A DNA stretch of 64,000 nt from Apostichopus japonicus (lineage: Eukaryota > Echinodermata > Holothuroidea > Aspidochirotida > Stichopodidae), in NCBI RefSeq assembly GCF_037975245.1, contig NC_092564.1, forward strand, positions 13,044,484 through 13,108,483, written 5' to 3'. The position numbers and the translations under genes were made by a program. How positions within the stretch are numbered: position 1 is the stretch's first letter; each line of letters begins with the position of its first letter. The notes under the pieces were generated by a model. It had not been told where the DNA came from and searched no databases. It worked only from the letters and a program-made list of their open reading frames with translations. Shown here one piece after another: positions 1-64,000 of the stretch.

Positions 1-404
1 ATGAAGTCTTGTATGTCGTTTTGAAGATTGTGCACCTCTCTTTTCAAGTTAGTATAGGATATACTGTATAAGGTCCAGATGCCACAGAGATGATGGGGGA
101 GGGGAGGTGGGAGGGGAGGGGGCTGGGGATGGGTGGAAAAGGCGGGCACACAGGTTAATAAACGTTTATAATATAGTGAAAAGAAATTTCATGTTTACAC
201 ATAAACACTAATATGTGCCATTAAAGAGCCTTGTTTCCCCCAAATGATTTCACTTCTCCCATTTTATGGTCACCTCTGTCAGTAAAGTAAATGTGTTAAT
301 ATTTCTCTGTTTAGAAATGAAACTATCATGGCCTTGCCCAACAATCAACCTCATCCCAGTGTCATATAAATGTACACACATGGTGTTTTTATCTGTTATT
401 GTAG
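1..404 (+). other. Upstream intron of ALKBH8
   Basis: The sequence ends in a polypyrimidine-TTGTAG acceptor just before 405. It holds a G-rich patch at 92-145. I see no coding sequence or recognisable repeat in it. Confidence 0.6.
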
Positions 405-1729
405 ATCGGATGTGACCGTAGTGAGGAGCTTATTTCCATCTGTGGTCAGAGAGGTCATGAAGTCCTCGTCTGCGATGGCCTTACTGTTAATATGAAGTCA
501 GACCTATTTGATGCATGTATATCAATAGCTGTGATCCATCACTTCTCAACAGAGGTAAGTAATATACCAACTTAAATGTTGTATGGTTTTGCAGCAGTTA
601 TATATTAGACTTACAACAAGAGTTGTGATTGTTGTCAAGTATTGTAAAGTGATTGGCCGATTTATTTTGGTTGAGAAGAAATGTGTCTGTGGACGGAATC
701 ACAATGAGCTGATGTTAAGTGATATTCCATTCATATTCATTCTTGCCCTCATATAGGTATGAAGTAGGAGACCATAAACTTTAATTCCAGATACTTTTAG
801 GGGTTTCTTTATTTAATTTTTTTCTGCAAGAAAGAACTTTTGACAACTCATTTCACTACCTACATTTCCTTTAAAAACACAAAGGTATTTTAAACAATGA
901 TCATTTACTTGATTTTTTGCAATGAAAATTATTTATTTGCAGCCTTGCAAGTAATTAATAAGCAATTACTTAGTATTTTTGTCTTGATATTTCTTTGTTT
1001 CTTTCTTCTTTAAATCTTACTCAGCATCGCAGGTTGGACGCTGTCAAAGAATTGGTTCGGTTACTAAGACCTGGAGGTGAAGCTCTGATTTACGTTTGGG
1101 CCATGGAACAAACGAAACAAGACAAAAAGTCAATATACCTGATGAAGAAGAAAAGTCAAGCCGCTGAGAACAGTTCTGGCGATATTATCCCTAGTTTAGA
1201 AGCTACAAATCTAGATGAGACTTCTTCGAACACAAAGTTAGGCTCAGACACGAATCTCGGGACAGGCAGTGAAGATAAGGGAAAGACAGAGAATCTGGAG
1301 GAGAAGATGCAAAGGATGAAGGTCACCTCCTCAGAGCAGGAGGAATCTATAGGTGAAGAAAGCTTAGGCCATAAAGAACATGAATATTCATCAGAAATTA
1401 AAGCAAACTGTACAGGAAATAGCCAAAGTGAGACACAATCAAGACAAACTACAGACAACTCTTCCAAGGACGTAAAGACGACTTTAACGGTCCATGTTAA
1501 CAAGACGGAATTTAAAGACCAAGATCTTCTTGTTCCATGGCATCTCAGAGACAAGAACAAGACAAGTTCTTCTGTCGGGGCAGAAAAGAGCATCTTTTAT
1601 AGATTCTACCACGTTTTTCAAGAAGGTGAACTGGAGGATTTGATCGATAAAGTGGATGGTGTGAGTGTGAAGAAGAGTTATTATGATCAAGGAAACTGGT
1701 GTGTCATTATCAAGAAACAAGATAGGTGA
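405..1729 (+). CDS. ALKBH8: ALKBH8, last two exons (tRNA wobble-uridine methyltransferase domain), 5' part outside the window
   Basis: Two exons, 405-554 and 1025-1729, join in phase 0 (acceptor ttgtag before 405, donor gtaagt at 555, acceptor ctcag before 1025) to give 284 residues ending at TGA 1727-1729. The first exon carries IGCDRSEEL and the SAM-methyltransferase strand ACISIAVIHHFSTE. The second opens HRRLDAVKELVRLLRPGGEA, followed by LIYVWAMEQ, then a poorly conserved acidic/Ser-rich linker (about residues 75-200), then HVNKTEF, LVPWHLRD, FYRFYHVFQEGELEDLI and SYYDQGNWCVI. ALKBH8 is known to methylate 5-carboxymethyluridine at the tRNA wobble position, with TRMT112, and to hydroxylate the product through an AlkB domain; that domain and the RRM would lie upstream. 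The HVN...LVPWHL block and the C-terminus fit ALKBH8 better than the related TRMT9B. The gene is convergent with the NOX5-like gene. Confidence 0.93.
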
Positions 1730-1877
1730 CTGTTTTAATGCTTTAGTATGGTTTTGATAAAGTTACTGTTGTAACAGTATGCTGCATTATATTTTGTGTT
1801 CATGTTTTCATGATGGGAGTTGTCTGTTCTGTATAAACAACACCTGTTTCTCTTATTCTAGCAATCCAGCAACAAGC

Positions 1878-1883
1878 AATAAA
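1878..1883 (+). terminator. Candidate polyadenylation signal of ALKBH8
   Basis: AATAAA lies about 150 bases after the ALKBH8 stop codon, in AT-rich sequence. The distance is normal for an animal 3' UTR. No cDNA evidence is available here. Confidence 0.5.
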
Positions 1884-2669
1884 AGAGAACTCTTGGACGT
1901 TCAAAGAAACCCATTTATTATTCAAGTTTACCTGTTAGATTGTGATAAACATTCCATCAAAATGAAACAAAATATAAAAATGTTAATATGCCGGCGACTG
2001 GCGGCAAGTGACATTAACGACACTCAGATTCAAATAAAGATGTGTATGAAACTAATTTTGGTCTTTAATAAATTTTTTACTAGTGAGTTAAATATTTTCA
2101 GTTTTTGAAATTTGAAAAAATACTGTCAACACCAAAATGAGTTTAATATAGTCATAACTCTGACTTATATAGAAATGTATGAAATGAAGTTGTGATGGTT
2201 ATGGACAGTGCCGTACAAAAGACAAAATGGTTCAAATGTTATACCAACTATATGGTTCTCATTTCAATGGAAGACAAAAGCGACGATTAGAAAAGTGACT
2301 TTGCACAAAGTTCAGCCTTTATCAAGATATATATTTACATCTTAAGCAGCCTATGAAAAATTTAAAAGAAAATACCACTTATTAGAAAGTCACCATGTCA
2401 TTTTCTCTTCATGTAATGTACAACATGAATAATCCACTTTGAAAGCCAGTAATCAGTAATAAGTTTGATATAGGATGAAATAAACAGTTACCCATCAGGG
2501 AAAAAGTTAAACTACATTTTTCCTTCATAAAGTATATTCTTTTTCATATACTTGCACTTATTTTATTCCTTATTCAAGTAAAATACCAAAAATGAGAATC
2601 ACCAGAAAGTATGTAAAATTAACGCATTTCTACCAAACGGAATATAGAGCACGTACACAGACGTTGCTT

Positions 2670-3600
2670 TAGTTTAGTTTAGTAGGGAAAAAAGGATCAG
2701 GAGGGACACTCAAGTCCCCATTAAGGACCCTATAGGAGAGAAAAAAAAACTGAAGACAAAAACACTCAGACCCGATTACAATGCTTAAAGTGCTTGTCCA
2801 AAGCATTCTTAAACCCATTGACACTACTTGCAAGTACAACTTTCTCAGGCAAACCATTCCACTTATTCACAATCCTATTAGAAAAACAGTTATGCCGAAT
2901 ATTAATCCTACTTTGTAACTTTTGGAGTTTTAAGACAAAGACCTCTGGTGCAACTACTATTAGCAAACATGAAAAAGTCAGTGAGGGGTAAATTTTCAAA
3001 ACCATACACAATCTTGAAAACCTGAATCAAGTCCCCACGCAACCTCCTAAGCTCCAGAGGAGAGATTCAACAATTGTAACCGCCTATAATAAGGAACACC
3101 CTTTAAGGAACTAATCATCCTAGTAGCTCTCCTCTGGACCTCCTCAAATACTTCTTTATCCTAAGCAAAATATGGGTTCCAAGCCTGCACAGCATGCTCC
3201 AGATGAGGCCTAACCAACTGCTTATCAAGCCTAACTACTATGTCCTCTTTCAGAAAACTGAAGTTCCTCTTCATCATACCTAAAACCCTATTACCTCTTT
3301 TGGCAGCTTTGAGACAATGTTTAGAAGGTTGCAGGGATGAGTCAATGTAGATACCTAGGTCTCTTTCAATAAAACCTCCTTTAACTCCTCACCATAAAGA
3401 TTGTAGGTATACTTTTGGTTACTACTATCAATATGCATCACCTTGCATTTATCAATATTAAAAAGCATTTGCCATCCCTTAGACCAGGAAGAAACCTTTT
3501 CCAAATCCATTTGAAATTTTTCAGAATCACTTTTTGGAAGAGACCTCATAATACAGTTAGGTGTCATCAGCAAACTTCTTGGCTGTAATACAAAGTATCT
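2670..3600 (-). mobile_element. Decayed 3' end of a CR1/jockey-like LINE reverse transcriptase
   Basis: On the minus strand several frames together read like the C-terminal part of a non-LTR retrotransposon polymerase. Near 3570-3360: DLEKVSSWSKGWQMLFN and CKVMHI, the segment after the catalytic core. Near 3250-3010: RLDKQLVRPHLEHAVQAWNP, EVQRRATRMI and LRRLRGDLIQVFKIVYG. Near 2940-2770: a region ending NKWNGLPEKVVLASSVNGFK. Stops and frameshifts separate these pieces, so it is a dead 5'-truncated copy, which is usual for LINE insertions. It lies in the space between ALKBH8 and NOX5. The exact ends were not determined. Confidence 0.8.
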
Positions 3601-3747
3601 CCGTCAATGTCATTTGTTTAAAAAAAGGCCTTTTTTAGTATTTAAGTATATTTAGTATTAGTATTTAAGGCAATGTTATTTTCGAAATACGATTTTGCTT
3701 CAGAGACTAAGCATTCTACCTTCAGTCGATGAATTTTGCTTCAAATG

Positions 3748-3753
3748 TTTATT
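3748..3753 (-). terminator. Candidate polyadenylation signal of the NOX5-like gene
   Basis: AATAAA on the minus strand lies about 290 bases beyond the NOX5 stop codon (4040-4042). It is the first canonical hexamer I see in that direction. Confidence 0.4.
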
Positions 3754-4039
3754 TCAATTACCTCAACACCCCTTCCCTACCCTCTTTACAGTAAACAAGC
3801 AATGGTTAAGAAACAAAGGTTTCCTCAGTTTGATCCTCCCTCCCACCACCTAAGCAAGCACAAACTAGTTACAGCAGTGAACTTAAGCCATAAGTGCCAC
3901 AGGCTGTCAGCTGGGACTGGTGAAGACATTTTTTCTTTTAAACAAATGATAATATTTCATCTTTTATAAAGTGTCTGATTATTGTGAGAATACAGGTGAA
4001 ACGTAACACTTCAGTATTCTAATGTTGGGGGTCGATGTG

Positions 4040-7000
4040 CTAAAAGCTTTCCTTGTGGAATACAAAGTCGTACTTGTCGCAGTAATGCTCCAGGACATCG
4101 CCGAGGGCTGGTGCTCCACAGAAGAATATTTCTACGCATCCCTTTCTGTCATTGCTTATGTCTTCAAAGACCTGCGTAAGAAAGTAAAATAAATAGGTAA
4201 ATACGAGCAGGCAAAACTCAATATAACTCTATCGTAAATAGGAAAAGGAAAATCTGCGTTGAAAAAGAGATGTTTAAATATATATGAATATATTCTTTGG
4301 CCAAAGTTCCTATAAAAATAAATTAGATCTTCTATCTAATATTTACAAATAACAAAGGTAGAACAAGCTGGTATGTCCAAATTGATATATAGCCAGAGGG
4401 AACTACACAATGATAAACTAAATAAACAAATGTGGGTTACAGATTTAGGGGGGGGTGGAGTGGGGTATGGGGAGATAAAGGATAATGTATTCTCATTTTC
4501 AAAAGAAAGTAAAGCTACGTCCATGGATTTACAACAATTTATGAAGACTTTATTTGATGAATATGTTTTGATGAATATATCGCATGTTTTAAATGACCTA
4601 ATAATGACCTAATTTTCATTATGAAGACTAAACACGTCACTTGGTTATCATTTAACCATGATATCTCCATATGGAGCAAGACCTCTCCCATATGGAGCAA
4701 GTAATCTTTTGAAACTATTGGAGTTTTGGTCACAAGCATCTCTAATATGTGGGTTTTCTTTTCTGGTTGTGGTTTGTGGTTGTGGTCTGGTTGTGGTCTG
4801 GTTGTGGCTTTCATGGATTCTGTTGATGGACGATTCGGTTTTCTGAAGGGTCGGTTTGGGTTTTGTGACTGTTTGGGTTTGATTGGGTGACGGTTTTAGG
4901 GTTTGGTTGATCGACGATTTCGTGTTTGGTTAAGTGACGATTTGTTGTTTGTACCTTAGTAAAGACGTTTCTTCTATGCTTTACGTTAGAACATCAATCT
5001 CCGTGTGCTTTACGAAACGTGATGCTGTCGGAACTATTCATCAACAGCTTTGCTTCTATATCAAAAATCTGTTTTGGTTTTTCATTCCCTAGCATAGATC
5101 CATCCCATGATTCCGTTATCAAAGTCGCACAAGTTTAGTGTAGTATAGTACTTTCATTACCCTGTCATGGGTATTGTCTTTCTCTTTTTTTTTTGTGTGT
5201 CAACACTTTTTGAGTTGACTTCCTGTAACCGAAATTTAATCAAACTCTCTTTCGTCGGATTGGGTTTCAATCGGACTGATATCAAGTTTAAAGGATACCT
5301 CTTCACAGATATATAGTATCGGTGTGTCCTAGGAGTACAGATAGTGGTTCTACCACTATTCTCCTTGTCAATATAATCTCCTTATCACTTTGTTTAGCGT
5401 TCACACTGCTCCTTTAAGAACCATTCGACGATGATATCGTTCATTCACTCTGTGGTATATTGATTAAGGTCAGGTCATTTTGTTTTCAATTCCACTGGTA
5501 ACATTCCAGATACTAATAACTGATCAAATGAAATAATGTATTTCTTTTTTCGAATAAATTAACCAAGGGTGATATCATGCAAACACGGTTTGACCGTAAA
5601 ACCAATTTTTATTTTGTCTTGGATCTGACGAAAGAGTTACCCTAATGGTATACGTTAGGTAGACTAATTACTGCATGCAATTTATTGACGTGTATCTTGT
5701 ATTGAAAGGGTAATCTTTTCCAACACAAAATAAAAAAACTTGCCGTAATAAAAATGTGGTGTTGAAAAGTAATCTGCAGTGATAATTATTATTTTCCAGA
5801 CTCCTTACAAAATTGAACAATACTGTAACGAATTACAATGTGTCGCATGAATTTACGTTGAATAATTGCTATCATTGTATCACTGCAGAAAACACCGGTA
5901 CTGTTTGGTATTGTGAAAGCAAGTGCATGTATGTGTGTGTATGTATGTGTGTATGTGTGCTGCTGGGAGAAATCCTTGAAGTGAATCAAATCCCGAGTCA
6001 TACTTCAACAATCCCATCGACCGCTCTTAAATAAAATCATCGACACGCCATGTGCATATATTTCGAAGACCTTCTGACCAGAAACGGAAGCCTAAATTCA
6101 AGGAGCATTTTTGATCCTATTATAAGTTGCCAAATGTGCAAGGGCTCTCTGCGGTCGCGATGGCGTGTTTATGTGTATATATGCACTGCATGTATAAACA
6201 CGATAAAAAAGTACATGATGGCAGATGGCTGCACTTACAGCACAACTTGAACAGACACACACTCTGTATACAATTGACATACAAGTTTTCATTAACTGTG
6301 ACAATGAATCACTTAGCCTTGTAGTCTGATTCATTGACTCGGTGATTTAATCAACACGAACCGATGTAATTACTCAAAAGAACATTGAGAAAATGAAGGC
6401 GTATTCGTACAGTAATTAAAGTCGATCGAAGTTAATGAACTTGAGTTGATCCTAAACCTTTTGCCACCCTGCCCTCCCAAAAGCATTTCTTTCACAGTCA
6501 TATTGATCATGACTAACATACCATCTGTGAATAAACGACGCTCAGAATTAATTCAATTTTATTACTAGACCAAAAGTAGTGACCTATACTTGTTTTTCTA
6601 TTTACCATTGGAAACAAAAGTGATCATATCTATCTAAAGAGGTGCATGAAAATTACGATTTAACAATGGTAATCCCTAGTAACGCGCACCACAGGGACAC
6701 AACAATGTCTAAACATCGGGGTACTCGACTTTGCTTGTTTGTATCAAACCAACTTTGTGTTAATTTTCGACTCTTTAGGTTGTACCCTATGTTCATGTTA
6801 TATCTTTATGTACTGTAAGCTGGGAATTTGGGTAATATTGTCCGGGGGGGGGGGGGCTAACCCGGAGATTGTTTTATAGGTGTGACGTGGTTGCACCATT
6901 GAAATATACTACGTACCTTATCCCACTTTGGTCTTCCAACTTGTAGATGAGTTTTTAATCCGGTTAGGATATCCTTCTTGGACTTTGACCGTATGGTTTG

Positions 7001-10000
7001 CAGTATCATCTGCAGGGCAATCCCTCGCATGTCATTCTCATGAAGTTGTTTCGTCATGTACATCTGCATCTCGAAAAATTTCTCAAATTCTTCCTCATCT
7101 TGTTCTAACTCCATCTGAGCCAACAGCCCGATAAACCACTCAAAATTCTTTTGATCGCGATTAATCCAAATAAAATTGACCTGAATATAACAGTCGGAAA
7201 AAAAATCGGGAGAAGGAGTTTATGGTTGACTTGAGGGACAAACTTTGTTTCTACAGATTTGTTGTTGACCGTTAAGAAAACACAGTTAGCAACCCAGGCA
7301 GTATTCCTATAACACTTGTAATTTTGGTTACTAAATGCAGCCCTTTGAACATTCTGAGGCTCATCATATGAAGTGGCTGGATAACTTAGTCTAAAACAAA
7401 GACCATTCAGTCAGTTCTTCAGGTTCAACTACAAACACGCATTTAGTAAGAAATGAGAAACAAATCACAGCGCGATATTCATAAAAAAAATTGTTTACCA
7501 ATCTTTTGTTTTTATAGTTTCCGCTACCCTGCTCGCCAGTCGCCACCCACTATTACTGCTTGGTGACCCCACTTTGGGGACACATAGTTTTGGTAACGTG
7601 GCTCTATGTACTCATATTGAACCTTCTTCAAAGATATCTATGATTGAGGACAGTGACATTTGGTAACAATCTGGGCTGACGAGAGGGGGGAAGGGTGGGG
7701 TAAGGGATAAACTATAAGGTACCGTACCGGGCTCAACTAAATGACACAGGGAAATATGGAAGATGCCATTAAAAATTTAAAATGTATTAATATTTTCGTA
7801 GTTTTTAGGGAAAATGGAAGAGTATAACAAAATGGGAATATTATTATCCCGGGGGCCAGACCTGGCTCTCGCCACAATTCGGCGATTCGTGTAACTATCT
7901 TTTAACGGAGGTCTTTATGTGAAATGACTGTTACCTTGTTCAATGTCATGAGCGTCTCCGGAACATCTTCCATCCAAGTGTGGTTACACTTTGGACACAT
8001 TTGACTCGATAACCTGTAGCGGTGCATAATGGATTGCAGAATTGAAGCGAAGGGAGTCACCCCTATGCCAGCCCCGATCAGCACTGCATGTTCGGCATTA
8101 AATATTGCCCTGGTTGGCGTCCCATATGGTCCCTCGATGGAAACCTGGTCGAAAACAAAAGAAAAAATGTTATTGACGTACCTTTCTTGATGGTGGTAGT
8201 AACTATCAGTCATAACTTTGATATTTCTCTGTTCAATGTAGTGGGGCCACCCCATTAATAACGTAGAACGATTCAGTGTAGTGGATGATTAATACATAGT
8301 TAATTAATTAATAATTAATGCAGAGTGATGACAACATGTAGATGGGAAAAGTTATATTTAGATGGTTCCAGAGATAGTCCAGTAGATTGTATTCATAGTG
8401 ATATTGATGGAATAGTGTTTAGACGAAAGATAAATATCGATGACAAGAATATTGATCTTTCTTCTTCTTCACCATATTATCGATTAGATGTCGTATATAG
8501 ATAGACTGCCAATCGATCATCAAAGATCTTAGAGTATCCTGATAAAGCAAATATCAATTAAATACCTTAGCGTGCTAATCGACTAAGTACAGATCGAGAT
8601 GGTATAGTCATGATTACCTAATTATCGACTAGAGGGTCGTATAGTATTGATCAATTTATTATCGATTATATGTATAGTTTAGTTATGATTAGGCTACTTA
8701 ATGAACGATCAAATATTGTAAAGCAAGATCCCTAATCACCGTTGATGATATCACTTTTGGTCATAACTGATCACTTTATTGATTTCGATTGGTAAAGTTG
8801 GTAAATTTTGCTATACAAGATGAGAAGAAAGCAAGCGAAATCATGATGCAGAGCAATGTACTTAGATATTTTACAAAATAAAAATGTATATACACTTAAA
8901 GCAAAAACGAAGGATGTGTTTGGTTTTGTAGCCCACCTGGATCAAACCTTCCAAATTTTCAACACTCGCATCGAATCCCTGTGGTGTGGAAGTTTTTCTC
9001 GACTAAAGATATGAAAGGATTTATGAAAGCAGAAAATAATAAATAAACAACTGAACAAAGTCAAAACTTTTGTTTACCATAGAGTAAACACATCCCTAGT
9101 GGAATAAATATGATAGAACCAGACGTGGTGGAAGAAAGAGGACTGAATTAGGGAGGAGGAGGACAGGGAGGAGGGGAAAGGGGAGGAGGGGGACACAAAC
9201 TCATAGACAGGGCAGTGATTGGTAACATTAAGATGGACGCCATTGTTTAATTTAGATCTTCCGGAATTGACTTCACAAGTTACTAAGCGTAGAAAGCAAC
9301 AACAAGAACAAAAGCATCCTGTGCAGTGGCGGCGCCAGGAAATTTTAGTTGGGAAGGCTAAGGGGGGCTGAGCCAAATTTTTGGGTGGCTTACAAGATTG
9401 AGTGATCGCCGTCCTGGGGGAGCGGTATAAGGGGAGGTGGGCCCCTCCCCTTTTGAAATTTTTCCCAATCCTGGAAAGGCCTACATGCAAAATGGTGGCA
9501 TTTAGCGAGGCTTTTGTCACCTGAAAGTTTCTCCAAAAATATGCATTTTTTTTGTGAGTAACTTTAGTCAAATTAGAATGGAAGATACCAATTCACAGTT
9601 TTCGTATCACTAAAATATTACCTGCTGTGAAAGATCCAATAGCTTTGCTCAATTATTATATCGTGCAATTATTATATCATGCAAAATTATTATAAAAATT
9701 CATCAAAATTTCCATTGCCCATTGTAGCACTGCGTTATGGCTGACAAAATTTGGGTAGGCTATATTGTTTCAATGAGGTTTATTTTTTTTTGCCTATTTC
9801 AGTTGGGGGGGGGTTAATGGGGGGCTGACTACTTCAGTGGGGTGGCTAAAGCCCCCCCAAGCCCCCCCCCCCCTTGGCGCCGCCACTGATCCTGTGTGAT
9901 TCCAGGCTTTGAACGAATCAAATGATTTTGTTTATTTAGTAATCGGGAGCGATCATAGAATAATTGAGAAATTTGTGTTTTCTGGCTAATTGATTGAGAG

Positions 10001-13000
10001 TGGTAAAAATATTAGGCCTACTGTATGTTACTGTATGCGAGAAAGAGAATTACGTCTTCTTAGTTAAGTTAGCAATTTGAAGTTTAATCAACAAAAACCA
10101 GTTAAAAAATGAGTAGTATGTAAAACTTACCTAAAGTTTCATTCTTATATTCCAAATTTAAACAACCTTACAGTTGAAGAAATGTCAGATTGCAGCATTC
10201 TTATTTATACTGACTTATTTAACTGACTGAAATGATCTCGTGGAGGAAACAAGATGAACTATATCAATCATACTTACACGTATGGGCTCTCTTGTTGAGC
10301 ATGTAGAGATCCATACTTACACATATGTGGCTTTCATTTTAAGCATGTAGAGATCCATACTTACACGTATGGGGTTTCCATGTTGAGCATGTAAAGTCCA
10401 TACTTAAACATATGGGGCTTTCATGTTAAGCATGTAGAGATCCATACTTACATGTATAGGGTTTTCATGATGAGCATGTAAAGTCCATACTTACACGTAT
10501 GGGGCTTTCATGTTGAGCATGTAGAGATCCATACTTACACATATGGGGCTTTCATGTTGAGCATGTAGAGATCCATACTTACATGTATGGGGTTTTCATG
10601 TTGAGCATGTAAAGTCCATACTTACACGTATGGGGCTTTCATGTTGAGCATGTAGAGATCCATACTTACACATATGGGGCTTTCATGTTAAGCATGTAGA
10701 GATCCATACTTACATGTATGGGGTTTTCATGTTGAGCATGTAAAGTCCATACTTACACGTATGGGGCTTTCATGTTGAGCATGTAGAGATCCATACTTAC
10801 ACATATGGGGCTTTCATGTTAAGCATGTAGAGATCCATACTTACATGTATGGGGTTTTCATGCTGAGCATGTTAAGTCCATACTGACACATATGGGGCTT
10901 TCATGATAAGCATGTACAGATCCCAACTTACACTTATGGGGATTTCATGTTAAGCATGTAGAGATCCATTCTTACACATATGGGGCTCTCATGTTAAGCA
11001 TGTAAAGATCCATACTTACACGTATGGGTCTTTCTTGTTGAGCATGTAGAGATCCATACTCACACATATGGGGCTTTCATGTTGAGCATGTAAAGTCCAT
11101 ACTAACACATTTGGGGCTTTCATGTTGAGCATGTAGAGATCCATACTTACACATATGGGGCTTTCATGTTGAGCATGTAGAGATCCATACTTACACATAT
11201 GGGGCTCTCATGTTGAGCATGTAGAGATCCATACTTACATGTATGGGCTTTCATGTTGAGCATGTAGAGATCCATACTTACACGTATGGGGTTTCCATGT
11301 TGAGCATGTAGAGATCGTCTCCCTCTCACAGAGGTCCGTCTCTTACTTGACAAGTGCATGGATCGGGCTTGTCGTTGATCGCTTGGCTCTTCAGTTTCAT
11401 CGATCTTATCTCGAATAAAGTCATAGAGTTGGTTAGTCCAGTTACCAGCCGATCGAATGTGCAGAGAAAATGTTCCTTTAAATATGGAAAGGAGCATTGA
11501 TGAATTCTGTAAAATAGCTTTGATCAGTTGGTCAACCGTCATCATCAGTATTGGACCCAAAATTTTAGCAAACTAAATATTGCTAAAACTTTTGATAAGT
11601 TGTTTCCTGGTGGTTTTGAATCTCCAATTTATTTTCTCCAGATATCGAGAATTGTTAATTTAAGACAATTCAAATGACTCAGCGAGGACCAATAATTTGA
11701 GGGTGGCTGTAATTAGCATGTTAAAGTTTGGGCATGAGTGAACATTTGCGGTCTGCCTATATAGATATGACCTTTAAATTCAAATCAATATTACCATTGT
11801 TAATTGTAATTAACATGTGTCATGATGATGGTGGGAGGGGATTGGAGGAGAAAAGGTTCGAGTGGGTGGGGTAAGCAGGAGAGAGGGGAGGGGAGGGGGG
11901 ACAGAGGGGCTATAATGAGGAGACCAGGCCAATAGCAAATAATATGCTAACTTTCATAAATTTGCATGTGCAAAATTAAAGATGTAGCATATCATTTTCA
12001 CACTCACCTTTCTCTTCCGGGGCACTGCTAATAGTGAAAGGGTGCCATTCGTTTGCTGATAATTCTGGAATTTTCACAAACACATAATCTCCTGGTTCGT
12101 AGTCAAAATAAGGTGGTCGAGTGATCTTCAAGTGAGTAACCTACGTCATACAGGTACCACGTAAACAAAACAAAAGCCATTACATCAGAATACGAACAAC
12201 GGAAAACTGACGGGGAAATTCTAGAAATTGGAGATGAGCCAATTAATGTATAGCACAGAATTTGAAACAGTTCCCTCTACTTTACAAATGGTTAAAATTT
12301 TCTTAGTTTGCTCTTTTCCAGAGCAAAAACAACTTAAGTCTGTTTTACAAATATCTCCGTATCGTTAACTTAGCAGGATCAAATAAATGTTTTCGGTTGC
12401 CAGAATATCATATAGGTCTGTACCCGAGTGGCTGAGTGGCTATCATTTTTAGTTAATTGACTATGTAGGTAACCTACTTCCTTTCTTAATGTTTTTCATC
12501 CACTCATTTCGAACAAAGGACATGTATTTCACATATAGTGATCACTCGTAAATGACCTGACAATTATTCAGTTCTGTTAAAATGAGTGTTACATTTAAAA
12601 CTGTTGCAAAGAAGAAGACACATTAAGAAAAGGGCAGCTCAAACTAATTCAATTATTTCCAAATCTACGTCTAGCGGTTTTATCAATATGTATTAATGAC
12701 TTTCCTAATTCATGTTTCATGAAGATACTATATAGCCAAAATATAAGTAAACTTTTAGCATATTTTGGATTACTTACGGTATATATTAATGGTCATTTCT
12801 GGTCAATAATGACTCAGCTTCAATTTTTTTTTTTTTAATTTATTTATTTGTTTTGCCACAAAAGTACAAAGTGGAGGGAAGTCTTCCATAAAGCTTAAAA
12901 GCTATAACAATGTGGAAGACTCCCTGAAGAAAGAAAAGAAAAGAAAAAAAAAATATATATATATATGTGTATAAATACATATACATAAATATAAGTACAA

Positions 13001-16000
13001 ATTAAATGTTCAATATATATATATAGTAATTATATACAGGTATAAGTTAGTTTTAGTCAGTAACTAGCTATTATTTTCTTACAAAACCACTTCTTAAAGG
13101 ATGTGACTGACTTAACGTTTCATGCGGTTATAACAATTAATCAATTATGTCACAATAACTATGGCTAGGTTGATAATAAATTATTGACGTGCATCTGATT
13201 ATTTAGTCAAGCAATATCCCTCAATGCAAAATCCACCAATTTCTTATTAATAATAGAACAACTTCCCAAGACAATAGTAAAGGAAAACCGCAGTAAAAAC
13301 ATGCAACTTACATTAGAGCTAAGCAAATTGGCTTCTTGGATGTAGGATTTACCACCGTACATAGCATGGCGGATGAGAGACATATTCATAATCTTCTCAT
13401 ATAAAAAGAGAAGGGAAGGAATGAGGAAGAACTTCCAGAAACGAGGACCATGGAGAAGCAGAAAGCCCCAGAAACCGACGTAGAGAAGGTGAGTAACGTA
13501 GAATACCTGTAAATAACAACAGAAAAAAGGGACAGGTAGTCCATGGATATGCCGTAAATATCAACACAGAAAATGATGTAATCTATTGTTTGTCTATCAT
13601 ACCTAGGCACAACATATCATTGTTTATGAACTTTTATGAGAAATCATTCAGTTTATAAGTATTATACATATGTGGATCATTTATGGATCTTATACATGTG
13701 GATATTATACATGTGTGGAGTGTTAGCTCAGTGGTTATTAAACGCCGGTGCCTTCCAATCATAAGGTTCCCGGTTCGAGTCACTCCAAGATTAATGTATG
13801 TCGTCCAGTTATACAGAGTTGTTGACAATTGACAATTCATATAAGCATTGACGTTAAATATGAATGTAAGAGACTGACTTCGGTCAGCTTGCGGCTTTGA
13901 TAAGCCATAATGGCTTCTTCGCGAGTTCCTGCTTGGATCTAAAATACATACAAAAATACATACATACTTAGGAATTTGAATAATTTTTTGTATGTGTAGG
14001 TTCCTGACCTTTGACGTCATCAACTATGGAAAGCATATCGTTATCAACTACTCAGTTAGGCATACATGCAAACACGTACCAAGTTTTTTTAAGTTCATCA
14101 GTGTTACAGTTTTGCCGAATTGTTGGATCTATATCACAGATATTAACAAATAGAAGCCATATCGAAAATGCTGACTGCATTCGCTATACAGCGATTTGAC
14201 AGTCACTCGCGCGCAATGAATCGCGCAAAGGGTGCCTACATTATAGTAACGAGGTTTCGACGAAATCCTGATTTAATCGTCAAAATATCTTTCATTTTCA
14301 CAAATTAATTAGAAAAACTTCATGCACCAGATCAGCTTGGATTTTGTGGAAACCAACTTACTAGTTAAAATGAATTATAACTCACGGGTCTTTAACCGCT
14401 GATTACACAGTTGTTCTTACTTGTTTTAAGAAATATCCTAGTATGTTCCCAATTGTAGAACCCTACCTTGGGCCCGAGACATATTATATTGTTCACTATG
14501 CTCATTTTTATTAGACAGAAACTATAAAACTCACTGCATGTATTTTATCTGCAATAGGCCTTATCCTGAAGGGGGTGGGGGGGGGGGGCTTCCTTCCTGG
14601 CCTGCTACTATACATGTTTGCTAGATGAGAACAGTCTGCATGTACGCCTATATCACAGCTTACGCATTTGATCGCAAACATTTATAAGAACATTGAGATG
14701 CAGGAGCCTTCCTCAAAAGTCATTAGTGTCCAAAGTCGGTTATTATCGTCTTCATTTCAAACCATTTGCTTCTGTCGCAGGGGGAAGTGTACAAATAACC
14801 TTTATTGAAAGCAAAGTATATTTTGCACTGTTAAAGAGTTTTAGCGATCGTTTTGTTTGTTTGAGTTGGTTAAGTTTGTTTTGCTCTGTTCCTTTCCTTC
14901 TGTTTTTCTTTTGATGACGTGGGGTGGTGGGGGGGGGGGCGATTTTCCAAAGCTAAGGTAAAGTCCTCTTTAATTATTGCGCACTATGATGCCAGTATCA
15001 TTATTTATCGGTACCAACTGATATCGGCTTAAGATTTACCTATATAGAGTTATGAAGGAGGAAAGAAAATCCTAAACATAAAACAAGATACTAACCTGTA
15101 ACACATAATGGTATATATTATGCATGGTAGGCCTGTTTAGATAAGCTAAACACTGTATAAGCAGTCTGATAGTTATATGCTTTAAATACCCTCTAAATAA
15201 TAAAATAGCCAATGGGTTCTTAGAATGTGAAACGTATATGTTAGTGTTAAATTACAGAAAATAAGTACCAAACATGATAACATTCCATCTTGCATTACCA
15301 TCGTAAAACTGTTGAAATACAACACTTTGACATGACTAATAAGGTTAAGGAGGAAATATTGTACGCGCAGTTATAGTATGGCCTAATTCAAGAATACATT
15401 TACACAACTTAGTTTTTGTGTTTTTCTTCTCTCTACTTTTTTCTTAAGCCAAATATTTTGTCCGTGATCAGAATTTCTCATGACTTCCCGCGACCACTCG
15501 GCTATCTCAGGATGGGGAGGGTAGGGGGAGGCCGGGGGGGTTGAAAACAGATATGTGAACATATCGGAATGAAGACAGGTATATAAGTTACTCGTCGTAC
15601 GTCATTGAAACTACACTTGATGTCAACACAATGACTTCTATAACAAATAACATAGTGCCAAGAAATGGTGTGATAATCGCTTATTATAATGTGCCTCGCA
15701 TGCATACCTGAAAGTGACCATGCCGTCTAATGAAGTCCATGGAACATACGACCATGATAAGCAACATGATATCCAATACCCAACCAGTTTGAAAGGCTGT
15801 TCCAGCGACCCAGGGATGACCCAACTTGGTAAGTTGCGGGTTGGTAAGCAAAACTTCGACGATGGTAATTTTTCCATCGCTCCCCTTTGCCACGATATCT
15901 ATAACAAAGTGTTACAGTATATGGGTATATGAATTGGGGTGGCAGATACTGAAAATGGTGAAGACAATCGGGTAAAAACTGGAAGAGCAGTGTATAAGTG

Positions 16001-18562
16001 GGATTCAAGTTTTATTACAGGACAAATATCTTATTAGATGTTCTTTTTGCTTATACTATATAATTAACTTCAATAAACTGTTCCATCATGAACTCTAACT
16101 GAGCATGTGTTATTTCGCAGTTAACCAATCAGAGCAAGTCATGATGCGATATCACGTTTGTATACGGACCGCCATCGGTTTCACAATGTTATCAATATAA
16201 TTCGGTGCGTGATGTCACGAGACAATGTCACTTTGTTTTAATTACGAGTAAACGTCAGGATACCACTATTTAAAAGCAAACTGGTAAATAGCAACAGATA
16301 TATTCAATCTGAAAGAAAATGAAAACTTTTGGTTTTCAGTTTGAATCTATCGGCATTTTTTTTTTTTTTGGCGGTGCATTCGTTCATTCCTGTCAATATC
16401 AATATGTTATGAAGACAAATGAGAATGTGAAGACAAATGTTGTTTCCCTTTTTTTAATATCAGTATTGTCATTTATATATCAGAAAATAATACCAAAATA
16501 TCATTCACCTCCATATATTCTATTGAAAATTCCTTAGGGTAAGCAGTTTAACATGTTGCCAATGGTTAAGCGTTTTCACTTTCTGGCATATTCTTTTGTA
16601 TTTCTGGAGTGTTCTGGAGTGTTATCTCATTGGTTAACGCCGGTGTAGCAGTACAAACTGTCGCAAATATTCCATATTCAGTATATACTGTCCCAGTCCC
16701 ACTGGGACAGTTTATACTAAATAGTCCCCGCGGACACTTTGTACAGGGAGACACTCTGTACTGTCACACCGGTACCTTCCAATCATAAGGTCCCGAGTTC
16801 GAGTCACTCCAAGATTAATGTATGTCGTCCAGTTACAGAGTTGTTGACAATTCATAATCATGGACGTTCAAATATGAATCTAAGAGACTGACTTCGGTCA
16901 GCTTGCGGCTTTGATAAGCCAATGAGGCTTCTTCGCGAGATCCTGCTTACAGGAGGATCTAAAATACATACATATATACATAATGCTGATTATCTGTTCC
17001 GTACTGCACGAAACTCAATGGGAGAAGAAACTATACTTTTATTATGTAACGATACTCATTTATTCAAAGATAGACGATGATTTGTTTTTGCACGGATCGA
17101 GACAACTTTGGCGGTAACGAAACACATGTTGCATCAAACTTGAATTGATACCTACCAGCATTTCCTATGTGGGCTATAGTGTGACACAAGGCTTGGATTG
17201 CGATAATGTAGCCGACATAACGATGAGCGTCGATGTTTTCATCGATCTGGATATATCTGTGCAACCTTGATGATCGAAGATAAGTCAAAAACTTTCTGAG
17301 TACGAAGACCACAATGATGGCACAGTTGAAATTAAGACAAGCTCCGTTACCTCGAGCTGAAAATGGAAAAGACACAAAAGTTATCAGGCATCATGTGGTT
17401 TCCAGCAAATGGGAGGGGGGGGAGTGGAGGAAGAGCCTGATCGCCCATCTAGTCCCGCTCTAGCCCCCCCCCCCCTTAACAAAGGGAAACTTAGAGGAAT
17501 AAGCTCCATCACGAGATTTCAATTGAAAAATTTCCGGTGTCAGACGAGCCTCATGAGCTCAACAAGTTTTTTGAGTTAAGTAGTTGTAAGATATAACGTA
17601 ATCATAAATGCTAACGTATAAGTCTACAGTTAAGGAAAGGTTAAAAGGTTATATATGCATCAAGCTATTCTGTAATAACTCCTTGTTTGGAGAAAGAAGA
17701 TGGATTAAAGTAAAGGGCACAGTGGGAAAGGGAGGCGGGGGGGGGGGGGGCATATGAGAACTATTTAATATTTTTAGTTCTTCTTATATTTTGAAACACA
17801 ACTTGAAAAATATATTTAAAATTGTTCAACCTGTACGACATTATTTGATATGAACACATGACGAGCGAAGCTAATACTTACACTGCTTATGGCATTTTAT
17901 TATCGAAAAAAAAAATATTTAAAACACAATTAGTACAATCAACTGAAAAGTTTTATTTGTTAAGGAGTCGATGGTTTATGTAAATATTTACCTATAGCTA
18001 AGTACCAGTTAGCTCCGTTGGTAATACGCCATTTGTAAGTAGCTTCCGAGAAGAGCGACAAGTTGATGACAGAGTAAATGATTAGTAACACAAAACTGTT
18101 CCTGTTGTTTCTGTTCCTGCACCAACTAATAAACTTACTAGCGTTGTTAATCATGTTAACGATTGCAGATTTGCGGCTAGGTTTGCTCTTGGACTGGGAA
18201 ATTAAACCTGGAACACTTTAGAATAAACAGCGAAAGAAAACAAAACAAAAAATACGATTAAATTCATTACGGTACATTCTTTTAAATGCAGCGTGCGAAA
18301 TATATTCACACAAAAAATCCCATGCATGTAATTAAGTAATAACCAGTGATATTTTGCCTATAAGAAGCTACGGGAACTGATCAAATGGTGATATTGATCC
18401 GAATGGTATAGTTTGATGGTTAGTGGGAGGAGGAGTATTGGATTTGGGGTCTAGTCCTGATTGCCTAATGCGGCCTATCCGAAAAGAAGAATTTGCAAGG
18501 TGTCGTCTGAGTAAGATTCAATATTGTGCTGTTTCTTTTCTACAACTGGACCGAATTAATGC

Positions 18563-18625
<63 letters not shown>

Positions 18626-21600
18626 TCATGATATGTACCTTAGGTCGACAGTTTATGGTAAAAACGTGTACCTTAGGTCGACAGTGTACCTATATATATA
18701 TATATATATATATTTATATAAAATCTGCAAAAACCGAGACTCAGACTTCGTTCATTTGCTTTTAATAACTTGTCATGTTTAGGATATCATCATATAAAAG
18801 GGATTAAAGCTTATAGCGCACTCTACTTACTTGAGAGACATATTTGGAAGAAGATCAGGATATTTTTTGAATTGTTGTAACATTTCCTCATATGAAATGG
18901 TACCGTCCTGATCCTCGTCTACTTCTGCCGTAAACTCTTCCAGCAGTTTGTCATAGTCAGCATCCGTAATGCTTATATTCGAGTCGGCGAGACTACTGGA
19001 TAACATCATATCCAACTCGTCTTGATCTAGACGCCCGTCTCCTGCAAAAAAAAAAAAACACGGCATAAATATTCATAATAATAATTTTACGTATGAAAAA
19101 ATGTTTAATTGCTCTTGGTTACAAACAGACAATGATGTTCCAGTGTGTCTGTGTGTGTGTGGTCGTAGATACGTAATGTATTATTCCAACAAACTTGAGA
19201 AATTGGGAACCATGCATTTGTTTCCCGCCTCTCGGGTTTTCTGTATGCGACGAAAGACGGAGGTATGTGCAGGCGAGAAGGAGTCGGTTGCGATGGCGGC
19301 GATGGTGATGAAGGTGGTGGAAGGTACAAATTCTTGTAGCTGTCTTCCTCGACTGGAAATGGAACATAGGGTGGGAATATATTTGGGGAGGGGTGCAGGT
19401 GCCCCCAGTTTCATGGTTATGTGATATAGGTACTAATGGAATTTCTATATATAGCTAATTGTATACCACTGATATCGGTCACATCGAACAGAAACTTGAG
19501 TTTGTCTTCCGGGCTGCCATTGATCATCAGCTGGAAGCCGTCAATCATTTCACCGAAGGATATAGTGCCACTACCATCTTTATCAAACAATTCGAAGATC
19601 CGAGGAATGTAAGGAGACTGGAGAAGAAATAGAACAGATTTTGATTGATATAAAGCTCTTTGTGTGCAAATGTTTTTCCCTTTTTCGTTATTTCATATCG
19701 AACCATACTAAAGCTGTGTATATATAAAGTTATCTGTATTTAAGTTGAGTTCACCACAATGTAGCAGTATTCACCAGAATCTAGCAGTAGTTTGATTCAT
19801 GAAAATATTGGTTTTTGAACCGATTGGCCGATCAATTCATCAGTTATGAATTGACATCTGCTTTAATCGATGTTACTGGACTTTTTTTTTTGCTCCTAAT
19901 TTATCGTAAACAAATTTCCCATTCGACAAAGTAAGGGAGGAAGCATTTTTTTCATTATGTTAACCAATACAGTCGATGTTTAACATGTCGTGGCGGAAGT
20001 GTGCATTATATGAATGCATTTAACACAGTAAAACATGGTATATACATGTACTACAAAGGTGGAGTGTTAGCTCAGTGGTTAACGCCTATGCATTCCAATC
20101 ATAAGGTCCCCGGTTCGAGTCACTCCAAGATTAATGTATGTCGTCCAGTTACAGAGTTGTTGACAATTGACAATTCATGATCATGGACGTTAAATATGAA
20201 TGTAAGAGATTGACTTCGGTCAGCTTGCGGCTTTGATGAGCCAATGAGGCTTCTTCGCGAGTATCAGGAGGATCTAAAATACATACATACATGCAAGCAA
20301 GGCAAAAAAAAACTGTTGAAATCATATGAACGAAATGAAGTTTTAATGTCCGGACTTTAGTAGGTCGATATTTAAATTTAACAGACCTTAAGTGGATATA
20401 CGGTTAGGTTTGAAGTTTTAACAGGTGACAGCATTGCCCAAATGTAAAGATATCAGTCCAATACCTATATGCTGGCCTAAAGTATGTGCATTTTAAAGAA
20501 AGCGCAACTATAACGGGTTTGTTTTAATTAATAAACGCGAACAACCTAAACCGTGTTATGCTTGCCGACGACCTCATCTTTGCCAACTCGAATATCCGGG
20601 ATATTACACACAGCTTAGACTAGATATATATATTAACATAATGTTGGACTATATATTATGGTATTCCCGTAAATTCACTTTGACAAAATAACCGTGAACC
20701 GTAAACTCAGTCTACTATCTTCGGTTACCCGTTATGTAACGGTTAACCGGTCAACTCCGTTACAACAGTATTAAAGGTCATCAACACATGGCCCTTGAAA
20801 TATGCCAACAAGTTAAGTTATGGTCACTCATGCACATGCGCAGTCGTTTTGCCGCCCGTCTTATTAGCATTCTTCCTGACTGAGATGTTTAATTGTTCAA
20901 CTGAACACTGATCGATTTCTAGGATTAAGTTAGAAGGGTCGGGACCCTCATTAAATTAAGAGGTAGTTGCGCTTGTTCGTGGTTTTATTGAATACGTCTG
21001 GTTTGAGTGAGCCATTTTGTAGGGTCACAGTGGTATCCAGAGAGTGAACGTCATGTCTAGAAAAAACTGCAGTAAATTTGATGGTGTGATAAAACGAGTT
21101 TATGTCATCAATGAAGAGTTTTAGATTTGTCTTACCAATCAACACGTTAATAATATCATGAATATAATGTCTTTGAGATGTAACCACGTGTGTGGTTTCA
21201 AGTTTTGTCGAGATGGAAATTCTTTCTAGAGGTTTCCCATTAAGATGTTAGCAAAAGAGGGATCCTTTTTGGTACCCATTGCTGTGCCATGAATCTTTAG
21301 GTAGTGTTTGTTGCCAAATACCAGATATCTGCTAGTCATGATAAGTTGTATCAATTCGGCCAATTCTTTCTTGGTGTGGGTTTTATCACGTTTCGGTTTG
21401 AAGGCTGTTGTTCAGATCTTAATGTCCTCATATTTATGAATATTTGTGTCCAACGAAGACTCATCCAAGGTTACTATCTCATGCATATTAATATTATGAA
21501 GTCAATTGAGCAATAATTCTTTATCATTTTATAGACAACTTCATACACACCAAAATATAATAAACACCAGACAACAAACCAGTAACAAGTGTGTCTTGGT

Positions 21601-24600
21601 TTTATGACAGACAGTATAGGCTTATTAAGCAATTTAAAACAAAGGAACATAACGAACTATTATGGTTTCGTGCGATCATTTGGTATTGGTTTATATTCAA
21701 AGTACAGAGTGCGATATGTCTATTCAGTTTTACGGACCAATTATATCGCACATGTAGACAGAAAAAGTTATATACAAAAACACTTGACTATATAGGGTTA
21801 TCGTATCCATGTTCTTTATTTGATGACATTTCGGCACATACTCGTCTCATATCTCGCTTTATTGCATTATAGCTTCTTTCCCTAACTCAACAGCAATGTA
21901 TCTACCCAGACTTTCTCTGTGCCTCTATATGCGGTATGATGTGACTCTTGTATCGGCTTAGTTCGTATATAGGCGGCCCGTAACAATACAAATATACCAT
22001 CCAGTATATAGCCCAACGAAAACAGTCACTCTGACAGTGGCGCAGCCAGAGGGAAGGAAAGGGGGAGTGGGGTGTAGGGGTCCGACATAAAGTTTGCAAC
22101 AATTGGGAAACTAAAAACAATTCATCAATGGGTAGATTCAGGTGGTAGATTCAAGGAAGGGGGGGGGGTTGCATGATGTCCCCAGTTGGTCACTGTCTAG
22201 GTTAGGTGTTTTTATAATAATAAAAAAAAGTGAAGAAACATTGCGTTCCATCAGACAGATACTAGAAAGATGACTTTAAACTTCCAAATCTCCCTAATAT
22301 GAACATTCTTTGTCTCAATAACTAAATAATATATATGTTGCATACCGGATGCCTCTAATGCATCCAAAACGGAAACTTTTTTGGTGTCCCACACATGAAC
22401 TTTAGTGCTTTGTTTCATCTCTCCTCTTCGAATTTGTTCATATTAGGAGGATTTAGTATAAATCTGATGGAACGCAATGTTTTTCATTACCTTTTTGTTT
22501 TTATTGTATACCGCATATACATGCACAGAAGAGGCGTCAAGCCTATATAATTATGGTGTCATGAACAGTAATACTGATAAATACAAGGGTTAATTCAACT
22601 CAAACGCTCTAAGTCTTAAAACTGGGGACAATAATTTAGTTTGCTGGCGACGCGCCTGCAGTGATTAAAGATACAATTATTTTGTATTCAATACGCTCCA
22701 ATATTCAGATACAGTACCGGTACAAAATAAGGCTAGATTAGCCTGCATACGGAGGAAAGCCAAACAACCTTCAGAAGTATTGTACAGACGAAAAAAAACA
22801 TTTAGGTTCATGTACGGGACACAAAAAGTTTCCGTTTTGGATGCCCTAGAGGCATCCAGTATGCAACATACGTGTTATTGAGATTGACGGATAAGTGAAT
22901 TGGCACTTGGTTTTGTTTGATGCAAAGACATAAACCCCATTAACCCCCACCCCCTCCCCTCCCCAACCCAAGATGAACACGGAAAGACACAGAAAGAGAA
23001 AGATAAACATAATCTTCTTTCCAAATTGGTCAGCAAAGCTTAAAGAAATATTTGCCAAAAAAATTATTCGAACTCAAACTAGATAGATTCTATACGGTAT
23101 TACCAAATTTGATCTTATATAGATATGGACCAAATATATTCATTTAGATCTTATATTATCCTATATTTACTCATCTATACCCAGGGACGGCTCCAAGATT
23201 TTAGAAAGAAGGAGGTGTGGTAGTGGGCTCGTTACAGAATGTGTGGGGATTCCTTCACCAGAATGGAAATGAAATTGTTTAAGTCAAATGATGCATTCTG
23301 AGGTGTATAATATATGTTAACAGAAAATTGGGCTAATAACTACTTCCGCTTTTTTGCATGAGATGGAAAAGACGGCATCGACCCTACGCCTCAACCTCCC
23401 CCCCCCCCTCCCCCGCCCGATCCTCCCTAGATTCGCGTCTGATTCCATTTTTTAAACGGTTGGATATAGTATGTTACTGAAAGATTTTTAGCCCTATAAT
23501 GTTAATAATCTTACCTCCTTATTTTCAAAGTTCTCTTTAAAGGCTTCTAAGGTAATTGTTTTGCTGCCTTTGGAATTTTCCTTGAACTTTTTCGTCACCA
23601 TTTGCAGCCATTCCTCAGTCTTATCGCCCATTTTTTAATGAAATGTAATCTACCGGTACTGTTGGCTTGTACTGTCTTTGATGAAGTCGTTAATGGTTAT
23701 GTTGTAATTATTAGCCTGGCATATATATATATATACATTCACAATACGTTGATTCAATACATAATGTAGCATATAAACAATGGAATAGTGGCGCCCTCCT
23801 CTTTTGTGTTGAACTCAGATTTGCTTGTTCGTTTTTCTTTTTCTCTTTTGTCAGGCGACAGCCGAAAGCGGCGGATCCACTGAGGGTGCAGGGAACACCT
23901 TTAGAAGTAACTAATTCCATATTTGTTAAAAAAATAGAGCCCTTTTTGATATTTAATGATCGCCCTTTTGTTGAGAAACTAATAAAAAATGTTATAACAA
24001 AGTATCTTTTTGTTGAACAATTATAAGAATACATATATGAATAAAACTTGCCCTTTTGTGTAAAATATTTGAATTTGTGATACAGGATGGAAAGATGGTC
24101 CATTTTGTCGGGACGTTTGAAAGGTAATTTTTCGGTTTGCCCCCCCCCCCATCTTAGCGAAATGTACCACAGTCCTTCACAACTTGCTCTGCTCCTCTCC
24201 CCCCCCCCCCCGTCTCTCCCCCACCTGTAACGGGACTGGGCTGTAGAGAGTGGATCAAGTTCTTTGGCTTTCGTACCTAATGCTCTAATTTAGGTGACAC
24301 TCTTTAGAAAAAAGTGTACGCTTTGCATAAACACATGTATGTATATCTGACTTAAATAAACTACATTTCAATCTATTAAAATGACTCAATTTCAATTGAG
24401 TAAAATGATTAAGGTATATGCCTACATTGATTCAATGCATTGCACATATGTCATACAAGAAAAGTAGGATTGTCTCTTTCCGTAGTCATTCAAACGATAT
24501 TGTGTAGGCCTAAACGAGATCACACAGTAAGTTGATGTCCTAAAGCAGGGGTTCCCTAACTGGGATGCATGAACCCACAGGGGGGTGCGTGAGTCCATCC

Positions 24601-25081
24601 GAGGGGTTCGTGTTACGTTTCTGAAAGTCAAAACTAGAGTACTTTTTGTTGAACTAGAATCTGATATAATTTAGTAATGTTCAAAAACCTCTGTCCTAAA
24701 ACATTAACGAAGGTGAGGAACTAAATTGGGGAGGGCGCATGGTGTAGGGTGGGAAGAGCCGAAGAGGTATGGTGATTACCTAAAGCTTATGCTATTACAT
24801 CTAGTAGACCCGTTATATAACATAAAAAATATCATCGCCATTCAGCACCCTCCCCCCCCCCCCCCCCAGCCTGACCTTTCCTAGATTCGCGTCTGATTCT
24901 ATTTTATAAACGGCCGGAGAGTCTGTTCCTAAACGATTTTTATCCCTAATTGTAAAAATCTTACCTTCTTGTCATCAAAGATCTCTTTAAAAGCTTCTAA
25001 GGTAATTTTATCGCTGCCTTTGGCACCTTCCTTGAACTTTTTCGTCACCATTTGCTGCCATTCCTCAGTCTTATCGCCCAT
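4040..25081 (-). CDS. NOX5: NADPH oxidase 5-like (calcium-regulated NOX), complete, 12 coding exons
   Basis: Exons in gene order: 25081-24965 (or 23631-23515), 19617-19467, 19041-18831, 18215-17992, 17356-17156, 15898-15708, 13506-13312, 12140-12008, 11475-11282, 8144-7935, 7180-6917, 4171-4040. Phases agree throughout and give 740 residues, the usual NOX5 size. Exons 1-3 encode EF-hands ([40 protein letters not shown]). Exons 4-7 hold membrane helices with paired histidines ([36 protein letters not shown]) that fit the two haems. Exon 8 has the FAD motif [12 protein letters not shown]. Exon 9 has a basic Ser/Thr-rich loop. Exon 10 has EGPYGTPTR and [15 protein letters not shown] (NADPH site). 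Exon 12 ends in Phe, typical of NOX proteins. The family moves electrons from NADPH across a membrane to make superoxide, triggered by calcium. The exon 4 acceptor (18216) was chosen because it alone matches the phase; another AG at 18208 would shift frame. Confidence 0.95.
4172..6916 (-). other. Last intron of the NOX5-like gene
   Basis: AT-rich intron with no coding exon that I can support. It contains a TGTGG/TTGTGG-rich stretch at 4755-4815, a (GT)-rich simple repeat at 5925-5962 and a run of 13 G at about 6843. Nothing else is recognisable. Confidence 0.6.
7181..11281 (-). other. NOX5 introns 9 and 10
   Basis: Besides exon 10 (7935-8144), this stretch holds a small hAT-like element (9324-9888) and the 44-bp array (about 10270-11281). 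The part at 8280-8780 is AT-rich and has many ATCGAT/GATC words, but I could not resolve a repeat unit or coding potential. Confidence 0.5.
9324..9888. mobile_element. Non-autonomous hAT-like DNA transposon (565 bp) with 8-bp target duplication
   Basis: The element starts CAGTGGCGGCGCCA and ends with its exact reverse complement, TGGCGCCGCCACTG. The 8 bases ATCCTGTG stand directly on both sides (9316-9323 and 9889-9896). Eight-base target duplications and CAG...CTG termini are typical of the hAT superfamily. The inner ends are G-rich on the left and C-rich on the right. It has no transposase, so it would depend on one encoded elsewhere. It sits in NOX5 intron 9. Confidence 0.88.
10270..11310. 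repeat. 44-bp minisatellite array (about 24 units) containing repeated 5' splice-site sequence
   Basis: The unit is 43-44 bp. Its conserved core reads on the plus strand CATGTAGAGATCCATACTTA, then CACATATGGGGCTTTCATGTTGAG. Within 10480-10870 units with AAAGTCC and GAGATCC alternate in a higher-order trimer of 131 bp. On the minus (gene) strand nearly every unit contains GTAAGTATGG. The outermost unit overlaps the 3' end and donor of NOX5 exon 9 at 11282, so the array appears to have expanded from that exon-intron junction. By hand count, 23 of 24 units keep GT at the donor position and 19 keep exact GTAAGT. Confidence 0.92.
11282..11475 (-). CDS. NOX5: NOX5 exon 9: FAD-domain strand plus basic regulatory loop, fused to a minisatellite
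   Basis: The acceptor is TTTAAAG before 11475. The exon opens [20 protein letters not shown] (the first residue is split with exon 8). It continues with an acidic stretch and then a basic Ser/Thr segment ([19 protein letters not shown]). In human NOX5 the corresponding loop carries calmodulin-binding and phosphorylation sites; that role here is inference. The coding end ([11 protein letters not shown]) already lies inside the first unit of the 44-bp array. Donor GTAAGT at 11281 keeps phase 0 with exon 10 (VSIEGPYG). Confidence 0.85.
13716..13975 (+). mobile_element. tRNA-derived SINE, copy 1
   Basis: The element begins GGAGTGTTAGCTCAGTGG (A-box-like), has GGTTCGAGTCACTCC (B-box-like), then a shared body with GACTTCGGTCAGCTTGCGG, and ends in an ATACATAC-type tail. 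It is inserted in NOX5 intron 6, antisense to the gene. Internal polymerase III promoter motifs followed by a non-tRNA body define a tRNA-derived SINE. Confidence 0.9.
16609..16985 (+). mobile_element. tRNA-derived SINE, copy 2, interrupted by a ~128-bp insertion
   Basis: Same family as the copy at 13716. The tRNA-like head is split after CGCCGGTG (about 16645) and resumes with CCTTCCAATC (about 16775). The insert holds an 11-bp perfect inverted repeat (ACTGTCCCAGT around CCC, about 16687-16711) and may be a very small MITE. The copy lies in NOX5 intron 5. Confidence 0.85.
18563..18720. repeat. (TA)n microsatellite
   Basis: Two TA runs (18563-18624 and 18691-18719) flank a doublet of the motif TGTACCTTAGGTCGACAGT at about 18634 and 18668. 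The stretch lies in a NOX5 intron and is unstable simple sequence. The small ORF through it is low-complexity and not a gene. Confidence 0.9.
20061..20292 (+). mobile_element. tRNA-derived SINE, copy 3
   Basis: Nearly full-length member of the family described at 13716: A-box and B-box-like head, shared body, tail of ACATACATACATGC. It lies in NOX5 intron 1, antisense to the gene. Confidence 0.9.
20555..20625 (+). pseudogene. Scrap of a reverse transcriptase around the catalytic ADD motif
   Basis: The plus strand reads [18 protein letters not shown], which resembles the catalytic xADD block of non-LTR reverse transcriptases. The similarity stops within about 70 bases. It could be a chance match, but the position, close to a Penelope-like remnant, favours a decayed retroelement. 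Confidence 0.45.
20945..21315 (-). mobile_element. Decayed Penelope-like reverse transcriptase fragment
   Basis: The minus strand reads [20 protein letters not shown] near 21300-21240, then after a stop and a frameshift [19 protein letters not shown] and [13 protein letters not shown] near 21120-21000. The GTAMGT...SFAN block, the F-I-D-D catalytic motif and the following LD-VTL strand resemble Penelope-like element polymerases. In-frame stops show it is dead. It lies in NOX5 intron 1. Confidence 0.7.
22236..22482. mobile_element. MITE-like inverted-repeat element
   Basis: Ends AAACATTGCGTTCCATCAG and CTGATGGAACGCAATGTTT are near-perfect reverse complements. The similarity continues inward (CTCCCTAATATGAACATTC against TTGTTCATATTAGGAGG). 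The total is about 247 bp with no coding capacity. No clear target duplication was found. Confidence 0.7.
22338..22872. repeat. Second inverted repeat pair interlocked with the MITE
   Basis: The segment 22338-22405 (ATGCATCCAAAACGGAAAC) reappears as its reverse complement at 22806-22872 (GTTTCCGTTTTGGATGCC). The left arm lies inside the loop of the 22236-22482 element and the right arm outside it, so the two inverted repeats interlock. Confidence 0.7.
23390..24842. repeat. Proximal copy of a tandem segmental duplication carrying NOX5 exon 1
   Basis: Two blocks recur in the same order further on. Block A, 23390-24205 (exon 1 and its upstream sequence), matches 24845-25530. Block B, 24232-24842 (starting CTGTAACGGGACTGGG, then GTGGATCAAGTTCTTTGG), matches 27672-28080. 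The order A-B-A'-B' indicates one tandem duplication of about 1.45 kb, the second copy later expanded by roughly 2 kb of extra sequence between A' and B'. Confidence 0.8.
23515..23631 (-). CDS. NOX5: Alternative NOX5 first coding exon (proximal copy)
   Basis: ATG at 23631-23629 opens 39 codons ([18 protein letters not shown] and onward) ending at GAG with donor GTAAGAT at 23514. The exon ends in phase 0, exactly as required by exon 2 ([11 protein letters not shown]). It is 117 nt, the same as the distal copy, and differs from it at 9 of 39 residues with no stop or frameshift. It encodes the degenerate first EF-hand region. Both copies appear usable from separate transcription starts; which one is expressed cannot be seen from sequence. 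Confidence 0.82.
24965..25081 (-). CDS. NOX5: Alternative NOX5 first coding exon (distal copy)
   Basis: ATG at 25081-25079 opens 39 codons ([18 protein letters not shown] and onward) ending AAGAAG with donor GTAAGAT at 24964, phase 0. Compared with the proximal copy, it changes Asn-Ser to Gly-Ala and Lys-Thr to Asp-Lys in and around the first EF-hand-like loop, and Asn/Glu to Asp near the end. The duplicated segment extends several hundred bases upstream, so each copy may have its own promoter. Confidence 0.82.
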
Positions 25082-25934
25082 CTTGAATGAAATGTAACCT
25101 ACCGGTACCGCTTTGGAACTGTTTTAGAACTGTTGGCTTGAACTGTCTTTGATGAAGTCGTTAATGGCTAAATTGTGTTTATTAGCCTGGCATATAAACA
25201 TTCATATTTTACGTTGATTCAATACATCAATTAGCATATCCAACTGGAATAGTGGCGCCCTCATAATTTCATGTTGAACTCAGATTTGCTTGTTGGTTAT
25301 TTTTTTTCTTTGTCAGGTGACAGCCAGAGGCGTCAGATCCGCCGAAGGTGCAGGGAACACCTTTAGAACACCGTGCCTCTTTTGGTTATGAAAATTATCT
25401 ATTTCCATATATTTTGTTATGATAAAATAGTGCCCTTTTGATAATTAAAGAGTGCCCTTTTGTAAAGAAACTAATAAAAAGTCCAAGTGACATGTACCAC
25501 GTTCATTCGTAACCTGCTCTGTTTCTTTCTGTTTGTAAAAAAAAAAACGGTGCGACGATTTTTTTTTGTTTATTATTATTTTTTTTTAACGGCTGCATTG
25601 AAGCAGTGAATTCACGTTTTTTCTGTTAAATAACATCTTCTCTAATGTAAAGTTTTCTTCTTTAATCGGGATGATTTTTCCTACATGTATAAGTTCCTTA
25701 ATCGGTAAAACCAACATTGCCTTCACACGCCAAGAGATACCATATGAGTGACTCCTTAAACTTAAGGAGAATTACAGCTATATAAGATATATTTATTTAT
25801 GCGGTAGTGGGTTAAGTATATATACCAACTTTGTGTATTTCCGACAATTGTAAAAACTATCACTTTTCAGCATAAGCAACAATGATTTTCACGCAATGAG
25901 CACATGCCTTCATATCAAATGCAAGTAGTAGAGA

Positions 25935-26256
25935 GGGCCCCAGATCGCGCGCACCCGGGTAATCCCAATTTGGGATGTACCTAGATTCCCCTATTAGATG
26001 TAGCCACCAAAGATCTCACCCGCGGGCAATCCCAACTTAATTACCCAGATTCCCTATAACTTAGATGTAGCCACCAAAGATCTCACCCAGCAATCCCAGT
26101 TGTGCTGTACAAAGATTCCATGTAAATTAGATGTAGCCACCAAAGATCTCACCCGGGTCATCCCAAGTTGTGATGAACCCCAATAAGATGTAGCCACCAA
26201 AGATCTCACCCGAGCAATTTGGGACGTACCCAGAATCCCTATTATAAGATGTAGCC
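25935..26256. repeat. Degenerate ~60-bp tandem repeat, five units
   Basis: GATGTAGCCACCAAAGATCT recurs at 25997, 26064, 26130 and 26187, and its first 12 bases at 26248, giving spacings of 57-67 bp. The intervening parts (AATCCCAA..., CAGATTCCC...) are also related but contain indels. Confidence 0.85.
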
Positions 26257-26414
26257 ATTAGTAGAATAATCAACAAAACAAAAACGCATGATGTGGTTCA
26301 TGTGATGAACACGTACTCATCTATACTACTCCTTTTGTCTCACGGTGTGCTGTTTTGCTCTTTGAGTCACTAATTTTGTGCTCGCGAACTCATCACATCT
26401 ATCTGTAATAAGCG

Positions 26415-26742
26415 CAGGGACGTAGCCAGGGGGAGGAAGAGGTGGGTGGGGCGATGAGAACGATCGCCCCCCCCCTTTGAGTACCCCGAAAAATAAAATT
26501 TAATTAAATGCAGGAAATATCATTTAAGCCATGTTTTCAGGTTGCAGGAAGCTAAGCGACCTTTCTCAATCTTGCTCCTGAAAGTTCGTCTGCATACTAC
26601 GTGGGAGGCATTTTGGTCAAGAATTGTCTTTGTACATCATGACGCTTTGTTAGGTGTAATAATGCTCCCTTTTTGAGTAATGCCCCTTTAAATTATGCTC
26701 ACCCTCCCCCCCCCCCCTTTAAAATGTCTGGCAAGGTCCCTG
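26415..26742. mobile_element. Probable non-autonomous hAT-like element (328 bp), no target duplication seen
   Basis: The left end CAGGGACGTAGCCAGGGGG and right end GTCTGGCAAGGTCCCTG are imperfect inverted repeats. The inner ends are G-rich and C-rich, as in the other small elements here. The flanks (AATAAGCG and ATTGTATA) do not match, so the target duplication has decayed or the boundaries are wrong. Confidence 0.5.
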
Positions 26743-27389
26743 ATTGTATATCGTGTATTCATTTTCAGTTGGCGATGAAATGAAACGTCCATACATCTCA
26801 TTCATGCAGTTTTATCATTCCTTGCAATAAAACACTTTATTTATTTTGATCATTAACTTCAACAGCAATGCAGTTGATGACAGCATAGACTATTGACAAT
26901 TGGTGCCTTCAAGTCATGATATGCAAGAAAAAAGGTTGAGAATCTTAAAACTTTCGATTTACTTTAGCCACATCATCAATAACTATATAGGCGACAACAT
27001 TGTCGGATTATGTATTTACAGTATATATATAGGTGAGCTAGCTTCTCGCTAATAACTTTTGTAACTAGAAAATGACTACGTGTAACTGCAAAGTAAGGAC
27101 GGTAAATTTTCAAAAGAGTTGTAGACTATACGTTCATTGCACTTTTATAAACTAATAAGCATTCCAACGTCTGCCAAATTTCTGTATTTGTAAAGCCATT
27201 TGCAAGAAAGCAAAGAAGCTCACACACACAAAAGGAATGAATAGGTGTTATGATTGCTATCACAACTATTCAAAATAGTCTGGTACACACGGTACAAAGT
27301 AGGTCGGTCACCCAAACGGCTTTAATCGTACCATATGTTATCTTTTCCCTTTTTGACGTATATTGCGCAATGTGCACCGTTCGTTACTG

Positions 27390-27675
27390 TAAGGGGACTG
27401 TAAGGGGACTGTAAGGGGACTGTAAGTGGACTGTAAGGGGACTGTAAGGGGACTGTAAGGGGACTGTAAGGGGACTGTAAGAGGACTGTAAGGGGACTGT
27501 AAGGGGACTGTAAGGGGACTGTAAGGGGACTGTAAGGGGACTGTAAGGGGACTGTAAGAGGACTGAAAGTGGACTGTAAGGGGACTGTAAGGGGACTGTA
27601 AGAGGACTGAAAGTGGACTGTAAGGGGACTGTAAGGGGACTGTAAGAGGACTGTAAGTGGACTGTAAGGGGACTG
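27390..27675. repeat. 11-bp minisatellite, about 26 units
   Basis: Tandem GGACTGTAAGG-type units with sparse single-base variants (AAGTGG, AAGAGG, CTGAAAG). The length of the open reading frame through it is only a consequence of the repeat (11 bp x 3 = 33 bp). The sequence just after it (GATGTAGAGAGTGGATCAAG) matches the start of duplicated block B at 24232, where the unit is present once. Confidence 0.95.
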
Positions 27676-28080
27676 GGATGTAGAGAGTGGATCAAGTTCT
27701 TTGGCTTTCGTACCTATGCTCTAATTTAGGTGACATTCTTGAGAAGCAAAAAAGGGCACGCTTTGCATAAGCACATGTATGTATTATCTGACTTAAATAA
27801 CCTGCATTTCAATTGAGTCAAATGACTACGGTATATGCCTACATTAATTCAATGCATTGCATACATGTAATACAAGAAAAGTAGGATTGTTTCTTTCCGT
27901 AGTCATTCAAACGATATTGTGTAAACGAGATCACACAGTAGTAAGTTGATGTCCTGAAGCATTAACGAAGGTTGAGGGACTAAATTGGGGGGGGGGGGGT
28001 GGTTGGAGAGGTATGGTGATTACCTAAAGCTAACGCTAGCACATCTAGTAGAACCGTTATATAACATTAAAAATATCAAC
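27672..28080. repeat. Block B', distal partner of 24232-24842
   Basis: It shares GTGGATCAAGTTCTTTGGCT, TCATTCAAACGATATTGTGTA and CCGTTATATAACAT with 24232-24842 in the same order. It is shorter because of internal deletions. It completes the A-B-A'-B' tandem duplication. Confidence 0.8.
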
Positions 28081-29044
28081 GGGCGCGTGATAGCCCCGAG
28101 AGATCCTTTACGGTGGATACGAGGTAGGCAATTACGATCGATGACGTCATGTGTTACATATCGTAGGTCATTTTACTTGATTTTAGTATATACTTTCCTT
28201 AACATACATGTTTACGACATACCATTCCTCATAGATATCTATTTCTATGTCATGGCAATGCCATGGTGGTGAAACCAAAATAATAATGCTTGTACCCGTT
28301 TACGTACCCACACCGCAGGGGAAATCCCACTTGTACTCGAACTCAGTTATGCTGTTCTAATGGTACTGGAAGTCTGTACTATCTTGAGATGGATTATACA
28401 TCAACTTACCTTGTTTTTTTTCGAATTCAGTTGGCCTCATTCTCAATATTTTATTCAATGTTTAACCTCTAATGTATTGATTTCATCATACCAGCACATA
28501 CGTAAAATGCATGAATTTAGAAATTATTCATCTCAAGGAGAACAAGTTATGGTAGTTGTTGATGAATGACACCTATGTGACTTCACTGATTATTGTGCAA
28601 CTATTTTTTTAATCCAATCTGATCAGGTTCCCCTATAGTTCGGAACCGTAAGAGGCGAACCTTGAAGTGTTGAGGTAAGGGTGAGAGTGATGGGTACATC
28701 GAGGAATAGATATAGAAAACAATGGCGTCTGAACTTGTCAATTCGATGATATTATAGTTATTGATGACCTTGTTTTAGACTTTGATCTACTTAATCTCTT
28801 ACAACCAAATCGATCAATAGGATCTGCGAGTATGTGTAGCTGTTATCTGATAAGGTTTCTGAATCTCTTGTTTATTTTTATGCAATCAAAAGTGAGCTAA
28901 ATGAGATTACAAGGGGGGCAACCAGTTAACGTTTAACGATTGCTACAAGAGTCCTTTACTGATGAGGTGAGCATGTACTGATCGCCTGCAACGAATCATT
29001 GGACATATCATTTTGGAACCTTTCTTGACGTATATCAATCTAAA
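28081..29044. other. Upstream region of the carboxylesterase-like gene
   Basis: This is the space between the NOX5 upstream duplication and the carboxylesterase start codon. It should hold the promoter and 5' UTR of that gene, but I cannot identify a start site or a TATA box with confidence. No other coding sequence is supported. Confidence 0.4.
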
Positions 29045-32000
29045 ATGAATCTCCACTTGGTTCTTATAACTTATGCTTGTGTTCTTTGGCATTCATCAGG
29101 CGTTGATCCTACCACCGTCACGGTACAACAAGGACAAATTGTCGGCGAAACGGTCGATTTTAATGAAGATGGGATATCGACACAAGTAGATATATTCAAG
29201 GTATGGCTGTATAACTCATGACACCTCTATAATCACCATGACATAATCATTTGTTCACATTAAAATCTCATGCATATATACTATAAGGCTTAAATGACAA
29301 GTTTGGGGACAACAAGAATATCATGGCATCATTTCAATTATTATCATGCCGGTTTTTACTTAAAATGTTTATGTCGAGCATAACATATGTGCTGTGGAAG
29401 GGTCTGGCGTGGTGTATATATAGGGGGGAGGAATGTGTGATTGACAGGGATAGATATGTTAATGAGCAATATGGTGTTTATATTCTACTCAGCTGCTTAT
29501 TTGTTGTTGACAAACCGTCAACTTCACTTCTCACGAGGTTATTTTATACGGTTTTGACAGCACGTATAGGCCTATGTGTTTCTATTTCACATTAGAACAC
29601 ATTATAGTCCCTATTATCCCATACTGAATGGAACACAGACCATGTACAATCATTTTTAAAGGGTGTGAATTCTCAGTCTCTGTCAATGGCAAGCTGGAGA
29701 GTTGTTGGGTCACGTGTTAAATCATGGCGGTAACTATTAAACCTTAAGATATGATACGCCCATTAATAGGCCCCTTGACTTACACACTAATTCACAAAAG
29801 AAATGTGGTCTTTAAGTCTAGATAGAAGTTCTCACTAGCTAAACGCTACCCATCGCTGGATAGCTGACGAGTAGGCCTTTCATGGCACTATCCATTGTTT
29901 GTATCATGACCATGCAGATATTTTGCTAATTTTCATACGCTGCACCTGGGAGGCCTAGAGGGGGTCTAAAAATGAACCAATTTTTGCACCATCACATGTT
30001 CTTCCATTCATGCTCTTCAACATGCAAGCCACAAGATTACTGCATTTTGGCACTATAAGTTTCTTGATGGAGAACATCCGGGCGGATTGATGGAGACTCT
30101 AATAGGAGTATGCCACCTTCATAAGTACATTAATGGTGTTGTTATTTTAGTTACCTGCCTCCTTTCCCATCGCAAACCTTGCAATGACTTCGACGTTCGA
30201 AATTCGACAGTTTTCTCACAATCTCTATCCTGACCATTATTTCAGTGAAGCTTTCTAGAATGTTTAGTCGTTACAGATAGGTTTTAATTTATTTTCCGCA
30301 CAACAGTGCTATCTCACGATGTGTGCAAAGCTACATGTCTATATAGTCCTATACCTGAAAATAATCAGAACAAAAGATCATATATAACGAATACTACATT
30401 ATTATTTGTTTTTTCACATAAAACTTTCCCCCGAGAAACTGAGAGCATACTGTATTTGCAAGGGCATCTATAAGCAGGCAGTGGCGGCGGAACCGGGGGG
30501 GCTTGGGGGGGCTCAGCCCCCCCAATAAAAAAGTTGAGGGGGCAAATGCATGATAAGCCCCCCCAATATTTACCAAGGCTCCGAAACGTGCATCTGCCCA
30601 TTTTCCAATGCATACTTGTCGATCTGTCCGATGCACACTATATAGGTGTAATAAGTTTAGTAATTGCTGGGGGACCCTCGGCCCGTCCCCTGGCTATAGA
30701 CCACATTGTCACCCCAACCGCGTCATCACGCCCCGTGAAAAGTGGAAGCAGTGAGTGTGAGTACCAGTAAGCGTAACACAACTTTGTCTTAGGCCAATGA
30801 CTTGCCTCATTTCAGCCAGTTCTCCAACATCACCTTACTTAGTGCCGGAGCGTCCATATATACAGTCAGGGGGCGGATGCCCCCCCCCCCTGAAGACTCA
30901 AATGGACTGCTGGCGCCCTTTTCAGCTTTTCACTATACTTTTTACTTATTCGCTATTATTGACTATTTTATTGCGCTCTCATATACCTATTGACATTTGT
31001 CATATTCTGTTGGTGTAATTTTCCGACAAAATGGCGACGACACCTATTTATTCTCCGTTTATCTGCAAATTAGCAAGGCCCGGAAAGGGTCATTTCCTGC
31101 AATCTAGGGAGTATGTTTACTCAAAATTTTTCTGTACGCTCCGCGCCAACCTGTGGTGGCGCTCCGCTTAGATAGTGTCGAGAGCGCCCCTACAGACCAT
31201 TCTTGCCCCCCCGACCAATACCCCTAGCTCCGCCACTGTCCTTACTACACTCAAAAACGTCTTTGCGAGTACACTACGAGTATAATAGCTACTCTCTTAA
31301 AACACCATCGAATATACAAATTACAATGCTTTTACAAACTTTTACGTGCAATCTGAGAAATTGCAGACTTGAGACCCATATTTTAGGGCTAGGTATTCGC
31401 AGCATAAAACACACGGGAAGTGCCGTGTCCGGCCATCTGGGGGTTTGAAATAACCCAAAATTTTCTTGTACGCTCCGCGCCAACCGATGGTGGCGCTCCG
31501 CTTAGATAGTCTCCACACATTAGCCCCCCCAATAATTTTTCCGTTCCGCCGCGCCTGTAAGCAGGTATAGCTGTTAGAGTAGCAGCTCCCTGATATAAGC
31601 ACATATAGGCCAGTGAACATAAATATCAAATTACTCGTATTGTGGATAACGTTTTCATTTCACTCTAATTTTCAGGGTATTCCATTTGCTGAACCTCCTT
31701 TGAGATTTGCCGCCCCGAAACCGAAGGAACCGTGGGTCGGTGACTGGAATGCGACCTATTTTAGACCCGCTTGTTATCAGATTCCAACGAACAGTTGGAA
31801 ACCATGGGTATTCCTTGATGTTGATGAGGATTGCTTATACCTAAATGTCTATACACCAAGTCCGAAAGTAAGAATAAATATGTTTTGTAAAATCTACTGG
31901 TAGGTCAGGTAACCAATTTTTCTTAGCCCGCTATACTGTATTTCGGGAATTTAATCGGTTACGACATTCTTAACGTAAATACATGCATGGAGATGCTCTG

Positions 32001-35000
32001 GTTGACATTATTTTGGCATCATATATTGGTGAAGCAGTTAATATAAAGTATGGGAATTTTGTATATATGTTGTCAGAGTCTAGCAAGACAATCGCTGTGC
32101 CTACATAAGAGAGTGGCTAAACAACCGAGTTAGCAGCCAGACACGTTGGAAATTACCTATACGACCATAACACGTGGATTTCGTTTGTATTTACTTCATT
32201 TACGGGTTAACGACTTTGTCGGGACCAAAGGCTAAACATCACAGACTATATAACCAGGTACGTCCGTCTGCACCAACTCTATCTATATTGTACTGATTAT
32301 ACATAGTTGCAGCTCGTACACAATTATATTTAGCTCGACGCAGACAATGGAGGATAAAATTACTACGTGTTTGTTATTATAGCTATTCTTGCATCGCAGG
32401 CAAGTTTATACTTCAAAGCGAACATACCGCAACAGGTATATCTTCTTTTATATAGTATATGTCAACAACCTTCAAGCTCAAATGTGGACCTTAGTCAACC
32501 AGAATTAATTGGTTGTTGTTACTCTACCATGCAGAAGAAACAAATGAAAATCTGAATGGTTGTTTGTATATCAGAACAATGATTCGGAATCTTTTACCTT
32601 TTTAATTTTAGCAAGCGGTCGAACACAAATTAGGGCGGGGGCACTTACGGTACTTCATTATCAAGTTACCTCTGGCATTCCTTTTACTGCTTTTTCTTTC
32701 AATCCATGGCTTACAACTTGCAAGTGCGACACTTAAAGTGCCATGGCTATGAACAAAGGGCGTCAATACGTATAGTCACAGGTAGGGAGAGGGGGGGGAC
32801 AGAATTTATGCATCCAAACACACATACATACACACATACACACATGCATACACACATATACATATAATATATGCATGCATGACTTAAAAACTCCCCTATA
32901 AAATCGGTTACAGAAAGATGCTACTGGTATTAAATTAAATTGCTTTCTATAACCACGCGTTGTATTCTCTATTCCATCTCATAATCAATTATTTCCCAAG
33001 CTTGAAAAAAACATCCAAAGCTACCGTACTCCAAAACACAACGCGAAAATCGTATTTACAGATAATGCCATGCAATTACTAAGCGGTGGGAATAATGACA
33101 AAGAAAGCTATCGATGGAGGCTTTGTAAAAAACAGAAAACCTCGAGAAAATTTAGAAGGATCATTGAACAATGACCAACAGGATAGGATGCAGCCACACA
33201 ATTGTTCTTGTCTTTTCCAAGATGACATAAATTATTTGAATACAAATTTGAGTAATAGAAGTATGTACTTGTAAAAAAACAGTCGCTTATGCCTATGATC
33301 AGAAGACCCACATTCAGATTGATAAACCGGCACACATACCGGCAAGAGTAGCCATTGGCTCCTAATGATGGAGAAAAAACAATTTAGGCTCCAGCTTTTA
33401 CAACTGGTCTGATAACCATTATTAGAGTTGCAACTCAAACTTAAATGAGGTGAAAGGTATAGACGTCAGGAAATAAAATGTTCTTCATATCGTAATCTAA
33501 TATCGAACATAAACCCAACACGAACCAATACATGTTTTACTAGGATTTTGAAACGTGCGTCTTGTGGACGATTTTGCTCGAAAAAGAGTTTGAACCCAGC
33601 ATATACAAATTTGCGTCCGCCATACACTCTTGTGATAAAACCTCAAGCCAAAGAATTGTTATAATATGACCTTTGATGATCCCATTGCTGTCACGTATGG
33701 TAGAGGTCTATATACACAAAAACAAACAAATTATTAAGAACAAAACAGTTGCAGTACATATTAAGCAAATGTATAAATTTGAATGTTCAGACAAATGTGA
33801 TGTTTATCCTGTTCTGGTAGACTTAGCCTCATCTAAGTGTATAAAATGCACTGAATTGTTTTACTATGTACCGTATATGTAAACAAAACTACACTCCGAT
33901 TCTGATTAGCTGATCGTTGTTGGCTCGGAAATAGCAGTTTCCGTCCCCTTAAACATGCTTACTGACCCTCAAGCCACATCTATTCGCATTTGAAATTAGA
34001 CGGTCGTGATGACTTTCTGTAATATTTACAGATTAATACACGTAATTTAAAAACAAAAGATATTAACTTTGATGTGATCCCAAAGCTAGTAAGTAAATTT
34101 CCCAACATTTCGGCCCATACAGCTGGTGCACAGTTCTCGGTTAACCGGTTTCAATAACATGAGCGGATGAGAGCAATTCAAAGGCGTTTCTAAATATAGG
34201 GAAAGGTAGATAGGATCTCAGTCTATAGATGTACTCCCCATCATGCAGGATCAGTCCATGTACTGTGTATAGATGCGACAAGCATGTCCTGACTTTTATA
34301 CCAGCCATTAATTTGTACTGGGGAGAGGGCGGTCGTAATAATTTTCTTGACTGTAATATTACAAATGGTATTCTGGTATGGGAAAAATTAACACAACTTT
34401 AAAATAAGATAAGTTGAAAGATTTTTTTCTTCATATATTTGTCTAGTTCCGAGGATATGGAAACAAAGCAAAAAACATTGAACTTTATCACTCCTTGAAC
34501 AAACCAACTTGTAATGAAACCATAGCATTATATGTACAAGACTTCGAAATGACATTTGCAGAGCCACCGACACCGGAGTGGGGGCGGGGCTTTCTCCCTG
34601 ACAATTTTCAAAGCAATGATTTTCAAATAGAACTTTTGTTAACATGTAAAGTTGGTGAAATTTGACAACTTTTTTCTTCGCCTCAGGCTGTCTCCCCCCC
34701 CCCCCCCACATAAGAAACCCGTATCGGGGCTCTGATTAGTACATTAAAGAAGGAGTGTAAAAGTCTACTTCTTTAACGTATGAAACAATGCAGAAAATAT
34801 GACAATAATCTGATTTTATTTTTCCATGTATTACGAATCAATTTGAAACAACCCCCACGACCACGACTGCGCTGTTACTAATGTCGGGTTACCCAGTATT
34901 TCGTGACTTTGACGTTGTATCACGTTCAGAAAATAACCGTTTGCACTGTTGCCCCGTGCAGGGGCGTCAATCCGTAGTCACATGTGGCGGGGGAGGGGGA

Positions 35001-35833
35001 GGAATTTATACATACAGACACACATGCATCCGTATATACATATCCATACACACATACATGCATAGGCCTACGTACAAACACAAATGCATACATATATATG
35101 CACAAGGGCGTAGGAACCGGGGGGCTGGGGGGGGGGGCGCCAGCCCCCCAGTGAAAAACATGGGGGGCGGAAGTATCATTCCGCCCCCCCCCGCTCCGCA
35201 AGTCAGAAAACCCCTTTTTCATTTCCAAATGAGAAAAAAATCTCATTTGGAGCCCCAAATTGCATTTAAGGCCAGGTGAAAATGCAAAATTCTTTACAAA
35301 ATGGAGTGGGAGTTGAAAAGCGCTATATTGCACCAAATTGCATCTGAGGCCACCTGGAAATGCAAACAAAAATCCAAAGGGGAGGGGGTCACCCCCTCCC
35401 CTTAGACCCCTCCCCCAGGCCGGCCATCAGTCTTCAGCCCCCCACTCAAAAGTACCTTCCTACGCCACTGTATATGCATAAAATATAGGCCAATGCATGA
35501 CTTAGAGCTCCCCTATAAAATCTGTTACAGAAAGATGCTACTGGAAATTAATTAACTTCATTGCTTTCTACCCACAACGTTTTATTCTCTATTCCACTAA
35601 AGTAATCAAATTTTACACAAGCTTGAGAAAACATTCAAAGCCACTCCAAAACACAAAGCGAAAAGATTTGTTTACAGATAATGCCATAATAACTATGGTG
35701 GTGGGAATAATGACGAAAGAAAACTATCGATGGAGGCTTTGTAGTGTTTACAGAATCGTATTCGGGTTCCTGGGTATTTATAGATATATATCTCTATATC
35801 TCTATACATAGATATATATCTATATGTATATAT

Positions 35834-35864
<31 letters not shown>

Positions 35865-35883
35865 TATATATAGATATATATAT

Positions 35884-35930
<47 letters not shown>

Positions 35931-38900
35931 CATATATCACTCAGACATTATGTATGCATATTGTGTGTGTTATAGATGGAACACGTATTGCGTGCTTGTA
36001 GCATAGCCAAATGAGCCGTCTTGGACAGCGCATGCGGTACAAATCCATCATTCATGTAAGAATTTTATATAGAGAGGAATATAAGAGTTGTAACAGTTTA
36101 TGACCCAGTACACGTAAATGGCTTAAGAATGTGCACAGGTGCGGGGGGGGGGGATTTGATATTGTACCTCCCTATCCCAACCCCCCTCACCCCTCAGGAT
36201 TGACGCCCATGCTGTGAATAGGTTACATGTTAATGCTTTATAAATGTAACTTTTAAATTCATTTTACACTTCTTCAGCCGGATAACGCCCCGGTCATGGT
36301 GTACATACACGGAGGTTCATATACCACTGGTACTGCCATGGACGTGGACTTGTCGGGCGTACCAATGGCAGCTTTCGAAGGTGTCATCACCGTGGTCATA
36401 AATTATCGTCTCAATGTATTCGGATATCTATCGACAGGTTAGATATTGGCCTAGCTATATGGTTTCCATCGACCAACCAGGAATCTCTGACACTCAGTGT
36501 TGTATCAGCGGAATAAGGCATCAATTTAGGGGTAGATTGTGATTAGGTGGCGAGATGGAGGATGGGCGGGGGGAAGGGGGGGGGGTCGCGAAGTTACATG
36601 ATGACGTTGGTACAGATGGATTGTAAATAAGGGAAGGATGTATATCGATATACCACGGTCCTTGTACCAGTGGATAAAATATGTGTTGTCTTATTTATGT
36701 TGGGGTTTTGGAGGAGGGGGGGGGGGGTGAATCATATACCCTTATGCACAACTGCCACTATCGAGTGATCATGTTCCAGCTTAAAGAAACTTTTGAGTTG
36801 AGTTGGGTTAATTTTTGCCTAATTTTTATCTTATGAGGATTTTTCATAAGAAAGTATTCCATTAGCCTGATTTTACATGGGTGTATAAGACGGCCGATTG
36901 TTGGCCCCAATATACACGTGTGATTGCAAATAGTTCTTATTCTTCTTCACTCATGATCTTAACAAAAGGGGATGACGCTGCACCTGGAAATTTTGGATTC
37001 CTTGACCAAGCTGAGGCATTGAAATGGGTGAGAGCTAACATCCAAGGTAAGTACTAGTTAGTACGGGTTTTGCGAATGTCCGGCAACGAAGAGGACTGTG
37101 TGTTTGAAAGAAAGGGGTGTGTATAGGTGGGGGGGGGGTGGAAGGAAGTTGCTAGGGGATGCTGACGATTTGTAAACTTGTATCAATAAAGCGAAGTGAA
37201 ACAAATTCACTGGACCATTGAAATTAGGAAGTCATTTATTTAGCGCCATCTTTAACCATCAATTATAAGAGTCACCCATACACAACCTTCTCTTCGTAGT
37301 CTGTTGATGCCCGCTCTATCAATCTATATAGTTTCTTTATATTCATTATAAATAGCTTTTGGAGGCGATGACACCAGGATAACAATTTTCGGAGAAAGCG
37401 CTGGTTCTGGGAGTGTCGACTTTCATCGTTTTTCAAAGTATAGCAGAGATTTCTTCGACCAAAGTATTCTACAGGTATAGCTTATAGTCAAGAAGTTTTC
37501 TTATATTTTAGTATCAATAATCATTAAATAAGGAACGTGAACTGACTCAACTCCGATAAGTCGAGCATCGCCGCCCGGACCTAGTTTTCGATAATCGTCA
37601 AGACTGAATCCCATACAAACTGAACGAATGATGAGCCTATATATATGCGCAACGGTTGTTTAAAGGCTTGGTGCTCGTTTAGGTCACGTGCAAACCTATT
37701 TGGTCGTGAGCCAGCCGCCGCACACTGACACAACTGATCATGACCAGCCGACTCAACTCAACCGTCGTAACCTAGTATTCGATGGTCGTGAAACCCATCC
37801 AGGTGTCGCACCACCATCAATTGCTCCCATTGACTCACAAACTAAACTCGTCATTTTCCAAGACCGCTAAAGCATAGATATAAGTTTTCAATTGACATAT
37901 CCTACCCACATATGATTAGCTGATGGCTTGGGCTATTACAGCACATTCAACTTTTGCCACCATGACGGTTTAGATTTTGAGCTAGAAGAGCTCAAAGTTT
38001 ATCATAGTGCTCCCCAACCCATCTGCCAGCTGTCGCTGCGGAATCTTCTTGTTTCACCCAAGATTTCCAAAATACCTTAAATCACCTTCAATACTCTAGA
38101 TTTTATAACCACCAGTAGTTGATGTCATCCTCTTCAATATCCAAGCATCAAAAAGAATGGTGATGACTCAGAAAATGCCAAAAACTCAACACAGTTGGTC
38201 ACTTTAGGGCTATTTCCCGACAACGGATAACCCCTCAGGCGGAGGTGCACTACTCTAATTGTGGCGCGATACCTACACAGTCTTAAAAGTGACCCCCACC
38301 CCCTCCCCCACCCCCACATCAATACGACAGATGAGCGCACACGACTACTGCTTTCTATTAATGACCGGCGATCGTTCGGGTCACGTGCAAAATATACTTC
38401 CCCGTGATTGGTTACATATCTTAAGACTGTTCAGTTTTTGTCGTGTAACGCCGCACATGTCCGACTGCTACTATCATCGGGGAAAACTACTTGACGGTTT
38501 TTTTCTTTCTTTCATAAATTAGGAGCTTTTTTTCTGCCTCGTAATGGGGGAAAATGTTCCCTTGGTTGATTATTAAAAGGTAACCGTTTGTTGAGAAGTT
38601 AAAGACAAATGAAATTAGAAAGTGTCCTTTGATGAAAATTATTTGAATAAATGTAATTTAAAAGAAAGACATCCAAATACTGGAATTTGTGGTATCAGCC
38701 GCAATCAGATGATATAAGGTAACTACCAATTTAATGCAATCTGATGCTCGATTTAGTCTGCCGCAATAAACCGCGGTTGGAATAAATGCTTTAGCATACC
38801 AGTAAAGCAATAACAATCATGAAAATCCTCTTCCCTCTAGTGTGCCATTATATATATATCCTCACTTATACCCTATCCCTTTTTCTTCTTCTGGTTTTTG

Positions 38901-41900
38901 TCAGAGTGGGTCTGCAATTGCTTGGTGGAGTTTTGTAAGCGATTTAGAGGAAGAAAGAGCCCAAGCCTTTTCACTTGGAGAGAAAGTCAATTGTGAAGCG
39001 GAGGATACTGTTCAACTAATAGACTGTTTGAGGACTGTTGAAGCAGCCAGATTATATTTAGCGTATAGTTTGGTAAGTGAAAGAAGATTTATTCATTAAT
39101 GCACATAGCAATTAAGGGCTGAAAGTAATCAGAAATAGCCCCAAATTTATGGATGCTTTAACTGCTGAAAGTTTTTTTTCCGGAGTACTTTGCCGGAGGT
39201 TTTACTTTATAAATTAACCTTAACTTTGAAGAGTGTTCAAGTAGATCAATGTATAATTCATTTTTTTTTTTAAATGGCGGCAATAATATTTTCAGAGGTA
39301 CAATCAAAAGTGACCGTTTATTTGACGTACTAGCATATCTGGCAGCAATACCAGCAACAAACCTAGGTTACCTATAGCCAAATATTATAAATCTATGTGA
39401 TAAAGATAACTGCCATGAACAACTTCCCAAAACAGATTAAGGAAAACATTATTCCATTGGGAGATATCGCGGATTGAAATGATCCTAGCTTGACACATCA
39501 AGTATAAATTCATATCAAATCATCGAGCCACATGTGCTTCAATGCCTATATGATTTAATTTACTTATTGCATTTGTTTATTCTGGAATGGAAATGGCCGG
39601 GTTTTGGAAATGATGAATCTGAAATATTTTAATTCCTAACATGACCATAACAATGACATTGGTTTCAATATCTTGAAAATATATTAAAATGAAAACAACG
39701 AGAAAGTAAAATGTTTCTGATCGTAGCGGTACTATGACGTCACAGATCTACACAATGACAGTTCCCCGACACGACCGGTATTTTAGGATTTCTGCCAAGC
39801 GCAGCAAGATTTTTTCTTATCTGTTTGGGGAGAAGGGGAGGGGGGGGGGGTTGGGTTTGTTCTTCAATAAACATCTCTGTCATATCAGTCAAAGAACCGG
39901 TTGGATCATTGAGCCCAGTCGGCCCCTCGTTATGGTTTTTTCTATGCTTGCAGAACGGCTATAATTGGTGGCCCAATCTTGATGGAGTATTTCTGGATGA
40001 ATCTCCTTTTGATTTGTTGGCCCGTGGTGATGTGAAAGATGGTCCGATGATGGTTGGCTACAACAGGGACGAAGGGACACTGATAGTTCCAAGTTTCTAT
40101 CCGGATTACGTCGGAAAGCAGGAACCGCCCTACATACCACGTCAAAGCTTTGATAGCGTAAGTTAAATGAAACCTGGTACTAAAGTTGTAATAGCATTGT
40201 GTCATTTCATGTGTCAAAGTTCATATAAGAATAAATATCCTCTCAGTAGGGAGTTGATATACGGATACTGCTCACATGGGCTAGTATATGCAAAGTGGAG
40301 GTTACGAAAAGAAAGCGTTCGATCGTTATAAAATTCCTTTCGAATAACGTTATGACGTTTATCATTATGCAGCGTTGTGAAATCTCTATACCGAATGTCG
40401 TCAGTATAAGTGACTAAATTCACTTCAAATGCATTTCCTTCCAAATTCCACGAATTGTAAAATTTATTTACCACATTGCTGTGTAGTGTAGTTCAATATT
40501 CACAGAGAATCACTAATTTCACTATATGGTTGCTTTCACACTGAGCGTGTTTCCTATGTAGGTACTACAGCAAAGAGTAAAGTTAACTCCCAAACTGCCA
40601 GGATATTCTCTGTGTGTTATTTTGATACATTTTTCTTACAGGATTTTCATCCATTTTGCAAAACTGTAAATTATAAATACAAGCTATAGGCCCATACCAG
40701 GTGCGTATCCAGGGGGGGGGGCGTTGGGGGCGCGCGCCCCCCGGGTAAGGAAAAGAGGAGAGAAAAAAAGAGAAGAAAAAGGGAAAAGGAGGGGGAAAAG
40801 AAAAGGAGGAGAGGAAGGAAGGGAAAAGAAAAAGAAAAAGAGAGAAAAATGAGAAAAGGAGGGAGTAGAAGATAGCCAAGACCTCGGGAAGAGAAAGAGG
40901 AACAGTCATAGTTAAAGCGCTGATCCCTATTATATACACAGGGTAGCCAGTGACAGATCAAGGATTACGGAGCGGGTGTGCGCCTCACCCTACCCCTTAC
41001 ACCGACAACTCCATTTTTGACGTTTCCATATTTCCTCTCTCACTAATGTATCTATATAAATACTATATATGGCCTATCATAACGCGCGTGTGTGTATGGA
41101 CGCCTTAAACAATTGTACGATTGTGCAATATGGAACCAACTGTGGCTGATCTTGAACTCGACCGAGTCGTCGGGGAACATGACGCATTTCGGGAAGGGGG
41201 CGACCGCCCCCCTCCCCCCGAGCAAATTTTCTTTAAGACATCGCTAGTAATTTCAAAATAGACAATGCTTAGATACAAATTACAAGGCCTGAGAAGTGTC
41301 ATTTCCAGCGATCTGGGAGGCATTTTCGGCCAAAATTTTATTGTACGCTTCGCGCCAACTCATGGTGGCGCTTCGCTTAGATAGTTTGCCTACCGGCTTC
41401 GCCCCTCCCTTGGCAATTACTCGCTACACGCCTGTTCGAGTTTGTAAAGCAAAGAGCAGATATAACATCGTATCAGTGAGCATTGAAATGCATGTTCCAC
41501 CATGAACAGTCTCAAAAACTGTCTATGTGTGTAGTCAAAGGCGTAGGAGCCCAATTTGATTTGGGGGCTGTAACGAATAAAAAGGCCAACATTTTTCGCG
41601 CGCAAAGCGCGCGTTCAATACATCGATGCCAATATCATACAAGCAAGCATCGGTCATTACATTGCATGGCATCGTGTACCTTACGGTCCGTGAAAGTTAC
41701 ACAGTATACCGCCGGATGCTAATGTAAACAACCAAATGTCTTATGTAGATGGAGAAAAAGCATACAGATCCATTTATGTCAAAACTCTCTTTTACAGTAG
41801 TACTGTCGGTCAAGCTTACCACTTTATTTTAATTACCAAGGAGATCATTTTTAAGCTATTCATTGCTATTTATTTTTCTTTAAGTAGGTGCCCGAAGAAA

Positions 41901-44900
41901 ATGGGAAAAATTTGGTTGCGGGGGGGGGGGGGGGGCACTCCTACGGGACCTACGCCTATGTGTGTAGTGTTCGGTTTCGATATACCTGATATCGGAAATA
42001 TCTGCTATTTTTCATTTCCTTCAACCAAGTTTTATAATAGCCATTTATAAGAGGTTTTAATATTTCTACACCAATAAATTAACTGTGTCTGAATTTTCAA
42101 AAAATTTCCTGACAAACATTCTTCATCATACTTTCCTCTACTCGTGCAATTTTGACCTGTCTTTTAGGGGTTCAAGGAGGTTTTTTTCTATATTGGTTGT
42201 CCATAGATTGAATTTTGTGCAACATTATGGGTATGTTTTCAAGTGATTTTATTCACGAGAAATGTGAATTTTCAAATTCTCAACAAATAATGGGCTTAAA
42301 ACCTTGAAAAGTAGGGCTTTCGGATATTGTGGGCCGTGACGTAGAATCACCTACAAAGGCAATCATCCATAGGACATGCAATGAGGTCGAACATGATGTG
42401 ACTGGTGACAATCTTCAAAAGGTTATGGATGGGGGAAAAAACTTTTGGGAAATACTTGGTTCTCAGGCAAAAGTGTACATCTGGTTGCTCATTTTCAAGC
42501 CCGAGAAGTGCCATTTCCGGTGATCTGGGGGGTATCAAAACCAGAAATTTTCTTGTACGCTCCGCGCCAACCGATGGTGGCGCTCCGCTTAGATAGTAAT
42601 TCGCGCCCCCCGGGTTAGAAAATCCTGGATACGCGCCTGCATACTAACAATGAATGGTTGCAATTTCTGACTTGGCCGGCCAAAGGAAGTGCCCGACGAA
42701 ATTATTTCCCTGCATTAGTATACCTACATTTGATATCGCGGTTCGTTAACTAAAGAAGAAATAAAAGTCGACCTTGTAAATTGTTCTATTTCTTCCAAGA
42801 TGGTCGAAATGACACTTTATTTGCGAAGAGATATCGTCAACGAGATAATCGAAGATTCGGTCAAACAAGAATACATGGACTGGAGTCAGGCAGACAACGA
42901 CACGGCGGACTACTTTCTTCAATATCTGCCAATATATGGTGACATCACATTCAGTTGCCCAGCCAACGAAATCATAAGGGCGCATGCGTCAGTCATGACA
43001 TCACCAGTCTATCAATATTTCCTGACCCATGTGCCGACAACGTAAGTTCCAAAATAAAGTTGTAGTGTCAGTTGAGACCTATCACTCGATCGGCGAAATT
43101 TGGGTGGGTACGGATCGATACGTATAAACTGACATGTTGTGGTTGACCCACTCCTCCCACCTCCCCACCACCGGCCAGTAACCAAGGTTACCACATTTCT
43201 TCAGAAAATCGGTGACATGTGGACAGCTCATATTGACATCAATGGTTTAGTTACCTGCCTTACCTTTTTCGGGAGGGTGGAATTTTGTGGGTCTCTCGAT
43301 CAGTGTTTTGCTGATTTTATTTTTCAACGAAGATGGTCAAATGACCAAGTTTAGAACACCTCATCCAGAGACAAGTATTTTATCCAAGGTAAAACTCCGA
43401 TGCCAAAAACATTTGACGGTAACTGGATGTCTCTTTATCACTAAACGTACAGACAGATGTTTCATGTGAAGTACAGGATATGAAATTATTGAATGAGTTT
43501 TGACAGAATATAAAATCCGGGGACATTTCGGGGGACACTGACAATTAATCCGGAAATCGGTGATGTCTTGTCACTTTACGGTTAACTTGACGACACCAAC
43601 CGGAAAGGCGGTGACCCCTTCTTCTCCGTGGGAAACGAGTCTGAAGGGAAAGTGACGGGACTTGAAGGACGGCAAACAATGCACTAAAAGTCTGAGGAAA
43701 GAGTATATTTAATGGTGTACACTCCATAATTAAAATTACACCATGCAGGCCCACTTAAAGGTCTGCGGTATAGACTCCAACTATAGCACGATATCATGGA
43801 AAAGTTTCTTGGGATTACGTAATCGACCTGTCTTGGTGGTAGAATGACCTCTCTTTACCAATTAGTCTGCAACGCCTGCAACATATTTTTTCTTCTATGA
43901 GGGTCTTGTGTGAACGCTGTATGGTTAACTACACTGTAGACATAAACATATTTCCACACAATAGTTTACACAAAGAGCCTAATGGTGTTATGAAACTATG
44001 CAGGCTAATCTTGGAGCCTGAGGTGGTTCTACGACCGTGGCAGGTCGATTACGTAATCACAAAACTTTCCTAGCTAATGGGGGCTATAATTGGAGCCGAT
44101 AAAGCAGATCTTTAATCATAGTGAATCTTTGTATGTTAATCTCTATGAATAGTGTACATTTTAACAATGTTATTAACATGTTCCAACTTGGGTAGTCAAT
44201 CGATATAAACTACCTTTATATTTGAAGTGAATTTGATCTTTTGTCTGAGTTATTGCTTTTCTATACCAGGTCATACTACGAACGTGATGGTGAAGGGACT
44301 GGGTGGTTTCTGGCCGGTCACGTGGAGGACATTCCTTTTGTGTTTGGTTGGGGATTCAACGAAGATATCAAAGACCTCCACGAATGGACGGATGAAGAGA
44401 GGGACCTCTCTCGTAATATCATGAAGTTCTGGGCAAATTTTGCAAAGAGCGGGTAAAATTTTATTCCCTTGATATATATCGTATTCCATAACCTCTGAAC
44501 TAAACTAGGGTCATACAGGTCACCAAAAGAATTCATATTTTAATATGTACATGAATCACAATCTGTTCGATATTACGTACGTTGTGTGCATTCGTTGTTG
44601 TCTATTTAATTTGGAGGGAGGGAGAGGTGAGAGTATTGCTCGGTCTAGTCTAACATTGACACCGGGGCATATTGTAGAGAAGTCTCATGCTGTGGTTCTG
44701 TGATGGCATTAGAACGTGCGGTAATGCGGTGCGCAAAAGGTTGTAGTTTTACCCATACGTACCTCCCCCCCCCCCTCCCCCTCCCATTAAGCCCTGACGT
44801 TCTGTTAAGGAAAGTAGATCGATTGATTACAGGAAGATTAATTTTTCTTTTATAAGGATTCATGTTTTATCGTGATTGTTTACATCCTTCCCAGCGATCC

Positions 44901-46336
44901 TAGCAGAGCATCTTTATCCGACCCCCTGGGTGTAGGTCAGATGGAGTGGCCTAGTTTTACCATACCGGAGCTGACCTACAAAGAATTATCCCCGGAACTA
45001 CGACTAGGAAGAGGAATCAAATCAGATGAGTGCGCCTTCTGGGGAATTTACTTGAATGAATTGAGTGGTACATTAGGTCAGTGCTTTATTGAATGACTTG
45101 CGTAGAACATTGTGTAACAGTATTACTTGAAATACTTCAGTGGTGTACATTTAGGTGTTACCTGAAAGACTTGAGTAGCGTATTAGAGTCAGTGGCATGT
45201 TATATCACTATTATTACTTGAAAGACTTGAGTGACACATCAGGTAAGTGTTACTTGTATGCCTTGAGTAGCATATTAGAGTCAGTGGCATGTTATATTAC
45301 TATTATTACTTGAAAGACTTGAGTGATATATCAGATGTTACTTGTATGACTTGAGTAGCGTATTAGAGTCAGTGGCATGTTATATTACTATTATTACTTG
45401 AAAGACTTGAGTGATATATCAGATGTTACTTGTATGACTTGAGTAGCGTATTAGAGTCAGTGGCATGTTATATCACTATTATTACTTGAAAGACTTGAGT
45501 GATGTCAGGTGATACTTGTATGACTTGAGTAGCATATTATAGTCAGTGGCATGTTATATCACTATTATTACTTGAAAGACTTGAGTGATATCAGGTGTTT
45601 CGTGTATGACTTGAGTAGCATATTATAGTCAGTGGCATGTTATATCACTATTATTACTTGAAAGACTTGAGTGATATCAGGTGTTTCTTGTATGACTTGA
45701 GTAGCATATTAGAGTCAGTGGCATGAGTGCTATATCAGGTAAGTGTTACTTGTATGGCATATTATAGTGCCTTGAGTGGCATAGACTTGAGTGGCATATC
45801 ATAGTGAGTGGCATAATATACAACTATATCTTTTGAAAGATGGTAGTGATACATTAGGTAAGAGCATTACTTGAAACACTTGAGTGGCATATTTGGTAAG
45901 AGTGTTACCTGAAAGACCTGAGTGGCATATTATTATATGACATTACTTGAAAGAATAGAGTAGCACATTAGGTAAGTGTGTTGCTTGAATAACTTGAGGG
46001 TACATTAGGTATGAGTATATCGATAATCAATACCAAATTCAAATGGAGCTGTTGGTGGAGAATTGTGACGTCAACTGTTCAATCCAGCGTAATAATGACT
46101 TTGCTCTTTCAAAACGATTATGCTGTATCAAGGCATCATGTATATGAACACAATTGCTTTTGGTTTTGCAAATCAGTGAGTTCTTTTTCACAAGTTTCCC
46201 TTGAATTTTGTTTGTTTAAGGATCAATGAATGAAGCCGAGTTGCAATGGAGGGAGGATTACCTTTCATGGAAGGATGATCTCAAGGGCTGGAGACAGCAA
46301 TTTAGCCAGTACCAGGAGAAGGATATGTGTCCATAA
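29045..46336 (+). CDS. Secreted carboxylesterase/cholinesterase-family protein, complete, 11 exons
   Basis: Exons: 29045-29200, 31676-31867, 36278-36437, 36969-37046, 37356-37474, 38905-39072, 39954-40157, 42800-43041, 44270-44452, 44895-45076, 46221-46336. Phases agree and give 599 residues, normal for the type-B carboxylesterase family. An N-terminal signal peptide of about 19 residues ([19 protein letters not shown]) implies secretion or the cell surface. The alpha/beta-hydrolase signatures are present: oxyanion hole HGGS, nucleophile elbow FGESAG (Ser210), YNRDEGT (Glu331) and [12 protein letters not shown] (His457), so an active esterase is expected. Cys pairs 85/105, 265/276 and 412/546 fit the three cholinesterase disulfides. 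The Trp after CLYLNV that binds choline in acetylcholinesterase is Tyr here (residue 111), so a general esterase is more likely than a true acetylcholinesterase. The substrate is unknown. No C-terminal membrane anchor is evident. Confidence 0.95.
30479..31557. mobile_element. Non-autonomous hAT-like element (1079 bp) with 8-bp target duplication, carrying a nested relative
   Basis: The left end CAGTGGCGGCGGAACC pairs with the right end CCGTTCCGCCGCGCCTG. TAAGCAGG flanks both sides exactly (30471-30478, 31558-31565). Both ends turn into long G/C runs. A hairpin-forming module (GCGCCAACCGATGGTGGCGC) lies near the right end at about 31470-31505. A second element is nested at 30840-31238. There is no transposase. 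Confidence 0.87.
30840..31238. mobile_element. Nested hAT-like element (399 bp)
   Basis: The left end TAGTGCCGGAGCGTCC and right end CTAGCTCCGCCACTG are imperfect inverted repeats. The flanks ACCTTACT and TCCTTACT match at 7 of 8 bases, consistent with an old 8-bp duplication. It carries its own copy of the GCGCCA/TGGCGC hairpin module near 31140-31175. Confidence 0.65.
32750..33125. repeat. Dispersed repeat, copy without insertion
   Basis: Begins GGGCGTCAATACGTATAGTC and contains CCCCTATAAAATCGGTTACA and GCTATCGATGGAGGCTTTGT. It matches 34958-35745 in the same orientation over its whole length once the hAT-like insertion in the other copy is removed. Confidence 0.85.
34958..35745. repeat. 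Dispersed repeat, copy interrupted by a hAT-like element
   Basis: Begins GGGGCGTCAATCCGTAGTCA and contains CCCCTATAAAATCTGTTACA and ACTATCGATGGAGGCTTTGT. It matches 32750-33125, interrupted at 35103-35470. A sequence resembling the reverse complement of its start (GGATTGACGCCCATG) occurs at about 36198, so the full unit could extend to about 36212 with inverted ends. Confidence 0.8.
35103..35470. mobile_element. Non-autonomous hAT-like element (368 bp) with 8-bp target duplication
   Basis: The left end CAAGGGCGTAGGAACC and right end CTTCCTACGCCACTG are imperfect inverted repeats. TATATGCA lies on both sides (35095-35102 and 35471-35478). The inner ends are G-rich and C-rich. The related copy at 32750-33125 shows the locus without the insertion. 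Confidence 0.87.
35780..35930. repeat. TA/TATC microsatellite
   Basis: Alternating TATATC and TA units over about 150 bp. Open frames on both strands (runs of Tyr-Ile) are artefacts of the repeat. Confidence 0.95.
37475..38904 (+). other. Carboxylesterase intron 5
   Basis: No repeat or exon is recognisable. The word GGTCACGTGCAAA occurs twice (about 37682 and 38380) with unrelated flanks. Confidence 0.5.
39073..39953 (+). other. Carboxylesterase intron 6
   Basis: AT-rich with a G run at 39836-39850. No element or exon seen. Confidence 0.5.
40698..42639. mobile_element. Composite hAT-like element (about 1.9 kb) with nested insertions
   Basis: The left end CAGGTGCGTATCCAGG and right end CCTGGATACGCGCCTG match as inverted repeats at 15 of 16 bases. 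Only CATAC is shared by the flanks, so the target duplication is partial. Inside are a polypurine tract (40744-40870), two copies of the GCGCCA/TGGCGC hairpin module (about 41345-41385 and 42555-42598), a possible internal right terminus near 41430 (TACACGCCTG) and a complete nested element (41536-41960). It lies in carboxylesterase intron 7. No transposase is present. Confidence 0.72.
41536..41960. mobile_element. Nested hAT-like element (425 bp) with 8-bp target duplication
   Basis: The left end CAAAGGCGTAGGAGCCC and right end GGGACCTACGCCTATG are imperfect inverted repeats. TGTGTAGT flanks both sides (41528-41535, 41961-41968). It is related to the element at 35103 (shared GGCGTAGGA start). 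It is inserted within the composite element at 40698-42639. Confidence 0.82.
43042..44269 (+). other. Carboxylesterase intron 8
   Basis: No repeat or exon recognised. Short inverted similarities around 43800 (CACGATATCATGGAAAAGTT) and 44040 (ACGTAATCACAAAACTTTCC) hint at an old foldback element but were not resolved. Confidence 0.4.
45077..46010. repeat. 86-92-bp minisatellite derived from the end of carboxylesterase exon 10
   Basis: The unit is a dimer. One half reads TTACTTGAAAGACTTGAGTG and ends in a variable ATATCAG(GT). The other reads TTACTTGTATGACTTGAGTA followed by GCATATTAGAGTCAGTGGCA. The word TATTAGAG/TATTATAG recurs at 45181, 45273, 45361, 45449, 45535, 45621 and 45707 (spacings 92, 88, 88, 86, 86, 86), then the array degrades to about 46010. 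Both half-units resemble the last 30 bases of exon 10 plus its donor (ACTTGAATGAATTGAGTGG, then TACATTAG|GTCAGTG). Confidence 0.9.
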
Positions 46337-48074
46337 AAGAAGGGATGAAAGAGAATCCAAGGGGGCACAGATACAAACGAGTTGACCCTATAATGACCTT
46401 TAGATGTTAGTTTAAGTAACATTGACGTACTCCATTATCTACAGTCCTTCACATACTCCTTGTGTTGTTACAACGGCTTTGCTTATACTGAACCATTTGC
46501 ACTGTGGTTGTCAGACAAGCATGTTTTTAACGTCTCATAAATACCGATATTCAACACAGACTTTAACAGAACAGTGTGGTGGGACATGTTTCTAATGCTA
46601 ATAGCACTCTATACTGCCCTTCAATAGCATGCTAGAAAGCATGACCAATTCCTAACATTAATCCGATACCAACACATATATTCGTACTGCTCATACTGCC
46701 AGTCAAACAGCTTTGAACCACAACATGAAAGTAAAGTTAAGAAGAGAATTATCCTAACTAGGTGCCCAGAAAAGAATGCTGCAGTGACGATTTGATGGAA
46801 CAATCCCAGTCTGTTAAGTATGAGTTTCTAATGGCATGTAGTACTTGGTTGTGGTGAGGACAGGTGTACAAAGTTCATTTTGTTTTGACCTTGCCATAAT
46901 CCAGTACTGCTAGTGGTGGTTAAAAGGAAATATAATGTACATGAAATGTTACTTTTGTTTCCCCAAAGAGACCAGGAACAACAAAAATCCTTTGAAAACA
47001 TAGCATAACATTAAATTTGTTGAACATAAATAGGTAGGTCTACATTGGTATCAAATCATTCAATTGTTGCATACACAAACACACATGTAGATATATTCCT
47101 TAGAGTGAAGTCTTTCCAATTTTGTATCTGTTTTATAATCTGATTGCTACTTTTATTCAGTACAGAGCACTTCAGATTTCTTATTTAGAATGATGGAATG
47201 CTAAGACATTAGGTTCTCTAGCTTGGCTAAATTTAATTTTTGTAAAGTAAATCTTTTACATTTTTCACAAGCTATTGATGTTGTGTTGTTATAAGTACTC
47301 CACATGGCATACATACCACAATAATTGTTCTCGCCAAAAAACAGAGGGATGTATAGCCAAAAAACAGAGGGATATATTTCAGAAGGGCAGAGAGCATAGA
47401 AACTGTTTTGATTGAAATCACTCATAAGAGTTGACCTTGTTGTCTAGCCTGTCACAGGCCTAGAAATTTGACCCATTGTCTGGCTGAATGCCCAGCGATT
47501 TTGCTGTTTGAAAGTAGAAAGAATTGACACTGGCATTTACCTGCTGTAGACATTAAGAATATAGACATATGATACGTTGTCAGTCAAAGAATCATTATAA
47601 TTTCCGTACCTGACAAAGGCCCAGTATGACTGCTTATTATCAGCAAATATTACTGGGCTGCACTAATTAGCCTGTTAAGTAACTGATGTGTGCTGTAATT
47701 CATGTAAATGCCACTGAAAACTCAATATTAGCCCAGTAGACTTTTTAAGCCCTTGCATTTGGTAGCTAAAATTGTGAATTTCTAAGCTTGCTGTCACGGA
47801 TTGACTGCGGCAGTGATACGGTAGCCATTAGTGTAAAGTAATGGGTGGGAAATATCTGGTCAATTAAAGAGAAATCTATGACAAAAATGAGAAAATAAAA
47901 TGTTTCATTTTTTTCTCACAAAACTTGTAAATTTCTCACCTGACACAAGACAGTCAAAAATGAAGAGACAGAAGTTGTAGAATTTAGCCGTTTTAAGCTC
48001 TTTTATGTAATTCACTTCATATGAGTAATACAGTACCTGCATGTGCCACAATTTTCAATATCCTGTTTTGTTAC
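46337..48074. other. Convergent intergenic region between the carboxylesterase and RPL4 3' ends
   Basis: Includes the carboxylesterase 3' UTR (end not determined), a short doublet AAAAAACAGAGGGAT (about 47335 and 47358) and one copy of a dispersed repeat (47470-47710). No gene is supported. Confidence 0.5.
47470..47710 (+). repeat. Dispersed ~240-bp repeat, copy A
   Basis: Shares AGACA(T/C)TAAGAA, AATATTA(C/T)TGGGCTGC and TGATGTGTGCTGTA in order and spacing with 51575-51805. Divergence is high. I see no coding capacity, terminal repeats or polymerase III boxes. Confidence 0.7.
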
Positions 48075-48080
48075 TTTATT
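48075..48080 (-). terminator. Candidate polyadenylation signal of RPL4
   Basis: AATAAA on the minus strand lies about 65 bases after the RPL4 stop codon, a short 3' UTR as usual for ribosomal-protein genes. Confidence 0.65.
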
Positions 48081-48145
48081 GTTATTTAGTTATTGGTCAT
48101 TCACACAGGAGAGGAAGCCCCTATGGAGAACCATATTCCTGGAGT

Positions 48146-51100
48146 TTACTTTCCCTTGCCCCCCTTTCCTTTGGCAGCTGGCTTCTTTGCACCTTTTGCT
48201 GCACCTTTTGCTGCAGCCTTCGCGGGCTTTGCAGGCTTCTTCTTCTCTTCAGTTTTGATCTAAAAATAAATGCAAAAATGGATTTTTGGAGAATTAATGC
48301 TGCTTAGCTCTCCTAAAAGTTCATGTATGCACATAAAACGACTAATGGTGTTTTGATCCCTTCGTTCTTACAAACCCCTATTTGAATCGTCAGATATAAG
48401 TTTTGCCCCCCTCAAAGACACTTGGTAGTATTTGTACAAAGCTGGTACTTTTCACCACTCCCAACAAGTTAAGTTTACAACACAATGAATGGCAAGTGAC
48501 CAAACTTACTCTAAATACCCTCCATTTTCAAGGGATTAATTAATATATGGGACACATAATAGTTGCAGTTTTAACAGTGAAAAGCTTCTAACTTGAGTAA
48601 TACCACTGTGAAAGTGTCTGGGTAATGACAACCTAGAAATAAATTAGAAAGATTAATTACTGGCTAACAAACACTCACTAGGCAGGTTCTCCAGAATAAC
48701 ATTATTACCATGTGCTACTTTGTTTCCACAGTAATTAGCAATTTTGTGAAGAATGAGCACAAAAAAGAATTGAAACGAGTTGACGGACACAGGACGATCG
48801 GTTTTGTGTACAGAACAGGCTCTGTAGTATGGTGCCGTACACTTGGTAAAACAAAACTTGGAAAATCTTATTCATAACAACCTACCCCGCGCTTCTTGTC
48901 TAGGTAAGCCTGTCGACGTTCTGCGGCCTTGATCTGTTGCATCTTGGCTGCACGTTTTTGGACCTCAGAGTAGGGGTTCAGCTCCTTCATGGCCTTGGCA
49001 TTCTTCAGAGGGTTCTTCTTGGTCGTTCTCCGTCTGGTGTTATCTCGTCTGGAATAAAAATTTAAAAAAAGAACATGACAGTCACATTCAAATGAGGAAA
49101 ACATTGTAGATAAAACAAACTGGTTTTAGAGAACTGATGTACATTGGCATTGTTTGTCACCCCCCATACAGCAATCACCGCTGGGTGGAAAAATTTGACA
49201 AAGAGAAAAACCCTTAATCCTTTTTCCAGCTTCCTATAAAATAGTTTTGAACTTCTCAAAAGAATGTTCTCTAAATCTAAATTTGTACAGTAATTGACAA
49301 AAAAAGAAGAAAAAAAGTAAAATAATGGATGACAAATACTGTATTCTAGCAAAGCAAAGTAGATCACATGACTCACTTGGCAGGTCGGACCTGTCCCGAG
49401 ATCTCTGCACTTGTCACCAACTTGGTCAGGTCAGGAACAGCCATCTTAGGCATTGGGAGACTGAAAATTAGAGAAAGAAACCACAGTTAGAAAGAGCCTT
49501 CTGACACATGCTAGCTTTATTGGAATCATCTTTAATATTTAAATCATAAATGATTGACATAGTTTTCCAAAAACTTCCACCGTTTGTCATTATTAGTTAC
49601 GCAAGGCAATCCCCATTCTCATAGGAACAAACTGTTTGTTTTGAACAAATTTTCTCCTTGCTTTATTTTAATTCTCCTGATTGAACAGGGAAAAAATTGC
49701 ATGTAGCAGAAAATAACGATCATATTTTTCTTCCTTCTCACAGTACAAAGTAAATTTTGGAAATCGGTGTACTCATCTAATAACCAAGGAACTGAACAAC
49801 ATTGTACTCAGACCAGTCTCGGCATATAGCAATTGAAACATGTCACGACCTTAGGACTCAAAATGAAATCTTATGCAATTCCTTTAAAATATGAACTAGA
49901 AATACACACCCGAATATCTATCACTTCTAGTTTGAACTCAGATCTTTTGCCATGTACAAAATACACAGCAACTAGTGCAGTTGCTGTGCTAAAACTACAT
50001 TCGTAATCAACATTGTTGCAGTCACGCGGCATCATACTCAATTGTTAAAATTATGAAAGTATAGACAAGGTGCCTTTAAACATAATCTTTATTGCATTAA
50101 AATTGTACTAGGACTAAAGACATTACCTTTACACTTCAAACTGTTGCAAATTGAAATATGGAACATTATATTAAATTTGGATGACCAAAAAGGCCATCTG
50201 TATTGAACTAATTTTTAAGGATATTTTAGGATAGAGTAAACGGTTGTAACCCACATAGACATTATATATAACAGGGTATCTCACTGTGTGTGATTATCAC
50301 GTCATGGATCAAACCCAGCTTCTAATTTATAGCTTGAACCCTCTCAAAGTGCAGCAAAATATATTGAACATGAAGAGTCCAGTTAATGAATTATGGAATG
50401 GATTTTATTATGGAAGGTTTGTCAACGAGACTGTTTTCATATTATAAAATATAAATGATATAATGATATAAATCACATGCAAATGCAACTTAGGAATTCT
50501 CATACTAAATTGACTTTCTCTTCAGGACCTCAGATTTGACTAGTCAAGCTGTTGAACTGTATTGTTTATCAAAGTTTGGTACTGGATCCTTTTGAAAATC
50601 TACCAAAGTCCATCTCAAAGCCTGTTGTAAGATTGTAAGGCATAAATCTAACTTACTTGTAGTGGAGTTTCCTCTCTGAGGCTTTCTTCCATGTTCCATA
50701 GATGGCGTCCAGCTTCCTGAAAGCGCTCTCTGTCCAGATGCAGAAACGTCCTACATGACCACCAGGTGCCAACTTGAGTAAGTTCAAGCTGTTCACATTC
50801 AACAATGTAATTCCTGCCAATCAAAAGGGAAGTCAGAAAAGCATTGATCAATGTTTGCAATGCTGTACGGTATACAATCCCCTTACATATTGTGTAAATT
50901 ATCTAGATTTTTACATAAGTACATAAAACATAGTATGAAAAACTGACTGGAAAACAGCAAAGAAATTTGGGCTAGAACTAGAACAGGGTTCAAACCATTG
51001 CCCTCAAGAGTTTATAAGTTCCCAGTCAGTTTTATATTGTTCATATACTCATATGGAATGCACAACAAAGTCATAGCTTCAATACGCTGTGAACTTTAAC

Positions 51101-54100
51101 ATGGATCTAATTAAAGATCTGTTCTTATGAAACATTGAAGACGATAAACCTTTCAGAGACAGCTAAGAAGCACAGAGCCAGACAGTAAAAAAAATGTGTA
51201 TAACAATAACCTGGAATATTCCTGAATGCTTTAGTGAGTCCCTGATCCCTGGCGAAGATGACACATGGACCCAGGCGGTGCACCCTTCTTCTGTTTCGCA
51301 TCTTACCACGACCGGCTCGGGTTCTCCTTGACTTGTAGACCTGCAATCGATTAAAGACAGGATTATTTACTCATTCCTTACTGCATCCCACATCATAATT
51401 AAGCTTCAGAATTTTATAGTAACTGAAAAGGATATTTGAAAGCTGTACAAATATGGTAGTCTGTGTAAACCATAGTTGACTTTTGAAGGGGGAGAGATAT
51501 TGAGGTATTTGTTACTCTAGTACACCAAACTTGTGACAGGATGATAAGGTGAAACATATATTTATATTCGTTGGCTAAATGCCAGTGGATTACGCAGTTT
51601 GCCGGTAGAATGAAAGGTATGTTTGCTTCCAGTAGACACTAAGAACATCAACATAAGTCGGTAATTAATTGTTAGTCAAAAGATTGGCAGGATTTCCAAA
51701 CCTAACGAACCATAAACCCTATTCATTGATTACGATCAGAAAATATTATTGGGCTGCTCTCATATATGACTGAACAGTAATTGATGTGTGCTGTACTTCA
51801 GAAAAATGCAAGTGAGCTTAATTTAGTAAGTAGAATTGTTTTTTAATGGCAAGCAAAGATTCAATCAAATTTATATATAGTAATTACAAACAATTTGATC
51901 ACAGATGTAATTTTAATTTGTGTAATTTAAAATGACATCATGTATCAGTGAAAAATTGTTTGATGATGATATTTTAGTGTTAATCAGTTCAGATGAGATT
52001 ATATAGAATTAATGATAAGATGAAGTTGCAACCTTGTCTGTTTGGAGAGCATATTTTTTAACATAATGTACCAATTTCACTGCTTTAATAATGTTTTCCA
52101 ATACCAGACGCTAAAAGTAATAAATATACATTGACTTTGGTGAAAACAACCAGCCAATGTATACATTATATAGAAATTGGTCCAAAGAAAAACCATATTA
52201 GCTATCCTGCATGATTTCTGACGTAGTAGTACAGATAATTACTATTTTTTGGCTGAGGTTTTGCAACCAACTCTTACCTTCTTGATGTCAATCATCGCTC
52301 TGATCTTCCTCAGGAAGGTAACGGCCTCCTTTGTCTTCTTGTACTCCTGGATCTTGTCAGAGACGACTAGAGGGATCTCTGGAACCCCTTGGATCAGATG
52401 GCCTAAAAAACACATCACAAAATAACAATAAAGATTACATTTATGACAATATTCATCCAATTTTTCTTGTCCATAACTTTTTCAAGTCAATAAATGAGCT
52501 ATTTTCAAGATTGCCCATCACTTTCAGGCAACACTAGATGAGGTAGTTTAATTCACTACAGACACACACAGAGGAATTGCATTCCTTGATCAAATTGGTA
52601 GAAAAGGGAGTGTTAGCTCAGTGGTTAACGCCGGGTACCTTCCAATCATAAGGTTCCCGGTTCGAGTCACTCCAAGATTAATGTATGTCGTCCAGTTACA
52701 GAGTTGTTGACAATTGACAATTCATAATCATGGACGTTAAATATGAATGTAAGAGACTGACTTCGGTCAGCTTGCTGCATGCTTTGATAAGCTAATGATG
52801 GCTCCTTCGCGAGTTGCTGCTTGCAGGAGGATCACAAAAATACAAAAGGCTTAAACTTTACAAACAGCAGACAGAATATTTTAAATTTGCCCCTCTACCA
52901 CATTCTCACCTTTGGACATCACCAAGGAAGGCACTGCTGTGGCGGCCAGAGCAGAAACCAGAGCGTAACGTCTCTGGTTCCTGTTGGTCTTCACGTGCCA
53001 CTTACGCCAGGTCCTGGTGGGGGCGAACATACGACCACCTCGGCACATGTTACCGAATGCACCCTGCCCAGAGCGGTGGGTACCACCACCACGGACACGG
53101 GGAATACGAGCTACAGCACGGCCTGTACCCCACGATTCGGCACTGGTCTGGTGACCTGTCAAAGAAGGAGAAACAATTGCAAATACTTCATTTTTAACCC
53201 AGAAAGAAGTTTCCGCTCACCCTTGTGAATGTAACATGACAATGAAAGTAATCTGTTTCTGAAAGACATGAGAGCATGTAAACTAAAGACTGACAATTTA
53301 ATAATAGTAGGTTACACACCATAGCTAGGCAGTCAGGCAGAACATATTAAATTCTGAGTCAATCATTAGATGGAGAACTTTGATTTTGATAAAAGTTGTA
53401 CCACATTACATAAACATGAACATTCTTTATAGCTTTGGCATTTAATTGTACAACATCAAGGCAGTTTTAACTCCATATGGGGAAGTCAAATCAGTATTAG
53501 TTTCACATCTTCATTAGAACATGACCTTTAGCAATTTAGGGTAGGGTTTGACTTCCGCAAACCTTACATGAGCTTTCACCTACACCAAATTGTGGAGTAA
53601 TTTTACTTCTCATTTGGGTAATCTACAATGCATTTATAATCTCCTCGTTCTCAAGATAAAGTGCTTTTGACATTTTGACCTCATTTTTCCATCTAACTGT
53701 CCAAGCCTCGTACATGAACATACCTGCATACTTGTTGACAGCGTATGGTTGTCGGCTATTCTGGCGCATGTTTGTGTGTACATAGTTGACAATGTCAGTA
53801 CGGATCTCAGCTTTGAAGACAGCTGGAAGCTTTACATTAGCTCCACTTGGTTCATTGGTGTCTGTGTAGACCGTAACCAAAGGTCTTGCGGCTCCACTTG
53901 CCTGTCAGCAGATAAAAAAAAAGTTGGTTATTTCTTATGAGTGCTTAGTTGCATTCCAGAACGTATACAGTATGTTATTAGACATAAGAATAAAGGAATA
54001 CCCATAGTAGTAGTAAAAGATATTCAGGGCAATTTTTTAATGGTCATCTGAGATGACCAATTTCTTCTTTTTCTTTAATTTTCTAAGTTACAAAACAAAT

Positions 54101-55174
54101 ACCATCCTATTATTAATCTGTTATATACTGACAACTACTGTAAGCCTTGCCAAAATGGCAAGTGTTTTGTATTTGAAGTAATTGGTAACCAAAACTGCCA
54201 AAAATTGTAATACAGGATGAAGTCATAAAGGATGGCCCTCTATTGAACTACTCATTCAATACCATGACTGTCACACTTCCTGTTGTATCAATAGAAAATC
54301 TCACTCCTGTTAAGTCTGGACCAGATTTTTACTAACATATGAATATTTTAGGTTGTCTTTAACATAGAAAACATCAACAAAATCTCACAGGCTGGGGTTA
54401 ACTATGTGTAATACTATATAATCAGCAGTTATTTTTACGACGATTAAGCGACCACAAATATGGGAGAATTTATGATTGCTAACGTCATGTCTAATTCGCC
54501 AGGCTAACTTTTTGATATTGGTGACTCTTTTTCAAGGCTTACTACCTATGATTTCAACCATATTTGTTTCAACCTTTCCCAGGATGTCTACACATTTCTG
54601 TGTGAATATTGACAGAAGAGAATACATGTTTCAATGGGATATTCTCAATATTAACAAACTTTATGTGGCCACTTTATGACAGTAGGCCTATACCAATACC
54701 ATAGGCTGTAGTGTAATGGCCCTATCCACTCTGCTAAAGTGCTACATTCTGTGATTTAAAAAAAAAAATTATGCATTTGTGGTAAAATACTCAGTTCCAA
54801 TAATAAGTATCTTCTAGGTTCTAAACTGTACAAGGATAATTTAGTTCTTTGTAAGTGTAGTGTGCGAGAATAGGATTCTGTGAGCATCATATATCCAATT
54901 CGCTAACGAGTAGGCTTAATTACATTGTAATAGTGTAAGCGATGGCCTAGGCTAGAGTATAATGTTGTACTAGTACACAACATACACTGTAAATTGTAGT
55001 GTAGGCTTGGAGTACTACTAAGTACTAGAGATTTCATAAGGTGGACAAATTATCGGACTTTTATGGCTAATGTAGCGTACCAATGCATATCAAATATGTA
55101 ACATAGCAGGAACAATATAAGAAAATTACATTCATTATGGAAAGGCAACTAGAAATTGTAATAATATATACCAT
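48146..55174 (-). CDS. RPL4: 60S ribosomal protein L4 (uL4), complete, 9 exons
   Basis: Exons in gene order: 55174-55172 (ATG only), 53901-53724, 53155-52910, 52402-52278, 51340-51211, 50813-50657, 49460-49377, 49048-48886, 48259-48146. Phases agree and give 399 residues. The N-terminus reads [18 protein letters not shown]. Highly conserved blocks follow: [100 protein letters not shown] and TTKKNPLKN. The C-terminal tail (about 37 residues) is Lys/Ala/Gly-rich and variable, as in other animals. uL4 is a structural protein of the large ribosomal subunit with a loop lining the exit tunnel. Intron 3 carries a SINE and intron 4 a dispersed repeat. The length is close to the fly protein and slightly shorter than the human one. 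Confidence 0.97.
51575..51805 (+). repeat. Dispersed ~240-bp repeat, copy B (in RPL4 intron 4)
   Basis: Partner of 47470-47710, same orientation, antisense to RPL4. The best-conserved part is AATATTATTGGGCTGCTCTC and TGATGTGTGCTGTACTTCAG. An intron of a ribosomal-protein gene could host a snoRNA, but I could not identify convincing C/D or H/ACA boxes in it. Confidence 0.65.
52608..52845 (+). mobile_element. tRNA-derived SINE, copy 4 (in RPL4 intron 3)
   Basis: Head GGAGTGTTAGCTCAGTGG, B-box-like GGTTCGAGTCACTCC, shared body with GACTTCGGTCAGCTTG, ending in CTTGCAGGAGGATCACAAAA. It is inserted antisense to RPL4 only 65 bases from exon 3. Confidence 0.9.
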
Positions 55175-55300
55175 TTTGGAGGTTTTTCAAAGGAAAATCC
55201 CACGTGTGACAACGTTTCAGCACTGCTGATGAAAAAGGGAAGGAAAGTGAGGGGGTAAGCACATTTTCGACAGTTCAATGGAGAAGTCCATTTGTTATAG
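55175..55300 (-). promoter_or_regulatory. RPL4 5' UTR and core promoter region
   Basis: Upstream of the ATG the minus strand reads GGGATTTTCCTTTGAAAAAC, containing a pyrimidine tract (TTTTCCTTT, about 55187-55195) that could be the 5'-TOP start typical of ribosomal-protein mRNAs. An E-box CACGTG is at 55201-55206. The exact start is inference. Confidence 0.45.
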
Positions 55301-55639
55301 GCTGGAATTTGTCAGTTCCAACAGTTTATGAGGAATAATCAAAGAACTAAAAAGGGAATAATAATTTGTCACATATTTGAGCCAAAATGTGTGATCGGCG
55401 CGAATTTGTCCATCCGAGCCCAAACATGCTCGAGTGAGCATAATTACTTGTATATTGCGTCTATAAGCGACGACTTAGACGCCGATTTCAGGGAAAATTT
55501 GTAAATATGTATAGTGTGTTGTAAAGAGATACACTAGTGTAACCATTTTCACGGTCAATATATAGCTATTACCGATTCTTTCGAGGGAGTCAATGTTCTG
55601 ACGTCACTGGAATAATGTGTCGAAGCTACGTTGGCGCCT
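55301..55639. other. RPL4 upstream flank
   Basis: AT-rich sequence without a recognised gene or repeat. It leads into the foldback element. Confidence 0.4.
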
Positions 55640-57660
55640 TCACCATATGTACAAGCTATGGAACGCCAAAAGAACTATTGGTGGCGTTACTACTCTAAAC
55701 GAGATGCTACTACCCACGGGAGGTGCTTCTACCTTAAACAGGGGGTGCCACTACTCCTAAGTGACGATGCTATGTAAATGAGTGGTGCTACTACTTTAAA
55801 AAGACGAAGCTACTTCTACTTTAGGCGGCGATGTTACTGTAAATTAGTGCAAAATGGAGTCGTTACTACCCTATGGGCCAATACTACTCTGTTACTATGA
55901 CCTGTTTTCAAAACAAACCACAGTGCTGGATAATGCCATTATTCCTGTGATATGTGCTCTCGATGTTTGGCCGTATTAAGAGATCGGCTAAACTAACTAA
56001 AAGCACTAGTACAGCACCAATTTCTGATGGTTAAATCTTTGCTAAAATTTTTCTTAAAAGTGTTGCCAAAATGTGGTACATCAATCTGCCTTACGCAGGC
56101 TTACGGCCATTAATGTATGTGATTTATTTTCTCAGCAACCAGCCTGTTGGTGGTGACCTTCTGCTGAGATCACTCAATTAAAGACCTTTTCATATCAAAG
56201 AAGATCTACTTCTTTGATATGAAAAGGTGAGAATAACCATATACAGTAGTGTGGTCGTTATTAATATTAGAAATTGCATCCGTCATTGATGAAAGTTGTA
56301 GAAGAGGAATGTTACTCTTTACGATCGGTCCAGTGATGGTTTTTATTACTTGCCGTTATCAGCAAACTACGCAGGCAAGTTGGCGTGTGTGCGTGCACGT
56401 GTGTTCGTTTTTGTTTGTTGATATTGCTATTTTTCTTGCTAATGATTGTTTTTTGTTTGTTCTGGTGTGCTTTGTTTGTGTTGGCTCAAATGATTTGATT
56501 GGTTTCTATACTCGTACTATACTACTTCGTATAGGTTAATAATAAAGCATATAGTTATGAACCACTACATGTTTTGAACACAGGTGCCCACACACACACA
56601 CACACACACACAGTCATTTAACTGGTAATAAAAACCGAGATTGAACCATTTTATCAATAAGTGAAGAAACTTTTCTTAAATTTTGTTATTTTATTAAATG
56701 TTAGGTTAGTTTTGGGTGAGGTGGTTTACTTTAATTTTGAAGGAATAACAGCTTTTCGCCTAATTTCATCGTTCTTGCTACAATTTTGTTTGGACTTGTG
56801 TACTTTCCTATATCTTGCTGTTGATCAAAGCTACTTTGTACTGTAGTGTACTGTCTACATTGTAATGTACCGTGTATGGGACAACGGGGAGGGGTGGCAG
56901 CTGGGGCAAACGGGGCACCGGGAAGTAGGGAGGAGTACTAAAGTACACAGGGAACTAAAGTGTGCCGTTTACTGTGTACTGTGTATGGGGCAAGGGCGTC
57001 AGGGGACAAGGTGGGGGGGGGGTACTGAATACATAGGGTATACTGAAGTAAACTCAGGGAGTCAGTGTACTGAATTACACCCAGTGTACTGACGCATACA
57101 GGAGGCACTGGGCATACAGGATGCTAAGGTACACGTACCCAGTGTACTGAAGCATACAGGAGGCACTGGGCATGGAGGATTCTAAGGTTCACCCAATGCA
57201 CTGTGTACAGTGTCGGTGTACAGTGTAAGGAATACATAACCCAATTACTCCTACCTCCTACCTCAGTTCCTATACCTCTCAGCGTACTGTTCGAATAATG
57301 TGAACTTGTTACCGTGCAAAAAAAAACAATGAGTGTAAAGTGCAATTTCATTTCAAGATGTTTTCGATCCCATATTCCGTGCAGTTTGCTTAGGAAACGG
57401 ATCGTAGTAACAGAGTATATCGGCCCCTGTTATGATACTAACACCTCCTGTTTAGGGCAGTAAACTTGCCTGTTTAGGGGAGTAGCATCTCTTGTTTAGG
57501 AGAGAAGCACCTCATGTTTAGCGTAGTAACACCTCATGGTTAGGGTAGTAGCACCTCTATTCATGATAGCAACGCCACCTGAGCCTTTTGGCGTTCCATA
57601 CTTTTGGCGTTCCATAAAGTTCCTTTTAGCGTTCCATAAACCCTAAAATAGGTACAGTGT
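55640..57660. mobile_element. Foldback-type element: ~280-bp inverted arms made of tandem ~21-bp units
   Basis: The left arm (about 55650-55935) starts TATGGAACGCCAAAAG and continues as imperfect units of the form GGTGCTACTAC-YCTAAAC. The right arm (about 57370-57645) is its reverse complement, ending with GCGTTCCATA three times. The inner edges also match (TACTCTGTTACTA against TAGTAACAGAGTATA). The interior (about 1.4 kb) holds a CA repeat (56586-56612), GTGTACTG-rich sequence and a 58-bp doublet (57080-57195). No transposase was seen. Terminal inverted repeats built of short tandem repeats are the hallmark of foldback elements (Drosophila FB, sea urchin TU). Confidence 0.7.
57080..57195. 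repeat. 58-bp tandem doublet
   Basis: CCCAGTGTACTGACGCATAC at 57080 and CCCAGTGTACTGAAGCATAC at 57138 start two near-identical units, each continuing AGGAGGCACTGGGCAT. Confidence 0.85.
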
Positions 57661-57984
57661 AGATCACGGAGAAAATAGGCTAGGCGCGATTTTTTGAACT
57701 TCATTAGCCTAAGGAGTAACATTTCTTAGGCCCTACAAAAAATGTTCTTGTGCTCAGTTGAAAGTTTTGCGTCCTTTTTGTGAGCTCGACAAGGTCTTGA
57801 AACACTACCGTCTTACAAAATGACCACGAAGAGAGGGTACGATGATCCCATTTATAATTTTTTTGTGGTTTGGACTGTGGTTTTCCTATTCCCGTAATCC
57901 GTGACTTACCTTAAACGTTTAACACAGGCTAGGCCAAGGATAGATCTTAGTTACTAGGTACACAGTAGACTTCATGTACATATA

Positions 57985-59086
57985 TATAGTCAGTATTGCG
58001 AAGTTCGCCATACTGCGAAGATCGGCCACCCTTAAGAAATACACGATTTCACCATGAAAATCTACAGGAAGAGTCAAATTTCACCAAAAAGTACGAAGCT
58101 ACAGTTATTTTCTCTCCAAAATGACCCATGCGCAAGAAATTACTTACATATTTGTCAATAAAATGACGAAGATCTATGAAGTCTGTTATAATTACTGAAA
58201 AAGCAACTGCGCCCCCAATTTTATCACCATCGCCACACTGTGGGTTGCGCGTCCGAACTTCGCAATACTCTAGCAAGAAATACCAGTTCCACAATCACGA
58301 AGAATCTTCTTGGAAAACAACGTGAAAACAGTTTGCAGGAAAGAAAGTTTGGCCGTGTATCGTACTATAACAAAATTCTCCCACCATATGAAGTATATTT
58401 TCAAATGATTTATACCAGAAGATTTAGTTTTGGGGTGTTTTAAGTCTTAAGTGGCCGAACTTCGAAGTCACCATCCTATAACTTGCAAGTGTAGTTCATT
58501 CGAAATCCCTGTGTGGAAATGCTGCACAATTTCAATTTATCCTTCAAATTGCGAAATTTGTGGTTGATCAAATTTTAGTAAGTTTATGCCTTCATCTATC
58601 TATGATCTAACGCTAGTAACATGGACACTTCGAAGTTCGGATACCTAAGCCTCAAAACACCCCATATTCCCATAACTATATCTTCTGGTATAAATCACCT
58701 GAAAATATACTTGATATGGTGGGAGAAGTGTGTTATATTACGATACACGGCCAAACTTTCTGTTTTCACGTTGTATTCCAAGAAGATTCTTCGTGATTGT
58801 GGAACTGGTATTTCTTTTCTAGAGTATTGCGAAGTTCGGACACCCGGTCCACAGTGTGGCGCTGGTGATAAAATTGGTGGCGCAGTTGCTCTTTCAGTTA
58901 TTGTAACAGACTTTATAGATCTCCGTCATTTAATTGACAAATATGTAAGTACTTACTTGCACACGGGTCATTTTGGAGAGAAAGTATCTGTAGCTTCGTA
59001 GTTTTTCGTGAAATTGGCTGTTGCTATAAGTTGTCATGGTGAAATCGTGTATTTCTTGTTCCGAACTTCGCAATACTGACTATAGT
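57985..59086. mobile_element. Long hairpin element: two ~480-bp inverted arms around a ~145-bp loop
   Basis: The left arm (57985-58475) begins TATAGTCAGTATTGCGAAGT and the right arm (58620-59086) ends with its reverse complement. Similarity runs the whole arm length with scattered substitutions (for example CGAAGAATCTTCTTGGAAAA against TTCCAAGAAGATTCTTCG). The terminal motif GTATTGCGAAGTTCGG also occurs internally on both arms (about 58255 and 58830). The flanking TA could be a 2-bp target duplication, but the flank is itself TA-rich. Open frames within it follow no known protein. Confidence 0.85.
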
Positions 59087-60027
59087 AGTAGTAGCATGGT
59101 GGGCTCATAATTGACGCACTTAAGGATTGGATGCATTTTTCATATGTGTAGTTCCTCAGAAATGTAATGATCTCAAAATATTTATTGTGCTGTGCCTATG
59201 CAACGTACAATTGAAAAGAATTTGACAACAAAATGTCTGCTGTGTCAAGTTCTTTCATACCCCTAAATTGACACATTCGTCGATAATCTAACTGTAGTGT
59301 TGGCCTAAGTATACATCCATTGACTTTGGATGCTGTTTGTTATTCTCTGAACCTCTAAGCTCAGACAGGTCAGGTCCCAGAGTAGTGGTATCATGTTGAT
59401 GTAATTTTGGTTATTTTTAGGGAGTAAGATTTCCAAATGCCAAAAAAATGTGTAAAACTTGGGGGAGGGTGTTAAAAGCTAAATAAATACCACAATTTGG
59501 TCAGCAAATAGCTGAAATGGATTCAAACTCATGAAATATGTAATTCTGCTTTACTGCAAAAAGTTTAGGTGGCCTGCTGTATCGTTGCTAGTAATAATTG
59601 AAGGTGTGTCAATAACGGGGGTGCGTCAATTTTGAAGCCTTCACTATACTAGTTACAACTAACACTAACACAGCTTAATTGCAGAATACTCTGAAACACA
59701 AAGCTCCATGCTGTAGAGTAGCTAGCTACACTGTCGCACTCCAGACGATGTAGCCACAACAGCCTAATACATTGAACTTAATTTATGTAGGCATTTCTCA
59801 TATTGAACCTCCCTATGCATAATTCTAGTTCAGTTAGGTCACATAGTAATAATTATGATTTGTTGTTCTTAAAAGGAATGACAAAAACATGAACCGCCCT
59901 GACGCTGTAGCCACAACAGCATGATACATTGAACTTAGTTTAGTTTTTGGCCTTTCTCCTTGTATTGAACTTTATTAATTCATACAAGAACCGACGGTGT
60001 AGCCCCAACAGCATGTTACATGGTGGT
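59087..60027. other. Intergenic or intronic sequence before SINE copy 5
   Basis: AT-rich. The phrase TGTAGCCACAACAGC(A/C)TAATACATTGAACTTA-like recurs loosely at about 59748, 59907 and 59998, a weak tandem or dispersed repeat. No gene is supported. Confidence 0.4.
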
Positions 60028-61662
60028 GGAGTATTAGCTCAGTGGTTAACGCCGGTGCCTTCCAATCATAAGGTCCCCAGTCAGGGTTGGCATTTTCCCG
60101 GGAAAAAACCTGTTTTTCCCACTAAGCGGTAAAAACCAGGTAAAAACCGGGAAAAACTGGTAAATACCGGTAAAAACCGCCTCCGTCTCGAAAACTAGTA
60201 TTAATTGTCCGTAAAATGCAGGGTCATCAGTAGGCACGATATTGTTTCATGACAGGCATATTTTATTGAATATGGGAGTTTCTTAGGTTCATTTTGAGCT
60301 ATTTTATCACATTCTTATTCTACTTTTTGTGGAAAAAAGAGTATTTTTCGTATTGCACATGTATAGTTATTCTGTCACGATCTCTTTAGCAGTATGCATT
60401 GCCTATTGCCCAAACCATTATAGGTCTACACTGGGACATTCACTCCTCGTAAATTCTTCAGGCCTATTATGTGGCATGAACAGCGGAGGATAGAACGAAG
60501 TGGCGAACCATGGCATCCAAAGCCTCAAAGGGACAAGGAACCATATAATAATATAATATTATGTGCTCAGACAGTTCATTCCATTAATACAGTAGGCAAC
60601 AGTCTATTGAGGTAAACTTCAGTCCAGGGGGCTCAATAGAAACTGCTTTGAAACTTTGTAAGGCACATGGGCCCAATTAAAGTATTAAATGCACAATGGC
60701 CCTATGGAGCCATTCACACAACCAAACTGTTTACCTTGATGCAAACATGGTCCAATTATTATACAACTTCATGCATGAGTGATTAAACACTTTGAGGTGG
60801 ACAGGTGAGGTGATACTGGGCACTTCCTGTGTATAGGCTAACTGAAGAGGTAGGAGTATCAACAACACAACTGTTCCAATTGTTACTTATTCTCAAATTA
60901 GTTGATGTCACAACAGTCACTTAGTACAGTGCCTATAAGCAATATAAGCATAGTACAGTGCCTAGTGCGAAGTGTGAACAGAGTACAATTTATCGCAGAC
61001 ATGAAGTGATCGTTCTTGGATGTGAATCATCATTTGGATCTGAGCGGACTAATGTGGCATGTATAATATGACGAACCATAGCCCTAGGAGGCACCAACAG
61101 TTTGATACGAGTCCATTCTCTAGATAATGGAATTATGCATCTCGATAGGAAAATAAAGTTGGTTGATTTGAGCATCCAATATATTATTTATTTGAATTAT
61201 TTATAATAGTCTAATCGGTAAACTCACAAGTTATAGATCATAGCTGTTCTTTGGATGTAACCCAACCCCCTACCATGAGATGCCATTTTCTTGTAGATTC
61301 TAGATGCTCCTCCACAAGTTCCACATGAGTTTTTAGGAATTCTATATTATTTGAGGTTTTTCCCGGTTTTTCCCAGTTTTTCCCACTTATAGGTGGGAAA
61401 AACCTCCCGGTAAAAACCGGTAAAAAACTTGTTTTTACCGGGGCGGTAAAAACCGCCCGGTAAAAACCGGCCAACCCTGTCCCCAGTTCGAGTCACTCCA
61501 AGTTTAATGTATGTTGTTCAGTTACAGAGTTGTTGACAAATGACAATTCATAATCATGGATGTGAAATATGAATCTAAGTGACTGACTTTGGTCAGCTTG
61601 CGGCTTTGTTAAGCCAATAAGGCTTCTTCGTGAGTTCCTGCTTGCAGGAGGATCAAAAAAAT
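60028..61662 (+). mobile_element. tRNA-derived SINE, copy 5, split by a hAT-like element
   Basis: The tRNA-like head (60028-60081, GGAGTATTAGCTCAGTGG) and the B-box/body part (61480-61662, CCCCAGTTCGAGTCACTCC onward, ending GCAGGAGGATCAAAAAAATA) form one SINE interrupted by 1398 bp. Removing the insertion and one 8-bp repeat restores the arrangement seen in the other copies. Confidence 0.9.
60082..61479. mobile_element. Non-autonomous hAT-like element (1398 bp) inserted in a SINE
   Basis: Termini CAGGGTTGGC and GCCAACCCTG are perfect inverted repeats. TCCCCAGT is duplicated on both sides (60074-60081, 61480-61487), the 8-bp duplication expected of hAT. Subterminal regions consist of many GGTAAAAACCGG / TTTTTACCGG motifs in both directions, which could be transposase-binding repeats. 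No transposase frame is present. Confidence 0.92.
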
Positions 61663-62328
61663 ACAATACGTTGTACTTTATTTTTGGCATTTCTATGCTT
61701 ATTACTAGCCGACCTCTTTTAAGGGTGTTGCTTCAAAAATTGTGGGGTATTCTGATATTACTCCCATGGATCTAACAAGTAATGGCCATGGTACAATTCT
61801 AAATTATAGAAATTGTAATGTAATATCTGTAGCCTTGCACAGGGAACACATTCCCAGAAAAATATTTGGACAAATTTTTTCAGTTCAGTACCTGCTGTTC
61901 ATCAACTGCTTCAGGATATTTCAGTTACTAAGCAATTGCCACATACATGTAATACTACTACTAGACTCTCTGTGTGGTACATGTTATCAGGCTGTCAAAT
62001 TGTGCAGCCACTCTATGCATTTAGTGTACCATTTGAGAAGTTTTTGTTGAGTAAAGAGCTTGAGTATTTTGCGTGCTGATAATATCCAGGACAAAGATTA
62101 GGTTGTTAAGTACCATGTACTCATCACATACTTTAAAAAAAAAACTTTACGGGTTGGGTACAATTTTTGGATTCTCAATGTGTAGTTGTGGAATAACACT
62201 TTATCGATATATGTACAGTAGGCTATATTTTGATTATGGGGAAGGCAAATTTGAAAACATTAGCAGTGTTCAGGTGCTATTTAAGCTAAATTCATGTACA
62301 AATTATTAATTTTTTTTTTCATGATCAG
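61663..62328 (+). other. Intron or upstream sequence of the unidentified gene
   Basis: AT-rich. It ends in a long T run and acceptor (TTTTTTTTTTCATGATCAG) before 62329. Nothing else is recognised. Confidence 0.5.
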
Positions 62329-63579
62329 AGCATTAGGTATGATCTTCTCTGAAGATGACCTTCAACGCCTTCCATCTAACATCGCTGTAGAGATTTACTC
62401 TCATGGTTTCTTTCCATCAGTTGAGTCCCTTCTTGTAGATGTACAAAGAGAATACATGGTTGTGAAAAGACTTACTGAGGTAAGTTCTATCAGTCTGTCT
62501 TAACTGTGGACTTAACTCTTTTATGTTCTGGTCTAACACTCCAGTTCAAAAGTAAATATTACAACAACAACAACAACAAAACTACAAAGAGGATGACAGT
62601 CAATCAACTCAAGATCATTAAAAAAAAAAAAAACCTTGGGAGTTTGAATCGATATGATAACTAAGTATATGAAAGATAGATGCAGTATTTGGATATTAAT
62701 TGATAATTGTATTGATTAGCTAAACAGGAAGTCATTTTCAACAATGCTGTTATAGTAACGATCCACATGCATCCATAGTTTTTGGAATGAAGACTGTAAA
62801 GCTGTCAAAGAAAGTGACTGAGAAAACAGTTGTGATGTAGGCGTGGAATAATTTATCAGGTATCGCATCGCCAAATGGGCAATCGAAATATACAGGTGCA
62901 AGAAGGTACACAGGAAGCATAGTATCTTATGTATGAGGCAAAGCTGAGGCCCTTCGAAACTGCTATGCAAAATTTGAACTCTAAATTATTCTGTGGTAGG
63001 GAAAAGACACAGATGTGACATGCAGTCATTGCAAGTTTGCATGGCAACATGCATCACATCATCTTTATGTCATCTTCAACAAAACATTCTGTAGCAATCA
63101 AACATGCATCCATCTTGTTACTTTTAGCCAAACACTGTAGAGCTGCTGAAAAAAAGTGACCATGAACAAGTATTGAAACTGGGAAAGGTCACAGAAGTCA
63201 GTTATATACTGCAGCTTTCACGTTCCTCATCACTTCATAATCCGTTATAGTTGACCCATTTAATTTGCACACCACGCTAATGTTTTAAGAATCTATGGCA
63301 TGGAAATGGTTCTTTATTTTTACTGAAATGGTAGAGTAACTTCCTACTATTTGGTACTGTACATAAAATGTTAGCAGATGTGCCGATATTTTTACACAGA
63401 ACTCTGTGATTGTCATTGCCTGATGTCTAATTCCCTCAGTGTTTTTTTTTTCTCCTCGCTCGTCTACAGTGCAGTCCAGCTGATGACAGTGATACTTCAG
63501 CAGTATATGAAGACAATACGCTACAGAATGCAGAAGACTTTCAGACAGAATCCAATCAATTAAGCATTGAGGATGCAAG
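62329..63579 (+). CDS. Two internal exons of an unidentified gene
   Basis: Exon 62329-62479 (acceptor ATGATCAG, donor GTAAGT) encodes ALGMIFSEDDLQRLPSNIAV then EIYSHGFFPSVESLLVDVQR and EYMVVKRLTE. Exon 63470-63579 (acceptor GTCTACAG, donor GTGAAG) encodes an acidic, probably disordered stretch beginning CSPADDSDTSAVYEDNTL. The phases join (0 between them; the second ends in phase 2). The first exon looks like a conserved helical segment, but I do not recognise the family. The gene continues past the window's end and its 5' part was not found. It lies divergent from RPL4. Confidence 0.55.
62480..63469 (+). other. Intron of the unidentified gene
   Basis: Contains a CAA microsatellite (about 62562-62579) and an A run. 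Two segments (about 62750-62820 and 63100-63165) share ACATGCATCCAT and AGAGCTG/AAGCTGTCAAAGAAAGTGAC-like words, suggesting an old duplicated unit of about 350 bp. No other exon is seen. Confidence 0.45.
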
Positions 63580-64000
63580 GTGAAGTTGAAATACATTGTG
63601 TTCATTACATAAAACTAAATGTGCTCTGTAAGCCATCATTCTAAATGTCACATACTTATAAAGCATGTCTCAATCTGATGATGTCTTTATATTGTCACAA
63701 AATTATTTATTTTATTTTCTAATTAAAGAAGTAAATTTATATGTTTATTTAAATCCTTTAAACGGTGTTTTAAATAAAAACTTAACTGATTGCTAAGCAA
63801 CATTTAAAATGTATCACTATCTAGAAAGCAACAACTAAAAGATAAAATATTAGAGTGGACATTTTCAAGAAAAATGCCCTGTGCGGACTCTGCAATGATC
63901 CACTTTATATCTAGGGTTTATTGAAGAATGTGATATTGAGATGAAGTTTCAACGACCAGTGTGGAGTATTTTTGTCTTTCTTAATCTGCATTGCCTGCCA
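63580..64000 (+). other. Downstream intron of the unidentified gene
   Basis: AT-rich with no recognised feature. The next exon is presumably outside the window. Confidence 0.4.

Follow-up and report, generated by a model that had tools for sequence, protein, structure and literature searches.

A 24-unit minisatellite across an exon–intron junction of NOX5, of the mirage kind described in amphioxus

Which splice donor is used when an exon runs into a minisatellite whose units carry near copies of that exon's own 5′ splice site? The question is raised by an array in the 64-kb window studied here (the whole stretch of DNA that was analysed), at 10269-11316 on the minus strand, to which Tandem Repeats Finder assigned a period of 44 with 24.0 copies (score 1606) and, over the same coordinates, a period of 131 (score 1669). 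The preliminary description had proposed a minisatellite of 24 units of about 44 bp, and these figures confirm it. Read along the minus strand from 11316 to 10269, the units are 43 or 44 bp long, each made of about 35 nt resembling the end of an exon and then GTAAGTATG, which resembles the start of an intron. Alignment of the units on their donors gave 24 donor positions, from 11281 to 10277, with GT kept in 23 of 24 and exact GTAAGT in 19 of 24, reproducing counts made earlier by hand. The altered donors are those of units 5 (GTTAGT), 6 (GTGAGT), 8 (GTAAGA), 10 (GTCAGT) and 21 (TTAAGT), while unit 9 keeps GTAAGT and differs in the bases after it; over the nine columns of GTAAGTATG there are seven single changes, six in units 5-10 and one in unit 21.

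On the minus strand, GTAAGT occurs 19 times in the 1,048 bases of the array and 19 times in the 62,952 bases outside it, a density that is not due to chance, but duplication alone would give the same excess. Among the matches listed for a 617-base piece of the array against the assembly (671.6 Mb in 35 contigs), the only one was the array itself, and within the 64-kb window the 20 matches listed in a search for dispersed unit copies were of 10-14 bases only. Rfam (at the gathering cut-off) and a tRNA scan returned no hits in the 64-kb window.

The array lies in a gene that had been taken for NOX5 on the minus strand, an assignment borne out by homology. With pieces of human NOX5 as queries, tblastn found the exons for the EF hands, the membrane part and the dehydrogenase part following one another along the minus strand between 19.6 and 4.0 kb, and the joined translation from the FAD-binding part to the C-terminus has NADPH oxidase 5 as its best match in the PDB (6sz5; phmmer E 2.7e-107, chain residues 412-719). 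Homology thus extends over both the FAD and NADPH lobes as well as the EF hands. Three exons assigned by homology frame the array, all on the minus strand: one encoding the FAD-binding part (12008-12140), one of 194 nt (11282-11475; exon 9 in the preliminary description) and the next downstream (7935-8144, also placed by reading frame). By the coordinates, the 194-nt exon lies between introns of 532 and 3137 nt. Its last 35 nt (11316-11282) make up the exonic share of unit 1, so that the array does begin inside a NOX5 exon, as first described, and the homology-supported donor CATACGT|GTAAGT falls in unit 1 at 11282/11281, the position originally given for it. This donor with its intron start, GTAAGTATG, occupies 11273-11281 in phase 0, and the exon 8144-7935 likewise begins in phase 0. 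Joined through donor 1, the protein aligns with human NOX5 over 310 residues, with human IKCYIDGPYG across the junction; by this alignment and by family background, the residues of unit 1 are placed at the end of the inter-lobe loop and in the strand preceding the GPYG motif. Judged by sequence homology, then, unit 1 carries the real NOX5 donor. At 17 other NOX5 junctions, a set that does not take in the ex7 donor or the 5′ exons, we found no comparable local copy, with best scores of 15-26 vs 96 here, and the ex5 and ex10 acceptors, at 26 and 24, lie above the 95% shuffle level of 23 and below the shuffle maximum.

With a coding exon on one side, an intron after GTAAGTATG on the other and the junction 11282/11281 inside it, the array is a tandem repeat spanning an exon–intron boundary, with splice signals in most of its units. 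Structures of this kind are known as mirages in amphioxus, where Adh3, the globins BflGb6 and BflGb9, TnC and PGBD5 carry tandem copies of exon–intron boundaries with splice signals in many units (PMC3087553, PMC3902484). In those papers their copy number is reported as unstable and splicing as undisturbed, and the Adh3 units, at 10-72 bp, take in the size of the NOX5 unit, whereas the globin units (about 150-160 bp) are longer than the 43/44 bp of the 24-unit NOX5 array, which moreover sits in a different gene. A further, non-structural difference is that the host here is not a cephalochordate, its mitochondrial code being that of echinoderms or flatworms. On a 16,099-base contig encoding COX1, 10 of 11 AAA codons stand, in the printed alignment compared by eye, at Asn of a mammalian-type COX1 (7o37). 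Reading AAA as Asn is a feature of mitochondrial table 9, the code of echinoderms and flatworms, and amphioxus is not known to use it. On these codons an echinoderm is the likely host, and amphioxus is excluded. Five more COX1 pieces lie on another contig (G000:C29, 14745-31219) and are possibly nuclear or extra mitochondrial copies.

Human genes offer more distant parallels. The IFI6 gene (6-16, G1P3) has a minisatellite of 26 copies of a 12-bp unit at the end of exon 2. As in the NOX5 array, several splice donors are thereby offered to one transcript (Turri 1995; PMC4526556), and two downstream units are said to make isoforms, whereas the 43/44-bp unit of NOX5 mostly breaks the frame. Tandem repeats in human segmental duplications include minisatellites at exon–intron boundaries, with units averaging 30 bp, that can form new introns; they average 4 copies and lie mostly inside exons, and a long row of donors is not described in the sections available (PMC2812944). 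The VNTR6-1 of TERT is an intronic tandem array with a 38-bp unit, discussed in a splicing context and not said, in the portion of the source at hand, to copy the exon's own donor. In the literature searched, the name mirage for exon–intron boundary repeats appeared in the amphioxus papers only and no report of a minisatellite in a NOX5 intron was found; within that literature, a junction array has no precedent in NOX5 and probably none in the host's phylum.

What the copies could do to the protein depends on the reading frame. With each of the 24 donors joined in turn to the exons that follow, a full-length protein resulted for donors 1 and 3 alone; the other 22 positions led to a premature stop or a wrong frame. 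Donor 2 (11230-11238) adds 43 nt and shifts the frame; donor 3 (11186-11194) adds 87 nt, an open stretch that owes being in frame to a base missing from unit 2, and would add 29 residues. On paper, donor 3 is thus the single productive position among the other 23. These outcomes bear on a reading that we regard as unlikely, in which donors 1-3 compete, splicing at donor 2 and later donors leads to decay, splicing at donor 3 yields a NOX5 with 29 extra residues before the NADPH-binding lobe, and the array thereby sets NOX5 output or calcium sensitivity. It would draw on the open frame at donor 3, on the equal U1 pairing of most array donors described below, and on the human IFI6 isoforms, in which two downstream repeat units are reported to serve as donors (PMC4526556). 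Weighing against it, 22 of 24 donors are unproductive, the equal-donor minigenes described below use the upstream site alone, and when units 2-24 were shuffled donor 3 was productive in 82 of 1000 orders (at least two productive donors in 83 of 1000), so that its open frame may be luck.

Donor strength cannot decide the choice, since most array donors are equal in pairing with U1 and mid-range for NOX5: in 19 of 24 (donor 1, -7.4) the duplex energy with the U1 5′ end falls between -7.3 and -7.4 kcal/mol, within a span of -4.2 to -12.6 kcal/mol for seven other NOX5 donors. Donor-like words upstream in the exon, at 11346 and 11329, pair more weakly (-4.5 and -4.4). Secondary structure was considered as a selector of donor 1 and rejected, as 22 of 24 donors are predicted to be poorly accessible and nothing in the folding sets donor 1 apart; the predicted open donors are those of units 8 and 9. 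Five minigenes, each carrying a pair of identical strong donors separated by 52 nt and introns of 365 nt, used the upstream donor exclusively, and introns longer than 250 nt fall in the exon-definition class (Carranza et al., PMC9225289). Both introns beside the 194-nt NOX5 exon are of this long class. The same source reports that the upstream donor is preferred in 60% of human events with matched strengths, and the downstream one in about 60% of events overall, before such matching. The minigene donors (CAG/guaagu) are stronger on the exon side than those of the NOX5 array, which have T at -1. In amphioxus, mirages are reported to be regularly spliced by RT-PCR (PMC3087553, PMC3902484).

The reading that we consider probable is that the NOX5 array is a mirage that arose by duplication of the junction, with donor 1 used nearly always and the others mostly silent. 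The exon's last 35 nt, with the nine intronic nucleotides that follow them (GTAAGTATG), would have been duplicated in tandem, and the duplicated junction would have spread to 24 units by slippage or unequal exchange. If human rules apply, the 194-nt exon would be recognised by exon definition, and because donor 1 is nearest to the exon's own acceptor it is expected to be nearly always the one used. The other 22 donors bearing GT would be mostly silent intronic copies, with downstream donors giving at most traces of out-of-frame transcripts and donor 3 possibly a form with 29 more residues; copy number would probably vary between individuals with the protein unchanged. An initial proposal, that a tuned set of donors produces length-variable FAD-domain loops, is conceivable from the sequence and is not supported: besides the coding outcome, the donor columns carry no significant extra conservation, and the equal-donor minigenes and amphioxus mirages predict use of the first donor.

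The history of the array can be partly read from its units. Units 12-20 form three 3-unit blocks of 131 bp (10443-10835, minus strand), the first two of which (units 12-14 and 15-17) match base for base over 131 bp, and the third (units 18-20) shows 3 differences from units 15-17. Identical blocks of this size point to recent growth, and on this pattern array length is likely to be polymorphic between individuals. As to selection on the donors, the two ways of counting point in opposite directions. Singleton changes fall in 5 of 144 donor cells vs 12 of 912 elsewhere, towards more change in donors (Fisher p 0.07), whereas all non-consensus cells taken together are fewer in donor columns than in the rest (odds ratio 0.47, p 0.11); over the 24 units, no significant extra conservation of donor columns relative to the rest of the unit was detected, a result that leaves room for some constraint on them.

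Two further explanations bear on these data. The array might act as a cluster of U1 snRNP sites that keeps premature cleavage and polyadenylation away from the long intron or helps the exon to be recognised. Such a role could draw on GTAAGTAT, which matches the U1 5′ end over 8 bases and occurs 18 times in the 1048 array bases vs once on both strands of the remaining 62,952. We consider it very improbable, given that the donors are without significant constraint, that polyadenylation hexamers are not enriched in the intron (6 in 3.1 kb vs 41 in 20 kb, 24000-4000) and that triples of bare GTAAGT across the genome do not exceed a reversed-word control (8652 vs 11302). Least probable of all, to our mind, is that the assembly has inflated the array from a shorter tract or collapsed it from a longer one. 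One amphioxus mirage did seem misassembled in a draft genome (PMC3087553); here, however, the units differ in patterned ways, by a mean of 10.6% between pairs, and four other genes carry a like structure.

Those four genes came to light when the genome was searched for closely spaced triples of a full donor (MAGGTRAGT), with the reversed pattern as control. The search gave 289 triples vs 158 for the control, and a separate one for triples of CAGGTAAGT gave 29 vs 39; as matches overlap within arrays, we claim no firm enrichment. The first 100 or so of the 289 MAGGTRAGT matches listed were grouped by eye into 25 arrays, for all of which the upstream flanks were retrieved; the NOX5 array is absent from them because its -1 base is T. 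Among the listed arrays, the first unit is a homology-backed coding exon end in 4 of 25 (L030, L028, L023 and L043), the homology continuing up to the residue next to the donor. These are exon ends of YJU2 (PDB 6zym, 2e-12, residues 1-44 of 44), of a NAP1-like gene (NAP1L; PDB 11bd, 1.6e-14, residues 2-49 of 49), of an ATP13A-type ATPase (PDB 8iem, 2.7e-7, residues 1-60 of 60, with a weak Pfam match at 0.017) and of FERRY subunit 3 (FERRY3; Pfam 7.1e-11, residues 6-41 of 41, with no PDB hit). The exonic nucleotides common to the first two donors number 18 of 18 in YJU2, 29 of 35 in the NAP1-like gene, 23 of 28 in FERRY3 and 9 of 10 in ATP13A, a case that consequently rests on few exonic bases. 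On the homology of their exon ends, mirages recur in this genome.

The other listed arrays are of several sorts. Two of the 25 adjoin an open frame without a homolog (L025, and L036, whose best match is VPS13C at E 0.16); the spacing of their first units, 33 and 30 nt, would let an additional donor extend the protein in frame by 11 or 10 residues. One (L026) is intronic by eye, with a TIL-domain exon ending about 80 nt before it, and one (L045, 1-911) is a donor-like array that immediately precedes the acceptor of an exon of RanBP1 type (Pfam 7.7e-22) lying on the opposite strand. The remaining 17 of 25 are low-complexity, dispersed or unclear. It is doubtful, though conceivable from these loci, that junction minisatellites repeatedly serve here as a way of changing genes, in five genes or more, with some of the arrays, such as NOX5 at donor 3, being read as extra in-frame protein that varies with the individual's array.

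Minisatellites as such are common: a 190 kb sample of 19 stretches contained 12 distinct arrays with a length of 150 bp or more and 4 or more copies, and in two of them most units have GTAAGT. That a repeat contains a donor word is accordingly no surprise in itself; what sets the NOX5 array apart is its position at the junction. The window itself holds other repeats. Between NOX5 and a cholinesterase-like gene, 27386-27675 comprises 26 copies of an 11-bp unit, ACTGTAAGGGG, with 24 plus-strand occurrences of GTAAG; the idea that it is a second mirage was set aside, as no exon was recognised by eye at its edge. Pieces of the neighbouring cholinesterase/carboxylesterase-like gene lie at 31826-40163 on the plus strand (EDCLYLN at 31826, GESAG at 37391), and 39759-40163 matches Pfam COesterase at 1e-05 and 25.2 bits, under the cut-off of 27. 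An 86-bp unit is repeated in 6.5 copies with 93% matches at 45153-45725, and a weaker array follows at 45833-46015. With the larger arrays masked, the two strands of the window together have 15 occurrences of the word AGCCCCCC (complement GGGGGGCT), 42 times the expectation from base composition.

The NOX5 array is a structure of the kind described in amphioxus, similar to that of human IFI6, and its mechanism is ordinary as far as seen. With 24 near-identical donors, 23 of them bearing GT, in a gene of known structure, it is a natural test of how the spliceosome chooses among equal sites. In the literature searched the name mirage belongs to amphioxus, yet five genes of this genome carry such structures, and the phenomenon looks wider; arrays at exon junctions may thus be a source of intron and isoform change that is open to study.
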